DNA of 64,000 nucleotides from assembly GCA_018902385.1 (NCBI GenBank), contig JABSSW010000050.1:124001-188000 (forward strand), in the 5' to 3' direction. The stretch is from Physcia stellaris (Eukaryota; Ascomycota; Lecanoromycetes; Caliciales; Physciaceae). Under the pieces are notes generated by a model. It searched no databases. It worked only from the letters and a program-made list of their open reading frames with translations, and had not been told where the DNA came from. A program made the translations under genes and the position numbers. This document shows positions 1 through 64,000 of the stretch, piece by piece; the stretch's first letter is position 1, and every line of letters starts with the position of its first letter.

Positions 1-589
1 CTTTATCATCAGGCATGAATGCAATCTACCTTTTTAGTACACGCGGTTCACAAGCCTAGAGTGGCAGGTTCCATATGTTAGCCTGCCTCGTCGGCGCTCG
101 TGTCAGTGCAGTCCAACTTGAAGCTGCTGCATCGCTTTGCCTAGTAACAAATAACAGGGACCGAACACACCTGCCGCTATGTCATTGTGTAGAGGCTGAA
201 TAAAACTGCCATCCCCAAAGCAATTCTACAGCGTGCCTCAATATCTCGGTGCAGGATGGCATAACCCAGGCAAGAGCGAGGAAAACTTAGGGCCATGAAT
301 ACAAGACTTCAGGTTCAACACCTCACCTACAATCGTAGATGGAAATCCCACAACTCGCCCAAAATACGACTGCCCAAGAACTTCAGCACTGCCCAAGGTA
401 TGATGCCTAGGGTGTCCGACGTCTCGTGGTAGCCAATTCCAATAACGGGTCCCTGTCGAAAATCAGTATTTCTGGGCTACGATGGCCCATCAAGAGGACC
501 ACAACGTGTAATGAAGTGAATAGATTTCAGTAGAAAGGATCTGACTATGGCTTGAAGGATTGAAAGGACTTGTATCAGTCTTTTGAGTT
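1..589. other. intergenic, no gene seen
   Basis: No convincing open frame or splice pattern on either strand. It is ordinary mixed-composition DNA, clearly less AT-rich than the retroelement that follows. Confidence 0.5.
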
Positions 590-594
590 TTATG

Positions 595-800
595 TGTTAG
601 CAGGAATCCTGCATCCTGCACCTTGCATCTAGCCGCATTGGTCAAACCATACCACATACCTTTGTAATTTTGTTGCACCTTTGTTGTATCAAATATTTGT
701 TGTTTGTTTTTAAATATTGCTTGTTCAGATGTAATACTTAAAGCAAATAGATTTCTTTCTTATGAAATAATTAGCAATACAACAGCTTTATCTATTAACA
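595..800 (+). repeat. 5' LTR of the copia element
   Basis: 206 bp, begins TGTTAGCA and ends ATTAACA. It aligns without gaps to the 3' LTR. Preceded directly by the target duplication TTATG. This copy keeps more CC and GG than the 3' copy. Confidence 0.95.
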
Positions 801-3800
801 GATTATGATTTCTCGATTTTGCGCATTGCACACAAAACAATTCTGAAAATTCTATTTTTTCAAGTTTTTTACTAATTCAATCGAGTAGCAATAAGTCTAT
901 TCTTTCATTTTTACGTTCTACATCGACATTTCTAAATTCATACAGAGCATTTCATTTTTCGAAGCATTCTCGTCATCATCATGAACGACGAGAAAAACAA
1001 TATTCATCGAATTTCGAAACTGCAAAATTCTAAAAATTGAACACAATGAAACAATGATATCAAAAGCGTATTGATGATTGCTGAATTCTGAAATTACGTC
1101 AGTGATCGTATTAAAATTTCAACTATGCTCGATCAATCAAAACAACGAATTTCTATCACAGACGCAATTGAAACAATTATCGTTAATGCTATTTTTATCG
1201 TTGAAAAATCTGATCAATATAATAAAATTCTCGTCGAATACGAAATCAAGAAAAAGATTTACGACGAAAAACATGAAAAAACACTCGCATATTTGAATTT
1301 CATCGTCGAGAAAAATTCACGAGCACATATCGCAAAATATATCAACGTCGAAAAAGCAAAAAATATGTTGAAAAAACAATACGAAATTTCGAATTTAGTC
1401 ATTTTGAACATGTCATTGCAAGAAATTTGCCGTACAAATCAAACTGACAAAGCCGATTTTGAAAATTATGCTCAACACTTGAAACAACATTGCAACAAAA
1501 TCAAAATCGTCGAAAAAAATATATCAAAATGAATGCTAAAAAGTTTTTTCCGAATGAGTTTATCTGCTCATTTTAATTTTTATGTTTTTCAATTAGTACA
1601 TTTCGTCAAAATCAACGACAAAAAACTTATCATCGATGACATGATGATTGCTTTAATGAATCAGAACAAACGTGAAACGTATGTTGACAACGTTGAAACG
1701 ATCAAAACAATGAAATTCAAATTCGTTTCGAACGAAATCACGTTCAATGAAATCAAAAAAAAACGAAAATAAAAATTTTGTAATGATTGCGATTCGATGA
1801 GACATGATGAATTCTATTGTTTTTATATTCATAAGCATTTACGATTCAAGAATTGAAAATCATATGAAATTAGAAAACATCTGATCGTCGATTACGAAAA
1901 AAACTTTATATCGATTGAAAACAACAAAAAACAAAACATCAACGATAATTCATCTGATAAAGACATTTAACAAAAAAACGATAAAATCAAACGAATACGC
2001 TCAAACTCGTTTTGTAACTTTTGTTGCATCACTTTAGAAAAGATCAGACTCATGAAGTCTCGAAATAAAACTTTTCGAATTCTCAGCATCAAACGAAGCA
2101 ATAATCATGCTAAGAATTTCGAATTTTACATGAATAGCGAAGTCGATTCGCATATGTGTCACGATAAAATTTTTTTTCATGATTTCAAATCGTTGACATC
2201 GATAAAGACGATAAAAATAATCAATGACGAACTGTTAATCGTCAAAAAAGTCGAATTTATCATTTTTGATTTCAACATCGAAAAAAAAAAAGTGCAAAAC
2301 ACTGTGACAGAAATAAAATACGTGTCGAAGTTTGATTACAATTTATTATCAACGAAAATACTTGAATTCAAAAAATGTGAAATTATTCAAAAACAAAATC
2401 GCATGTATGTCATCGACGAAAATGACAATGTAACGTTCATGACTGTTACACGTCAGCGATTTTCAACAAATAATTCATACGTACTGAATCAATGAAAATC
2501 GATTGTAATCAAAATTCGAATCATCAAATCATCGATTTCATGAATTCAATGACACAAACGATTCGATCATCTGAATATTCAAAACGTCAAAAAATTAAAT
2601 TTCATGAGATTGATCGACGCTGTCGAATGCAATAAATTTGAAAAGCTAAATTTTCAAAAAAAATGCGAAATCTGCGTAATAAATAAACAACATCGAATTT
2701 TCAATCGAATATCGATCAAAGCAAATTTTCTTAAACGAATCACTAAAAAAAATCAACGTTTTCATATCGATCTCGTCGAAAAAAATCGTATTGTACGTAC
2801 GTTTAAAAAAAAGCGCTATGTCATAGTCATTATCGATGACTATATCGATTACATTTGACTTTTTCTTATATCGAAAAAATTCGAACTCAAAATTGTGTTA
2901 CGCAATTTCATTTTTAAAATGAAAATTCAAAGCATTGTCATCGAATTCATTCGCATGAATAACGTCGATGAAAATATCAACAAAAAAATCGAAAAATTAT
3001 TCAACGAGTTCGATATTCAATTCGAAATCACTGTATCCGATAATTCTCATCAGAATGACGTCTCGAAACGAGCTTTTCGAACAATATTTAATCGAATGAA
3101 AGTTTGTCTGTACGATTTCAAGCTTCCGAAATATCTATGAGAAAAGGCGACGTTTATTGTCGTTTATTGCAAAAATATTAGTTTCATTTTCTCACTAGAT
3201 GAAAAGATATGAAAAGCAAACACTGAACAGTATTTTCATAAATATTTCATTTTTCACGAAATCTGACACGATCAGTCATCAAGTCTTGATCATTTGCATT
3301 TTTTCGACATTTTTTGTTATGCAAACAAAAACAACATCAAAAAACTAAACGATCAAAACGTCAAATGTCGTTTGTTCGACTATGAAACTTCTAATCAATA
3401 TTTTTTATGAAATTTACAAAAACATCAAATTTTAAAATCAATTCACGTCATATTCGATGATTTCACTCATCCGTCAGAAATCGAAAAAGAGAAAAATGAT
3501 TTTGATTACATCATTCTAAATTTCAATTTTATTAGCGAAATCAAAACAAACTATATCGCATTAAATGATCATAATACGATTGAAAAAATAGATGAAACTG
3601 AAACATTTGACGAAATTGAATCAGAAACTCATGCAATGAATTCTGAAATTGAAAAAGAAAATCGATTCGAAAAAATCTCGATTGAAACATCAATCAATCA
3701 AATTGCATCTCAAATGACTTTCTTCGCTGTTTTTTCAGCATTTCTTTTATCAATTCGACGACGTTCTGCTCGTCAAACTGAACTTTCATCAGATAATTTT

Positions 3801-5553
3801 TTTGATAAAATACAAAATTCATGAAATATTCGCAAAGAAAACGAAAAACATGCTGATTCAAAAACTTCACGAATTTTCAAAAACTTTGTCATCAAAATTC
3901 GAAAAGCACGTTTAAATGAATACAAAATATCGATTACATGAGCAAAAGTACAATCTCATTCCGATAAAAACAAATTTGTCGAAATCGCAAGAAAAAAAAT
4001 CAATCATCACATCATCAAAAATATCTGACGAGTCATGATATCGTCAAAAGATATCAAAATCATTTCTGATCGATGAGTCTTTTTCATAAAGCGAGACGTC
4101 GATGAAAAAATTATTCGCTATAAAATTCGCTGAATAACAAAAGATTTTCGTCAAATAGAAAAAATTGATTATTTCGAAATCTTTTTTGCAATCGTTAAAC
4201 TAACAATCTGAAAATGTCTTTTAGCATTTGTTGTCAAATACAATCTCGAAACTCATCATGTTGACATCGTTATTGCTTTTCTCGAAATTGAATTACAACA
4301 AAAACAATGAATTCAACAATCTGAAAGCTTTGAAAAGCATTCAAATTTCGCTTGTTTTCTGAATCGAATTTTCTACGATCTCAAACAATCACCTCGTGAG
4401 TGATATGATTGCTTGAAAAAATATCTAGTATTTATCGACTACATTTCTTTGATAATCGATCAATGCATCTTTATACATAAAAACGACATCATTCTGTCAA
4501 TTCATGTCGACGATATATTCATTATTGAGTCACAAATCGAAAAAATCAACGCTTTCAAAATATTTTTCGTCAAACGATTTCGAATCAAAAATCTAAAAAA
4601 AATGTCATTTTATTTGAGCGTCAAAATCACTAAAAATCGAAAAAATAAAACAATATGATTCACACAAATCATTTTCATCGATCAATTTATCGAAAATTGC
4701 GATCTGAAAAATTGTCGATTTTTCAGAATTTTCATGCAATCAATGAAGTATCAAAAAAACATGCACAATGAATTAATGTATAATGCTTCAATCGAAAAAA
4801 AAAAAATCTATTTAACGATTTTAAAATCATTGCAATGATTCATCACACAAATTCGATTCGATATCGTTTATTCAATCAACAAGTTGACACAATTCAGTGC
4901 TAATTCAATTCCGACGCACACTTGAATTTTACTCGACATTGTCAAATATTTAATAAACACTCGTTTGCTGAATATCAAATACGAATCATCAGAAAACAAT
5001 TCAGAAAATCTTATTGAATATATCGATGTTTCTTATGAAAATGACAAAAATACTCGAAAATTCCACAACGATTACATATTTTTTTTTTGAAATGAAACAA
5101 TTTCATACTTTTTCAAGCGACAGAAAACAGTAGCAATTTTCATCGTCGAAGTCGAGTACGTCGATGAGTGTAATGCAAATAAAAAAATCTGTTTTTTGAT
5201 CGAATCACTTCACGAAATAGAACACATCATCGAAAAATCTGTCGATATTCGAGCAAATAATCAGATCGTCATTAAATTGATTCACAATTTCGTCAATCAT
5301 TTCAAAACAAAGCACATTTCGATTCAATATCATTACGTTCGCGAATTGATGTTCAATGAACTCATCAATTTCATTTACGTTTCTATCACAAGCATGATTG
5401 CAAATGAACTCACGAAAACGTTGAAATCAAAACTTTTCAAAAAATTTGTAAATATGTTAGATTTCATCGAAAATCAACATCATATTCAGAATACAGAAAA
5501 ATAAATCGAAGTCAAAACTCAAAAAAGTAAACCGAAATCAGAATTCAAAAAAA

Positions 5554-5759
5554 TGTTAGCAAAAATTCTGCATTTTGCATTTTGCATTTAGTCGCATTGA
5601 TCAAACCATATCACATATCTTTGTAGCTTTGTTGCATCTTTGTTGTATCAAATATTTGTTGTTTGTTTTTAGATATTGTTTGTTCAGATGTAATACTTAA
5701 AGCAAATAGATTTCTTTCTTATGAAGTAGTTAGCAATACAACAGCTTTACCTATTAACA
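5554..5759 (+). repeat. 3' LTR of the copia element
   Basis: 206 bp, gapless partner of the 5' LTR and followed directly by TTATG (5760-5764). Most differences from the 5' copy fall in positions that are CC or GG there, with a few transitions in the other direction. Confidence 0.95.
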
Positions 5760-5764
5760 TTATG

Positions 5765-6279
5765 TTTCTAGACTCTGTTGTCTCGTAGTTTGTGAAATTC
5801 TCCTGTTTCAAAACATCCCCACTACAGGAAAAGTTTTCTTCTACTTACTAATTTATTGGCCAAGATACGATTGTACGCCCCTTGATGATTGCTCTGTGTT
5901 TGTTTGCTTGCTTTTCACGTTCCTAAACCAAACAGCCCCATCATGTCATCGATATAATTCAACATTCATTGAGTGACTCTATATTAGTGTCATGTTATGT
6001 TAGCAGACCTCTCACAATACTATGACACTCTTCCTGAATACTTCATCACATCAAGAGATAGCACCAAGCATTTTATATGGATAATCCAGTGATGACTGAC
6101 ATGATCACAACGTTGCTGGATCCCCGTATATATGGCCCCTACTCCGTCAATAATCGTATAAATTCTCAGTTCAAGTTTCTAAATCAACCATCAATCCACG
6201 AAAACCTCAAATTCTGCTAAACGTTCTTCCGAACTCTGAGACCTGATTCAGAATTTGCCGAATACCTGCAATTTAAAAC
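5765..6279. promoter_or_regulatory. upstream region of the three-repeat gene
   Basis: About 515 bp between the retroelement and the next gene. TATAAA-like strings occur at 6157-6162 and a TATATAT string at 6127-6133, about 120-150 nt before the ATG at 6280. The retroelement therefore sits just outside a likely promoter. Nothing else recognised. Confidence 0.4.
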
Positions 6280-7074
6280 ATGGGTAATCCAAACGCACGC
6301 GGCGGGCCTTCGAGTCGCGCTCCAGCTTCAAAGCCTGCTCAGCTACGTCCACTACCGGCACAGCCAATTCAATGTACGAATAGTGAATGCCGGGTCACCA
6401 GTGGCCATGAAGCCAAAAAATACAACGCCGACGACCGTGACTTACCTCGCATCGTCCAGGTCAAACGTGCCGCCTTGGACGAGGCCCTAGCAGCGGGGAA
6501 TCTCAACCAAGCTCGTTCCAATCGAGACTGGCTCCTCCGTTTCTACACCATCCACGGTGCCGAAGATGGATCCGCATTGGACGCACTTCCAGAAATTCCG
6601 GCGAAACCGACGCGTTGCTGTGTTCCCGATTGTCCAGTCACAGCATACCACATCAATAAGGTTTTTGCTGTAGGCGCTGAAGACCTCCCGAACAAAATCA
6701 AAACCGCTAATAAGGACTTCGAAAAGGCTCTAAACAGTGGAAATTACGAATATGCTCTTGATATTCGAGCTTTCTTGCTGCGATTCTGGACGGTGCACGG
6801 CCCAGCTGACGGGTCCGCACTCACCTCCATGCCTACATTACCTCCGCAGTGCCAGGACCCGTTGTGTCCGGTTACTGGGGAGCCGCATGCAGGCAAGGGT
6901 TTCAAGCAATGGGCGCGAGCTAGAGACCTTCCCCGGATTATCAAGGACTACGAGGCGCGCGTGCAAAAGGTGTATGATCGCTACGAGAAATGGCAGGACA
7001 TGGAGGAGAATAAGGTCCTCAATAGCTTCTTCGCTGTCCATGGCACAGCTACACATAATGCAATTGGAGCATGA
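6280..7074 (+). CDS. unrecognised protein with three tandem Cys/His repeats
   Basis: Single-exon 264-residue protein of unknown function; I do not recognise the family. After a Pro/Ala-rich start it holds three copies of a module of about 80 residues, beginning near Cys32, Cys113 and Cys191. Each copy has C-x4-C, then VT, a nearby His, a DLP..I stretch, a helical segment and (copies 1 and 2 most clearly) LLRF(Y/W)T(I/V)HG..DGSAL. The third copy ends NSFFAVHGT and is the most diverged. The C-x4-C with a close His could bind metal, but that is inference. There is no signal peptide or membrane segment, so a cytosolic or nuclear place is likely. The start is supported by the repeat register and by TATA-like sites 120-150 nt upstream. 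It lies next to the retroelement but has normal base composition. Confidence 0.75.
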   Translation: MGNPNARGGPSSRAPASKPAQLRPLPAQPIQCTNSECRVTSGHEAKKYNADDRDLPRIVQVKRAALDEALAAGNLNQARSNRDWLLRFYTIHGAEDGSALDALPEIPAKPTRCCVPDCPVTAYHINKVFAVGAEDLPNKIKTANKDFEKALNSGNYEYALDIRAFLLRFWTVHGPADGSALTSMPTLPPQCQDPLCPVTGEPHAGKGFKQWARARDLPRIIKDYEARVQKVYDRYEKWQDMEENKVLNSFFAVHGTATHNAIGA

Positions 7075-7723
7075 TAGTCCAGCCGATGTAGAAAGGAGCT
7101 ATGAAGCATATTGAAGCAAGAACTGTGAATTTGCTTGGTATACTTGGTGAAAGCGGTTGTACAGTAGCTGGTGGAAGACAGGACATAATTCTGATGAATA
7201 CCATCGTGGACCAAGCTGTGCCATATGTTATCGACATTTTCGCTTCTGAAAACCTTCGTTACAATCACAAATATCTCCAATCTTAGTTTTCAAACGAATT
7301 TTCCAATTTTCCATCTATTCAATCGAGAACGATGAGGACACAGGGGCGAGCACTCACGCAATGCTGCAAAACGAGATCTTCTGGTTCTTCGTCGTACATG
7401 CTCGCCTCGTGTACTTTTGGGCATAACCAATCTCATCTAGATGAGGCAGTATCTCGAGTCAGCAATACGCTTCAGAGAGCCACTAAACATTGTTCGAGTG
7501 AAAACCCTGGGAAATTTTCCACTCATTTGATTTCGCTTGGCGGATCAAGCGTATTGAAAGACCAATCATTTTTGTAGATGGCGTTTTGCTCAGAGGTTCT
7601 ATCTTATCAATGCCACCTCATATTGGATCGAGATCCTCTCACCTTGTGCTGCGTGGATGACGGTTGTGTACTCTACATGTAGCCTGGATCTTGAGAACGT
7701 CACTGTCCTGAGTACATCTGGGT
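7075..7723. other. intergenic, no gene seen
   Basis: Short open frames here lack splice logic and family motifs. It contains the 3' flank of the repeat protein gene and the 5' flank of the carboxylesterase. Confidence 0.5.
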
Positions 7724-9445
7724 TTGATCGGTATTATTATGTTTTGTGGGCTGCTGATTTTGTTATTGACTTCCACACATACTGCTTTTTCATGGCCTGG
7801 CACAGCTGATCCTGTCACCGACAATCACAATCCTGTGCCAACAGTAGATTTGGGATATGCTCGCTATCGACCGACTGCAGTGAATTACACAGGACAGTAC
7901 TATAACTTTTCCAACATTCGCTATGCAGCTGCACCCGTGGGGCCCCTACGATGGCGCGCTCCCCAAGCTCCGCCGAAGGACCACATGAGTAAAAGCGTCT
8001 ATGATGGCTCCCTTGGACACATCTGCCCACAGGCCCCGCCAAAGTGGTTTGTGCAAGCCAACAAGGCTTTAGGCAATTTGTCGGCTGTCATTGCACCTGG
8101 TGCATCTAGCCAAACAGAGAACGAGGACTGTTTATTTCTTGATGTTTTCGCGCCTTTCAAATTGTTTCCACGAAGGGGCAGCAAACGGAAGCCGGCCCCT
8201 GTTCTCTTCAATATTCACAGTGGCGGCTTCTTCATTGGCGAGAAAAGAGTCCCATACCCCCCGATCGGACTGCTCACGACTGGCAACAATGACTTTATCT
8301 ATGTGTCAACTAATTATCGAGTACGTCGTCTCTATACACATGATGTTGCTATGAATTGTTAAGACATCTAGCTTGGTGCGTTCGGTTTCCTTTCCCATCT
8401 GGCGCCATCGCCCTCCAATACGACATCTCCCAACGCTGGACTCCTCGACCAGCGCTTTGCTTTGAAATGGGTAAAGAAGTATATTCATCTCTTTGGGGGG
8501 GACCCCGGCCAGGTGACGATCACAGGCGAGTCCGCCGGTGGCGGCTCAGTTCAGTACCATACTGTGGCTTATGGAGGTGCGAAAGAAACGAACCTCTTCA
8601 TTCGGGGGATCGCACAAAGCCCAGGCTTGTGTCAAACAGACCCAATTTACCCAGCACTCGGCGCCGACCTATTCCTCCAGAATGCCGGCGTTAACAGCGT
8701 GACAGCAGCACGGAAATTACCAACCAAAATCTTGCAGCAGGCCAATATCAAGGCGCAAAATGCCACCCCATTCAATACCATCTACTTTGGCCCTACCGTT
8801 GATGGAGACCTCATCCACGATATCGTACCTCGGTCATATAATCAGGGGAAGTTCGTCAAGCAACTAAAGCTCATCGCAGGCAACAATCAGAACGAGGCGC
8901 GGTTTCTGGGCAACCAGACTATTGATACAAACGCTGACTTCGATAATTGGGTCTATGTCAATTTCCCCTCTGCTACCACTGCCATTCAGCAGCAGATAAT
9001 TAACCAGATCTATCCACCAATCTACGACGGCTCCCTGCCGTACACCACGCCGCAACAACGCAGTGATCTAGCCGTCAAGGAGTATTTCATCTCTTGCCAA
9101 ACCGTCAGCATCGCGAAAGCGTACAGAAACCTGACACACGACTACATTTTCGGAGTCGCCCCAGCAATCCATGCTCAAGACTTGGCTTACACCTATTACC
9201 CCAACGGAGTCACCCCTGGATTCTACCCCAATGTCGCTACCACACTGCAGAAATACCTCGTAAATTTTGTTTTAACAGGAAATCCCAACAAGGACAAGAT
9301 GAGTTCAGCGCCGTGGCCAATCTTTGGTCAACGCGCAGCGGCCGTCAACTTCACCGAGACTGGAGTTTCGCAGACAACATCGGACTCCGAAAACAGCCGG
9401 TGTGCCTTCTGGAATCAAGCGGACTATTACCCAAAGGCAAGATGA
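7724..9445 (+). CDS. secreted type-B carboxylesterase/lipase
   Basis: Two exons, 7724-8320 and 8372-9445, with a 51-nt intron (GTACGT...CTAG), give 556 residues, the usual size for fungal carboxylesterase family B (cholinesterase/Candida rugosa lipase fold). The N terminus is hydrophobic and looks like a signal peptide, so the enzyme should be secreted. Visible landmarks are EDCLFLDVFAP (family signature 2), the nucleophile elbow GESAGG with Ser253, a likely catalytic Glu374 in NQNEARF, and His466 in AIHAQDLAY, which completes the triad. Several N-glycosylation sequons (for example NYT, NFS, NLS) fit secretion. It hydrolyses carboxylic esters; the substrate cannot be told. An ATG at 7739 in the same signal peptide is an alternative start. 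No cluster partner is visible nearby. Confidence 0.9.
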
Positions 9446-10919
9446 CGTTTCAGAGATTTAGGGCAGGTGACTAAGCGTTTAGCAGGCCGAACGGAGTCAT
9501 GATGAGCTGAAGAAATCACAACGAGGGACAGGGATGTTAACGAGAGCTACAGGGGGAAATGAATAAATTACTTTGAGATAGGTCTTCGTTTCATGGTCTT
9601 CATCTTCGTGGAGTAGCTCCCAGCTACGTACATATTCTCGGTGTCGGACTTATTGCGATTGTTCATCACCTCACACTACCCTTATACTAATGAAGTAGAT
9701 GTAGAAAATGAGGGTAGTGCGTAGCGGAGGCATTCCCTATCAGGTATGTTTATACGGAACAGCGTTGATTTGCGCCACCATTTGTCACGAAACTTGGCAT
9801 ACTTCATATCCATCAGTTCGCCTGAGTCTCGGATAACAGGCTCTGTTTCATCAAGAGCTGTTGATTTCAATCCTCACTCACATCAAAGCTAAGAACAAAA
9901 AACACGTCCAATGTCTCCCAAAGTCACAATCAATAATGCAAGAACGACAATCTGGGTAGCTTACAAAGCATCATGTTCGACTCCAGCGCACGGTCAGGAA
10001 AGCTCTACACAAACATTTAAACTCAAAGCAGGTTGAATCCGTTCGGTCCTGCTTATCTAATTTCTCAAGCCGTCCTTGGTACAGAAAATCAGCATCAAAG
10101 AGTAATAATGCCTTCATAGGGGGTTCCTGCCACCAAGATCGGCGTCCGCGTTTCGACCTTATCTAAAGCAGCGCTCGTCCAATGCTGTTGACCATCGAAC
10201 TCTGGCAATGCGCTCAACTAGCCTATTTCTCTCCAACCGACAGCGTCGGATAGCGGAAAAGGCCCCGAATAACAAAAGAAACGCCGAATAGCAGAGCGAG
10301 CACCGAACGAGCAAGAAATGGGAAAAGCCAGTCCCGTCAAGATTGCGCTACAATTCAGCCAGTATCCACATCTCAAACAGAGTTAGTAGCAACCAATCCC
10401 TTCGTCAAGCGATACAATTCAGACTCCTACCTCGAAGGAACTCGCCATCCCACGCTTTCAAGCCTTCCCCGAATCCACGAGTTGGTCGCCGAAAGTCTAA
10501 CGCCTAGCCTATGGCAGGACTTCTCTTCGACCAATCTTCGCTCTGCGTTACAATTGGAAATTTCTTACAACCCAGGCCGCAGTCCCGGTGCAACCAAAAA
10601 TTGTCCGAAGTCACGACGTGAATAGGGTGCAGCATCCGCCATGGAGAAGGTCGGATAGGCTTCAATTAGGATCATTCCCCCACAATGGCTTGCGCCAATA
10701 TTTCCATCCGCTGCAGCGTGCTGGAGTTGATACCCAGGGTATTATCCGCTTGGCTCGCTTGAGCATGCACGACTAGGTCGAATGTAGCCTCGACCCACTC
10801 TACTGGGCCATGTTCCACGGAATCATATAAATAGGAGATATGTCTCGTGTTACCTGACGTAGGCCTTATCCCAGAAGTCGCTGTCGAGTTCACCAGTAGT
10901 TCGAGAACGTTGCACTGGA
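9446..10919. other. intergenic, 1.5 kb without a recognised gene
   Basis: No open frame with family motifs or paired splice sites seen. TATAAATA at 10826-10833 lies about 90 nt before the ATG of the next gene and is a good TATA-box candidate for it. Confidence 0.5.
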
Positions 10920-11771
10920 ATGCCGTTCCTCCGTCAAACACTCGCGGCCTTGTTCCGCCTTGACCTTATACTATGGCTCTCTTTCCAAGCTTTCTGGGTC
11001 GAAGGCGCTGTTATACCGACCGATAGTGTTTCCCGCAATGGATCCAGTATATTACTCCCAACGTCCCCGAACACGGTCGAATTCCACTGTTCCCACGAGA
11101 GATCTTGGTCCGATCAGCAATGGTTTGACGTCAAGGAGTGCGGTGTCGCTATCCTGTACATGACGTTCAAAGAAATGTCTGATCCATCTCATGGTACTGT
11201 GCCTCGAGAGTTTCTGTCTCCCAGAGCGCGCTCGTCGGGGCGGTTTGGAGAGCCAATGACGACGCCAAGGAAATACGTTACCGGTGAGTCGTTCATATCG
11301 CAGATTTTATATCCTAGTGAACTGCTGGCTTGAGGTTGGCTTTTTGCTTTGGCCTAGTGTCTCATACTAAATTATATTTGACGAGATAGAATCATGTACC
11401 TTGGCCATCTTGATGCGTTCACAGGTCCATCCTGGAGATTTGCCTCGAGAAGAACGTCGCTCCTCGGTCATTCAAGATGTGGCTTCTTTCGAAGAAATCA
11501 AGCAGGCTGCCCAGGTAGTTTCTAAGATGTGTACCAAAAGTCTTCGTGTTCCCGGTTGGGCGACAATTGGTAAGCTCTTGACTCCAGTCCGCCATCTGAC
11601 ACCCTTGTACTTTGTTTATCGCGCTGCGGATTTGTTTGACAATTGCTGATCAAACAAAAAGGTGAGCGGAATGGCCTAGCTGTGGCACTCTGGGCTACTG
11701 GCTCCTCGATTGATAGAAGGTACCCTGTGGATCCAATATCACCACACCAGCACTTCTCCACCATTGAGTAG
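10920..11771 (+). CDS. small secreted protein of a widespread fungal family
   Basis: Three exons (10920-11283, 11390-11569, 11662-11771) with introns of 106 and 92 nt joined in phase give 217 residues. The start has a long hydrophobic segment ending near WVEGA, a plausible signal peptide. The mature part shows the pattern I know from many uncharacterised secreted ascomycete proteins: WSDQQWFDVKEC followed by an AxxxF...E helix, TPRKY, ESCTLAI, a helix with paired hydrophobics and Cys, GWATIG, and a C-terminal LAVALWATGS. The second intron interrupts the IG/ER junction exactly, which supports the model. Function is unknown for the family as far as I know. TATAAATA lies about 90 nt upstream. 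The frame change seen between the three segments is fully explained by the introns, so it is not a pseudogene. Confidence 0.8.
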
Positions 11772-12878
11772 ACTTTGAAGCCAGGCTCGTTCAGCGGACC
11801 ACAGGAGCCCCCTTACTCTAGTATCTGCAATCCATCGCTTCAGAGGGATGGTATATTATTGATGTACTACTGGATGATCTCGGAAGTGTTTCGGGTCTGA
11901 AGTGGCCAGCTTTGGACTGCTCAGCAATTGCAGAGTACCATGTATATACCTTAATTCGCTGTGGACTAGCATAGAGAGGCTCAATCTACCTTGTCGCTGG
12001 TGGCGCTGTCGACAGATAAATACCCAATTTAGCGTTAAACTCAAAAGAGAGTATGGATCCATGAAGTCTCATGTCTCACATTCCTTGATAGTCTACCTCT
12101 TTGGAGACTCTCTATTCAGCATCAAACCGGCGTCTCCCGGCCTATTCTCATGGAGCCGAAGTAGACGAGTAACATTTCGAACGATTAACTTCTCCTCCAT
12201 CTTTTTCCCTTCGCTGGTAGTACATACTGTCAAGAGCCACTCGCCCTGGAGTCCCGTCATCTTCTCAATGTCTTCAATAAAATTCCTCGAGTCTTTCATC
12301 GATTGCGAGCATGCGCGGAAAGCTACTGTTTTCCCGTTCAGCGACACTACACGTGATAGGGACAGTCATCGAAGCAACGCTTGATCCGCCGCGGAGTAGA
12401 TGCTGTTGAGCTCTGGTAGTGTAATAGAAGAGATACCGTTATCGCCAGATGGCACGATATTCCTTATGCGTCATTCATATCCAAAGCCATCATCAATATC
12501 CAGCCATACGACAAAGATGCCGTAGATATGAAGAGCCCAGATAGGTATTTCATATCTCAGTCGATGTCAGCAGACGCAGATATGAAGAACACGGAGCCTG
12601 TATTTCACATCCCAGTTTATGTCGGCAGTCACCGCAGCTTCGGCTTGAGCATGAGGAATTCATACGCCGTTGGCGCATTTTCAGTTATCTACATCAATTA
12701 TCACATCGTAGGGCAGAGAAAACGTGCGTTGAGAGAGGCGTATAAGTATCTCTTGAGTGGGCTCCTGTTCTGTTGTTCCTAGTTTCTACTTCAGTCAACA
12801 AAATCTATCCAGAAAACTTCTTTCACATAAACACTCTCCGAAGCATCTATTCGGAAAACAAGACCGAGTCGCACAACC
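11772..12878. other. gene-poor stretch with short open frames only
   Basis: Several frames of 60-160 codons exist on both strands (for example 12093-12347 minus and 12528-12782 plus), but none carries motifs I recognise or consistent splice sites. It may hold remnants of old genes. A short direct similarity around 12525-12610 (CCCAGATAGGTATTTCATATCTCAG compared with the text near 12600) is weak. Confidence 0.4.
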
Positions 12879-13259
12879 ATGCAGCAAGACAGAACTCCAG
12901 AGGAAATCCTTCATCTTGGTCTGATTAAGCATCACAGACCCTTCGGCGGCGCAACCGTGCTGATAGACCAATATGCGCGAAAATACGACACCGATGATCA
13001 AGCCTTTCTATTCTGCGCTGTTTACATGCTGGAATTGCAGTGCGAAGAAGTCGTAGTCGCGTATAGAGGATATAAACCTGAGTATTGTGAAATGGACGTC
13101 AATACACTCCTGGCAGTCGCCAAATATATTTACGCAAAGCCCCTAATATTTACGCGAGGCAGCGGTCACTGGAACCATGTTTTTACCATTGCTGCAGGAG
13201 AATACATGAAATGGCTTGTTAGGAGCTACTTGCGTGATGGAAGGCAAGGAGGTGGCTGA
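12879..13259 (+). CDS. hypothetical 126-residue protein
   Basis: Open frame of 126 codons with a good fungal start context (CACAACCATG). The protein has no signal peptide. It contains a mid-section rich in Tyr and hydrophobics (DDQAFLFCAVYMLEL, then VVVAYRGYKPEY) and ends Gly-rich. I do not recognise the family. No intron is needed. Codon use is not obviously different from the neighbours. It could be a real lineage-specific gene or a chance frame; the start context and protein-like composition favour a gene modestly. Confidence 0.4.
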   Translation: MQQDRTPEEILHLGLIKHHRPFGGATVLIDQYARKYDTDDQAFLFCAVYMLELQCEEVVVAYRGYKPEYCEMDVNTLLAVAKYIYAKPLIFTRGSGHWNHVFTIAAGEYMKWLVRSYLRDGRQGGG

Positions 13260-14094
13260 ATGTTGCCCTGGAGGAGGAATAGAAGTAATACCCTGGAGGT
13301 ATGGAAGTAATGTGATGGATGTAATAAAACTGACTTACACAATTCGGAATTTTTGGATCTCCACCTGTTGTATCTACTCATCAACCAAGAGCCGGAAATT
13401 CCCTATTTCAAGTAAGTATTTCCCTCGAAGGACATACAGATTATCCCATGCTGTGATGATCTGATGCAGTTTTAATCCGTAGCAAAGGTCTATTGGCTTA
13501 TTTCCAGCCATTTCCGTGGAAATTCCGTTCCCAAATGATCGGTAAGAAGCTAGTACGACTTTGCTGAGCCGACCAGGAAAAGATTGGGAAGCTTTTACTT
13601 GTAAAGAGAAAATCGTGTGACACAAGGCACCAAGAAAGAGCTTAACAAACAACTCATGAGCATGATACATGTTCAGATACTGCTACAAAGTCGAGGAAGC
13701 GACGGCAAACAAGGCTTGAGGTCGCTATGGATGCGGACGTCCTGCCAGACTACAAAGAGATCGTCTCCTGATCTGCCCTCTACCAGGCTTCTCACAAATT
13801 CGATAGAGCAGTCGTAATACTTGAGATAACTAAGCGGTCACGGTATATGTTGCGCAGGAGCTGAAGTCCCTTCAGTGGTTCCTCATTCCGATAGAGACCT
13901 GTAGGTTTCTGGTAAAATCAGGGGAAAATGTCCGAGTTCGTGGGACACGAGAAGCAAAGCCAGCCCTCTATTGCGATCAGAACGCTGAACACCTGGATCT
14001 CGTTGCTGTTTGCATCACCGACGCTGGATGTGAGACAGTCGATCTCTCGCAGATAAATATAATAATGAAGCCGTTCTGACAGAATGGGGAATTA
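13260..14094. other. intergenic, no confident gene
   Basis: A 98-codon minus-strand frame (13374-13670) looks somewhat protein-like but has no motif or supporting splice site. Nothing else recognised before the MITE. Confidence 0.4.
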
Positions 14095-14558
14095 GCGTGG
14101 AAAGGTTACTTGCGAATCCTTGGCATCCTCCTCCCAGCCCCCCCTCCCCCAAATTTGTATGGTAGTAACCTGAGAAAATTTTTCAATTGATGTTTCAACC
14201 GCCTTTTCAAAGCATATAAACCATTGAAGCCTTAAATACTTTCCTATAGTCGTTTCTTGGTGTTGTTTTATCGGATTTTTTATTCAATGCCTCCAAAACA
14301 AAACAAACTCTAACCCTAACCCTAACCCATCATGATCTCGCGGGCCTGAGTTTTGATGACTTATCGATTTTGCGAAAAGACATGTCTGCAACATCAAGAA
14401 ACGGCTATACAGAAGTATTTATGACTTCAATGATTTATATGCTTTGAAAAGATGGTTGATACATCAATTGAAAATCTCTCTCAGGTTACTGCCATCCAAC
14501 TTTGAGAGGGGGTTCCTGGGAGGAGGATGCCAAGGATTCGCAAGCAACCTTTCCACGC
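14095..14558. mobile_element. long-hairpin MITE flanked by TA (Tc1/mariner-like)
   Basis: Two inverted arms of about 170 bp (14095-14265 and 14389-14558), starting GCGTGGAAAGG at the left end and matching its complement at the right end at roughly 85 percent identity by eye. TA occurs on both sides (14093-14094 and 14559-14560), which fits Tc1/mariner-type insertion. The 123-bp loop codes for nothing and includes a telomere-like tract (14310-14328). The whole 464 bp could fold into one long hairpin, typical of a foldback MITE and a possible source of small RNA. It is non-autonomous; no transposase is present. Confidence 0.8.
14310..14328. repeat. interstitial telomere-like tract (CCCTAA)n
   Basis: About three units of CTAACC, the complement of the usual fungal TTAGGG telomere repeat, in the loop of the hairpin MITE. 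It is too short and too internal to mark a chromosome end. Confidence 0.85.
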
Positions 14559-14560
14559 TA

Positions 14561-15373
14561 AAAGGTGAGACCAACTAGCGCCACCTCGGCTCCGGCGCCT
14601 TCGGGGGCGACATCCCCAATATCCTACCGAGCCTACCTAGTACATACATGTAACCACCGTCCGAGCTCCAGCAATTATCCTCCTTCCAGCTGATAATCAG
14701 CCCCCTAAACTCCAAGATATCATGGCCATATGCAGTCTTTGTCTCGGCGGCTTTACCCTCCAATACCTCGGTTTGGAGGAGAGGGTGTAACTGATCGGCA
14801 TGATGTGAGCGTGAGCCTGGTGGTGATACGCTGCATCGCACAGACAGCTACCGCACCGTTACAAACCCCAGAATTGATCCAGCCAGTGACGAGAAACAAG
14901 CAATCCAGTCATTGCTTGTTCTCAAAGCTTATCATCTGGCATGCCTTGGATGCGGAGACCAGCAGCAACGATTGGACACGTTCAACAACCAATCCACGAA
15001 GATGTTGCACTCCTTTCATGTGCCTGGCAGATCGGTACACTATCCGAAAGAGGATGCTCGTCAGGATGCTTGATATCGAGCCTGCGTTGGAACCTACTGT
15101 AGTCCTGCATCCAAATCTCGCACAACCCCACGCCCTGTCACTGCTCTGCTTCGCTTGACCACCCAATTCACACGAACATGACCTCTTTCCTTTCTGGGCG
15201 CTGGCTCCTTGATGTGCCTGTTCTCCGCGAACAACCCCAACTGATTTGGCTGCACAAAGGCCGATCGTAGTCGACGGGCAAAAGGTATATAACATGCTCT
15301 CTTTGTCTCTTCAGAATACCTTGATTGTGTCCACGAGCAGTCATCTCTCCCTCTAAGCAGCTCTTGACTTAAT
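14561..15373. promoter_or_regulatory. upstream region of the carboxypeptidase gene
   Basis: No supported gene. A TATATAA box at 15286-15292 lies about 80 nt before the ATG at 15374, followed by a pyrimidine-rich leader (CATCTCTCCCTCTAAG), a good fungal core promoter. Minus-strand frames at 14909-15567 run against this promoter and look like chance. Confidence 0.55.
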
Positions 15374-17010
15374 ATGCTTTTCTCAAGTCGCCTGATCTCG
15401 GGCCTTGCCCTAACCTCTATCGCCCTTGCTTCTCCTTTGCCAGGCTCGGCTTCCAAGGACAAACGTTCCTTCGTCGAGCGCGATGGGACCAATTTCACCG
15501 TCTTCGAGCACGCGGCTACTGGTGCCAAGATGGAGTTCGTCACGAATTCGGGCATTTGCGAGACCACACCGGGAGTGAATCAATACTCCGGTTACCTCTC
15601 CGTGGGCACAAACATGAACATGTGGTTCTGGTTGTACGTAACCTGATACTAAGTGCATCATAAAGAGGCCTTCTAATATCTGGCATAGCTTTGAAGCACG
15701 GACAAACCCAACAACAGCACCACTAGCCACTTGGTTCAACGGAGGCCCTGGCTGTTCGAGTATGATCGGTCTCTTCCAAGAGAATGGGCCCTGCCACTTT
15801 GTCAATGGCGCTTCTACTCCGTCGCTCAATCCTTACAGCTGGAACTCCTATGCCAATATGTTGTACATCGATCAGCCAATCGGCGTTGGCTTCAGCTACG
15901 GTACTGACTCGGTAACCTCGACCGTGACCGCAGCACCATACGTCTGGAAGCTACTGCAAGCATTCTACGCGCAATTTCCCCAATACGAAAACCGCAACTT
16001 TGGAGTCTTCACGGAATCTTACGGCGGCCACTACGGCCCCGAATTCGCCGATTACTTCGAGGAACAGAATGCCGCCATATCGACCGGCAGCGTTACGGGC
16101 CAAAACATCAAGCTCGTCGCCCTTGGCATCAATAACGGCTGGTTTGACGCCTCGCTCCAAGAAAAGGCCTACGTAGACTACAGCTACAATAACAGCTACA
16201 AACCCCTGATCTCTAAGACCCAACACGACAACTATATCAACACCTACAACAGCAAGTGCGCGCCTGCACTCGCGAAATGTCGCTCCACAGGCTCCAACGC
16301 AGATTGCAAAGCCAGTGACACCGCATGCTACAATAGCATCGAAGGGCCCCTCTCTCAGTAAGTCTTTGATAGAGCAGCCCCCCTCCCCCTTTCGTTTTTC
16401 CTAGAGCATCTTCACAGTAGGCTTGCTCTGTAAACAACAATGTCTTTTCACTCACTCTTGTTTACCATTGATTTGGCAACGCTGACTCCGACCCTCCCCC
16501 AACAGAGTCGCCGACTTCGACGTCTACGACATCCGCGCCCCTTCCAACGACCCCAACCCCCCAGAAACCTACGCCACCTACCTCACCCAATCCTCCGTCG
16601 TGAAAGCCATCGGCGCCCAATCCACCTACCAGGAATGCCCCAACGCCCCGTACCAGAAATTCGCCTCCACGGGGGACAACTCGCGCTCCTTCCTCGGGCA
16701 GCTCTCGGACGTGGTCAAAAGCGGCGTGACGACGGTCGTGTGGGCCGGCGACGCGGACTGGATCTGCAACTGGTACGGCGGGCTCGCGGCCGCGGAGGCG
16801 GTGTCCTATGCCGGCCAGGCGGCGTTCCGCGCCAAGCAGTTGGCTAGCTATACCGTTGGCGGCCAGGCGGCGGGGACGTTCAAGGTGGTGGATAATTTCT
16901 CGTTTTTGAGGGTTTTTGGCGCGGGACATGAGGTTCCGTTTTATACGCCGAAGGCGGCGTTGCAGGTTTTCAGGCAGGTTATGGAGGGGACGGGGTTGGT
17001 GTCGACGTGA
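15374..17010 (+). CDS. secreted serine carboxypeptidase (peptidase family S10)
   Basis: Three exons (15374-15633, 15689-16357, 16506-17010), introns 55 and 148 nt, 477 residues. It cleaves C-terminal residues from peptides, usually at acid pH. A clear signal peptide (LALTSIALASPLPG) is followed by a possible short pro-region. Family landmarks are WFNGGPGCSSM (oxyanion region), the nucleophile in TESYGGHY (about residue 197), the catalytic Asp in WAGDADWICNW (about 391) and the catalytic His in GAGHEVPFY (about 450). Cys pairs and N-x-S/T sites fit an extracellular or vacuolar enzyme; no retention signal is obvious. The third exon is markedly GC-rich. It is convergent with the sugar transporter gene, 450 bp away. 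Confidence 0.92.
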
Positions 17011-17458
17011 TACCGATTTCTGTACTTGTACGGATGGGAATAGTGGAGCTGGGTGTATGAGGGATTGGGTTGCTTGATGTTGGATGTGTATAGTATTGTA
17101 GTTTTGTAGTGATGATCTTGGGAGAGAAGCATGCATCATCGACAACGCTCCAGAATCCAAATCGTTGGCCGTATCCCCACCATCGGTGATTGTTTCTACG
17201 TCTAGCACGAAATGACTCTGAGAAAGGACCCGTAAGGCGGCGCGAAGCATGCTCTAGCGTTCGCGGTTTGGGAGCAGACCCCAAAAAGGAGTATGTTGAA
17301 TTCATTCACAGCCGCCTAGACAGAAGCCCGCTATCCAGACCAACGCCAAACATACATCATCCGCCACACTTATATGCCAAAACACTATGCACCACATTCG
17401 CTGAACCGCTCCAGTCAAGTCAAGTCGAGTCAAGTCAAGCCACACCAAGATAACAGCC
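17011..17458. other. convergent 3' region with a short AGTCA repeat
   Basis: Shared 3' flank of the carboxypeptidase (plus) and transporter (minus). It includes a minisatellite of TCAAG/TCGAG units at about 17412-17440. No gene is supported. Confidence 0.6.
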
Positions 17459-19565
17459 TCAATCACCCTCCCCCATCTCCTCATCAGCCTCCTTCTTCCT
17501 CTCCGTCTTCGTCTCCCCTTCCTCCCGAATGCGACTAGTCATATAAGCCGCAACCAGCGCAGCCAGTCCTCCGAACCTGAGCACCCAGCCCACACTATCA
17601 TCACCAGGCATGCCTCGTGGTTTCTGCGTGAATTTGAAAATCAAACTGCTCACGAGGGTGGCGATAATCTGCGGTGCAGCTATGGCGACGTTGTGCAACC
17701 CTAGGATGACGCCCGCCTGATCTTCTTTGGCTGCACCGGCGCCTAGCTTTCTGGCAGCCGTGTCGCTTTTGCTGATTTCGGCGCTGATCAGCGCGAATGG
17801 CGCCCACAGCGAAAGAGCCCAGGAGAGACCGATGACTCCCACGAGGACGGTTGCGCTTGTTGGCGTGTTGATGAAGAAAGTTAGGAGCATGCAGAAGGCG
17901 AAGAGGATGTGAGATGATAGCCAGGCGCGGCGGAGGGTGAGTCCGGGGATCTGGGCTGCTGAGAGGAGGCGGGTGAGACGGGAATGTGATGATGGTGAGG
18001 GCGTTGGAGGGAAGAAGGAGGTCATGCTTGCTGACATTGCGGCAGGAGTGCCGGGGGTAGTAGGTTGACCATGCCTATGAGGCGAGCGAACGGAGTGGAA
18101 AGATGGGTTTCGTGAGAGGGTTGTAGGAGCGGTGTAAGAGGGAACAACGATAAATGGTAGAATAAGGTTGGAGATGAATGAGGTGATCGCAAAGATGAGC
18201 AGTCCGAAAGTTGCGACTCTCGTACCCTTTTCCCAAGCTGTATCGATGTCTTCATCGGAGAGATCGGGGTTGGAAGCGAAGTAGGGATTGACGTGTAATT
18301 GGCCAATGTAGGTTGTGATGTAGAAGAGGAACGGAAACCAGCCGATCCAGTTGAAGAATTGAGCTTCGCACACTCGTCGGACTTGAGGATTAAGGCGCTT
18401 GATGGAATAGAAGACTTGGTGAAAGAAGGAGATGACCCCTAATTTCTCATCCGAAGGCGGACCTTCGAGTCGCGGGTCTCTTTCGCGGATGTAAAGGCAG
18501 GATATGACTACAGTTACACCGAGCGTAACGCATGCGATGATGCAGAGCACTTTGAACTGCGTGTTGCCGAAGTAGCCTCCAGTCAGCTCGGGGAGATCTA
18601 CGTAGCCCGACAGATACCCAAGGATACTGCCAACCCCAGTGATGCGACCAGCCCATGCATTTGCATCTTCCTGCTGATGTGTGGGGGCATTGTCAACAAT
18701 AAAGGCTCGTATGCCAGCTTGTACTACACGGAATAATTTAGCGTTCGTTCGCTGAAGAGTAGTTGCACTTACCCGTATTTATGGCAAAGTCTAATATATA
18801 GACAAAGATAATGGCGAAAGTGATCGATGTTACCTTCACTCCGTTTGACGCAGCATCTGCCCCAAATATCCCTAGGACAGCTGAAACTATCTCCCTGGCC
18901 CAAGCGAGGGCCAGCAGAGATAATATTGTCGCGCCCGCGCCTGCCAGCATATATGGTTTGCGTTTACCCCAAGATACCCGGCAGTTGTCGCTCATGATCC
19001 CTACATATGGCTGGACGAGGGTCCCAGAGAGAGGCCCGGCGATCCATACGAGTGCCAGTAATGATTTGCTCATACCCAGAGATAAGAGATATGGCTGTTC
19101 GGTGACGTGTCAGCCCAACTCTCCAGAAGAAGTGCGTTACTCATACCGAGCCATTGGAGATTTCTACAGTCCATGCTATCTGAAGCCTAGGTATACCATG
19201 TCAGCGCTTGAAAGGTGAGTTACGACGCAGCGGGGCCGGGCAGAGTACTCTCACCCTCCTATGCTCAAAGTGAGCAGGAAAAGGTACCACACGCTCTTCG
19301 ATTCCTCCTCGTCGTCCTCGTCACAATCAAGCAGACCCGAAGGGGTACTAGGCAAGGGTGGTGCGAGGCCGTCTTGGTTTTCGGGGTATTGGGGAGACAG
19401 CAGAGGAGAACTTTCGTTCAACAGGTCCAAAGACGTGTTTCCCCGAATACCTCTGCTCGACGCTACCGATCTGCGGGGTTGATCTTCGAGAGTCTCCTGA
19501 CTCTTGCGTGCATCCAAAAGCTCCTTTGAAGCTCTCCCCGAGTTTGGCCATTCTGGTGCCATCAA
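17459..19565 (-). CDS. sucrose/alpha-glucoside H+ symporter, GPH family
   Basis: Four exons read on the minus strand: 19565-19255, 19186-19147, 19094-18773 and 18723-17459, with introns of 68, 52 and 49 nt; all phases agree and give 645 residues. The protein has about 12 membrane segments. QIAWTVEISNGSPYLLSLG, then GPLSGTLVQPYVG, SDNCRVSWGKRKPYMLAG, NAWAGRITGVGSILGY and FNWIGWFPFLFYITTYIG match the glycoside-pentoside-hexuronide (TC 2.A.2) transporters related to plant sucrose carriers and S. pombe Sut1. A polar N terminus of about 90 residues and a Ser/Pro-rich central loop (about residues 440-470) face the cytosol. The likely role is plasma-membrane uptake of sucrose or maltose with protons; the exact sugar is inference. 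The 40-nt second exon is unusually short but splices cleanly. Confidence 0.88.
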
Positions 19566-20456
19566 AATTGAAAAGTATATTGGTCCCCAGCGGGCGTTGG
19601 ATGGGTCACCACTCCAAGAAAGATGTTACACGCCTATTACGGGAGAGCAGGTGTTTTCTGAAGTTGGACTTCTATTGCCCACTTATCATGACCTGTGTGG
19701 TGAGCTGATGCCTTCTCCACGAGGTCAATCTAGCGAGGTCATGTGAGGGGTTCTGATCTGTTTTTGAGTGACTGATCAAGGTTGGCAGGCGAAAGACAGT
19801 CTGGCTCGTTTGAGTGAGTGAATGAGTAGGTAGAGTGAAAGTTAGTCATAGGTTTGGTCGAGTTTGGCTGTTCACTCGCTGAGCTGGACTCATCCAACAC
19901 AGCCCACAGCGAGCGCGGAAGAAGAACATCTTAGCGTCGGCGATGTAGGGCCGCATTTTCATGGTGGGGCTCGGTGGGGATCCTCGGTTCTGGGCAGTGG
20001 AGAACCCTGATGCTTTAACCAGACCATCACGGATACCGGCTGTACGCGGGAATATGGTCGGACGATAACATTTGTTGTTTGACGCAAGCAGCAGAGGCTC
20101 CCATATGTATTGACCACCCAGTATTGCCTTGGGAAGCTAGGGCATCCCCATGTCGCAATCGAGATCAGGTACATTATGCAAGTCACTCAGAATGGCTACT
20201 CCCCTCACAGCCACCACAGCCCCAGCTAATCGGGCTAGTAGACTAGATTGTATTCGCCGGTTATCCCAACGGCCAGCTTGCACCCTTGCACTCAACCTGA
20301 ATACCAAGGCCATCATACAGGTACTCTTCAAGTCACCCGAGACATTGCTTGTTACCTAACAATGCTGGCAAGACACTTCTTGAAACCTTCTCTGTCCTAC
20401 ATGGAGTCTGACTTCCAGTACCCTTCCTAACCTGCCCCCTTTCCAACGATATCGCA
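19566..20456. promoter_or_regulatory. divergent upstream region of transporter and NHX1
   Basis: About 890 bp between two genes read away from each other, so it should contain both promoters. A 5-bp-register GAGTGAGTGAATGAGTAGG stretch lies near 19810. No gene or clear TATA box noticed. Confidence 0.45.
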
Positions 20457-22745
20457 ATGGCTTCATTAGCGGGGAACGCTGTATTTGGACTACTGAGTAA
20501 GGAAAGCTTCAGGGACGGATGGACTTGACTGTACTAACAATTGGAATACAGAGCGGCAGTCTGAGGATCCCGACCCCGAAGAAGGTCTGTGAGGGTATCG
20601 TCCTCCAGCGGACTGTAAGGTCGCAAGACTGACTTTGGTCCATACACAGAGCCCGAAGCCGGCGAGAAGGAGAAATTCTCATCATGGGCCCTATTCATCC
20701 TCATCATGCTACTCGCAGTCGCCCTCTTCGCCAGCTACATGCTTCAGCATAAAAGATCCAGGCCGTCCATGAGACGGTGCTGTCCATATTCGCTGGTACG
20801 ATCTTCGTGATCACCCGATATTTTGGCTTGACTGAAAGGGAACAGGGATGGCTGCCGGACTCGTCATCAAGTTGACTGAAGGGACATTCATTCAAAATTT
20901 CGTCAGCTTCGACTATCAATTCTTCTTCAATCTCCTACTTCCCCCAATTATCCTCGCATCAGGTTACGAGCTCCATCAGGTAGCCTCCTTTTTGACACCA
21001 CAAACACCGTCAATGTTACTGATATGTGCAGGCCAACTTTTTCCGAAACATTGGTACCATATTGACCTTTGCCTTTGCTGGGACATTCATCTCAGCTGTT
21101 GTGTTGGGCTTGTTCTTATGGCTGTGGACCCGCATCCCGTTAGACGGGTTCCAGATCTCATTCGTGGAAGCTATATCCGTTGGAGCCACCCTCTCCGCAA
21201 CAGATCCTGTCACTATATTAGCCATTTTCAACACATATAAAGTGGATCCAAAATTATATACGGTTATCTTCGGCGAATCCATCCTGAACGATGCCATCGC
21301 GATCGTCATTTTCGAGACTGCACAACGCTACAGGCCCGGCGGAATCAGGCACGGAGCCCTCTCTGTCTCTGGCTTCTTTGAAGCTATTGGATATTTCTTC
21401 CTGATCTTCTTTGGGAGTATGCTGTTGGGAGTTGCTGTTGGCGTCTCGACAGCGCTTTTACTGAAATATACTCTTGTTCGCCGATTTCCCAAAATAGAGA
21501 GTTGTTTGGTCATTCTCATCGCCTACGCAAGCTATTATTTTGCCAATGGTGCTACCATGTCCGGTACGTCCGTCTGAAAGCAGAAGCCAACGACAAACGT
21601 TATTGACACAACCCTGCTTAGGAATCGTCAGTCTCCTGTTTTGCGGTATAACCCTCAAACATTACGCTTACTACAACATGTCCAGACGTACGCAGCTGAC
21701 GACCAAATACATCTTCCAAGTTCTTGCACAATTGACTGAAAATTTCATATTCATCTACTTAGGCCTTACTCTGTTTACAGGAGATTCGCTGTCATTTAGG
21801 CCCCTATTCATCCTCATCACAGTAATTGGTATCTGCGTTGCGAGATGGGCAGCTGTGTTCCCGTTATCAAAGGCAATTAATTGGTTCATCCGTTACCGAG
21901 CGAAGCGCAGAGGAAAGGAAGTCGCAGACGAGCTACCACATTCCTACCAGGTAATGCTTTTCTGGGCAGGATTGCGCGGCGCCGTTGGTGTAGCATTGGC
22001 TGCCGGACTGGATGGTACCAATAGCCCAACTCTGAAGGCCACAATACTCGTGGTTGTAGTGCTTACTGTCATTATCTTTGGCGGTACAACTGCGCGCATG
22101 CTAGAAATCATGAACATCCGTACAGGAGTGGTGGAAGAGATTGACTCTGATGATGAGTTTGACATTGAGACCGTTGCCAATGGAACATATTACCGCAGCA
22201 ATGCCGTCGGACATACCCCATCGCGACACAGTGCGTCCATGCCGCTGGAAGGTGTCAATGTGAAGGTCAACGGTAACAGAAGAGATCCTTACGGTAGCTA
22301 CAGCAGTGGGAATAACAGCCAAAGCCCTCCCGAAAGGCCAAATTCAGCCCTTGGACGGCGGAACTCAGCTATGGGCCAAAGAGAGAGGGAGGCCGCTGAT
22401 GCACAGCAAAAGCTGATAAATCGCGACGACAAACCGCCGAGCGACGATGAAGATATATGGTCTGACAGCGACCTGCCACCAGCAGCTCGAATCAAGCCAC
22501 GTTCTCCCAAGAGAAAGATATCACCTTCATCTCGAAGCAATCTGCGGGCCGCTGCCGGTGCTGCAGCATCGGCATCAGGGACGCATACGCCCAACAGTGA
22601 GCATCACATGACGGCGACAGGAGCAATCAGTCAACTGTTCACGGGAACCTCGGAGGAGAACGCGACCTGGTTTACGCAACTGGACGAAGGCTTCATCAAG
22701 CCGACGCTGCTGTTGGATCAAAACGATAGGGGAGGAGGAGTCTAA
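20457..22745 (+). CDS. NHX1: endosomal/prevacuolar Na+(K+)/H+ exchanger, with an apparent frameshift
   Basis: Six exons: 20457-20496, 20552-20584, 20650-20795, 20846-20979, 21032-21563, 21622-22745. Intact, it would be about 669 residues. Very close to yeast Nhx1 (CPA1 family): FSSWALFIL, AVHETVLSIFAG, FFFNLLLPPIILASGYEL, FAGTFISAVVLG, GATLSATDPVTILAIFN, VIFGESILNDAIAIVIFE (the ND ion-binding pair), FWAGLRGAVGVALA. It exchanges luminal protons for Na+ or K+ and sets endosomal pH; the C-terminal tail is long, Ser-rich and cytosolic. Odd point: in exon 3 the frame carrying ...ASYMLQHK does not connect to the frame carrying KIQAVHETV; one base is missing at the A4 run 20751-20754, and no GT-AG intron can repair it. 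This is either a homopolymer sequencing error, which I think more likely because every other exon is intact, or a recent loss-of-function allele. Confidence 0.88.
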
Positions 22746-24279
22746 CGCATGGCTTTTTGAATTGTACAATACCATCGGGCATAGGGTAGGTCTGGCATGG
22801 TACTCGGCGTTTTGATTGTATAGCGCGGGTTGACTTACCTACGGGTAGTCCTGCATGTAGTGGACCTCTCTATCGTATCAGCAGTGCTTACCAAGGCTCA
22901 GCGTACTGGGGATGAGCTCGGGGCATTCGGAGAGCCTTTGTTGTCTTATGGATTGGCACGGAATGACGCGGATCCGTTTGTCGCCCTTCGTTAGACGGTT
23001 TCCCGACTTGGGACATGGGGAACGTACAAACATCCATGCCTATTATAGGACTCCTCGTTTTGAAACCGAAACTGGCACTGCTCAAAGCTAAGTTGAGTGT
23101 TGTTCTTGATCATGGCAAAGCGAGTGAGCATTCACAGGGTGTCAGACGTCAAGGTTATGGAAAAGACGGGAGAGGCGATCAGCAAATTGCCATCGGCCCA
23201 TGGAGGGCAAACGAATCAGAGGTTGAAGTCATGATGGTTTGCATGTTTCTCGGTGCTGAACTCTTTGTTCCCGTAGGCCGACCTTTCACTGGTCGATGAT
23301 GAAGCAAAGGATGCAGCTGGAGGCCCAGCGAGGCGGTAGGTTCGCCAAAGACAGCTGCACACGGCTGCACAACGAGACAACCATGAGGAGAAAAATGAGG
23401 ATGGCGGCCAGGAGCCACTCTCTCGGCTAGCTTTCAGTCTAGCCGGGATTGTGCGTCAATTAACCGTCTATGGTCTAGCGGGAAAGTGAACAGATTGAAA
23501 CCCGAGAGACCCTCAGAACGAAATGACGGTGATGCGCCATTCCTCAGCAGCCTTTGAAACCGTATGCGACCGTAATCAATTCTGCAGCGTCCCCCCAGAT
23601 CCCCATCTTGGTCCATCGTGATAGGAGATGGAGATGATGATGAAGCAGTCTCCCAGAATTCCAGCTGTATTGAGCATCGTAGTCGTGGGCAGTGTGCGAA
23701 TATGTAGATTTAAGCAGATCGAGTGCAATTCACGACCGAGTGCTACAACGCGTTTTTCCCATGGGGGTTTGACGCTTCAACTTGCTGCCACGGAACCACT
23801 AAAGACCAGTAATCCACTCGATCATGGATCGCCTCCTTTGCCCCAACACAACCCGTCTCCCATCCCTTTCGATAAACCATCCCCATTCACCCTCGCCATC
23901 AATCATCAAATCCGCCATCCCTGCTTTGACGCACTGCACCTCTGCCATCACACACAAAGAAACAACTAACCGCCTTGACTGCGCCCAGGGTCCTGTCTTC
24001 AAGGTCCATCGCAGATGTAGACCACCATCCGGCTCTTTCTTCCAAGACACCAAGCTGCCGACCCTGTCAATCATCGCCGGCCCGAACAATAGGACCTCCT
24101 GCTCTCGCGCGGACGGCGAATGTCTCTGCACCGAAACTACCGCTCCCCTTCTTTGTCACGACCTATCTTCATCAAGCAGACCACCTGTCTGACATGTTAC
24201 GAAAGCAACCAGAACCCCAATAACCCGGTCCTGTCTGCTGGCACCACCCATTGTCTGAACCATCCGAGTCGATCCAAAC
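22746..24279. promoter_or_regulatory. 1.5-kb upstream region of INO80
   Basis: No gene supported. The last 450 bp (about 23830-24279) are rich in C and T, as is common for long fungal 5' leaders and promoters. Short open frames there fit such leader sequence. Confidence 0.45.
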
Positions 24280-27200
24280 ATGTACCACAGCTCTGGCCCT
24301 GTACGGAGGTCTTCTGAATCGGACGAGCAACTGCGGCGTGAAAGTAGAGTATCTCTGAACACTCAGCAGCTTCCACCCTACAACAACGCCCACTCCCCAT
24401 CTCAGTATACCGTGTATTCTCCAACGAACGGAACGCATCCTCAATCCCCGTTCAACCAATATCCCTCCTCCCGTCCAACGACCTCTGCAACCATGTCGAT
24501 CCCGTCTGCTATCAGTCCTCGCTTAGGACCACCTCCTTCACCCAAATTCAATGGTCCACAGCAGCATAGTCCCGTGTATGCCCACAGGCAAAGTTCAGCT
24601 TCATCCAAATACTATGATCCCACCTCCGAGTATCGGGACTCTTCGGCCTGGAATGAATCTAGATACCTAGCAAGGTCGCCCGTCCAAGTAGGAAAGCCCT
24701 TGATGGAGAGCTGTTTCCGTTGCTGACCAGCTTTCGTAGTTTCCCCGCGACTCAGCCTCCTTCTCTTATCGTCAAGACTCACGGAATTCCCCATCAGCCC
24801 ATCACTCCCCAGTAGGACCCTATTTTCCCCAACAGTCTCCTACACATGCCAGCTCGCACGCGCATCCTCCTAGTCGACATAATTCCATATCGCAGTCGCC
24901 AGCCCGTAGCGCGTTAGATTCTCCAGTAATGTCACAGAACACTGTCACGTACCCGCCGCGGCTGCAAAGCTCGATTGATGTAGCCAATCCTCGGGATCCT
25001 CAGCAGGAAGACCGGCAATCATTCACCACGCTACCAATGAAGGAGGAACAAAAGCCAGCAAGGACTGCCGATCCCATGTCTTTCTCCAATATTTTATCGA
25101 GCAATTCGGTTGAGCCTCCAAAGACAACGCCTAAAGCAATGCCTGCCGCAAAGCAGTTCCACAGGACATCCCATACACCTAATGGAGACTCAGGGACTAT
25201 TACAGTCACGAAAAAAGTTGCTGGCAAAAAGGCTTCGTCGCCAAATGAGAATGGCGGCTCTTCGCGGAAAACTGGAAAACCAAAAACTCACTCTCCCGCC
25301 GCTGCTAAAATTCTTGCCAGCAACCACAAACCTGGTGCGATCGCCATGTCGGACAAGGAGAATGAGAAAGTCAAAAAGGAGATGGAGAAAATCGATGCGA
25401 TGGGGCTGAGCGATACAGACTCATCAGCTTGGGCGGCTGAAAAAGAAGTGTTCACAAGGATGAGTCTTAAGCGGCAAGCAGATGTCAATGCCGTTGAGGA
25501 CAACAAGCGCAAGGTGAGCAATCACATTCGACCTTTTATTGTAGATCATGACTCACAAAGTATTCCAGCGTCGCCGAATCGCTACACTGAAAGCATTATC
25601 ATCAGAGGCAGGTATCCATGCACAAAAAGGCAGGGAGAAATTTCAATTGATACACGAGCCCGCAGCTCTCGAAGAAGTACAACGCAAAGAAGTCCAGGAT
25701 GAAAAGGAACGCAAGAAAGACATGCAGCGCAAACGTCGACGAGAGAAAACGGTACAACAAGAAGCGCAAAAGCAACAAGAAGCTATCGAGAAAGCGAAGC
25801 TCGCTGGAGATCCGGGAGAGCGAGAAAGGTTTATCAAGGAGGCACAGAAGGCTGAGCGAAAGGTGAAGACAACCAAGCGGATACTCGAGAGAGGTGACAT
25901 TCCTGAAGAGATCCGAGAAGTCACCCCGTTGGCACCAAATCTAGAAGGAGGCACGATGAGCACTTTCCAGAGCGGCGTTAATCCGTCTCCAGAGCCACCA
26001 AAGAAAAGACAAAAAGGGCAGTCAAGTCGGCCAAAGAAAACTAAAGAGAAGAAACAAGCCGAAAAGGACGCTGCGGAAGCGGCTTACGCTGCGATGGAGA
26101 AGGACGAACTCGTCCCCATCGCCCCCAAGGAGGAGACTCGAAGAGAAATTGTCATCAAGGAGACCAAAGAGGCAAAGCCGTCCAAAGACGCAACACCTGC
26201 TCCAGTGGTCACTAATCACGCGTCAAAAGGATACATCCAAATCTATGAACAGATATGGAAAGATATTTCGCGCAAAGATGTTCCAAAGGTGGTCAGGATT
26301 AAAGACGCCTCCCTGTCAACCAAACAATCAAACCTGCGGAAGACAGCCCAGCTCGCCTCCAAAGAAGCTCGACGCTGGCAATTACGCACTAACAAGGGAA
26401 CCAAAGATACACAGGCAAAGTCTAAAAGGGGTATGAGAGAAATGATGGGCTTCTGGAAACGCAACGAGCGAGAGGAAATAGTCACGCGAAGACAGACTGA
26501 GAAGCAGCAGCTGGAAGATGCGAAAAGGGAAGAAGTCGAACGCGAATCGAACCGACAGAAGCGCAAGCTCAACTTCCTCATCTCGCAGACTGAACTTTAC
26601 TCGCATTTCATCGGCCGTAAAGTCAAAACCGATGAGGTTGAAAGATCAACAGATAGTGCAGACGTTGCAGTTTCAGCTGAGAAGGTACAAGGAGGCGATC
26701 CTAGTGCACATACGGTTTCTCTGCCAGACAGCGTTGCCGACCTCGGGACCAAAGTTACCAATTTCGAGGATCTCGACTTTGATGCCGAGGATGAGACTAC
26801 TTTGAGACAGGCTGCTATGGCAAACGCCCAATCTGCTGTGCAAGAAGCCCAGGATAGGGCTCGAGCTTTCAATGGGGAAGACGCTCAGCTCCAATCTCAA
26901 TTTGATGATGGAGAAATGAACTTTCAGAACCCAACCGGTCTGGGAGACGTAGAGATTGCGCAACCCAAGATGCTCACAGCCCAACTCAAGGAGTACCAGA
27001 TGAAAGGCCTGAATTGGCTTGTAAATCTGTATGAGCAAGGTATCAACGGCATTCTGGCGGACGAGATGGGTTTAGGAAAGACCGTACAATCGATATCTGT
27101 CATGGCCTATCTCGCAGAAAAACATAACATCTGGGGCCCTTTCCTTGTTATCGCACCGTCCTCAACTTTACACAATTGGCAACAAGAGATCACCAAGTTC

Positions 27201-29596
27201 GTTCCGACCCTCAAGTGTCTGCCATATTGGGGAAATGCAAAGGATCGCAAAATTCTCCGCAAGTTCTGGGATCGGAAGCATATCACGTACAATAAGGACT
27301 CGCAATTTCACGTCCTGATCACGTCCTATCAACTCGTCGTCCAAGACACCCAGTACTTCCAGAAAATTCGTTGGCAGTACATGATCTTGGATGAAGCTCA
27401 AGCCATCAAGTCGTCTCAGAGCTCGAGATGGAAGTCTTTGCTTGGCTTCCATTGTCGAAACCGCTTACTCCTGACTGGGACACCGATTCAAAACAACATG
27501 CAGGAACTGTGGGCTCTATTGCATTTCATTATGCCTACTCTGTTTGACAATCATGACGAATTCAGTGAGTGGTTCTCAAAGGACATCGAGAGTCATGCTC
27601 AGAGCAACACCAAGCTCAACGAGGATCAGCTGAAGCGATTGCATATGATACTGAAGCCGTTCATGTTACGTCGTGTCAAAAAGCATGTCCAGAAGGAGCT
27701 CGGCGACAAGATTGAAGAAGATGTTTTCTGCGATCTGACCTATCGGCAAAGAGCCTATTATGGTAATCTGCGCAGTCGCATCAGTATCATGGATCTAGTC
27801 GAAAAAGCTGCTATCGGTGATGATCAAGATACGGCAACGCTGATGAACCTTGTGATGCAGTTCAGAAAAGTCTGCAACCACCCAGACTTGTTCGAGAGGG
27901 CAGAGACGACATCCCCAGTAGCTTTAACTCACTACGCTGAAACTGCATCCTTCATACGAGAACCCCATCTGGTTACATTCGGTTACTCCACGCGCAACCT
28001 CATTGAGTATGACCTCCCTCGACTCCTTTGTGGCCCCGAGGCTCGACTTGATCTTGCGGGACCAGGCAATCACCGAGCTGCTTTCAGAAGCAGGTACTTA
28101 ACAGAACTTCTGAATGTGTGGACTCCAGAAAATGTACAAAAGAGCTCTACTCACAACGAAGCCTTTTCGTGGTTACGCTTTGCGGACACGTCAGCTGGCG
28201 AGCTTTACAAAGCTTCTCATAATGGAATCTTCGAACGAGCTGTTGCACTTGGTAAGAGCACGTCTCGTCTACCTAGGCTTAAAGCGATCTATGAGGACGA
28301 GGGGATACCCAGCTTTACCCCCGCTCACGCTCTCTTCAACATCATCGAGCGCAATGACCATCAGCCCCTTGCAGATATGGCTTCCGAAGGCCGCATGCGA
28401 GAATTGCTCAACGTATCCAGGCAGACCTTTGAGGATCAAGGCTTAGGTATTATTGAGGCGTGTGCGAAGCCCGGCGCGTCTGCTCCGCCAATCCAGATAT
28501 CTTGCTCGAATCAGGGAGCACGCATTGAGAAAGAGAATACGATTTTCAACCTGCCGGTGAGAAGGGCGCTCTATAGTTACTCCGAGAAGGAGGAAGCAGC
28601 ATTGATCGAGGCGAAGGTGGATCCGGCTCAATATCCCGTCCACAATCTTCTTCCGCCACCGCTCTCCCAGAAAGCAAGGTACACCAGCGTTCAGGTCCCT
28701 TCCATGCGTCGCTTTGTCACCGACTCCGGCAAGCTCGCTAAACTCGATCAACTGCTCCGCCAGCTCAAGCAAGAGGGCCACCGTGTCCTGCTTTACTTCC
28801 AGATGACCCGCATGGTTGACTTGGTGGAAGAGTATCTTACCTACCGCAACTACAAATATCTCCGTCTGGATGGTTCGACGAAGCTCGAAGACCGAAGAGA
28901 TCGAGTTCATGACTTTCAAACTCGGCCGGAGATCTTCGTCTTTTTGCTCTCCACACGCGCGGGAGGCCTCGGTATCAATCTTACCGCTGCGGACACCGTC
29001 ATCTTCTACGATTCTGACTGGAACCCTACGATTGATTCTCAGGCTATGGATCGTGCCCATCGCCTTGGTCAGACTAAACAGGTTACCGTATACCGCATGA
29101 TCACTCGTGGGACGATTGAGGAGCGTATCCGCAAGCGAGCACTGCAAAAGGAAGAGGTGCAGCGCGTCGTTATATCGGGCGGCGGTGGTGCTGGCGTGGA
29201 CTTCAACACCCGAAGCAAAGACCATCGGACAAAAGATATCGCCCTTTGGCTGGCAGATGACGAACAGGCGGAGGTGATAGAGAAGAAAGCCAAAGAATTA
29301 CAAGAGAAGGAAGGGGATGGGAAGAAGTCGAAGAAGAAGACGGGTGGACGAAAGAAGGATGTCAGTTTAGATGATATGTATCACGAAGGTAAGCTACTAG
29401 CTCCAGACATTCATTGAGACCGCATATGCTAACTTACGGACAAGGGGAAGGACATTTTGGTGACGAAGGCAGCAACAAGCCTTCTGGTACTGCAACGCCT
29501 ATTGACGCTGCAGAGCCTCCCACTGGGAAACGGAAAGGTGTGTCCAAGAAAGCGAAGACCGCGAAACAAAAGCTTGCCATTGCAGATGGATTCTGA
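24280..29596 (+). CDS. INO80: INO80 chromatin-remodelling ATPase
   Basis: Four exons (24280-24687, 24740-25513, 25569-29388, 29445-29596), introns 52, 55 and 56 nt, all in phase, 1717 residues, the normal fungal size. It is the catalytic subunit of the INO80 complex, which slides nucleosomes and handles H2A.Z during transcription, replication and repair. The first 600 residues are Ser/Pro/Gln-rich and disordered, followed by charged coiled coil. The DBINO domain (about 611-740, with [16 protein letters not shown]) is specific to INO80. The SNF2 ATPase lobe 1 begins near 864 with DEMGLGKT (about 890) and DEAQ (about 1000). A long insertion of about 350-400 residues, a hallmark of INO80 and SWR1 that binds Rvb1/Rvb2, separates it from the helicase C lobe (about 1440-1590, [10 protein letters not shown] and [12 protein letters not shown]). 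The C terminus is Lys-rich. The small last exon encodes only the tail. Confidence 0.97.
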
Positions 29597-30300
29597 GGTG
29601 CAAGTGCGGGCTGTATTCCATATAAGTTGTCTCGGGGGTCGTCCGGTTTGTAAGGATAATCACGGTCATAGGGTAGACGACAGACGCAGCGCTACCGATC
29701 GGCTTGCTGCATATGATTGCATTTGCGGGCGATCGAAAAAGTGTACTACTATACGAAGTGTCTGTAGCTTGCATTGGACGGAAATGCATCGGCAACAGGA
29801 GAAGATAGATTTGCTCTGCTAGATTACAACCAATATCCACCTGTACTCTTGACATTGTAAGATCACAATGCATTTACAGCAATTGGGCTCGTCTTGACAA
29901 CCTCCCGCAGTTTGGAATCTTCCTTCTTTTGCTTCCATATCGTTGTAGACGATAAATAGAGTACAAGGACTTCCGTATCCACGATGTATTCTTCAATTAC
30001 CATCGAGCTTCAACCCTAAAACTGCTCATACGGACCCAGAATGCATCTTTATATAACGCCTCGATAATGAGGGCGGAAAATTTTGCTAAGCTAAGTTACG
30101 ACTGTGACTTACCGATCGAACTTCAGGACGTCTGGCAGCTTCAAAAGGAGATTAATCCATGGCTTGATGTTCGGAAAGCCACGCAATCCACACAGCACCA
30201 TACCCAGCACGATGCTTAGACTTCAAATCTCGCTCACAACAAGCTTTGGAACAGGCCAAGAAGATTGCGTAAAGGTTCTTCGACTAGATCTGAGCTGACC
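29597..30300. other. convergent 3' region, no gene seen
   Basis: Lies between the ends of INO80 (plus) and HIS6 (minus). Short frames on both strands lack motifs and are taken as chance. Confidence 0.5.
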
Positions 30301-31197
30301 TTAGGCCCCATGTCGATTGTTCCATGCTACACAATCGCTGAATTGAATAGCCTCGCCACCGAAAATGTCTAATGCGCTCCCAATGGTCAGATCCACGCGT
30401 TCCCCACTCATTTTCTTCACCTTTTCGAAGTCTTCAATGCTCTTTGCTCCTCCTGCATAGGTGACAGGCTTTTTGCACCATTGGCCTAACTTCCCAACCA
30501 GTTCCTCGTCAATGCCGCGCTGCAGACCCTCGTTATCCGCAGCATGGATGAGGAATTCCGAACAGAACTCTTCCAGTAACTTGATAGTGTCTGGAGGTCC
30601 ATCAGCTCCAGCGTACCGGCCAATGTGACCTCTGCCATACCTCTGGTGACCTCCATATCTGTCAAGATCTGCCACTTGTTCATAGCCACGACCCAAGTGT
30701 CGCGTTGCCTCCGGCAACTGAGATCAATCACTAGTTTAGACAGGTCGCCTCCAAGCCCATCAACGAGTAAGGTATTCAGACGCGCTTGGCTGAACCTGGC
30801 ATCCGGAAAGAGGTACGATGTCACGATCACCTACTGGAAGACATTTAACCACTCCGCACAACACCAAGAACCAGGACATGCAAAAGCTCCAGCCTACCTT
30901 CTCCGCCCCTCTCTCGATCCAGAGCTTTGCGTTTTCAGCATTGATACCCCCGCCTACCTGCAAGCGCCCGGGCCAAGCTGACAACGCTTCCATAGCGACT
31001 TCATCATTCCCAGGGCCAAGCATGATCACATGGCCGCCCGAGAGCTCATGATCTCTGTAGAGCTTCGCGAAATGTGCGGCTGGGAGTGTGGAGACGTGGT
31101 TGGTTTTGAGATCGGCGGAATTCAGGCTGAGTGTACCGCCGACTATTTGCTTTACTTGACCAGAATGCAAGTCGATGCACGGTCGGAAGCGTGTCAT
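30301..31197 (-). CDS. HIS6: ProFAR isomerase, histidine biosynthesis
   Basis: Three exons on the minus strand: 31197-30898, 30830-30641, 30590-30301; introns 67 and 50 nt; 259 residues, matching the family length. It converts phosphoribosylformimino-AICAR-P to its phosphoribulosyl form, the fourth step of histidine synthesis, in the cytosol. The (beta/alpha)8 barrel shows [18 protein letters not shown] at the start (the catalytic Asp lies in the CID segment), [66 protein letters not shown] and [13 protein letters not shown]. Without the 50-nt second intron (GTATGG...CTCCAG) the reading frame would appear broken just after [13 protein letters not shown]; with it the gene is intact. Confidence 0.94.
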
Positions 31198-31369
31198 ACT
31201 GCCCTGGTCGTGCAGATAGGTATGCTCCGTCGATGGCTCAAATCATCAAGCATGAGGATGCCAAGGGGTCCGCATCGCGGAAAGCCTCCGCCACCGGGCA
31301 AATAATCCACAATGATTTTCCGAGTTGCAGCCCGAGTTTGTCTCATGCAAATGCCGAAACACAGAAATC
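31198..31369. promoter_or_regulatory. compact bidirectional promoter of HIS6 and FAF1-like gene
   Basis: Only 172 bp separate the two start codons, which point away from each other, so the two genes probably share control elements. No perfect Gcn4/CpcA core TGACTC was noticed in this interval. Confidence 0.6.
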
Positions 31370-32245
31370 ATGCTGGGGAAACGGAAGCGCAGAGAGCAGG
31401 TTGGCCCCAGGAACTCATCTACGGACACAAGTGCAGACGGAATAGCGGCAGCAGAGCTTCAGGCTCGGTTTCAACAGCACTTCGAAGCCAAGTTTATACC
31501 TCTTGAAGGAATTTCTTCGTTTAGTAAAGATGCTCAGGATGCAGAACCTCAAATCAATTTTTTGGACTCTGACTGGGAAGGCCTCACGGACGAAAATTCT
31601 ACCTACAGCCCACGAATTATCGAGCATCAACATCCTCAAGCTGCGGAGACTGATGTGCCAAAGGATGAAGTGAAGGCTTTCATGGCATGGACTCCAGTAT
31701 CTGCGGGCGCTGACGTATGCTAATTGGACAGTAATTACCAGACAGCTAAGCCACCAACGAGTCGTCCTGCATCAACCTCAACAAGACAACCTGCAGCGTC
31801 AGCCGACCCAGACGAGGTAGCTTCAGATGTGGCCAATCTTAAGAAAGATCTTGCTCTACAGCGGCTGCTGAAGGAGTCGCATCTTCTAGAATCTCAGTCT
31901 GCACTGTCACTATCTGGACGTCACAGACACAAGGCTGTGGACATGCGGCTGCAAGACTTGGGTTCCAAAACGTCTCTTTATGCACAACAAAAGATGCCTA
32001 TGTCACACAGAAAGGGCATCGCGGCGAAGGCGGCCGAGCAGGAGGAAACAAGGAGAAGGGAAGCGCAAGAGAACGGCATCATCCTGGAGAAGGCAGCGAA
32101 AATGAAAAAAGGTAGCGAGGTACGAAGGCAGCGGTCTATTGGCGCGCCCACCGTTGGCAAATTTCAAGGTGGGATGCTGAAGCTGAGCAAGAAGGATGTC
32201 GCCGACATTCAGGGGCCGAAGAAGGGTGCGAGGAGGAAGCGCTGA
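31370..32245 (+). CDS. FAF1: FAF1-like pre-rRNA processing protein
   Basis: Two exons, 31370-31696 and 31742-32245, intron 45 nt (GTATCT, branch GCTAAT, acceptor CCAG), 276 residues. The N terminus starts MLGKRKRREQ; the middle has LQARFQQHFEAKF and acidic FLDSDWEG; the C-terminal half has VANLKKDLALQRLLKESHLL, a long charged coiled coil and a very basic end, IGAPTVGKFQGGMLKLSKKD then GARRKR. This matches my memory of the fungal Faf1 family, which acts in the nucleolus with Krr1 in 40S pre-rRNA processing. Yeast Faf1 is somewhat longer (about 346). The basic tail fits nucleolar targeting. The name rests on general pattern, not on a search. Confidence 0.65.
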
Positions 32246-34044
32246 AGTGGATATGTCGTACACACTGGCCATACCGAAGCAGCTGCACTCCAGTGGATTA
32301 GCATCCAAGCAAAGGCCTTGCTGAATCCCAAGCCTCGATATTTTTGTCGCTACCGAGCTAACAAAGGGTTTGATAGACCAGCAGCTGCCTGAAAAAAAAA
32401 AAGAGTCCTTTTGGCGGTCAGTCATGATGGCACATCACCATAGCTCGGTGGTCCTGACAGAATCTCGTCAGAACCGGATTTGGCCTCGGTAGCGAAGAAA
32501 CTGATCAAACTGCAAGACCAACATCAGGATTGTGGCGTCGAGCAGGCTTATGGACGGCACAGAAGCTAGCGCTATCGTCATTATCCTAGGAAAAGCAGCC
32601 TTCAGTATGGGCAGTGGATCCAGCCACATAATAATTACTATTTCCCTGATTATGATGGTACGAGTAGACAAGAGCTCCAAAGGCTTCGGCTCGCTCCAGG
32701 TCCTATGGCCATGACCAGGAAGTCTTGAAGCACGGTTCAAAATGACGAGGGTTCCAAACTGTTGGCAACGCCCCCTCGGCCCTGGGCAAGTGCCGAGACA
32801 GCTATACAGCGTCCAAATCTGCTCAGCCTGCCATACATCTCTTAATCATTGACTGCTGAAGGTTTGTGGAAGACTACATTTGAGTTGGTCGCCTTTCGGG
32901 AGAGATTTCATGATTTTCACTAGAGTCCTTAGCAGCTCGAGTGCTAAGGATGACTTTCTTGTTCTTTCCGGATCTTGTCGACTGCAAACTGGCCGCACGA
33001 AAGAGACTTCCCTATCCAGTCCTAGAAGGGTACAAAAAAGGAGTCTGCAAGCGAGTGCTTCCGCATGTGGCAAAGATCACTGTGGGGCGAATATCAATGT
33101 GAAGGTAGGTAGCACACGAGATATGAGCATGTACCACATGTGGTTTGAATAATGAACACGCAAAGACTAAGGCCCGAATCAGTACTCTTGCGACATGCTG
33201 TAGTTGTTGGCGCGGCTATTCAGAAGCTGTTTCAGAATGGCGATCAAACTTGCCTTACGAACATCACCAGCAGGAAGACGGGATCGACCGAGCTGCAACC
33301 ACGGAGGCCGTCCCGCTCAGGGACGATTTTCTATATGCGAAAAGCTTGGTTCTTCATCCTGATGTGCTTCCATTTCCAATGATGACTCGTTTCAGCTCTG
33401 TCATTTGTATCACGGACCACGGTTGACGTGACAGCCGACGAGGCTTTCAAGATGGATTTGCCGGTCCGCTAAGATCTCTATTTATATCTCACACTACAGT
33501 ATGGATCGCTGCCGCTCCTATCACAAAGTCTCCGTCATGTTCCAATCATTCTCTGCAATTAAGCTAGACGTGGCGTCGAGACAAGATTACTTCTTACCAA
33601 CCCCACACGGAATTTTGCCTGGCTCTTTTGCGAAGTTAGGAGGAGGCTCAATGGCCACCTAGTGCCGGCGAACAAGCTACAAATGCTGTGGAATAATCAC
33701 GCCTAGTGGTTTTTATCGTAGTGTTCGAGTAGTCGCGCGGAAAAAATCAGTATTGGCACGCATAAGGCTAATTGCTCCCCATTAACATTAGGCTCAATCT
33801 ATTGTTCTATGCGAGATTAGCGCTTTCTGTATTCTCTAATCAACATGGCTAGATTGACAAGTTGAGGAGATAGTTTGGCTACAGTGGGCCATCAAAAGCG
33901 AGCCTGAGGTCGAAGGTGTCCAAGGTCAAGGAGGTGCCGCGCAGCGATCCCTGGTTGATCGTGGATACTGGACAATCGACATGGTCCAGCATTTGAAGAT
34001 GGTGTGCGCCGTTATGGGGGCTCGAAAGAGACGGGGACTTCTCT
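32246..34044. other. gene-poor 1.8 kb, no gene supported
   Basis: No open frame over about 95 codons and no family motif. This and the following stretch make up a 3.5-kb gap inside an otherwise dense block and may hold decayed genes. Confidence 0.45.
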
Positions 34045-34338
34045 ATGCATCCACGCGAGTCATTGCATGGCTATGATCGAGTCATTGCATTGGCTGTGAA
34101 GGATAGCATGTTTTTTCACTCGAGACATTGGGCTATGAGCGTGGTTGGTCAGGTGGATGTGATCCCAAAGCATGATGATGATCCTTCTCTCTTGACATAT
34201 GATGGCTTCATCAGTCCAAATATCCAAGTGCCTGTAACGTTCCCTCAAAAGAAGTGCTCGATCCTGAAGCATGCCAAGCCCGAGTTTCACCAGTCATCAC
34301 TAGATCGCACTAAGCTCGAAACGGGAAGGATGTCTTAA
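34045..34338 (+). CDS. possible small or partial gene
   Basis: 97-codon open frame, protein-like in composition (GYDRVIALAVKDS, then MSVVGQVDVIPK, then GFISPNIQVPVTFP). The same frame remains open for about 15 codons before the ATG, so it may be an internal exon or the remnant of a longer gene. I do not recognise the family. No clear splice partner was found on either side. Treat as a weak call. Confidence 0.25.
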   Translation: MHPRESLHGYDRVIALAVKDSMFFHSRHWAMSVVGQVDVIPKHDDDPSLLTYDGFISPNIQVPVTFPQKKCSILKHAKPEFHQSSLDRTKLETGRMS

Positions 34339-35734
34339 ATTAGCACACGACACTCTGCCATCTCGAATTCGACTCCAACGCTCCCCCAATCGAGAGTGGA
34401 ATTTTCGATTGGCGAAAGGCTCGAGAAAGTTCAGGCCCAGGTTCACGTACGCCTTAGGGTAGAGGACTGAGACGAGGTTGGAGAAGATCATATGCTCCAA
34501 TATTTCCGTCAAGGGTGAACCAACCTGCCCTTACCGCGGGTCATGATCGGGGAACAAATCAAGTAGGGGCCAAATCTTCATGTTGGTGTATTCAAGGTCA
34601 CCAAAGCATCCCGTTGGCAAGGTCACGAGGGTGTCAAGAGAACGGTCTGCAAGTTTCTTCAACGGATCACATTGGTGCGTTATTCCTTACGTATGTGTGA
34701 CTTGGACAATTCGCGGCACAGAGATGCACCACAGCCGAAGTCGCACCCCTCTGAGCCCGAAAGGATGCGAGGAGGAGATTGAGCGCGGACGAGGAATCTG
34801 TCCTTGCTCGTTCCTTTCCCCGTGAACAGTGTCGGTGTGAAGGGCTGGCGTTGCTGGCCTTTTTGAGCAACCGCCAATGTCATCCTCATGATTACGGGAA
34901 ATAGGTGACTGCTATTTTCACACTCTGGGCGATTATTATTATTATTCTTCCCAGAGTGAAGCTCATCCAGTCCACGGCCCCTGAGCCCACTGTACGCTTA
35001 CTTAAAGACGTCTAGATCCCCTCTCGTCGGCGCTTGTTTCCAATTAGCAGTTGGCGACTTCGCAGGCAGCTAGTTGAGCTAGTTCACTGCCCCCCCAGTC
35101 AGATCGTCTTCCGGTCCAGTCGACGCAGACTCATCCCTGCATCCTACCACAGCAATCAAGCTCGAGGAATCTAAAACGTAGCCTCTCCGCCTCCGATTCT
35201 CTTCAGAAACTGCCGCCCAAGTTTCCACTTCCCACATCCCACATTTAGCATCCTGCCTCACCCAAGACTCATATTGTCGCAGCATCCTCAAACATCCTCC
35301 TTCCGCTCTCACTTCCTCCACTTCAACCTGTCTGTCGACTATTGAAACCATTATTCCCAATTTCCTGTGTTGTCTCTTTTGCCCTTTTCTTGTCGTTTGT
35401 TTGAGAGTCTCTGCGACAGGCGGGCCTGCCGACGTGCACTACTACTCCTGCTACCAAAACACCCACCACCAAAGCGTCAGGACGCCCTCGAGGCTGGTTC
35501 CTCTACCCATTCGTTCGCATAACCTCAACTGATACATACCCTTCGGCATTGCTCTCTCCGGATATCCTCATCATTCAGTGGCCAGGGGTTTCAACTTCTT
35601 CACCCGTCGCCTGCTCCAGGCTCTGTGTCCTGGGCACTGCCCCACACTCTGCTACCGCTGGTTGCGAGACGAGGTTTCGTATTACAATTGACGGGTTCCC
35701 GCTGCTTGTTTGATTAAGGACCATCGTCACAAAC
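34339..35734. promoter_or_regulatory. upstream and probable long leader of STE12
   Basis: No gene supported. A TTATTATTATTATT microsatellite lies near 34936. From about 35190 to 35600 the plus strand is rich in C and T, typical of a long 5' leader. The ATG context at 35735 is CACAAACATG. Confidence 0.5.
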
Positions 35735-38036
35735 ATGTATTCGCAGCAGAGCAGCAACTCGGCCATGGCGCCCCCGCAGAAGCCAGAAACCTTCATGCTC
35801 TCTAACGAGGCTCAACAAAGCCTGCCTCAAGATGCGCAAGTCGCTCTTCAGCAAGTCGATAACTGTAAGCAAATCCCATTGCGACCACCTTGAGAGCGAT
35901 TCTGCAAACAGTTGCATCGTCACAGTGATCTACGATTGTTATAGGGTATACTAACATGGCGCGCAGTAAAATACTTCCTCATATCTGCCCCTGTAGACTG
36001 GACACCAGATCAGTACATCCGAAGGTTTCTATTGCCCACTGGCGAATACGTATCATGTGTCTTATGGTGAGTCATGGCTGTCAATTATAGCTGCAACTGG
36101 GAAGAAACTTAACCAGACTAACGTGGCACAGGAACAATCTCTTTCACATCTCGGGAACAGATATCGTGAGATGCCTATCCTTTCGGTTCCAAGCTTTCGG
36201 TCGACCGGTAAAGAACTCCAAAAAATTCGAAGAGGGTATCTTTTCAGATCTGCGCAACCTGAAATCCGGTACCGACGCTTCACTTGAAGAGCCGAAGAGT
36301 CCTTTTCTTGACTTCATGTACAAAAACAACTGTATCCGCACTCAAAAGAAGCAGAAGGTGTTCTATTGGTACAGCGTGCCACATGACCGCTTGTTCCTCG
36401 ACGCGCTGGAAAGGGACTTGAAGAGGGAGAAGATGGGGCAAGAAGCAACGACAATGGCTGTCAATGAACCTGCTTTATCATTCGAATTCGACTCCTCGCA
36501 ATCCTTGTTCGAGCAGCTCACCAAGGCGCAACAAGCAAACACATCGTCATTTTCCGCCAATGCAAGCTCCGCCTACTCCCAGTCGACGTCCCCGGTTATG
36601 CGAGCGGTGGACTCGATGCCACCGCCACAGATGGTACCCCAGAGTTTGCCAACTGTCACTGAGGATATGAGTCAATCAATTGGCGCATACTCGCAGGCGC
36701 AAATGCCGTCTACTATAGCAAACAACCTTGTCAAGCGTGAACAGGAATACGGGCAGTTGCAGTATGATCGTAACGGCATCCCACTTACCCGAGTACATCA
36801 AAGGCATACATCCATGCCGACATACATGGAGTACTCCCCGGCGCCATCATTTGTCTCCTCGCAATACGAAGACTACAGTAACCGCGGGATCTCATTTGAA
36901 CCGGTAACTCCTCCTCAGCAAGCGCAAATGCTGGGAGCCGAGCCGGCCTACATCGCGAACGAAGATACCGGGCTTTACACTGCTCTTCCAGATGTCAACT
37001 CGTCTCAGAACTTCAATTCCATGATGCAGCTACCACCCTCCCATCTCACGAACCCTCAATTCGCTTCAGCGTCCCGTGGCTTTGGATCAAACAATGTCTA
37101 TTCGGTCATTGAAGGTTCTCCGACCTACAAGCAACGACGAAGGCGCTCATCAATCCCACCTCAGGCGTCCGCTGCCGCTGCCGCAGCTACAAGTGCCACT
37201 GCTAACAACCTGCCTCACCAGCCGCATCGCCAGAGTGATCTCCGCCGCTCTGTTTCTGCCTCAGTCGGACCCGTCCCTGAGGGCGACGAAGCCGATGGCG
37301 AATCTCCACCAGCCATTCCCAACGGTTATGCAAACATAGTTCAGCAACACAAAGAGCTTCTCGAAATGTCCCGCAACGGAACGCCATTACCAACTCTTGA
37401 AGGCAGCCCATCACAGAACAACATAACCATGTTACCACATGACGAGTACTCGACTTACCAGGACAATATCAACAGTCAAACTTTGAACGGCAATTCTGTC
37501 AGCCATCGTTCGGATCGTCCTGGCGGTCCGATCAGGAGAGCACGCAGCGCTACTCTGATGGAACTGGGCCCGTATCCACACAAGTCGCACTCTTGCCCAA
37601 TACCCACATGTGGTCGGCTCTTCAAGAGGTTAGAGCACCTCAAGCGCCACGTCAGGACCCACACCCAAGAACGCCCTTATGTATGCCCTCATTGCAGCAA
37701 AGCTTTCTCGCGCTCAGACAATCTTGCACAGTGAGCCCACTTCACTCCTGGAATGATGGTTACTTCGTGAATACTGACATTTGTGACAGACATCGACGTA
37801 CACACGAGGCCCGACCGGAAGGCGAAGTCGGCACTTATAGCGAAGAAGAACTTGAGATGGAGGAGAATGAGTTTGGCGCCATTGATGAAGAATCACCACC
37901 TCCCGACCACAACAATTATCTTCCTCCTTCGATGGCAACCATGGCCCCGGCGTCGATGCGCATGGGTGGTATGTCCGGTATGATGGGCGCCCAGAACCAG
38001 ATGATGTCCTCGCATATGCTCCAGCAACCGATATAG
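35735..38036 (+). CDS. STE12: Ste12-type transcription factor with C2H2 zinc fingers
   Basis: Four exons: 35735-35864, 35967-36066, 36132-37730, 37790-38036; introns 102, 65 and 59 nt; 691 residues. This is the nuclear factor acting below the Fus3/Kss1-type MAP kinase in mating, invasive growth and, in pathogens, penetration. The STE homeodomain-like region runs from about residue 43 to 160 ([74 protein letters not shown]). A long Ser/Gln/Pro-rich middle follows. Two tandem C2H2 fingers near 561-616 ([19 protein letters not shown] and [17 protein letters not shown]) are the mark of filamentous-fungus Ste12, absent from S. cerevisiae. Intron 3 splits the second finger at its Gln-His, a site I recall as alternatively spliced in other fungi. 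The tail is acidic then Met-rich. Confidence 0.96.
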
Positions 38037-38734
38037 GCCCCTTTCGTGCACTGACTCGCTTTTCTATCCGAGTATAGACCGTTCTCGTTCCCTCACCTTA
38101 GATTTCTTCAGGCGCAGCAGCATCATCTGCGCCTTTGCATTTGCTGGTTGGCTCGCCACCTTCCAGCATGTTCGCCATAGAGGCATAATAGGCTTGTTGC
38201 CGACCTGTACGCCTCATCGATTACCATGTCACGACTTCACGCCTTTCTTTAGCTCGGTCTAGTTTTGTTTTGTTTCGATTTCCAGGTTGACTTTGTACTT
38301 GCTTGGCTGTTTGATGCATGGCTTCTGCCCTAAAAAGCTCGGAAATACCACGGAGCCGGAATGGGGCTTCCCAGTTTTGTTTTGTACTTGATGTATCTAT
38401 GCTCGCTGAATGGCAGTGTGCGATTGAGAATGGAGCTCTATTTTAGCAGCTGAGGAATGAGTTGTTTAGGATACGGCTGTTCGAGCAATGTTGGAGGTGA
38501 ACATGACAGTACTTTTAAAATAACTATGCTCCTATCAATGCCTTTCCCAGTAGTTCACCATGCTCGATCTGTACAATAACATGGTACAATGATCATAAAT
38601 TTGTGAGTTGCTATGAATGACATCCACTGAACAGATCTGGCGGAAGTGATTAGGGCTGGATCTGATTGGCCAAGGAGTCCAAAGTTGATGCATCAAATGT
38701 CCCTTTTCCCCTCTAGAACGGATGTCTGACGAAC
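38037..38734. other. STE12 3' region and AP-2 mu promoter
   Basis: About 700 bp between two genes read the same way. No gene, TATA box or repeat noticed. Confidence 0.5.
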
Positions 38735-40144
38735 ATGCTTTCCGGCATCCTCATCTTCAACCAGAAAGGCGAGAACCTCATCTTCCGCGCATTTCGCAAT
38801 GACTGTAGACCACGCCTTGCAGACGTATTCCGCATACAGGTCATCTCCAATGCCCAAGTACGCTCTCCCATCCTCACCTTGGGCTCGACCACTTTTAGCC
38901 ATGTCAAACACGAGAACATCTACGTCGTCGCCGTGACCAAGAGCAACGCCAATGCGGCGCTCGTGTTTGAGTTTCTCTACAGGCTTGTGGGCTTAGGGAA
39001 GGGATATTTCGGGAAATTCGATGAAGAAGCAGTCAAGAACAACTTTGTGCTCGTCTACGAGCTTCTCGATGGTATGGCCTGCTACCCGTCAAGGCAATAG
39101 GTCTGACTCGCTATCTGTAGAGATCTTAGACTTTGGCTACCCACAGCAGACGGAGACGGATACTCTGAAGATGTACATAACGACGGAAGGCGTCAAGTCA
39201 GAGAGAACGATGGAGGATTCATCCAGGATCACTATGCAAGCTACTGGTGCCCTGTCGTGGCGGCGGTCAGACATCAAATATCGAAAGAATGAGGCATTCG
39301 TGGACGTGATCGAGGACGTCAATCTCCTGATGTCAGCAACAGGAACAGTACTCCGAGCGGACGTCAACGGCCAGATAGTCATGCGCGCATACCTCTCTGG
39401 CACGCCCGAGTGCAAATTCGGGCTGAATGACAGACTGCTTTTGGACGGCGATAACCTCTCAGCACCTTCAGGAAACACTGCTGGTACAAAGGCTACCAAA
39501 GCCGCCGCTGGTAGCGTTACCCTCGAGGACTGCCAATTTCATCAATGCGTCAAGCTGGGAAAATTCGATGCAGACCGGATCATATCCTTCATACCACCAG
39601 ATGGAGAATTCGAGCTTATGCGATACAGAGCGACCGAGAATGTCAATCTGCCCTTCAAGATCCACGCTATCGTCAACGAGATCGGGAAATCAAAGGTAGA
39701 ATACAGCATTGCTATCAAAGCGAACTACGGCAGCAAGTTATTCGCTACAAATGTCGTTGTACGAGTTCCTACGCCATTAAATACAGCAAAGATCACCGAG
39801 CGGACGTCGCAGGGCAAGGCAAAGTACGAGCCGGAACAGAACAACATTGTCTGGAAGATTCCTAGATTCACAGGACAGAGCGAATTTGTGCTTTCGGCGG
39901 AAGCCTCGTTAACGTCGATGACGAATCAGAAAGCGTGGAGCCGACCGCCGCTGAGCTTGAGCTTTTCGCTGTTGATGTTCACCAGTTCCGGACTGCTGGT
40001 AAGGTATTTGAAGGTATTCGAGAAGAGCAACTATGGGAGCGTCAAATGGGTTAGGTATATGACGAGGGCTGGGAGCTATGAAATCAGGTGCGTTTCCCCG
40101 ATTGTCTGGAATGCAACGTTGACTGACGTGGATTCAGATTTTGA
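38735..40144 (+). CDS. APM4: clathrin adaptor AP-2 complex, mu subunit
   Basis: Three exons: 38735-39071, 39121-40087, 40138-40144; introns 49 and 50 nt; 436 residues, normal for the family. It is the medium chain of the AP-2 endocytic adaptor at the plasma membrane. The longin-like N domain (MLSGILIFNQKGENLIFRAF to about 140) includes FEFLYRLVGLGKGYFGKFDEE, characteristic of AP-2 rather than AP-1. The mu homology domain begins near WRRSDIKYRKNEAFVDVIE (about 160) and runs to the end, with LSGTPECKFGLND, FIPPDGEFELMRYR and NIVWKIPRFTGQSE. The last coding exon is only 7 nt (one base, a Phe codon, stop) and restores the conserved ending GSYEIRF; reading through the intron would give a longer, non-conserved tail. 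Confidence 0.94.
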
Positions 40145-40605
40145 ACCATTCACGGTTCGATCACTTTTTCAATAAATTCAAAGGCATAGCGCGGCGTTGG
40201 TGGTACACTCATGAATCGCTTCGAAACCCAATCTGAGGAGTCTACAGGGTGGACAAGCATGCAATGGAGAGATAAAGTAGCAGAGAATCAGGTCGTTGAT
40301 TGAAGCTACCTGCAGAATCCACAAAAGCGGAAGACCACAAAATGCTTTTTGACATGCTAACATCGATCGAATCCACCGCTTTCTCATGCAAGAACCTCCA
40401 CAGAATTGCCCGATAGAACTTGACACGCTCCTGCCACCCTATTCCCGCTGCCTTTTGCCCCGAACCTCCGATTTTGACCAAGACATCGCGCTAAACTATA
40501 GGCTTCGCTTGCTTTGATTTGCTTTCTGTAGGATGTGCGGGAAGAAGATTGTCGACTAGCGGTGGAAGGGAGAACAGGAGCGTAGACCGAGGAATTGCGA
40601 AGTGT
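40145..40605. other. 3' region between AP-2 mu and RPL41
   Basis: Convergent 3' flanks. Minus-strand frames of about 80 codons at 40178-40481 overlap the likely RPL41 3' UTR and show no motif. Confidence 0.5.
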
Positions 40606-40742
40606 TTACTTGCTGCAAATTGTACAGGTCAATACACAGATTCAGGCCAATTGATATGAAGCACAACAAACCTGCGAGCTCTCGTCTTTCTTCTCTTACG
40701 CTTGAGGCGCCGAACACGCTTCTTCCGCCATTTAGCTCTCAT
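40606..40742 (-). CDS. RPL41: 60S ribosomal protein eL41
   Basis: A 25-residue protein too short for most ORF calling. Minus strand exon 1 is 40742-40672 and exon 2 is 40612-40606, with a 59-nt intron (GTTTGT...TTGCAG). The product reads MRAKWRKKRVRRLKRKRRKT followed by RARSK, essentially the universal eL41 sequence, which bridges the ribosomal subunits. The last coding exon is just 7 nt (third base of Ser, the Lys codon and the stop). A probable intron also lies in the 5' UTR (40872-40761), as is common in ribosomal protein genes. Confidence 0.95.
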
Positions 40743-40760
40743 CGTCGATAACTAGGTGAG

Positions 40761-40872
40761 CTGTCCCCATCACGTAAGATTAGTCAATTGGTCTTGCAGG
40801 ATGGCATGGAAGTCTCAGGCTAACGACAGAGATAAAGTGGCTTTGGTAGAGGAATAGGAAAGGGGCACTTAC
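40761..40872 (-). other. probable 5' UTR intron of RPL41
   Basis: On the minus strand GTAAGTG at 40872, a GACTAATC branch-like string and GGGGACAG at 40761 define a 112-nt intron ending 18 nt before the RPL41 ATG. Confidence 0.55.
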
Positions 40873-41224
40873 TCGTTAGGGATGATGAGGTTTTGCTGAT
40901 GGGAGGAAGAGCAAGAGGGAGCTCGAGCGGGGATGAGCATTTGTGTGGGTCATTAGTCAGCCGCGCTAAGGGCTCGGTTACGTAGCTTGTCGATCCGAAA
41001 CTCCGTCCCTTGATTTTGTTCATCAACCTTCCATAGTTCACAAACCCCAATTAATATGCTTTGAAGCCTTTTAAAAACCAATCAATCTTACTTATGCTGG
41101 GCCTCTGCTAATATCGGAAAACATCTCCTTGCTTTAGCCCGTCTTTGAATTACCAAAGACGAGCGTGTTTCCTTTGATTCTTTCCTACGTGCTTGATGTA
41201 TCGATTGATTCCCCTTCGCTCACA
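40873..41224. promoter_or_regulatory. divergent promoter of RPL41 and the FHA kinase
   Basis: About 350 bp between the inferred RPL41 leader (minus) and the kinase ATG at 41225 (plus). A CTAACC-like or TTAGGG string (GTTAGGG at 40875-40881) lies near the RPL41 end; such telo boxes are known in ribosomal protein promoters, but one match is weak evidence. Confidence 0.4.
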
Positions 41225-43035
41225 ATGTCTCAAAATACCGTTGGGTATCTCGATCGGCTTGATCAAGATGGGCTCTCAACTGGTACAAGAGAAACTTGTA
41301 ATTTCCTTGGTGTTCCATAATTCCCTCTAAGATATCGCAGGGCAACCCTTTGAGATACTTACAACGGAGGAAGTATTCATTGGCCGGAATCAGAATCTAT
41401 GGTGACTGCCGAGCTTCTCTGATTGAAATCTCCGGAGCTGACAGAGCTAGCCATGTCGTAGTCAGTGCCCCATGGATCTCAAATCAGCATATGCGAATGT
41501 ACACGATCATATACACCGAAGATGTTGAACCTTTCCTTTATGTTGAAGATCTTTCAAGTCAGGGCAGTAATACCTGGCTTTACAAGCGTAAGAAACAGTG
41601 GGAACGGATCGTTATGAGCAGAGGAAGTGTCATGCTCCTTAGCCATGGCGACCGGCTCAGACTCTGTGATGGGACGGTATTCGCTTTTCGATCTCATCAA
41701 ACGACTCAGTCCTCGACGGACCCTACAGAAAAGGATGAGCTAAGACAACTGGAAATGGATGTAAGTCAGCATCATTGATACGGTACGTTTCTTTCTAAAC
41801 TTGATAAGTCTTTTGACAATCTCTATCATATCACCAAACGCCAGCTTGGAGCAGGAGGCACCGCAACCGTGTTCATGGCCGTAGATCGATGGAACATGAA
41901 ACAAGTTGCTTGCAAAATTGTGGGGTTGAAGAAGCAAGGCTCAGGTGAGACTACAAGTCACCACTTTCGGAAAGGCGATGGAGACCGCCTGGTAGGTCAT
42001 GCGACGGATGATTCGCCGACCCCTTATGAAAAGGGATTGCGTCAGGAGGTGGCGATGTTGAAGACACTCAATCATGTATGCACAACAAGACCTCAATATT
42101 TACTGAGAAAATGAACTAATCTCAGCTCAGCCAAATATCATCCGGCTTGAGCGGGTCTTTTCAACTAAACATACATTGTAAGTGTTACTCGAGCGCTATC
42201 GTAATCTGTTCTGATGAACCGCAGATATCTCATTGAAGATCTCGTCACTGGCGGAGATCTCACTTCATACATCGAACAACAAGGAGTCGTTGACGGGGAA
42301 GATGCCTGTGGCATTGTGTACCAGATACTACAAGCGTTAAGCTACCTACATAATAAGGGCATAGCTCATAGGGACCTGAAGCCTGAAAATGTACTCATGT
42401 CTATTCCCAAGGTCGGTGCCAGGGTTATCCTGACGGACTTTGGTGGAGCGGCGGGCGATCTGAAAACGAGACCAAGACGGCTAAATACTTTTTGTGGTAC
42501 CGCCGACTGGCTTGCTCCGTAAGAATATAAATCTTCCTGCCTTGCCAACCACTAATCCAAGTTGAGTAGTGAAGTGACACCAAAGCCAGGCAAAGGCTAT
42601 ACTGTGGCGGTGGACATGTGGTCTCTTGGCTGCGTGATAACAGCGCTCTTTGCGAGACAATCGATCTTCGCGTATAGCGGCGAAGAGAACGTTCGTCATT
42701 CGACGATGACCATCAGAATCGCCGTAGCGAAATGCGACCTGTCGGCTCTCAATAGCAGCCCAATGTGGCAGCATGTAAATCCACTTGCCAAAGATCTGGT
42801 GAAGGGTCTGCTGGTTCTTGACGAGAAGAAACGATTGACTACGAAGGAAGCTTTGCAACATGACTGGTTTCGCCTAGGCCATCGTGACATCGAGGGCTTC
42901 TACAAGACTGTAACCGCACACTGGGAACCGGCTCGACAAACAGATGAGTTTTTCGAAGAAGATCTGACAGCATTCGTTCATGACAATGTGAAGCTCCTCC
43001 CCTTTCAAATCATAGAAAATGCTGATGGATTATGA
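41225..43035 (+). CDS. FHA-domain Ser/Thr kinase, Chk2/Mek1 type
   Basis: Seven exons: 41225-41282, 41341-41401, 41451-41760, 41809-42075, 42131-42177, 42225-42518, 42570-43035; introns 58, 49, 48, 55, 47 and 51 nt; 500 residues. An N-terminal FHA domain (about 28-140: EVFIGRN, then SNQHMRMYTI) binds phospho-Thr, and a kinase domain follows: LGAGGTATVFMA (Gly loop), VACKIVG (Lys), IAHRDLKPENVL (catalytic loop), LTDFGG (a DFG), TFCGTADWLAP (activation segment), DMWSLGCV. FHA then kinase fits the Rad53/Chk2/Mek1 group acting in DNA damage or meiosis; the compact size resembles Mek1. The 49-nt intron inside the FHA domain is essential. The 3' end is uncertain: an alternative 53-nt intron (42988-43040, GTGAAG...TTAG) would replace the last 16 residues and open a basic KRRRVQQ tail that runs on for at least 40 codons. 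Confidence 0.85.
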
Positions 43036-43397
43036 ATTAGAAAAGACGTCGCGTCCAACAGTCGCTACCTTTGGTGCCTATGAGCCCTGTTGATATCCCG
43101 CAAGAAGCAACAACGCGCGGAAATAAAATCGGGGGCCTATACATCAGAGCCCGCGAGCCCGGGACTCTTCTTTGATGGAAGCTCCGGATCAGTTTCGCTT
43201 CCCAGTGAATCTAGCCCCAAGGAAAAGGAAAAGCACCATGGAGACTGACCAGGAAGATCATGCTCTAAGGACCAAGGCGTGGGCTGGCCACCCGGGTTTG
43301 ATGTCTGCGAAAGAATACAAACTCAAGATCGCTAAGGAAAGGAAAGAGGCCACCTCCAAGGAATAGACGTCATATCTCCCTCTTGGACTCGCGTATA
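43036..43397 (+). other. possible extended 3' coding exon of the FHA kinase
   Basis: Immediately after the first stop, one frame stays open from 43041 with a basic start (KRRRVQQSLPLVPMSP) until about 43170, and a second frame of 64 codons (43172-43366, Lys-rich, with KRKST and KLKIAKERKEATSKE) follows. Either may belong to an alternative kinase tail; neither is proven. Confidence 0.3.
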
Positions 43398-43857
43398 TGC
43401 AGCTTTCAAGCATCGCTAGGCCCGCTAACTCGATCTTATCTTGGAGCATAAATAACGGGAGACGACTCCCCGTATCGAGTTTCTAAAGATGACAGAACGT
43501 GGGCCTATATGATGACGAAGCTATGTGGAAATGCTGCGGATAGTTGTTGGGCCCCTTATCTAGGAACAGATGCGGTCTTTTGCTTCGATTGCTTGAATTG
43601 CTTGCATCTCTCGAACTTCATCCAATACGCAGCAGTTAAGCTTCGCTAGGCGGGTTAACTCGATCTCATCTTGGAGCACATATAACGGGAGACGACTCCC
43701 CGTATCGACTCTCTAAAGATGACAGTACGTGGGCCTATATCATGACAAAGCCATGCGGAAATGCTGCAGATAACTATTTGGTCCCCTATCTAGGAACAGA
43801 TGCGGTCTTTTGGAGCTCTTCGATTGCTTAAATTACTTGCATCTCTCGAACTTCATC
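43398..43857. repeat. tandem duplication, two units of about 230 bp
   Basis: The stretch 43398-43627 is repeated at 43628-43857 with period 230 and about 85-90 percent identity by eye. Both carry CGCTAGG, ACGGGAGACGACTCCCCGT (an imperfect palindrome), GTGGGCCTATAT, TATCTAGGAACAGATGCGG and CTCTCGAACTTCATCC. It is non-coding and sits in the convergent 3' space between the kinase and ELP3. Confidence 0.85.
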
Positions 43858-43995
43858 CGATAGACATAAGCGGTATTTTTATTAACATCTCCACTGAAAC
43901 GCCGTTCGCTATGCTTTCGACCCTTTCCTCGCTATGCAGATGAATTCAATATACTCATTCAGTCAAGCCCGTTGAACAGTCGTTGATAACCGCCT

Positions 43996-45821
43996 TCAAT
44001 CATCGTCTTCGTCACTATCGTCGATTGTAATCCCATCGAGCATCTTGCTCATGTATGGCTATTTATAGTCAGTCAAAGCCCGAAGACAAATGTACAAGGA
44101 GCACTTACCCCGTCGAGCCAGTAACCCAACTTGGCATAATAACTTCTCACGCCCACCCCCGAGATGACAGCAATCTTCCCACTCCCATGCTCATTCCTCG
44201 CAATCCGCTCCGCCTCCTCCATCAACAGGGTCCCATACCCCTGATGCTGAAACTTCCTCGGATCTCGTCCATGTACCGGTACCGCAGACCCATACACGTG
44301 CAGCTCCCTTACCAAGCTCGTTTGACACCCCGTCAGCTCGGGCCTATACGTCGTCTCCTGACTACACTTCCTCAACCTCAGCAGCGCAATCAGGATATCC
44401 TGCAGCGGATCCTCGTACGCGAGAAACGTCTCCCACCCGCCGTTGGCGACGTAGTCCCTCCGCACGAGCTCCACCTGCGACGGCCGGATCTTGTTCTTCA
44501 CCTCGTTGATCCCCACTTCCCGCGTGCGCACGTCGCGGCAGCTGGTCCCGAAGTCCTTCATCCGGCTGAGGGCCAGCTCGCGCAGATTCCCGTTCTCGAC
44601 GCCCGAGGTCACCAGCGGCATCGGGATGTCGCGCTGCACCCTGTAGATGCGTGTCCAGGGCGGCACGAGCGCGAGGATGCGCGCCACGAGGTCGATGAGC
44701 GCGTTCGGGGTGTAGTTCTTGTAGCGACCCGTGCGCCACAGCTCGTACAGGCCGGTCCCGCGGATGACGAGGGTGGGGTAGATTTTGAGGCCGTCGGTGC
44801 GGAAGGCCGGGTTGCAGAAGTATTCGGTGAATTGGTCGAGGTCGCGCTCCAGGCCTACGTTGGGCAGGTCCGGCATCATGTGGCTGACGACTTTGAAGCC
44901 GGCGTCTTTGGCGAGCCGGAAGGTGTGCGCTACTGCTGCGACGGTGTGGCCTCGGTTGGTGTCCCGCGCGACGTCTTCGTAGAGGGACTGCACGCCGATT
45001 TCGAGGCGGGTGCAGCCGTAGGTCAGCATGCTTGAGAGGTGGGGCTGGAGGCAGTAGTCCGGGCGGGTTTCGATGGTTATGCCGACGCACTTGATGGTTG
45101 AGTGCGACGCTGCGGCGACCGATTCTTCGATCGAGGTGCCCGAGTAGCCGGACAGAGCGTTGTGCAGCTGGGCGATGAAGGTGTCGCGGTAGGATTGCGG
45201 GAGCGACATGAATGTTCCGCCCATCACGATGTATTCCACCTTGTCCACACTGTGTCCCAGGCTTTTGATCTGCTCCACCCGCCCGCGGGCTTGCTCGTAT
45301 GGGTCGTACCGGGCTCGGATGGCGCGCATGGAGGTGGGTTCGTACCCGGTGTATGATTGGGTGGAGTACTCGAAATCGCTGTCGGGCCCTCCGGGACAGT
45401 ACACGCATATGTTCCCCGTATAAGCTATATGGGGACAGCGATGCGGCTTGCACATCACCGCCACGACCGCGATGCCGGAAGATGTCCGTATGGGTTTGGC
45501 GATGAGCTTCGGGAGGATGTATTTCTTGTAGTGCTCCGGCACGGCGGCTATGATGGCCGTCAGTGGAGGTTGAGTGCTGAGCCGATGCCGTTTTGCGATT
45601 TGGCCGCGCAGGCTGTTGAGGTTGAGGTCTTTCTTCGGCGCGGAGCCGTCTTGCTGCTGCGCTTCGTGGTCTTGAATCAGGGCGCTGGCTATGTCGGAGC
45701 AGGCGCGCATGAAGCGCTCGTTTTCTGGTGGGAGCTTGGTATTCTTGGGCTGCTTACTCCTGCTCGGAGGAGGGATCGTCAAGGTTTCGGTCGCCATGAC
45801 TGTTGTGGATGAGGTATCCAA
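43996..45821 (-). CDS. ELP3: Elongator catalytic subunit Elp3 (radical SAM, tRNA wobble uridine)
   Basis: Two exons on the minus strand, 45821-44109 and 44058-43996, 50-nt intron; 591 residues. Catalytic subunit of Elongator, which starts cm5/mcm5 modification of U34 in tRNAs. The radical SAM part has [17 protein letters not shown] with the Fe-S cysteines, then [43 protein letters not shown] and [10 protein letters not shown]. The C-terminal GNAT-like domain has [16 protein letters not shown] and the LGYWLDG segment. The small last exon restores the conserved end PYMSKML followed by a short acidic tail; reading on through the intron would give a false tail. An in-frame ATG at 45797 (MATETL) is another possible start. 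The coding sequence is strongly GC-rich in its middle, which creates long false frames on the other strands. Confidence 0.96.
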
Positions 45822-46188
45822 GGGGGGTGGTAACAGGAAATATCAGGAGCTGGAAATTTACTCTCTCTTCAAGATCGGACGGTCCGCGGTATTTCTAGAT
45901 GATCGAAAATTATATTATCAACCTTTAGCCAGTAAGTATTCATATTGACCTGTGGAATTGCATTGCTGCGGTCGTCAAATCGTTAAATCGTCAACTCGTC
46001 AAATGGTGAAAGGTGAAAACGATTACTGATTTGCATGTGCTCGTGGATCGGCGCCGTTGCTGCCGAGGCGCTAGGAACCCTGATCGAGCATGCGGGCGGA
46101 GACTGGCCTCGTGCAAGTCGAGCTCCTTGTCAACTCAATTGAAGCGGGCTCTGATTCCAAAGTGACCTGCTGCTCTTGTATCGCAGCA
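45822..46188. promoter_or_regulatory. divergent promoter of ELP3 and LSC1 with CGTCAAAT repeats
   Basis: 367 bp between the two starts. At 45974-46006 a unit like TCGTCAAATCGTTAAATCG is repeated about four times with small changes. No TATA box noticed. The unit could be a local minisatellite or a cluster of binding sites. Confidence 0.5.
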
Positions 46189-47534
46189 ATGCAAGTCTTC
46201 AGGAATCACACAGCTACCGCCTTGCGAGCTGCTGCTCGAAGACAAGGTTATTCTACAGCAACATCTGGCTACGCTGCAACTGCAGAAAATCTCCGAATAA
46301 ACAACGATACCAAGCTTATATATCAAGGCTTCACTGGGAAGCAGGGAACGTAAGCTCCGGCAATTCGACATCTAACACAATCGTGCAATGCTAAATGTAT
46401 CTAGGTTCCATGCACAGCAAGCAATCGACTACGGTATCTCTCGCCCAGTGAACACTTGAATTGCTTTAGGATAGGTCTGACGCGGAATAGGCACAAACGT
46501 CGTTGGTGGAACAAATCCTAAGAAGGCTGGAGAAACGCATCTAGGGAAGCCGGTGTTCGCCAATGTCAGGGATGCGGTAAAGGAGACTGGGGCCACAGCA
46601 TCTGCCATCTTCGTACCGTAGGAGTGGCCCGCTGTATCTTCTTTCGCAATTGCTGAATGTTGCGGCAGACCACCATTGGCAGCGAAAGGTATAGAAGAAG
46701 CAATCGAAGCGGAGATACCACTAGTCGTCTGGTACGTATGGGTGATTCCTACATGGACGATGTAATACTGATGTATTTTAGCATTACAGAGGGCATACCA
46801 CAACATGGTGAGTCTACTTCAATCAATGTGGATATAGGGACTGACTGGTGTAGATATGGTTCGCATTACCGACGTTTTGAAGACCCAAGGCAAAACGAGG
46901 CTTGTCGGACCGAATTGTCCTGGAATAATAGCCCCAGTATGCCCTCCGAACTTTACCAGCCGCAATCACTGAAGATAGTAGGGTCAATGCAAGATAGGCA
47001 TCATGCCAGGATTTATACACAAACGTGGCCGTATAGGCATCGTTTCACGATCCGGCACGCTAACATACGAAGCCGTCAACCAAACGACAGTGGCCGGCCT
47101 AGGTCAATCCCTTGTTATAGGTATTGGAGGAGACCCGTTCTCAGGCACAAATTTTATCGACTGCCTGAAGGTGTTTCTCGAAGATGAAGAGACGGAGGGG
47201 ATAATTATGATTGGGGAGATTGGTGGTTCTGCAGAAGAAGACGCTGCGGAGTACTTGAAGTCAAATAACACATCGAATAAGCCCGCCGTAAGCTTTATCG
47301 CAGGTATCTCGGCTCCGCCCGGAAGGAGGATGGGTCATGCTGGTAAGTAGTATTTCATTCAATCATCCTTGGGTCATGCTTAATGTGGGAACAGGAGCGA
47401 TCGTAAGTGGAGGTAAGGGAGGAGCAGACTCGAAGATATCCGCACTTGAAGGTGCAGGCGTTATCGTTGAGCGAAGTCCGGCATCATTGGGGAAGACTTT
47501 GCATGCGGAATTTGTCAAGCGCGATCTCATTTGA
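46189..47534 (+). CDS. LSC1: succinyl-CoA ligase alpha subunit, mitochondrial
   Basis: Eight exons: 46189-46349, 46405-46433, 46491-46617, 46669-46731, 46782-46807, 46854-46936, 46982-47342, 47395-47534; all seven introns are 45-57 nt and phases agree; 329 residues. It is the CoA-binding and phosphohistidine-carrying subunit of the TCA-cycle enzyme making ATP or GTP from succinyl-CoA. The N terminus [20 protein letters not shown] is a clear mitochondrial presequence, which decides this start over an in-frame ATG at 46090 that adds an acidic segment. Landmarks: [12 protein letters not shown] (CoA binding), [82 protein letters not shown], and [16 protein letters not shown] with the phosphohistidine (GHAGA). 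Exons of 26 and 29 nt make this the most finely split gene in the window. Confidence 0.95.
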
Positions 47535-48151
47535 AGGTGATAGTCAAGGTTCTTTCCTGTTACCCTTTTTTGAGCGTTTTGTAGTGTACCTAGTCTTCAG
47601 TCTTGATCGAGAAATACAACTACTGATATACAGTGACGTTTATGTACAACAACGTACACGCTCGACTGCTGGTCTTATGGAGACAAGATATGTTAAAGAG
47701 ATCTCGGGTAGACCTGACTCCAAGCAACATCAAGCTGGAGGTTTCAGAACCTGCAATAACAGGATGTACATTAGAGCGACCGATACAAAGAAATGCATAC
47801 GATCTGCCTTTTGATGGTCCTGATAGTCAAATTATCACGGCTCCGAACGTACTTTCAATTAGTATTCACAAGCCTTCGATTTATTGAATCCGGGATCATC
47901 GTCGTGATGCCAAGCATTTGCACGAGGATCTCAGTGACGGCAAGTTTTGCCGATGACGCCGCGCACCTGTAACCTGAGCCTCACCACCAGCTATCAATAA
48001 TCGCAGTTCTCCTCAATTCCTCTCCTTCGAATTGAAGCTGGTGACTTCTTCAAACTAGCAGAGGCTATATAACATCTACGCACGACATCGAGAGCGGTCT
48101 CCGGACTTCGCTTCCCGTGTATCCTCTACAACCTACCCAAGAACCGCCATC
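47535..48151. promoter_or_regulatory. upstream region of the V-ATPase subunit f gene
   Basis: No gene supported in 47535-48060. TATATAA at 48066-48072 lies 80 nt before the ATG at 48152, a good core promoter. Confidence 0.55.
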
Positions 48152-48761
48152 ATGGTCAAGCCTGTCGTTTCTGCCCTGAATGCCTGGAGCTGGTATGATA
48201 CCCTAAACTTCTTCGAGTATTTCAAGAGCTAACATGGTTTTGAATAGTGTCGTTGTCTCGGTCGCTGCCATCATCATTCTTTCCATCATCGGGGGCCTAT
48301 TCAAAGTACGCTGATCCAGTTACTCGATCTTCTTACTTTTCGAGGCATCACAGGAGGACAAATTCATCACATATGGAGGAGTCGTTGCTTTTGTGGAGAC
48401 AAGGAGTGCAAAGGGCTAATCAGTGTGCAAATCGGCAGGCAAATCACCATAGCTTGACAGGCTCAACGAAGGATCCAGAGGACGGGCCAGCGGTGGCAGT
48501 GAGCGTTTTTGCGGCTGTGGTCGTCTATGCTGTACGTCCCATCTCCAATCTATTCTCGCTCTCGAAGATCGTCGGATGGTCTCCTACGAGCTTCCGGGGC
48601 GCTCAACGTCGTGCCAGCCCAGATCCTGGATTCTCTCCAATAGCCTCCAACATCTTGGGATCATGCTAATAAACGAGAAACAGTGTTTCCTCGTCTTCTG
48701 CGGTTTCCAGGCCTACCTACATGCACGAGCTAGTAAAAGAGGGCAAATATCACTGAACTGA
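48152..48761 (+). CDS. V-type ATPase Vo subunit f (RNASEK-like)
   Basis: Four short exons (48152-48192, 48248-48305, 48439-48531, 48684-48761), introns 55, 133 and 152 nt, give 89 residues. MVKPVVSALNAWSCVVVSVA, IIILSIIGGLF, NHHSLTGSTKDPEDGPAVAV and VFCGFQAYLHAR match the pattern of yeast YPR170W-B, which was identified by cryo-EM as subunit f of the vacuolar ATPase Vo sector and belongs to the RNASEK family. Two membrane helices (about residues 12-33 and 53-75) flank a short luminal loop with the conserved DPEDGPAVA. It acts in the vacuolar and endosomal membrane as part of the proton channel assembly. Easily missed because no exon exceeds 100 nt. Confidence 0.88.
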
Positions 48762-49803
48762 ATAGTGGTCTGGGAAGAGGGCTTACTTGTGTCTGCGCGG
48801 GGTTTTTCAAGATTTGTGGAGTTTGCGAGGCGTTGGCTGTACCTTAGATCTCGAGTCCGTAGAGATGGCTTTGTGGGCTCGGAGAGCTAATGTGGATATA
48901 TGACATACATTCCGATTAATCGCTGGCAGTACCCTTTGTACAGTGGGATATTGCCTAGGACACTGTGTGGGAGAATGCTACATGCGATTTCTGTACGAAG
49001 TGATATTATCTCTAATACTAATCTACTTAGCTAATTACTAGGCCGCGTCGCCAACATCGTCAAACCGTCAATCCATATTATCTCGTTACCAGATATCAGA
49101 CGAGGTTTAGAGTGTCTCAATCTATATCCAGAAGTATCTATTTCAAGGCGTCTTTTGCATCCCACCCCTTTTAACCATTTAATTCTCGATTGAAGACTCT
49201 CATCGTTCCATAATCTCCCTCAACCACCGCATAAGCGCCGCTAATTCATGCAGTATGTACAACACTCCAACATAACTAACCCTTCCACTTTTGATACAGC
49301 ATCCGCCATCACCCGTTTGTATTTCCCCCTCCCTCCCCACCATTCTGGGTTTCATTCACTTTGCTCAATAGCGAGGAGGAGCTTTAGGCTTCGCTTATAA
49401 AGGGATGGGAATTCGGTCTTAAAGAGGGAGGGATGCTCTCTTGAGCTTGTAGCCGTTTGCAGAGGAATGGGATTTTGTGAGATATTCCTCTAAGGGCGGG
49501 GATGTAGGATGTGCTGTGGGAGGAAAGGGCCGTGGATGGGGGATTGAGGATAGGAAGATTCAGGAAGGGGCAGAAGTTAGAGGATTCAACGAGATGATTT
49601 TCTACGTTATTGTAGGACACGAGTAACAAGCGCCCCCTGTATCAACCAAGGAGAACTTGAACAAGCGGAAATATCTCCTAAAGAACGTCTAGCCTCTATC
49701 TTACTAGCCAAGAAAGGCATGCAAAAAGCTTCCGATGCTCAAGCAGAGAAAAGAGACAAGGGAAAAGGCAAAAGCCAGAAACCGTCGGCGCCAGCGCACC
49801 TAC
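48762..49803. other. convergent 3' region, mostly non-coding
   Basis: Between subunit f (plus) and the DUF1996 gene (minus). One plus-strand frame at about 49570-49820 is protein-like (GELEQAEISPKERLASILLA, then Lys-rich) and runs into the 3' end of the DUF1996 gene; it has no clear start codon or partner exon and is left unassigned. Confidence 0.4.
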
Positions 49804-50910
49804 TCAGACAAATCCACCCCTTCTGACCCTCCTCACGGTACCATTCACAGGCGCCGTCCCATTGACCGGCACCGCACCATTCCCCTCGCCAGGACACCCA
49901 CTCTCCACCACGCTCTCATTCCCCTCCGAGACCTTCGCACACCCCGGCAACTTGTCAATCAACCCCCTCATCGGCTCCTGGCTGAAGGGTTTCGCCAACG
50001 GACAATGGCCCACCGTATCCTTGACATGACTAGGCTGCAACGGCGCACATGAATCAATCATATCGGGCACCTCATTAACACACTCCTTAATCGCCGCCTT
50101 CAACACGTCCTCATCCCAACCATTGAGGAAATCCCCATGGAAGCCCGTGCCCGAGCCGTCGCCGTTGCTGAACACGAACTTGCCGCCCGCCGACTGCTGG
50201 ATATCCGCGACGCCGTACAGCACCTCGAAGAAGAGGTGGATGAGCGGCTTCGGGTGCGTGGGCGGGCACACGCCGTTGTCGATGCCGGACATGTACGCCA
50301 CGTGCGAGTTGTCGGCTTTGTACAGGTTGACGCCGTCCCAGCAGGACTGGAAGTGGATCTGCGCGCGCAGCCCGTTGGCGCAGCTCGTGTCGTTCATGAT
50401 GTGCGTCTCGCCCTTCGGGAGGGTGTCCAGGCACGCGAAGCTGACCCTCTCCGCGACCGGTCGGGCGTTCAGGTAGGTTGTCGGCGTGTCGGAGTAGGCG
50501 CGCAGACTGGTGTCGCCGGAGACCATGCGGAAGCCCGGCGGGAAGGGCACGATCTCCGTGCGGTTGTCGCCTCGGCCCAGGTAGTAGACTGTCATGCCGC
50601 CGTTGGGCACTTCTTGGAAGGAGCCGTTGGCGTGCTGGTAGTAGAACGTGGGCGTCCAGTAGGCGGATTTGTCGGCTTGGATCTCGCACGAGGTGCAGTT
50701 GGCGCTTTGGAGGGAGGTGTAGGTTGAGTCTGGGCCGATGTTGGAGGGGCCGGAGATTTTGTGGGCGTGGGGACTGAGGCTGTTGGGGTTGACGATGGGG
50801 TCGATGCGGGCGACTTGGATTTGGGAACAGGACATGCGGAAGTATGCGGTGCTGGAGTGTGCGAGGACGCCGAGTACCAGCACGGCGTTGGATAGATATT
50901 TATTATACAT
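49804..50910 (-). CDS. secreted DUF1996 protein
   Basis: Single exon, minus strand, 368 residues. Signal peptide LVLGVLAHSSTAYFRMSC. The body is one DUF1996 domain: MSCSQIQVARIDPIVNPN, SPHAHKISGPSNIGPD, SANCTSCEIQADKSAYWTP, PPGFRMVSGD, FQSCWDGVNL, SHVAYMSG, CPPTHPKPLIHLFFEV and FHGDFLNGWDED. The conserved His, Asp and Cys residues suggest an extracellular enzyme-like fold, but the activity of this family is, to my knowledge, not established. The C terminus is Gly/Asn/Val-rich and ends in a basic RRVRRGG. Strongly GC-rich codon use gives long false frames opposite. Confidence 0.9.
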   Translation of the reverse strand: MYNKYLSNAVLVLGVLAHSSTAYFRMSCSQIQVARIDPIVNPNSLSPHAHKISGPSNIGPDSTYTSLQSANCTSCEIQADKSAYWTPTFYYQHANGSFQEVPNGGMTVYYLGRGDNRTEIVPFPPGFRMVSGDTSLRAYSDTPTTYLNARPVAERVSFACLDTLPKGETHIMNDTSCANGLRAQIHFQSCWDGVNLYKADNSHVAYMSGIDNGVCPPTHPKPLIHLFFEVLYGVADIQQSAGGKFVFSNGDGSGTGFHGDFLNGWDEDVLKAAIKECVNEVPDMIDSCAPLQPSHVKDTVGHCPLAKPFSQEPMRGLIDKLPGCAKVSEGNESVVESGCPGEGNGAVPVNGTAPVNGTVRRVRRGGFV

Positions 50911-51617
50911 GGTTGTTGTTATTTGGAAAAATGATTGAATATTTGTTGTCTAGAAAAAAGAGTGTATGATGACAACAGTGAGTATGTGTGAAAAGTATTC
51001 GAAAAAGCTCCTGATGAAAAGTGGAAAACTTGTATGAATACAAAAACGCAAAGAAAAGTGGCAATCTTGTGAACTAAGTTAAGGGATATGAAGCTGGAAG
51101 GGAAAGAAGAACAAAGACGGTTGTGGCATTTAAGTATATGCTGAGAAAGTAATGACTATTCATCATGTTTCTCTTTAGGCGCCTGGTACATCTAGTAACC
51201 TGCCAGTGGTAAGATTTATGACTGAAAGTCATGAAACTGCATGAATGGCTGAAGAAATATGTTCACTACCGTGTTACACCCCAAAAATGGAACAAGGGGA
51301 TATTATTCACACGAACAGACCTGAGGCTATTCCACTGGCTAAACGCCGGGGAAACCAGCAGCGTCCTAGGAACGGTGAACGAATCTCATGCCCGAGCCTA
51401 GATGCTTAGGCTTTGTCTTTGGGGTGTGAAGCTAAGATAAAGAAAAGTGGCACAAAAATCTATCAGCGCCGAAACAGAACAAAGAGACAACACCGTCGAG
51501 AAATCTCGACTAAGCCGTGAAATTCGATAAAACTTCCTATAGGTTTAGGTGTCCACGTGTTAGGCATGCGTGAGACTCGACCATTAGATAATAGGTTGCA
51601 CTTTGACCCAGCAGTCT
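50911..51617. other. upstream region of the DUF1996 gene, no gene seen
   Basis: About 700 bp with no open frame of note. A 5' leader of the DUF1996 gene is expected at its left end. Confidence 0.5.
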
Positions 51618-51941
51618 TCATTCTCGGTCGATGTGAAGACCTAAGTACGTGGAGGCGTAGATTTCGGCAAATTTGTATACGCAGGCGTTGCCATCAGTAA
51701 TTACCAAGGAAGTGACCGAGTGCGAGCCTGATGATTGCCAGTCTTCTCTCATCATCTGATTGGCAATAGTGAGGGTCTCTGGAGTCAAGAAATTCGAGAT
51801 AATTGGAGTCGGATGGCACGTGTATCTAATATGCACGATCCGATGGCCTCTGAGTGCGGAGATTGGGACTTTGCCTATGGCAAATGAAGTGTTGAGGGTG
51901 TACCGCCTAGGAAAGACTCTTTGCCAGAGTTCAACAACAAT
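51618..51941 (-). pseudogene. possible remnant exon of an unrecognised gene
   Basis: A minus-strand frame open for 107 codons before its stop, strongly protein-like (VVELWQRVFPRRYTLNTSFA, then SALRGHRIVHIRY, then SHSVTSLVITDGNACVYKF). It has no upstream start in frame: a stop lies just before it at 51942-51944 and no acceptor site clears that stop. A second minus-strand frame just upstream (51875-52057, with HPMLMIHGGRPYADTC) may be part of the same old gene. I do not recognise the family. It may be a broken gene or a real one whose splicing I have not solved. Confidence 0.35.
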
Positions 51942-52238
51942 TTAGGACCTCTATCGATGACCACCATTGCAGATATAACGTCTGAATTCTTGCAGGTATC
52001 TGCATAAGGCCGCCCTCCATGGATCATCAACATCGGGTGAGCCAGGTACTCGTACACCTATTGTATGTAGAGACTGCGTTCATATGGGTTCCCCCAGTTC
52101 GTTCTCCAATGGGCCACCTCAACATGACAGCGAGGCTAGAGAGAGTACCGTAGTGCATAGGACCCCTTGAAATGTCATGTGGCATTAGACTTCATGCTCG
52201 CTACACCTGGATTGATTACATTTCCTGTAACATTTTGT

Positions 52239-53947
52239 TCAATATGTCATTACGCTCCTTTGTCCCGGCTTAATACGAAGACTCGTTCTGCCAATCAGTG
52301 TGCGAACGATGTCCTGATAGCCTTTATAAGCGGCTTTCTGGAGAGCCGTGTCACCAGAGACATAGTCTTTAATGTTGATGTCGGCCTTAGCATCGAGCAG
52401 CATGTTCACAATCTCAAGCTTGTTGTTTGAGGCCGCCAAGTGAAGTAACGTCTCACCGCTTGGCCTGTATGAATCTGCAGTGCGCGCATTGACATCTGCC
52501 CCGTGTTCCAGGAGAGCCCGAATGGTGGGAATTGACCAGTGAGATGCCGTCAGCAACAGAGGAGTCTTGGGAATCAGTTCGCCCGTCATTCTTGGGTTAC
52601 CCGCATAAGCAGGATCCGATTCAGCAGCCTTCCCGTTGGAATTTGCTCCGTTCTCAAGAAGCATTAGGACGAGGTCGTGCTTGTCGTAGAACACAGCCTC
52701 ATGTAGCGGCGTCCGACCTGAAATATCGCACGCGTTGATCTGAGCACCGTGTTCAAGAAGCAGCCTGATGACAGCGGTATTGGATTGCATATCACTGAGT
52801 CGTGTGTACCTGACTGCTTCTTGAAGGGGAGTGCGGTGACTATTGTTCCTTGCATTAGCATCCGCTCCGTGGTCGAGAAGAAGTCTGACTAGGCCTTCGG
52901 AGCGCCCTCCAGTATCGTCGCCTGCAGCAGCCCAGTGGAGAGGCGTTCTGCCTGCCCGATGATGGCCCATCGTGGCATTTCCGAATGGCTCACAGCGCAT
53001 CTCAATGTTAGCACCATGATCTAGAAGGTGTTCTGCGACGATCTTGTGCCCATACTGAGCAGCAAAATGTAACGCTGTTTTCCTCTCGGTTCTATCAAGA
53101 CAGTCGACTTCCGTGCCTGCCGCAAGTAGAACCTCCACATCCATATGATCTCCATCACGAGCCGCTTTCAGGAGATATTCTTGTCTTTGCCGTTTCTTGT
53201 TAACGAGGCTTCGTCTTTCTTCGAGACTCAGGCTCGAGCCATCCGGAACCGTGACTTCGCTCATAAGTACATCTCTTCCAGATGGGAAAGGCCTCCTCAG
53301 ATCGTTTCCTTCTAGCATCGATGCTGCATACACCGACTCTGTATAGAGTCTCAATGTCGTAGCAGGATCACTGATTGTGTCTTTGGAGTGGTTCAATAAG
53401 GTCGTCCTATCTCGACTGCTGCTAGTCTTTTCACCAAGCATGCGTAACGTCTGAAAACTAGAGCAATCTTACTCAACGTTACGAAAGCAACTTGAAAGGT
53501 CAATACGAACGTATTCAAGCCGATCATTGATAGACTCAAAGCCTCCTTATCTGACTGTAATTTAGCCCGAAGCTGGAGGAAGTCGCTCCTCGCCCTCCAC
53601 CATTGAAAACGTGGTGTTTTGCCATTACCTAGAGGTCGTGTATGCTCGCCTAATTTGTCCAAAATGATTTGGAGTGTTTTGTTGCAGTCTTCGAGAGGGC
53701 TTACGAGATCAGTGACATGCTTGTGCGCAAGCTCGTCGTTATCCACTACATGGCGAATTCTTGTTTCCTCTAGTGCCTTCTGTAGGTTTGAGATTGTTGT
53801 GTTAACACTAGCGGTGTCCTTTTGAATATTTTCAATCTCGTCGGGGATATTGTTAATGTTATTCACGAAGTCATTGATGGCCTTGTATGTTTTGAATGTA
53901 ACACCACCAAGGGCTATGGCTGTCGCAGAGATTGAAAGAGGATCCAT
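52239..53947 (-). CDS. Helo-like N-terminal domain plus ankyrin repeats
   Basis: Two exons on the minus strand, 53947-53507 and 53450-52239, 56-nt intron (GTATTG...TTTCAG), 550 residues. The N terminus MDPLSISATAIALGGVTFKT and the following helices match the fungal N-terminal domain found on STAND/NLR proteins (Helo-like group), related to membrane-acting HET-S/HELLP-type cell-death domains. The C-terminal 380 residues hold about seven or eight ankyrin repeats (for example KTALHFAAQYGHKIVAEHLL, GRTPLHWAAAGDD, RTPLQEAVRY, GRTPLHEAVFYDKHDLVLML, GETLLHLAASNNKLEIVNML). There is no NACHT or NB-ARC domain between. Such two-part proteins are thought to take part in self/non-self recognition or signalling; the role here is inference. 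The chosen start is the conserved MDPLS; the frame is open further upstream to 54112. Confidence 0.8.
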
Positions 53948-54677
53948 GACTTGTGAAGCACCGCACAGCTCAGTCGGCAACTTCGGCGTCTCATTTGGTC
54001 CAGAATGATCACGGCCGACAACCAAATCGCTCCACCGATTTTGTTGCCAACGCTGCCTCCGCTGCTGTGCCGCGCCACCTGCATGCACCGAATGGGATGA
54101 AGCGGGCGCCACAACTTTGTGCGTCTAGATTCGGTTCCAAGCTTCCAATCGGTCACATGTGTCAGACAGTCGGTGGCTTGAAAGAAATCACGCCATCAGC
54201 CAGCACGTCAATGCTTGGCCACAAGAGCTCGAGATACAAATAATCTCACTTGTACTCCGTACTCGTCAATGCAATCAGATTCAACAGCCAGGAAATTTGC
54301 CCCTAACAGGCGTCAGTCGGATCGTTGTGAAAGCTTGCTCGCTTTTTCCTGTTTCACAGGATGGAGCTGCATGATCCATACTGCTATTATTTTTGTTACT
54401 TCTCATAGTCGCTCTCCAGCTGATCATCAAGTAGCCACACAGGTATAAGATGGTGACAATAAATGCTGAAGCAAGGAACCGGCCGTACAAATGGCATCAG
54501 CATAGTTGCTGGAGCGGCTACAGCTCTTGTTGTGATCGTGTGGCCCACAGCCGCGAGATCGCGACGTCGCAACATCGCAACAAGCTTTCCTATATTCCTT
54601 ACTTTAGCTTTCCGCTTTGCTGCCTATGCCGTGACCGTGTACAGGGCATACCGTCAAATCCCAAACGATCTTGAGAT
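53948..54677. promoter_or_regulatory. divergent region between ankyrin gene and secreted-protein gene
   Basis: 730 bp between two starts facing away. Short frames such as 54463-54681 (hydrophobic) occur but have no support. No TATA box noticed. Confidence 0.45.
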
Positions 54678-55721
54678 ATGATTTGCCCGTTCTCTTACTT
54701 GGGCAAGGTGACTCTCATTTGCTTGCTGATACCAACATACCTTTCTATACGACTTGCAGTGGGGTCGGCGATCCCGACAGTTGTTTCACGATCTAATGAT
54801 ATGCGACTGTCCGCACACCGGGTGGCAGCGACGGCCTCCTTCAATCTTTCCAGGCCTACAGAATTCTCGTGCTCATCGGCTTTATATGGAATTAATCCAA
54901 ATAAAGAGAGCTGCATAGAGGCCATTCGGCAGATCGATAGTAGAGACGACAGAGAACAGAGTTGGAAAGCACGTAGTTCACACTACAGTTACGACATCGG
55001 ACTTCCTTGGGCTTATTGGAGCTGTACGTCCTATTACCTGTACAAATCATTCCCTTTCACTGACGTGCAACGGAGAAGCGGACGGGACATGCATGGTGAT
55101 GGCACTAATCGGACCAGGACATCGCGCTGCTAGGGCTAGTCTCCAAAATGTAGTTTTTGCAGCCCTTGGAGTTGTTCGAGAATGCGTGAATCATCCGCCC
55201 AGTCGGGGTGGTATGGCTATAAACATCGGTAAGTAGAGCCAGTACCGAAACAGTGTGTGGAATTAAAATGAGCACAGGGGGAGATGACAACCTTGGTGTT
55301 GTTGTTGCTCGATACGACCCACCATATGTGCATTGCTATGGTGAAGCAGACCGTAGCATTGCGAAGTCATGCCACAATATCTTGGAAAACATGCCGGGAA
55401 GTCCAGACAAGCGAGCCTTTACTTCGAACCCCCATTCAGTGTCTACCGCAGTGAAGCTCCCTTTTCATCGTACATCCTGTAAGTAGTCGGGTAGGCTCCC
55501 TGTGAAATGTGTATGAATCACTAACAGTAGATTGATCAGCGGACCACAAGTGTGCCTTGACACTGTCAATAAGAGGTGACTTTGACACCGAGAGCTGGGA
55601 ACGCATGTACGCCTTCTTAGTGATTATCAATTTCCTTTCTGAGCCGTCATTGGGGTTGCCTGAAGGAGTCGGGGGAAGCCTCCGCTTGAGAGACTTCTTT
55701 CGCAAGCCAATACTTGGCTGA
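54678..55721 (+). CDS. secreted Cys-containing protein of a common fungal family
   Basis: Four exons: 54678-55023, 55079-55228, 55278-55478, 55540-55721; introns 55, 49 and 61 nt; phases agree; 292 residues. A signal peptide or N-terminal anchor (LICLLIPTYLSIRLAVGSA) is followed by the pattern FSCSSALYGINPNKESCIEAI, a GLPWAYWS stretch, DGTCMVM, VVRECVN, GGMAINIGGDDNLGV, PPYVHCYG and SCHNILENMP. I know this Cys arrangement from many uncharacterised secreted ascomycete proteins (CxxALYG ... DGTC ... C ... CYG ... SC). Function is unknown. The C-terminal part after the third intron (ADHKCALTLSIRGDFD) closes the domain. The long N-terminal open frame and intron phases make a pseudogene unlikely. 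Confidence 0.78.
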
Positions 55722-56910
55722 GAATAGCAATGCTGACCCTTCCATTACTGACAGATGGGAAGATGCTTCGATCGTCACAGCGATGTGTCTCAGCAACGGG
55801 AGAAAGGGTTCAGTAGGTCGCCTTGGTATGCCGGTGACCCCCCACCTGTGCTAATCCGGAGAGCTAATTTTCGATGATAAGGCGACGCTGGTCGCATGTC
55901 TGTTGATATAAGTGGAGTTGCATCAGAAGAGCATTCGATTGACTAAGGAAGCAGAGCCTGTCGTCATATTTCTCTTGAACAGCTATCTGTTGTTGCTTAA
56001 TGACCTATAGCATGATGTCAATGTGGGGATCATTGTTCTACAGATTATGAGTATAGGGGATGTAAGCAGAGAGCTATATCGTAGGTACTCAGCCGAAGTT
56101 ACTTTAAGCCAGCGCCATTCCGGCTAGCCTCAACACGTCAACGCGAAACAGACGCGCCTGGGGTATGGAACTTTCACATCGTAATTATTTTGAGCGTGTG
56201 AGTACTCTCAAGACTTCAATGAGATAGATCTCTGGGTCCTTGTTCGCAATACCCCTGTTCAAGATCGTTGTGAGTCTGGTTTGAACGGTGCTCCGTGATA
56301 CTGCGTCAGACAATGTTCGCGTCTTAGAAGTGGACTCTAAGCAAAGACAGTGGGAGACTGATATTTAGTATGATGGCAGGTTTTTGCCGACAGCTACCGT
56401 AGCTTGTAGGCTTGACTGTCGAAAAGTCGTACTTGTAAAACTTGTGAGAGTAGCCTGCAGAATTCCGATCTCAAGCGTCTTTTCGGTCCGATGGAAGAAG
56501 ATCTTTCCTCCTAGTAAAGCATATATTCCGGAAGTTATTCAATTGGTTGCCAATGCTGATCATGCCACTGAGTGGATCGTGTTGTGGTGGCTCACTGGCT
56601 TGGGGTAGGTGGCCACGTTGAGAGTTTACTAGTGGGTTTATCGCCCCCTGTACGATCGGGATCGGGTCGGGTCTTTTGAGTCAGCGGTCAGGCTTCATCC
56701 ACCGTACCTCCTTCACCCTCTCCCTCCCCCTTCAACCACCCAACAACGCGTCGCAAACCATCTCAAACTGCTGCGAGCTGGTCGCATTAGCTTTGCGATT
56801 CATATACTGGGCCTTTGGAACCCTTCCTGCAAACTTTGCAATCGCTCTAGCTTCCGGCGCAAACTTGACCTCATCCCTCTGTACGCGCACTCGCAGCGCA
56901 AACAAGAACA
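55722..56910. other. 1.2 kb without a supported gene
   Basis: No motif-bearing frame. A 74-codon frame at 56384-56608 and others are unassigned. The last 250 bp before 56911 are rich in C and T and could be the leader of the next gene. Confidence 0.45.
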
Positions 56911-57750
56911 ATGTTGCTTCAATCAGCTTTTCTTTGCGAAAGCCCTATGCAATCTTCCCATACTATATCTCACCGCGCAACGTCGATGGCATCGCCACCG
57001 CAGAGTCCTATCCACAGGCGGGCCTCCTCGATCACTTCGGACATCTACACCTCATGCCGCGCGCTCCAAAGCCGACTCACCACAAATCTCTCACAGTCAC
57101 CATTGCGCGCTTTCCGCACTCCTACCTTACTCCCCAGCCCCGCCTTCACCACAGATCAAAATACGTTGCGCATAAAAGAAGGCAAGGCGAAGCCGGCTCA
57201 AATACGTCCACAAACACCAGCGCGCGGCGCAAGGAAACGGCGCCGGTCTGTTAGCGACGATGAGAGTCGCGATTCTGTTAAAGAGGCATTGTGCAATGGA
57301 CCGTCGACTCCAAAGCGCCAGCGCATGGCCCCGCCTTCCATACCGTTGGGCTTGTCGCTAGGCGACTTCGATAATTTGGAGAGCTCGCCTCGATCGCCAG
57401 GTTCTCGACCTCGAAATAGAACTATCGCAACGCCTTCAGGGCCATCAGAGCCACCAAAGCCTTCCAAGCGGAAATCGCGCCCAAGTCTGAGCGTTGCGAC
57501 GGTCAATCCAGCTACATACTCGTCATCGCTTGTGTCTTTGATCGTACAGAAATTGTCGTTGAACGAGGAGAGTTGGAACGGGCGGGAGTCGGGAAAAGAG
57601 GACATCGACGGACGGTTGAGACTCTTACTATCAGAGGCTGAGAGGGTTAGAGGACTGAGGGTTAGGCGCGAGATGGTCATCCGGCGCGGAAGGAGGGAGA
57701 GGACCAGCTTGGGAGCCTTGGATGGTGTATGGTTCCCTAGCACGGAATAG
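56911..57750 (+). CDS. hypothetical basic, Ser/Pro-rich protein
   Basis: 279 codons from the first ATG; later in-frame ATGs (Met13 before QSSHTI, Met26 before ASPPQSP) are plausible real starts. The sequence is low-complexity with many S-P and T-P pairs (possible cyclin-dependent or MAP kinase sites), basic clusters ARKRRRS and KRKSRPS that look like nuclear localisation signals, and a more ordered C-terminal part (SSSLVSLIVQKLSLNEESW, then a helix rich in Leu/Arg, ending LGALDGVWFPSTE). I do not recognise the family. A nuclear, phosphorylated regulator is a reasonable guess only. No intron needed. Confidence 0.6.
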   Translation: MLLQSAFLCESPMQSSHTISHRATSMASPPQSPIHRRASSITSDIYTSCRALQSRLTTNLSQSPLRAFRTPTLLPSPAFTTDQNTLRIKEGKAKPAQIRPQTPARGARKRRRSVSDDESRDSVKEALCNGPSTPKRQRMAPPSIPLGLSLGDFDNLESSPRSPGSRPRNRTIATPSGPSEPPKPSKRKSRPSLSVATVNPATYSSSLVSLIVQKLSLNEESWNGRESGKEDIDGRLRLLLSEAERVRGLRVRREMVIRRGRRERTSLGALDGVWFPSTE

Positions 57751-58063
57751 CTGGGCTGGCCTGGGCGGTCGCCTGTGTGGAATAAGGGCTTTTCCTAGAC
57801 ACTCGCTGACTTGGATGTGAATGAGTGTCCAAGGACTTCGGAAATACCACTCCTCTTATCAGTCAAACTATATTTCCACCGTTCTTTTTCGACATCGTGC
57901 AACAATATTGGAAATTTGTGCATTGCCTTCACCCAGTCCTGATCCAAGTAATGAGATCATGGTTATGCGGACTCCCAAACAGGAACCAAGCATGTATTCG
58001 TAGCGTGAACAAACGCGAAGCACAAGGAAAATATTCAACCGGCCAAATGCACAATAAAAATTT
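57751..58063. other. convergent 3' region, nothing seen
   Basis: 313 bp between the stops of the hypothetical gene (plus) and RPF1 (minus). No feature noticed. Confidence 0.5.
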
Positions 58064-59305
58064 TCATAGTTGGAATTTTGTCCTCACTTTATCCATTCCA
58101 CCCTTCCACTCCCAATCCTGTCCGCTTTGCTTCTGGATTCCCCCATCTATCCGTCGCAGCTTCAATGTGAATCTGGGACCTATTTCCTGTAAACCAACTT
58201 TGATGCCCTTTACATCCTGTATTTCTTTCCCATCGGCACCCATGACACTCTTTTCTGTAGCTCTCTTCTCCCGAAATACATAACGATGCCGCCTTACAAA
58301 TATATAATCTCTCTGATTATGTAGCGTCACAACTTGGCGGCCCTGAAATTCCGGTTGCGGAGGGAACGTCATGCGGAACATGTGGGCGGTAAGTAATCCG
58401 AGAGGTGTACGAAAGTTATTCAGTATCAGTTCTGGGATATGGTCTGTTGGATTACCATGTCCAGGCAGCTTTTTGCCCTCTATCCAGTTGCTGATTGAGA
58501 AAGTAAAGGATGGTCCTGAGGGCAAATGTACAAAGGTCAGGCCAGTGGGCTTCTTCTGGTCCTCTTTGAGGACAAGTAAAGCTGTGTAGTGACGATTTGA
58601 TGCAAATGCGGCTATTTCTCGTACCGAATACTTATGACTGTAATGGTGAGCAGATCGTGGTATGTAGACGCTGTACGGGAAAAGGCTTGTCAGGAGCTGT
58701 GCTTCATGGTGTAGGGTCGAATTTAACGAGGTCGTGATGAGGATCTTGGGGGTTGAAGGAGGATCAGAGGAAAAGAGTGTAGGAAATCGAGCCGCGAGAG
58801 CTCCTGGCGTAAGATCAAAATTGGTGCTAGCAGTTGACCGAGTAGGACTTGTTGCCCTTTCTGTGGCAGATCGTTCCCTTGATCGACTGTCCACTTTTGC
58901 TTGCTTATCAGCCTCGACATCGCTACTTGAATCAATCATGCTGTCGTTGTCCTCATCCTGGCCTGGAGCGTCTTGGTTTGACGCGTCTCCTGAGGCTTCG
59001 CTTTCAAGCTTTTGATGCTTCATACGAGCCACGTCTACACTGACTCCAAGCCCGTCTCCCGTGTCATTGTCGACATTGTCCCACACCCTTTTACGTTCAA
59101 GTGTTAAAGGCACATTTTGCTTGATTCTTTCTTCGCGGAGTCTTGGATTCTTATCTTCCTCTCGGCGTCTTCTAAACCTAGTGTCTCGCTTGGCACTATC
59201 TTGTGCCTTTTTTCGATTGACTTGAAGACGCTCTCGCTTTTCCTTGTTCGATGCTTTGAAGGGTAGCGAAGCCTTCGGCGACAGTTTGAGCTTTTTCGAA
59301 CCCAT
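58064..59305 (-). CDS. RPF1: ribosome production factor 1 (Brix domain)
   Basis: Single exon, minus strand, 413 residues. A nucleolar protein needed for 27S pre-rRNA processing in 60S subunit assembly. A very basic N terminus (KASNKEKRERLQVNRKKAQD) is followed by RLREERIKQNVPLTLERKR, an acidic Ser-rich linker, and the Brix domain (about 190-375): PKILITTSLNSTLHHEAQLL, PYSVYIPRS, VREIAAFASNRHYTALLVLK, GLTFVHLPSGPSFTFSISNW, NNFRTPLGLLTAHMF, FQGRQVVTLHNQRDYIFVRR, HRYVFREK, and near the end LQEIGPRFTLKLRRIDGG, the sigma70-like motif of Brix proteins. The length matches relatives. Its start lies 365 bp from the MITE. Confidence 0.95.
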   Translation of the reverse strand: MGSKKLKLSPKASLPFKASNKEKRERLQVNRKKAQDSAKRDTRFRRRREEDKNPRLREERIKQNVPLTLERKRVWDNVDNDTGDGLGVSVDVARMKHQKLESEASGDASNQDAPGQDEDNDSMIDSSSDVEADKQAKVDSRSRERSATERATSPTRSTASTNFDLTPGALAARFPTLFSSDPPSTPKILITTSLNSTLHHEAQLLTSLFPYSVYIPRSAHHYSHKYSVREIAAFASNRHYTALLVLKEDQKKPTGLTFVHLPSGPSFTFSISNWIEGKKLPGHGNPTDHIPELILNNFRTPLGLLTAHMFRMTFPPQPEFQGRQVVTLHNQRDYIFVRRHRYVFREKRATEKSVMGADGKEIQDVKGIKVGLQEIGPRFTLKLRRIDGGIQKQSGQDWEWKGGMDKVRTKFQL

Positions 59306-59661
59306 GCCAGTCTATCGCGGCTAGAAGAACACAACAAGGTTTGGATATCCTTGATCTATTCTCCGAGGCAGCAAAGATCACCCGGAGACCTGCAGAGCTG
59401 ATGAGTCGCGCGTCCAGCCTACAAAAAAGCTTGACCTGGTTCGCCGCTGCCCTATTTTGTGTAGTCCATTACATGTCCGCCACGGCAAGATTATTCATGG
59501 TGTAAGTCTTGAATATTAGTCTCGGACATGGAGGCAATAACCATTTCGCAATTGGTAAAATTGGCTGATGTTGACTTGATGTGACCATATCGATTAGGGT
59601 TATACACTGGCTTGCTTTTTGAGGGTTCAAAGCATAGGGTTAAAGCCTGTGCGGCTCCGCT
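59306..59661. promoter_or_regulatory. RPF1 upstream region
   Basis: About 355 bp between RPF1 and the MITE. It contains several AGGGTTA-like strings (59596-59603 and 59637-59642), also seen in the MITE arms. No gene. Confidence 0.4.
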
Positions 59662-59669
59662 TATAAAAT

Positions 59670-60227
59670 GGGGATCACTATTCGGAGGATACATTTTACT
59701 ATTTGGAGGATAGGGTTAGGGCTGTCTCCCCGGGCGCATCGGAGTAAGGATCGATTTTTGATGTGTTTCGCACCAAACTTTCATCTTTTTCTCGAAAATC
59801 AAGCAACATATTTATTCGCATGCTAATTACACGTTTCCTGCCCATACTGCAGGCATAGCATGCTTCAGAAACTGTCTCAAATGTCAGCCCAAATCTGGCC
59901 GTCAAATGCCTGATACACGGTCAAAAACCTGAGGCATTTGGGGCAGATGTTTGGCGAACAGGCTTTTGGCGGGGGGCGGGCTCGACGTTCCATCAAATTG
60001 TCTGAAGTCAAAACATCGCACCTCAATTACTCAATGCGCTTCGAACCAATTTCTTTCATTTTTGCAGCATTGAAATCCGCTCATTCAGCTCTACGAAAGC
60101 CATTTTTCACATAATGATCCTTTTCAGTGAAATGTCGAAAGGTGGGAGTGAAAGCATTAAGCAAAAAACTTGCAGCCCTAACCCTATCCTTCAAATAGTA
60201 AAATGTATCCTCCGAATAGTGATCCCC
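59670..60227. mobile_element. hAT-like MITE with 8-bp target duplication
   Basis: 558-bp non-autonomous element. Terminal inverted repeats of 55 bp (59670-59724 and 60173-60227) begin GGGGATCACT and match with a single mismatch by eye. The flanks carry a perfect 8-bp direct repeat TATAAAAT (59662-59669 and 60228-60235), which fits hAT-type insertion. The inner ends of the repeats contain ATAGGGTTAGGGCTG, again telomere-like. The interior has no open frame. It was inserted in the shared upstream region of RPF1 and GRS1, 161 bp before the first GRS1 ATG. The near-identical arms suggest a young copy. Confidence 0.88.
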
Positions 60228-60388
60228 TATAAAATACTTTGGATCACCCAGTCAAGCTCCTGTTTTGCAAACGAAACCTCTGTGTTGGTACGAAACGGAC
60301 GTTACAGGGGACAGTCGCGGCTTGATCCAACACAAAGCTCCGTCTCTAACTCGCGTCAAAGGACGTTAGAACAGTCTGATCAACGTAT

Positions 60389-62541
60389 ATGCGAGGATTC
60401 TCTCGATGCTGGCGACTAACGGCTACTGAACTTTCTAGCTATTCCTTGAGACACCCACTTCGACGAACATTTGCCGCAGGACAGCCTTGTACGAAGTATA
60501 ATCTTCCACAGAGCGGTGCAATCATGTCCACTGCTACAACGCTGACTGGACAGCCACTCGACCGACCTACACTGGATTCACTTCTACGTCGTCGCTTGTT
60601 TTATACTCCCGCTTTCGAGGTTTATGGCGGTATTTCCGGTCTTTATGACTATGGTCCGCCAGGATGTGCACTGCAGGCCAACATCGTCGAGACATGGCGA
60701 AAACACTTTGTTTTGGAAGAGGACATGCTTGAGGTCGATTGCACAATGCTAACACCTCACGAAGTACTTAAGACCAGTGGACACGTTGACAAATTCGCTG
60801 ATTGGATGTGCAAAGACCCTAAGACTGGAGAAATCTTTAGAGCAGACCATTTGGTGGAAGAGGTCCTCGACTCGCGGTTAAAGGGCGACAAAGAGGCTCG
60901 TGGCCAGAAAGTGGAAGTCGACGAGGAAAAGGAAGCAAAGAGGAAGAAAAAGGTCAAGGACGCTAAAGCCACGAAACTCGATGATGCTGTCGTTCGCGAG
61001 TACGAAGAAATCCTGGCTAAAATCGACAATTTTGGGGGCGAGGAGCTAGGGCTTTTAATGACCAAGTATTCGATCAAGAATCCAAGCACGAATGGTGATC
61101 TCCTACCTCCAGTGGCCTTTAATCTCATGTTTCAAACCACGATAGGCCCCAGCAGTAACATCGCGGGCTATTTGCGGCCAGAGACAGCCCAGGGTCAATT
61201 CTTGACATTTCAGAAGTTACTTGAATTCAATCAGCAAGCTATGCCCTTTGCTTCTGCTTGCATTGGTAAATCCTTCCGCAACGAAATATCCCCACGGTCT
61301 GGTCTCTTGAGGGTTCGAGAATTTCTGATGGCAGAAATTGAACATTATGTAGATCCTGAAGGTGGCAAGAAACATCCAAGATTTCACGAGGTGCAAGACA
61401 TCAAACTCGTCTTGCTTGACCGCAAAATTCAACTTGCAGGTAAGACAGAAGCAAAGACCTTGCCAATTGGAGAGGCAGTATCAACAGGTTTGCTGGATAG
61501 TGAAACTTTAGGTTACTTCATGGCTCGTATACATACGTTCCTGAAGCGGATTGGCGTGGACCAAAGCAAAGTCCGCTTCAGGCAGCATATGGCAAACGAA
61601 ATGGCTCACTATGCCGCCGATTGCTGGGACGCTGAACTCTTGACAAGCTACGGGTGGATTGAATGTGTTGGGTGCGCAGATCGAAGTGCGTTTGATCTCT
61701 CGGTACATTCGAAGAAGACTGGTGCGCCGCTATGCGTCCGGGAGACGCGCAACGAACCACTCAAAATCGAAGAATGGCAAGTAGATCTCGACAAGAAGAA
61801 ATTCGGCCCACGGTTTAAAAAGGACGGGAAAGCTGTTGAAGCTGCAGTCGAAGCTTTGAGTCAAGACCTTCGAGAGAAGCTTTCGCTTGACCTTCGGGAT
61901 AAGGGTAAGATAGAGATTGAAGTTTCTGGAGTCGGCAATGGCAAGGTTGAGATCGATAAGGACCTCATCAACATCGAGCGGCGAACACGGATTGAGCATG
62001 TCCGAGAATTTACACCTAACGTGATTGAACCTGCCTTTGGAATCGGGAGAATCCTGTACAGCCTTATGGAGCACGTCTATTGGTCGAGGGAAGGCAGCGA
62101 GGCCCGAGGCGTAAGCCTTGTGTTCATGTATGTGTGCACACTGCTAATTATCCTTAGGTCCTTTCATTTCCACCACCAATTGCCCCTACCAAGGTCCTGC
62201 TGGTTCCCCTATCTGGCCATATGGATTTCAAACCGTTGGTGCAGCGTCTGAGTTTGAAGTTGCGTAAAATGGGTATATCGAACCGAGTGGATGACTCGTC
62301 TGCATCCATAGGCAAGCGTTATTCGAGGAATGACGAGCTCGGAACGCCACTCGGAATCACAGTGGACTTTCAGTCGGTTAACGATAACACGTTCACTCTT
62401 CGCGATCGGGACAGTACCAAGCAGGTCAGATCAGATGAAGATACGATCTGCAACGCCATCAAAAACATCGTTGAGGGACAGAAGACGTGGTCGGACATTC
62501 AGGAAGAATTGCCCGAATTCACACAGCAAGAGACAGACTGA
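60389..62541 (+). CDS. GRS1: glycyl-tRNA synthetase, probably dual-targeted
   Basis: Two exons, 60389-62110 and 62158-62541, 47-nt intron. From the first ATG 701 residues; from the second in-frame ATG (60524) 656. Class II synthetase that charges tRNA-Gly. FYTPAFEVYGGISGLYDYGPPG, FVLEEDMLEVDC, LKTSGHVDKFADWM, NLMFQTTIGP, GYLRPETAQG, FRNEISPRSGLLRVREFLMAEIEHY (motif 2), CADRSAFDL, NVIEPAFGIGRI and, in exon 2, PIAPTKVLLVPLS with the anticodon-binding domain. The 45-residue extension before Met-Ser-Thr-Ala-Thr is rich in Arg, Ser and Leu and nearly free of acids, like a mitochondrial presequence, so the long form should go to mitochondria and the short form stay cytosolic, as known for yeast GRS1 by alternative starts. 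Confidence 0.95.
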
Positions 62542-63550
62542 GCAGAAACCATCAGCAGGAGAACATCCCTACAAACGCTGTTGCGTCTTTGCACGTGGCA
62601 TGGAGGATAACTCGGAGCTAATCGCACATAGCCTGTGCGGCCATTTAGATTGATCCGCCGACTAGTACTGCAGAGCTGTCATCCAAAGGTTTACCTATGG
62701 CGATGCTCTGGGAAGCGTAGGGCCAGGCAGAGTAACGCGTGAAGCATCACTGCCGAAAATGGGTGCTTCTTTGCAACTAATCTGAAGCCGATCCGCTCAA
62801 GTGGAATGGGTTATGAGTAGGCAACGCGATTGATGATGTTTCGCAACACTCCTGAAACGGATTCGACTTGGGAATTCACTACAGCCGCGCTTATTGAAGA
62901 TAGCTATTCCTTTTGCCCTATCGAGAGTCTCGAGACAGATTAGTGTCCCGAACCAACTCCTGTACTTTACTTGTGAATTTAGAAAGTACGACCAATGGCC
63001 GGAGTAGTATCTATAATTGCTCATGGCTGCATTCACAATCTGCAATCTTCAAGGGCACTGGATGAGGTACGTAATAAAGCGCCGACTCGCCTAATGGGTA
63101 AGCAAGGTGTAATAATGCCCGCCTGTTCTAAACCAGCTGGGAACGACTACTGTCTGCTACTGCTAAACTACTGCAGGTACCAGTTCCAGCTGGTGATGCT
63201 ACTGCCACGCATTAGTACTATTGCGTATCACCAAAAATCCATTTGGTCTTGTCGGACTAGAATTCTCTACCCGCGCACTCGGGCATCTTCAGTTCCTCAC
63301 GTATCATCTACTTTCCTGATCTATGATTTGTTACCTGAAGATCTATCGCTCTCCATCGCTTTGCGCATAATTCAAGAGTATTAATATTGCACTTGACTGT
63401 CTTCAGTTCTCCTTTGTAGGCAAGCATGCGTGCTCCGCAACCAGACCTTCTTCATAACTTTCCTTCGCTCGTACTTCCCTCTACTATATAATCTTAATAA
63501 ATCTTTCTTTTCACTTCGTCGTCACTTCTTTGAGCTCAGCTAGGTATCCA
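62542..63550. promoter_or_regulatory. intergenic and methyltransferase promoter
   Basis: No gene supported. TATATAA at 63485-63491 lies 60 nt before the ATG at 63551, preceded by pyrimidine-rich DNA, a good core promoter. Confidence 0.5.
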
Positions 63551-64000
63551 ATGGAGCAGCATATTGAAATAGATGAGCAACAGGTACGAGACGGTGAGAT
63601 TGGAGGGGAGCGGAACTCTTTCAGGGGAACGGAGGAATCCTCAGAATCAGCTCGGGAGTCAGATGGTGACAAATCACAGTGAGCTCAGATCAATCAGTTG
63701 GACTGAGCAAGAAGATACTGATTTGTGCAGGGCATCCACAGAGTCATTAGGTGGCAGTGTGCTGGATCAAGTAAATGAGCATGGCCGCTCTTACTGCAGT
63801 AGAGACTATTACATGCCTAATGATGAAGCCGAACAGACACGGCTCTCTATCACTCATCAAGCATTCATGCAGATCCTCAATGGGCATCTCACCATGTCTA
63901 GGATTCCTGCTGACATTCGGCGTGTTCTGGACATTGGCACAGGGACTGGTGACTGGGCCACAGCCTTTGGTGAGCGTTTCCCGAAGTGTGAGGTCATTGC
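63551..64000 (+). CDS. LaeA-like SAM-dependent methyltransferase, 5' part
   Basis: Cut by the window end. Exon 1 63551-63678, 52-nt intron, exon 2 from 63731 to beyond 64000; about 130 residues visible. The acidic disordered start (MEQHIEIDEQQ...) is followed by GRSYCSRDYYMPNDEAEQTR and the SAM-binding motif I, VLDIGTGTGDWATAFGERFP. The tyrosine-rich Y-x-x-P-N-D-E-x-E-x-x-R pattern before the Rossmann motif is typical of the LaeA/TAM-like methyltransferases abundant in ascomycetes, several of which regulate secondary metabolism, though most are uncharacterised. It may be LaeA-like only in fold. Confidence 0.8.

Follow-up and report, generated by a model that had tools for sequence, protein, structure and literature searches.

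RIP (repeat-induced point mutation) is known, and has been sought, chiefly as a CpA-to-TpA process, and the question raised by a decayed Copia element of Physcia stellaris is whether the repeats of a fungal genome can be hypermutated following another dinucleotide rule. This element lies in a window of 64,000 nucleotides, i.e. the whole stretch of DNA that was analysed (contig JABSSW010000050.1, positions 124,001 to 188,000). It is a Ty1/Copia LTR retrotransposon by its LTRs, TSD and RVT_2 domain: the insertion of 5,165 bp at 595-5759 is bordered by the target-site duplication TTATG, at the end of the left flank (590-594) and the start of the right one (5760-5764), and comprises, on the + strand, a 5' LTR (595-800; 206 bp, TG...CA), an interior (801-5553) whose CpC and CpT sites are hypermutated on both strands as judged from composition and context counts, and a 3' LTR (5554-5759; 206 bp) with 90% identity to the 5' LTR. 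Within the interior, the remnant of a Copia reverse transcriptase (PF07727; 4026-4721 on the + strand, contig positions 128026-128721; profile match E 7.7e-34) carries seven in-frame TGA, with no TAG and no TAA. The host flank at 5765-64000 provides the unmutated control.

Over the 4,753 bp of the interior (GC 0.287), a full dinucleotide count bears out what the earlier note had read from the letters, namely the near-absence of CC and GG, the retention of CA, TG and CG and the abundance of TC and GA. On the + strand, 11 CC and 1 GG are left (rho 0.06), with rho values of 0.53 for CT/AG, 1.27 for CA/TG, 2.42 for CG and 1.57 for TC/GA, CA/TG and CG being near the host level. By 3' base (A/C/G/T, both strands), C/(C+T) is 0.55/0.02/0.43/0.15 in the interior vs. 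0.61/0.45/0.45/0.50 in host DNA (computed over 5760-64000), so the control keeps a CpC fraction of 0.45; this sparing of host DNA concerns the window flanks, 58 kb that were also scored as 400-bp bins. ApT exceeds TpA as had been claimed (612 vs. 249), giving a TpA/ApT of 0.41 in the interior and 0.64 in the whole window, and host DNA likewise holds more ApT than TpA; the ratio (CpA+TpG)/(ApC+GpT) of the interior is 1.56. With the RIPCAL cut-off for RIP set at a TpA/ApT of 0.89 or more (PMC2621366, in its available text), standard indices would call the element unmutated, as the earlier note had anticipated. The low GC alone would also suit AT-rich ancestral elements subjected to ordinary CpA-directed RIP, but TpA is low here instead of high.

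Between the LTRs (595-800 vs. 5554-5759), 20 of 206 sites differ, by transitions in every case, in line with the earlier estimate; with C taken as ancestral and contexts counted by eye, the differences are distributed as 10 at CpC, 10 at CpT and none at CpA or CpG. When both copies and both strands are pooled, 20/52 CpY sites changed vs. 0/72 CpR sites (Fisher p = 2e-9). In the 5' LTR, CpC is hardly mutated, with a C/(C+T) before C of 10/23, a point against the reading adopted below; most CpC sites of the 3' LTR are mutated, with 2/17 left. As for the interior, its closest compared relatives are only 61-65% identical and hence too old and diverged for a clean context count or a direction, the differing sites amounting to 17/23 at CpC, 292/435 at CpT, 297/1130 at CpA and 314/1032 at CpG.

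Another count comes from 18 pairs drawn from three Copia families, each opposing a less to a more mutated copy (tables summed by hand). C had become T at 3896/4047 CpC sites (96.3%) and 4553/5508 CpT sites (82.7%), vs. 482/7182 CpA sites (6.7%) and 153/5847 CpG sites (2.6%), these sites not being independent because the copies share ancestry. In other words, the sequence rule is a C followed by a pyrimidine. The CpC-directed process first proposed stands as far as CpC is concerned, but CpC is not the sole target, CpT coming second, and CpA-to-TpA is by no means the main context: CpA change ranges from 1 to 20% per pair, with 77/379 in the most mutated pair (L056), and in the lightest pair the values for CpC and CpA are 2.78 vs. 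0.013, about 200-fold apart. Nor are the less mutated copies poor in CC and GG, since 457 and 241 CpC sites could be aligned in the reference copies L027 and L028, and C/(C+T) before C is 0.49 in a stretch of unmutated RVT_1. The neighbouring bases at -2, -1, +2 and +3 have little influence, moving the rates at CpC and CpT by no more than about 0.1 in 16 of the 18 pairs (L048 and L056 left out), i.e. there is no notable 5' preference. In the same 16 pairs, 811/826 CCG sites are mutated, so that while the leftover CC of the window interior are indeed mostly CCG (9/11), CCG is rejected as a protected context. UV damage and AID/APOBEC-type deaminases both yield C-to-T changes beside pyrimidines, following rules that depend mainly on the 5' base; in the L027 family, TCA (30/360) and CCA (34/418) are spared and ACC (330/349) and GCC (317/340) are hit, which makes such an origin very unlikely. 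A profile search with PF08210 (AID/APOBEC) was without match, but is uninformative, since the control search matched nowhere either.

The mutation is burst-like. On the + strand of the lightly mutated pair L028/L034, C-to-T and G-to-A changes number 446 vs. 15 others, including one transversion; of the latter, more would be expected from a slow process. Besides, not all repeats are hit: the three copies of the Copia family L030/L031/L042 are 95-97% identical, have long open frames and are not hypermutated, their C/T differences falling at CpY in 39/67 (p 0.09), 35/71 (p 0.81) and 42/78 (p 0.31) cases; CpY makes up 47.7% of C sites, a share that these values do not clearly exceed. CpY hypermutation is thus not acting on all repeats at present, which argues against continuous action.

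CpY loss recurs across families, in RVT_2, RVT_1 and DDE_1 elements as well as in an rDNA copy. Depletion like that of the window element was found in low-GC Copia loci (21/30), low-GC DDE_1 loci (4/10) and two RVT_1 loci, by a scan that pooled whole loci including flanks and whose GC<0.32 filter kept these 21/30 and 4/10. Of the nine Copia loci above GC 0.32, five (L027, L028, L030, L031 and L042) have a composition close to that of the host or mildly altered, and the other four (L029, L034, L039 and L054) are CC-depleted (rho 0.11-0.45). The unmutated locus L069 is Gypsy-like (RVT_1, RNase H, Integrase_H2C2); for the mutated RVT_1 locus L067, a Pfam scan of the open fragments gave no informative family. 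In-frame TGA/TAG/TAA, transcribed by hand from profile-search matches, total 401/3/101 in 137 RVT_2 matches, 250/3/33 in 150 RVT_1 matches (150 scored of 527 candidates) and 44/0/3 in 10 DDE_1 matches. TGA dominates because CpC attack turns TGG into TGA, and the near-absence of TAG, the product expected if TGG or CAG were attacked at CpA, speaks for the CpC/CpT rule; a point against it is that TAA, a CpA-type product, is not rare in the Copia matches (62/137 rows).

The 5.8S locus, a mutated rDNA copy, allows the original letters to be known from Rfam. Scored at uppercase consensus positions only, with two variable LSU blocks devoid of uppercase letters left out, nine chosen blocks show changes at CpC 24/26, CpU 16/32, CpA 0/24 and CpG 0/28, and A/U to G/C at 2/209; with four further SSU blocks, the figures become CpC 29/35, CpU 20/39, CpA 1/33 and CpG 0/36. 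One badly aligned SSU block, where the conserved letters fit poorly, has 1/5 CpA turned to T and 3 to A/G. The AT-rich ancestor with ordinary RIP, which the earlier note had kept as its alternative, fails both on the copy pairs (CpA change of 1-20% over the 18 pairs) and on this copy with known conserved letters (CpA 1/33), and deserves next to no credence. CpG methylation decay, or a MIP-like CpG signature, was likewise rejected, with 153/5847 CpG changed in the pairs and 0/36 in the rDNA.

Taken together, the process is probably a RIP-like, repeat-directed C-to-T hypermutation of both strands with the rule CpC > CpT >> CpA > CpG, and, from what is hit, it would depend on repetition. In the broad sense the signature resembles that of RIP, with C:G to T:A changes in repeats on both strands, host DNA spared in the window flanks and a RID homologue assigned from motif VI; it is not that of canonical RIP, given CpA at 482/7182 and a TpA/ApT of 0.41. 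A PF00145 search of the genome uncovered the RID- and DIM-2-like methyltransferase genes for which the earlier note had suggested looking: three DNMT candidates, namely two RID/Masc1-like ones assigned by motif VI (L023 with EET, L025 with EQT) and a DIM-2-like one (L024; PDB 9bap match, E 2e-181). Members of the Masc1/RID group are marked by EQT or EET instead of ENV, and the EET triad is reported in the RID of B. cinerea and P. destructans (available part of PMC6709928). Regarding the EQT-type RID, its best PDB match is M.HaeIII. The target of M.HaeIII is a C followed by C; the matched stretch is the N-terminal catalytic half, outside the target-recognition part, and nothing is therefore drawn from this match.

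An enzyme of the C5-cytosine-methyltransferase type may read the base 3' of the target C, recognise a pyrimidine there and act on meeting repeats. The likeliest candidate is an enzyme of the RID type whose target recognition has changed, a DIM-2-like enzyme fitting the data equally. It is quite possible, if tentative, that the 3'-base recognition of a RID-type methyltransferase has shifted from CpA to a pyrimidine (CpC/CpT), perhaps via a second, EET-type RID paralogue. Alternatively, DIM-2 rather than the RID-like enzyme would be the mutator, heterochromatic repeats being methylated at CpC/CpT and methylcytosine turning into T, mitotically or pre-meiotically. The genome does hold a DIM-2-like gene, and DIM-2 context preference varies by species, CpT being preferred by that of N. 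crassa and mitotic C-to-T at CpA being promoted by dim2 in Z. tritici (PMC8016269, PMC13297926); yet no CpC preference of DIM-2 appears in the available parts of the literature covered, and the 446 vs. 15 ratio argues against slow deamination alone, leaving this alternative rather unlikely. If a re-aimed RID-type enzyme is indeed at work, RIP specificity would be an evolvable property of the target-recognition part of the enzyme, and lineages of this kind would have gone unnoticed in RIP surveys that rely on CpA/TpA indices. With so sharp a dinucleotide rule and three candidate methyltransferase genes, what sets RIP specificity becomes directly testable.

Within the repeats of this one genome, CpC is erased near saturation and CpA stays near the host level, whereas the available text of a 2025 survey, whose k-mer screen covered 1,239 species, has fungal RIP-like defences sharing a CpA preference (PMC12543289). 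In the accessible parts of the literature, CpT-biased RIP signatures are described for Magnaporthe, Botrytis and Sclerotinia (PMC4352252), N. crassa Tad1 by RIPCAL (PMC2621366) and LARD elements of RIP-capable control fungi (PMC7882544), all sharing with the present case CpT as main or secondary target and, where tested, RID class I genes; in the first three fungi and in Tad1, CpT is hit alongside CpA, whereas here CpC comes first and CpA is spared, and the term CpC is absent from the available text of PMC4352252 and PMC7882544. Monilinia, as partly accessible in PMC8959702, is alike in that CpC is changed, by CpC-to-TpT double changes, but differs by its classical CpA-to-TpA pattern. CpG-biased signatures, i.e. 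those of A. nidulans, M. violaceum (TpCpG) and T. melanosporum (PMC4352252, PMC2621366, in part), share repeat-biased C-to-T changes with a rule other than CpA, but in the present case no context is hit less than CpG. In Rhizoctonia solani, genome-wide heterozygous SNP spacing is 214 bp for the CpC type vs. 422 bp for CpA; CpC-type density is alike in genes and repeats, and the bias was read by its authors as CpG. An earlier survey of many genomes, by Clutterbuck in 2011, is cited in this literature. Outside that survey, no genome with CpC-led RIP and CpA spared is described in the available parts of the literature covered (PMC4352252, PMC2621366, PMC7882544, PMC8959702, PMC5555474, PMC5602860, PMC5496416, PMC4522978, PMC13297926, PMC6709928, PMC8016269, PMC11969663, PMC4014442, PMC7493409, PMC12543289). 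According to the accessible text of PMC5496416, the order is CpA>CpT>CpG>CpC for N. crassa RIP, and CpA~CpG with CpC last for T. reesei. With N. crassa RIP, the process in P. stellaris shares C:G to T:A changes on both strands, the hitting of repeats, the sparing of host DNA in the window, the heavy burst and the RID- and DIM-2-like genes, but its order of contexts, CpC>CpT>>CpA>CpG, is nearly the reverse.

The insertion at 595-5759 is a Ty1/Copia LTR retrotransposon with two 206-bp LTRs (595-800 and 5554-5759), which are 90% identical, start with TGTTAG and finish with TTAACA, the whole being flanked on both sides by the target-site duplication TTATG. Its reverse-transcriptase remnant (PF07727; 4026-4721) contains seven in-frame TGA stops but no TAG or TAA. 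As reported in the earlier note, CC and GG are nearly missing from the interior (801-5553; 11 and 1 occurrences, respectively, on the + strand), while CA/TG and CG are still common (rho of 1.27 and 2.42). Expressed as C/(C+T) before A, C, G and T, the interior gives 0.55, 0.02, 0.43 and 0.15 against 0.61, 0.45, 0.45 and 0.50 in the host DNA at 5760-64000; thus, CpC is almost lost, CpT is largely lost, and CpA and CpG stand at about host level. In 400-bp bins, this shift spans the interior and the 3' LTR, with a CpC fraction of 0.53 and then 0.43 in the two bins up to 801 (the latter taking in the 5' LTR), 0.00-0.05 over 801-5600, 0.29 over 5601-6000, a bin of mixed content, and 0.31-0.52 over 6001-8000.

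The direction of mutation is readable from the LTR pair, where the roughly 20 differences noticed at first reading, all transitions, were counted as exactly 20 with no other type. Ten fall at CpC, ten at CpT and none at CpA or CpG, so that the preference for CpC initially proposed here accounts for one half of them and CpT for the other. That the 5' LTR retains CpC sites where the interior is without them counts against the proposed process. The two LTRs are unequally mutated, CpC remaining at 10/23 sites in the 5' LTR and 2/17 in the 3' LTR. Over 199 of 206 aligned bp, the nearest related LTR elsewhere (L002, contig 2) shows 10 counted changes relative to the 5' LTR and 18 relative to the 3' LTR, all at CpC or CpT and with 0 transversions. 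The more diverged LTRs L003, L017 and L018 have in addition changed at CpA and by transversion, in keeping with their age.

In 18 pairs from three Copia families, taking the less-mutated copy of each family as reference and summing totals by hand, C-to-T change affected 3896/4047 CpC (96.3%), 4553/5508 CpT (82.7%), 482/7182 CpA (6.7%) and 153/5847 CpG (2.6%), with T-to-C at 0-4% and C-to-A/G below 2%. CpA-to-TpA is thus not the main context; the CpC-directed rule stands as regards the leading target and has to be widened to CpT as the second. Bases at -2, -1, +2 and +3 move the CpC and CpT rates by at most about 0.1 in 16 of the 18 pairs. For the lightest pair, estimated doses are 2.78 for CpC, 0.92 for CpT and 0.013 for CpA, none being seen for CpG (0/343), and the + strand carries 446 C-to-T or G-to-A against 15 other changes. 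In this pair, the Copia copies L028 and L034, C-to-T (293) exceeds G-to-A (153) on the + strand, which may reflect either base content or a process that favours one strand. Since CpA change rises in the more heavily mutated copies, reaching 77/379 in the Copia locus L056, CpA is a weak side target.

The sole 5.8S match reported in the assembly (L070; G000:C41, about 45899-46052; 39 scored of 2644 candidates) lies in a hypermutated rDNA copy comprising the SSU end, ITS, 5.8S and LSU start, functional rDNA being either missing from the assembly or beyond the candidates scored. As ancestral letters are here the conserved Rfam letters, a transposon copy is unnecessary as reference, which makes this copy an independent control. 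Nine chosen blocks gave CpC 24/26, CpU 16/32, CpA 0/24 and CpG 0/28, with A/U to G/C at 2/209. With four further informative SSU blocks, one of them badly aligned (six C-to-A/G mismatches, with G changes counted as complements), the figures are 29/35, 20/39, 1/33 and 0/36, respectively.

Throughout the assembly (43.97 Mb, 147 contigs), CpC depletion recurs in RVT_2, RVT_1 and DDE_1 elements, which bears out the expectation of CC-context change across families. Among 30 Copia loci fetched, 21 have a GC below 0.32, with pooled C/(C+T) before A, C, G and T of 0.54, 0.06, 0.46 and 0.10; for 4 of 10 DDE_1 loci (Tc1/mariner-type) the values are 0.525, 0.002, 0.49 and 0.09. Two mutated RVT_1 loci have CpC fractions of 0.01 and 0.00, and a third, unmutated and Gypsy-like from its domains, 0.49. 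In-frame TGA/TAG/TAA stops number 401/3/101 in 137 RVT_2 matches, 250/3/33 in 150 RVT_1 matches scored among 527 candidates and 44/0/3 in 10 DDE_1 matches. TGA is the product expected from CpC attack on TGG, TAG would result if TGG or CAG were attacked at CpA, and the share of TAA needs some CpA-type change. Against the proposed process stand three Copia copies (L030, L031 and L042), 95-97% identical and with long open frames, which are not hypermutated; their C/T differences are scattered among contexts (C/T/A/G 20/19/15/13 in one pair), and the share of these differences at CpY (CpC or CpT; 39/67, 35/71 and 42/78) is significantly raised in no pair. Either the process is inactive at present or this family evades it; these repeats escaped, or came in after the process ended.

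These counts show a burst of C-to-T change in repeated DNA under a 3'-pyrimidine rule, the mutator of which is probably an enzyme of C5-methyltransferase type. Like CpN methyltransferases, it depends on the base that follows C on the 3' side, whereas AID/APOBEC and UV rules read chiefly the 5' base. The RID/Dim-2 genes suggested for search were found, PF00145 matching at three genes, none of them DNMT5-like by look. L024 is DIM-2-like, with DUF7893, a BAH match under its cut-off and an E of 2e-181 to PDB 9bap, listed as DNA (cytosine-5-)-methyltransferase and which we take to be DIM-2. The genome also has two RID/Masc1-like genes, L023 and L025, which share 40% identity across 174 catalytic-part residues and have EET and EQT, respectively, in motif VI, marks of the Masc1/RID group (PMC6709928). 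As both frame breaks of L023 lie within GT...AG stretches, this gene appears to be intact and to contain introns.

The order of RIP (repeat-induced point mutation) is CpA>CpT>CpG>CpC in N. crassa, and CpA~CpG with CpC last in T. reesei (PMC5496416); CpT signatures, alongside CpA or dominant in alignments, have been described, as have CpG signatures (PMC4352252, PMC2621366, PMC7882544), CpC-to-TpT double changes occur together with CpA in Monilinia (PMC8959702), and a kingdom survey states that the preference for CpA is shared (PMC12543289). No description of a genome in which CpC is the main target while CpA is left intact was found in the literature searched, outside which Clutterbuck 2011 falls; the process of P. 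stellaris is therefore held to be a RIP-like variant, putatively premeiotic, with a specificity new to that literature. It works likewise to RIP, but its specificity, as tested, differs from that of canonical RIP.
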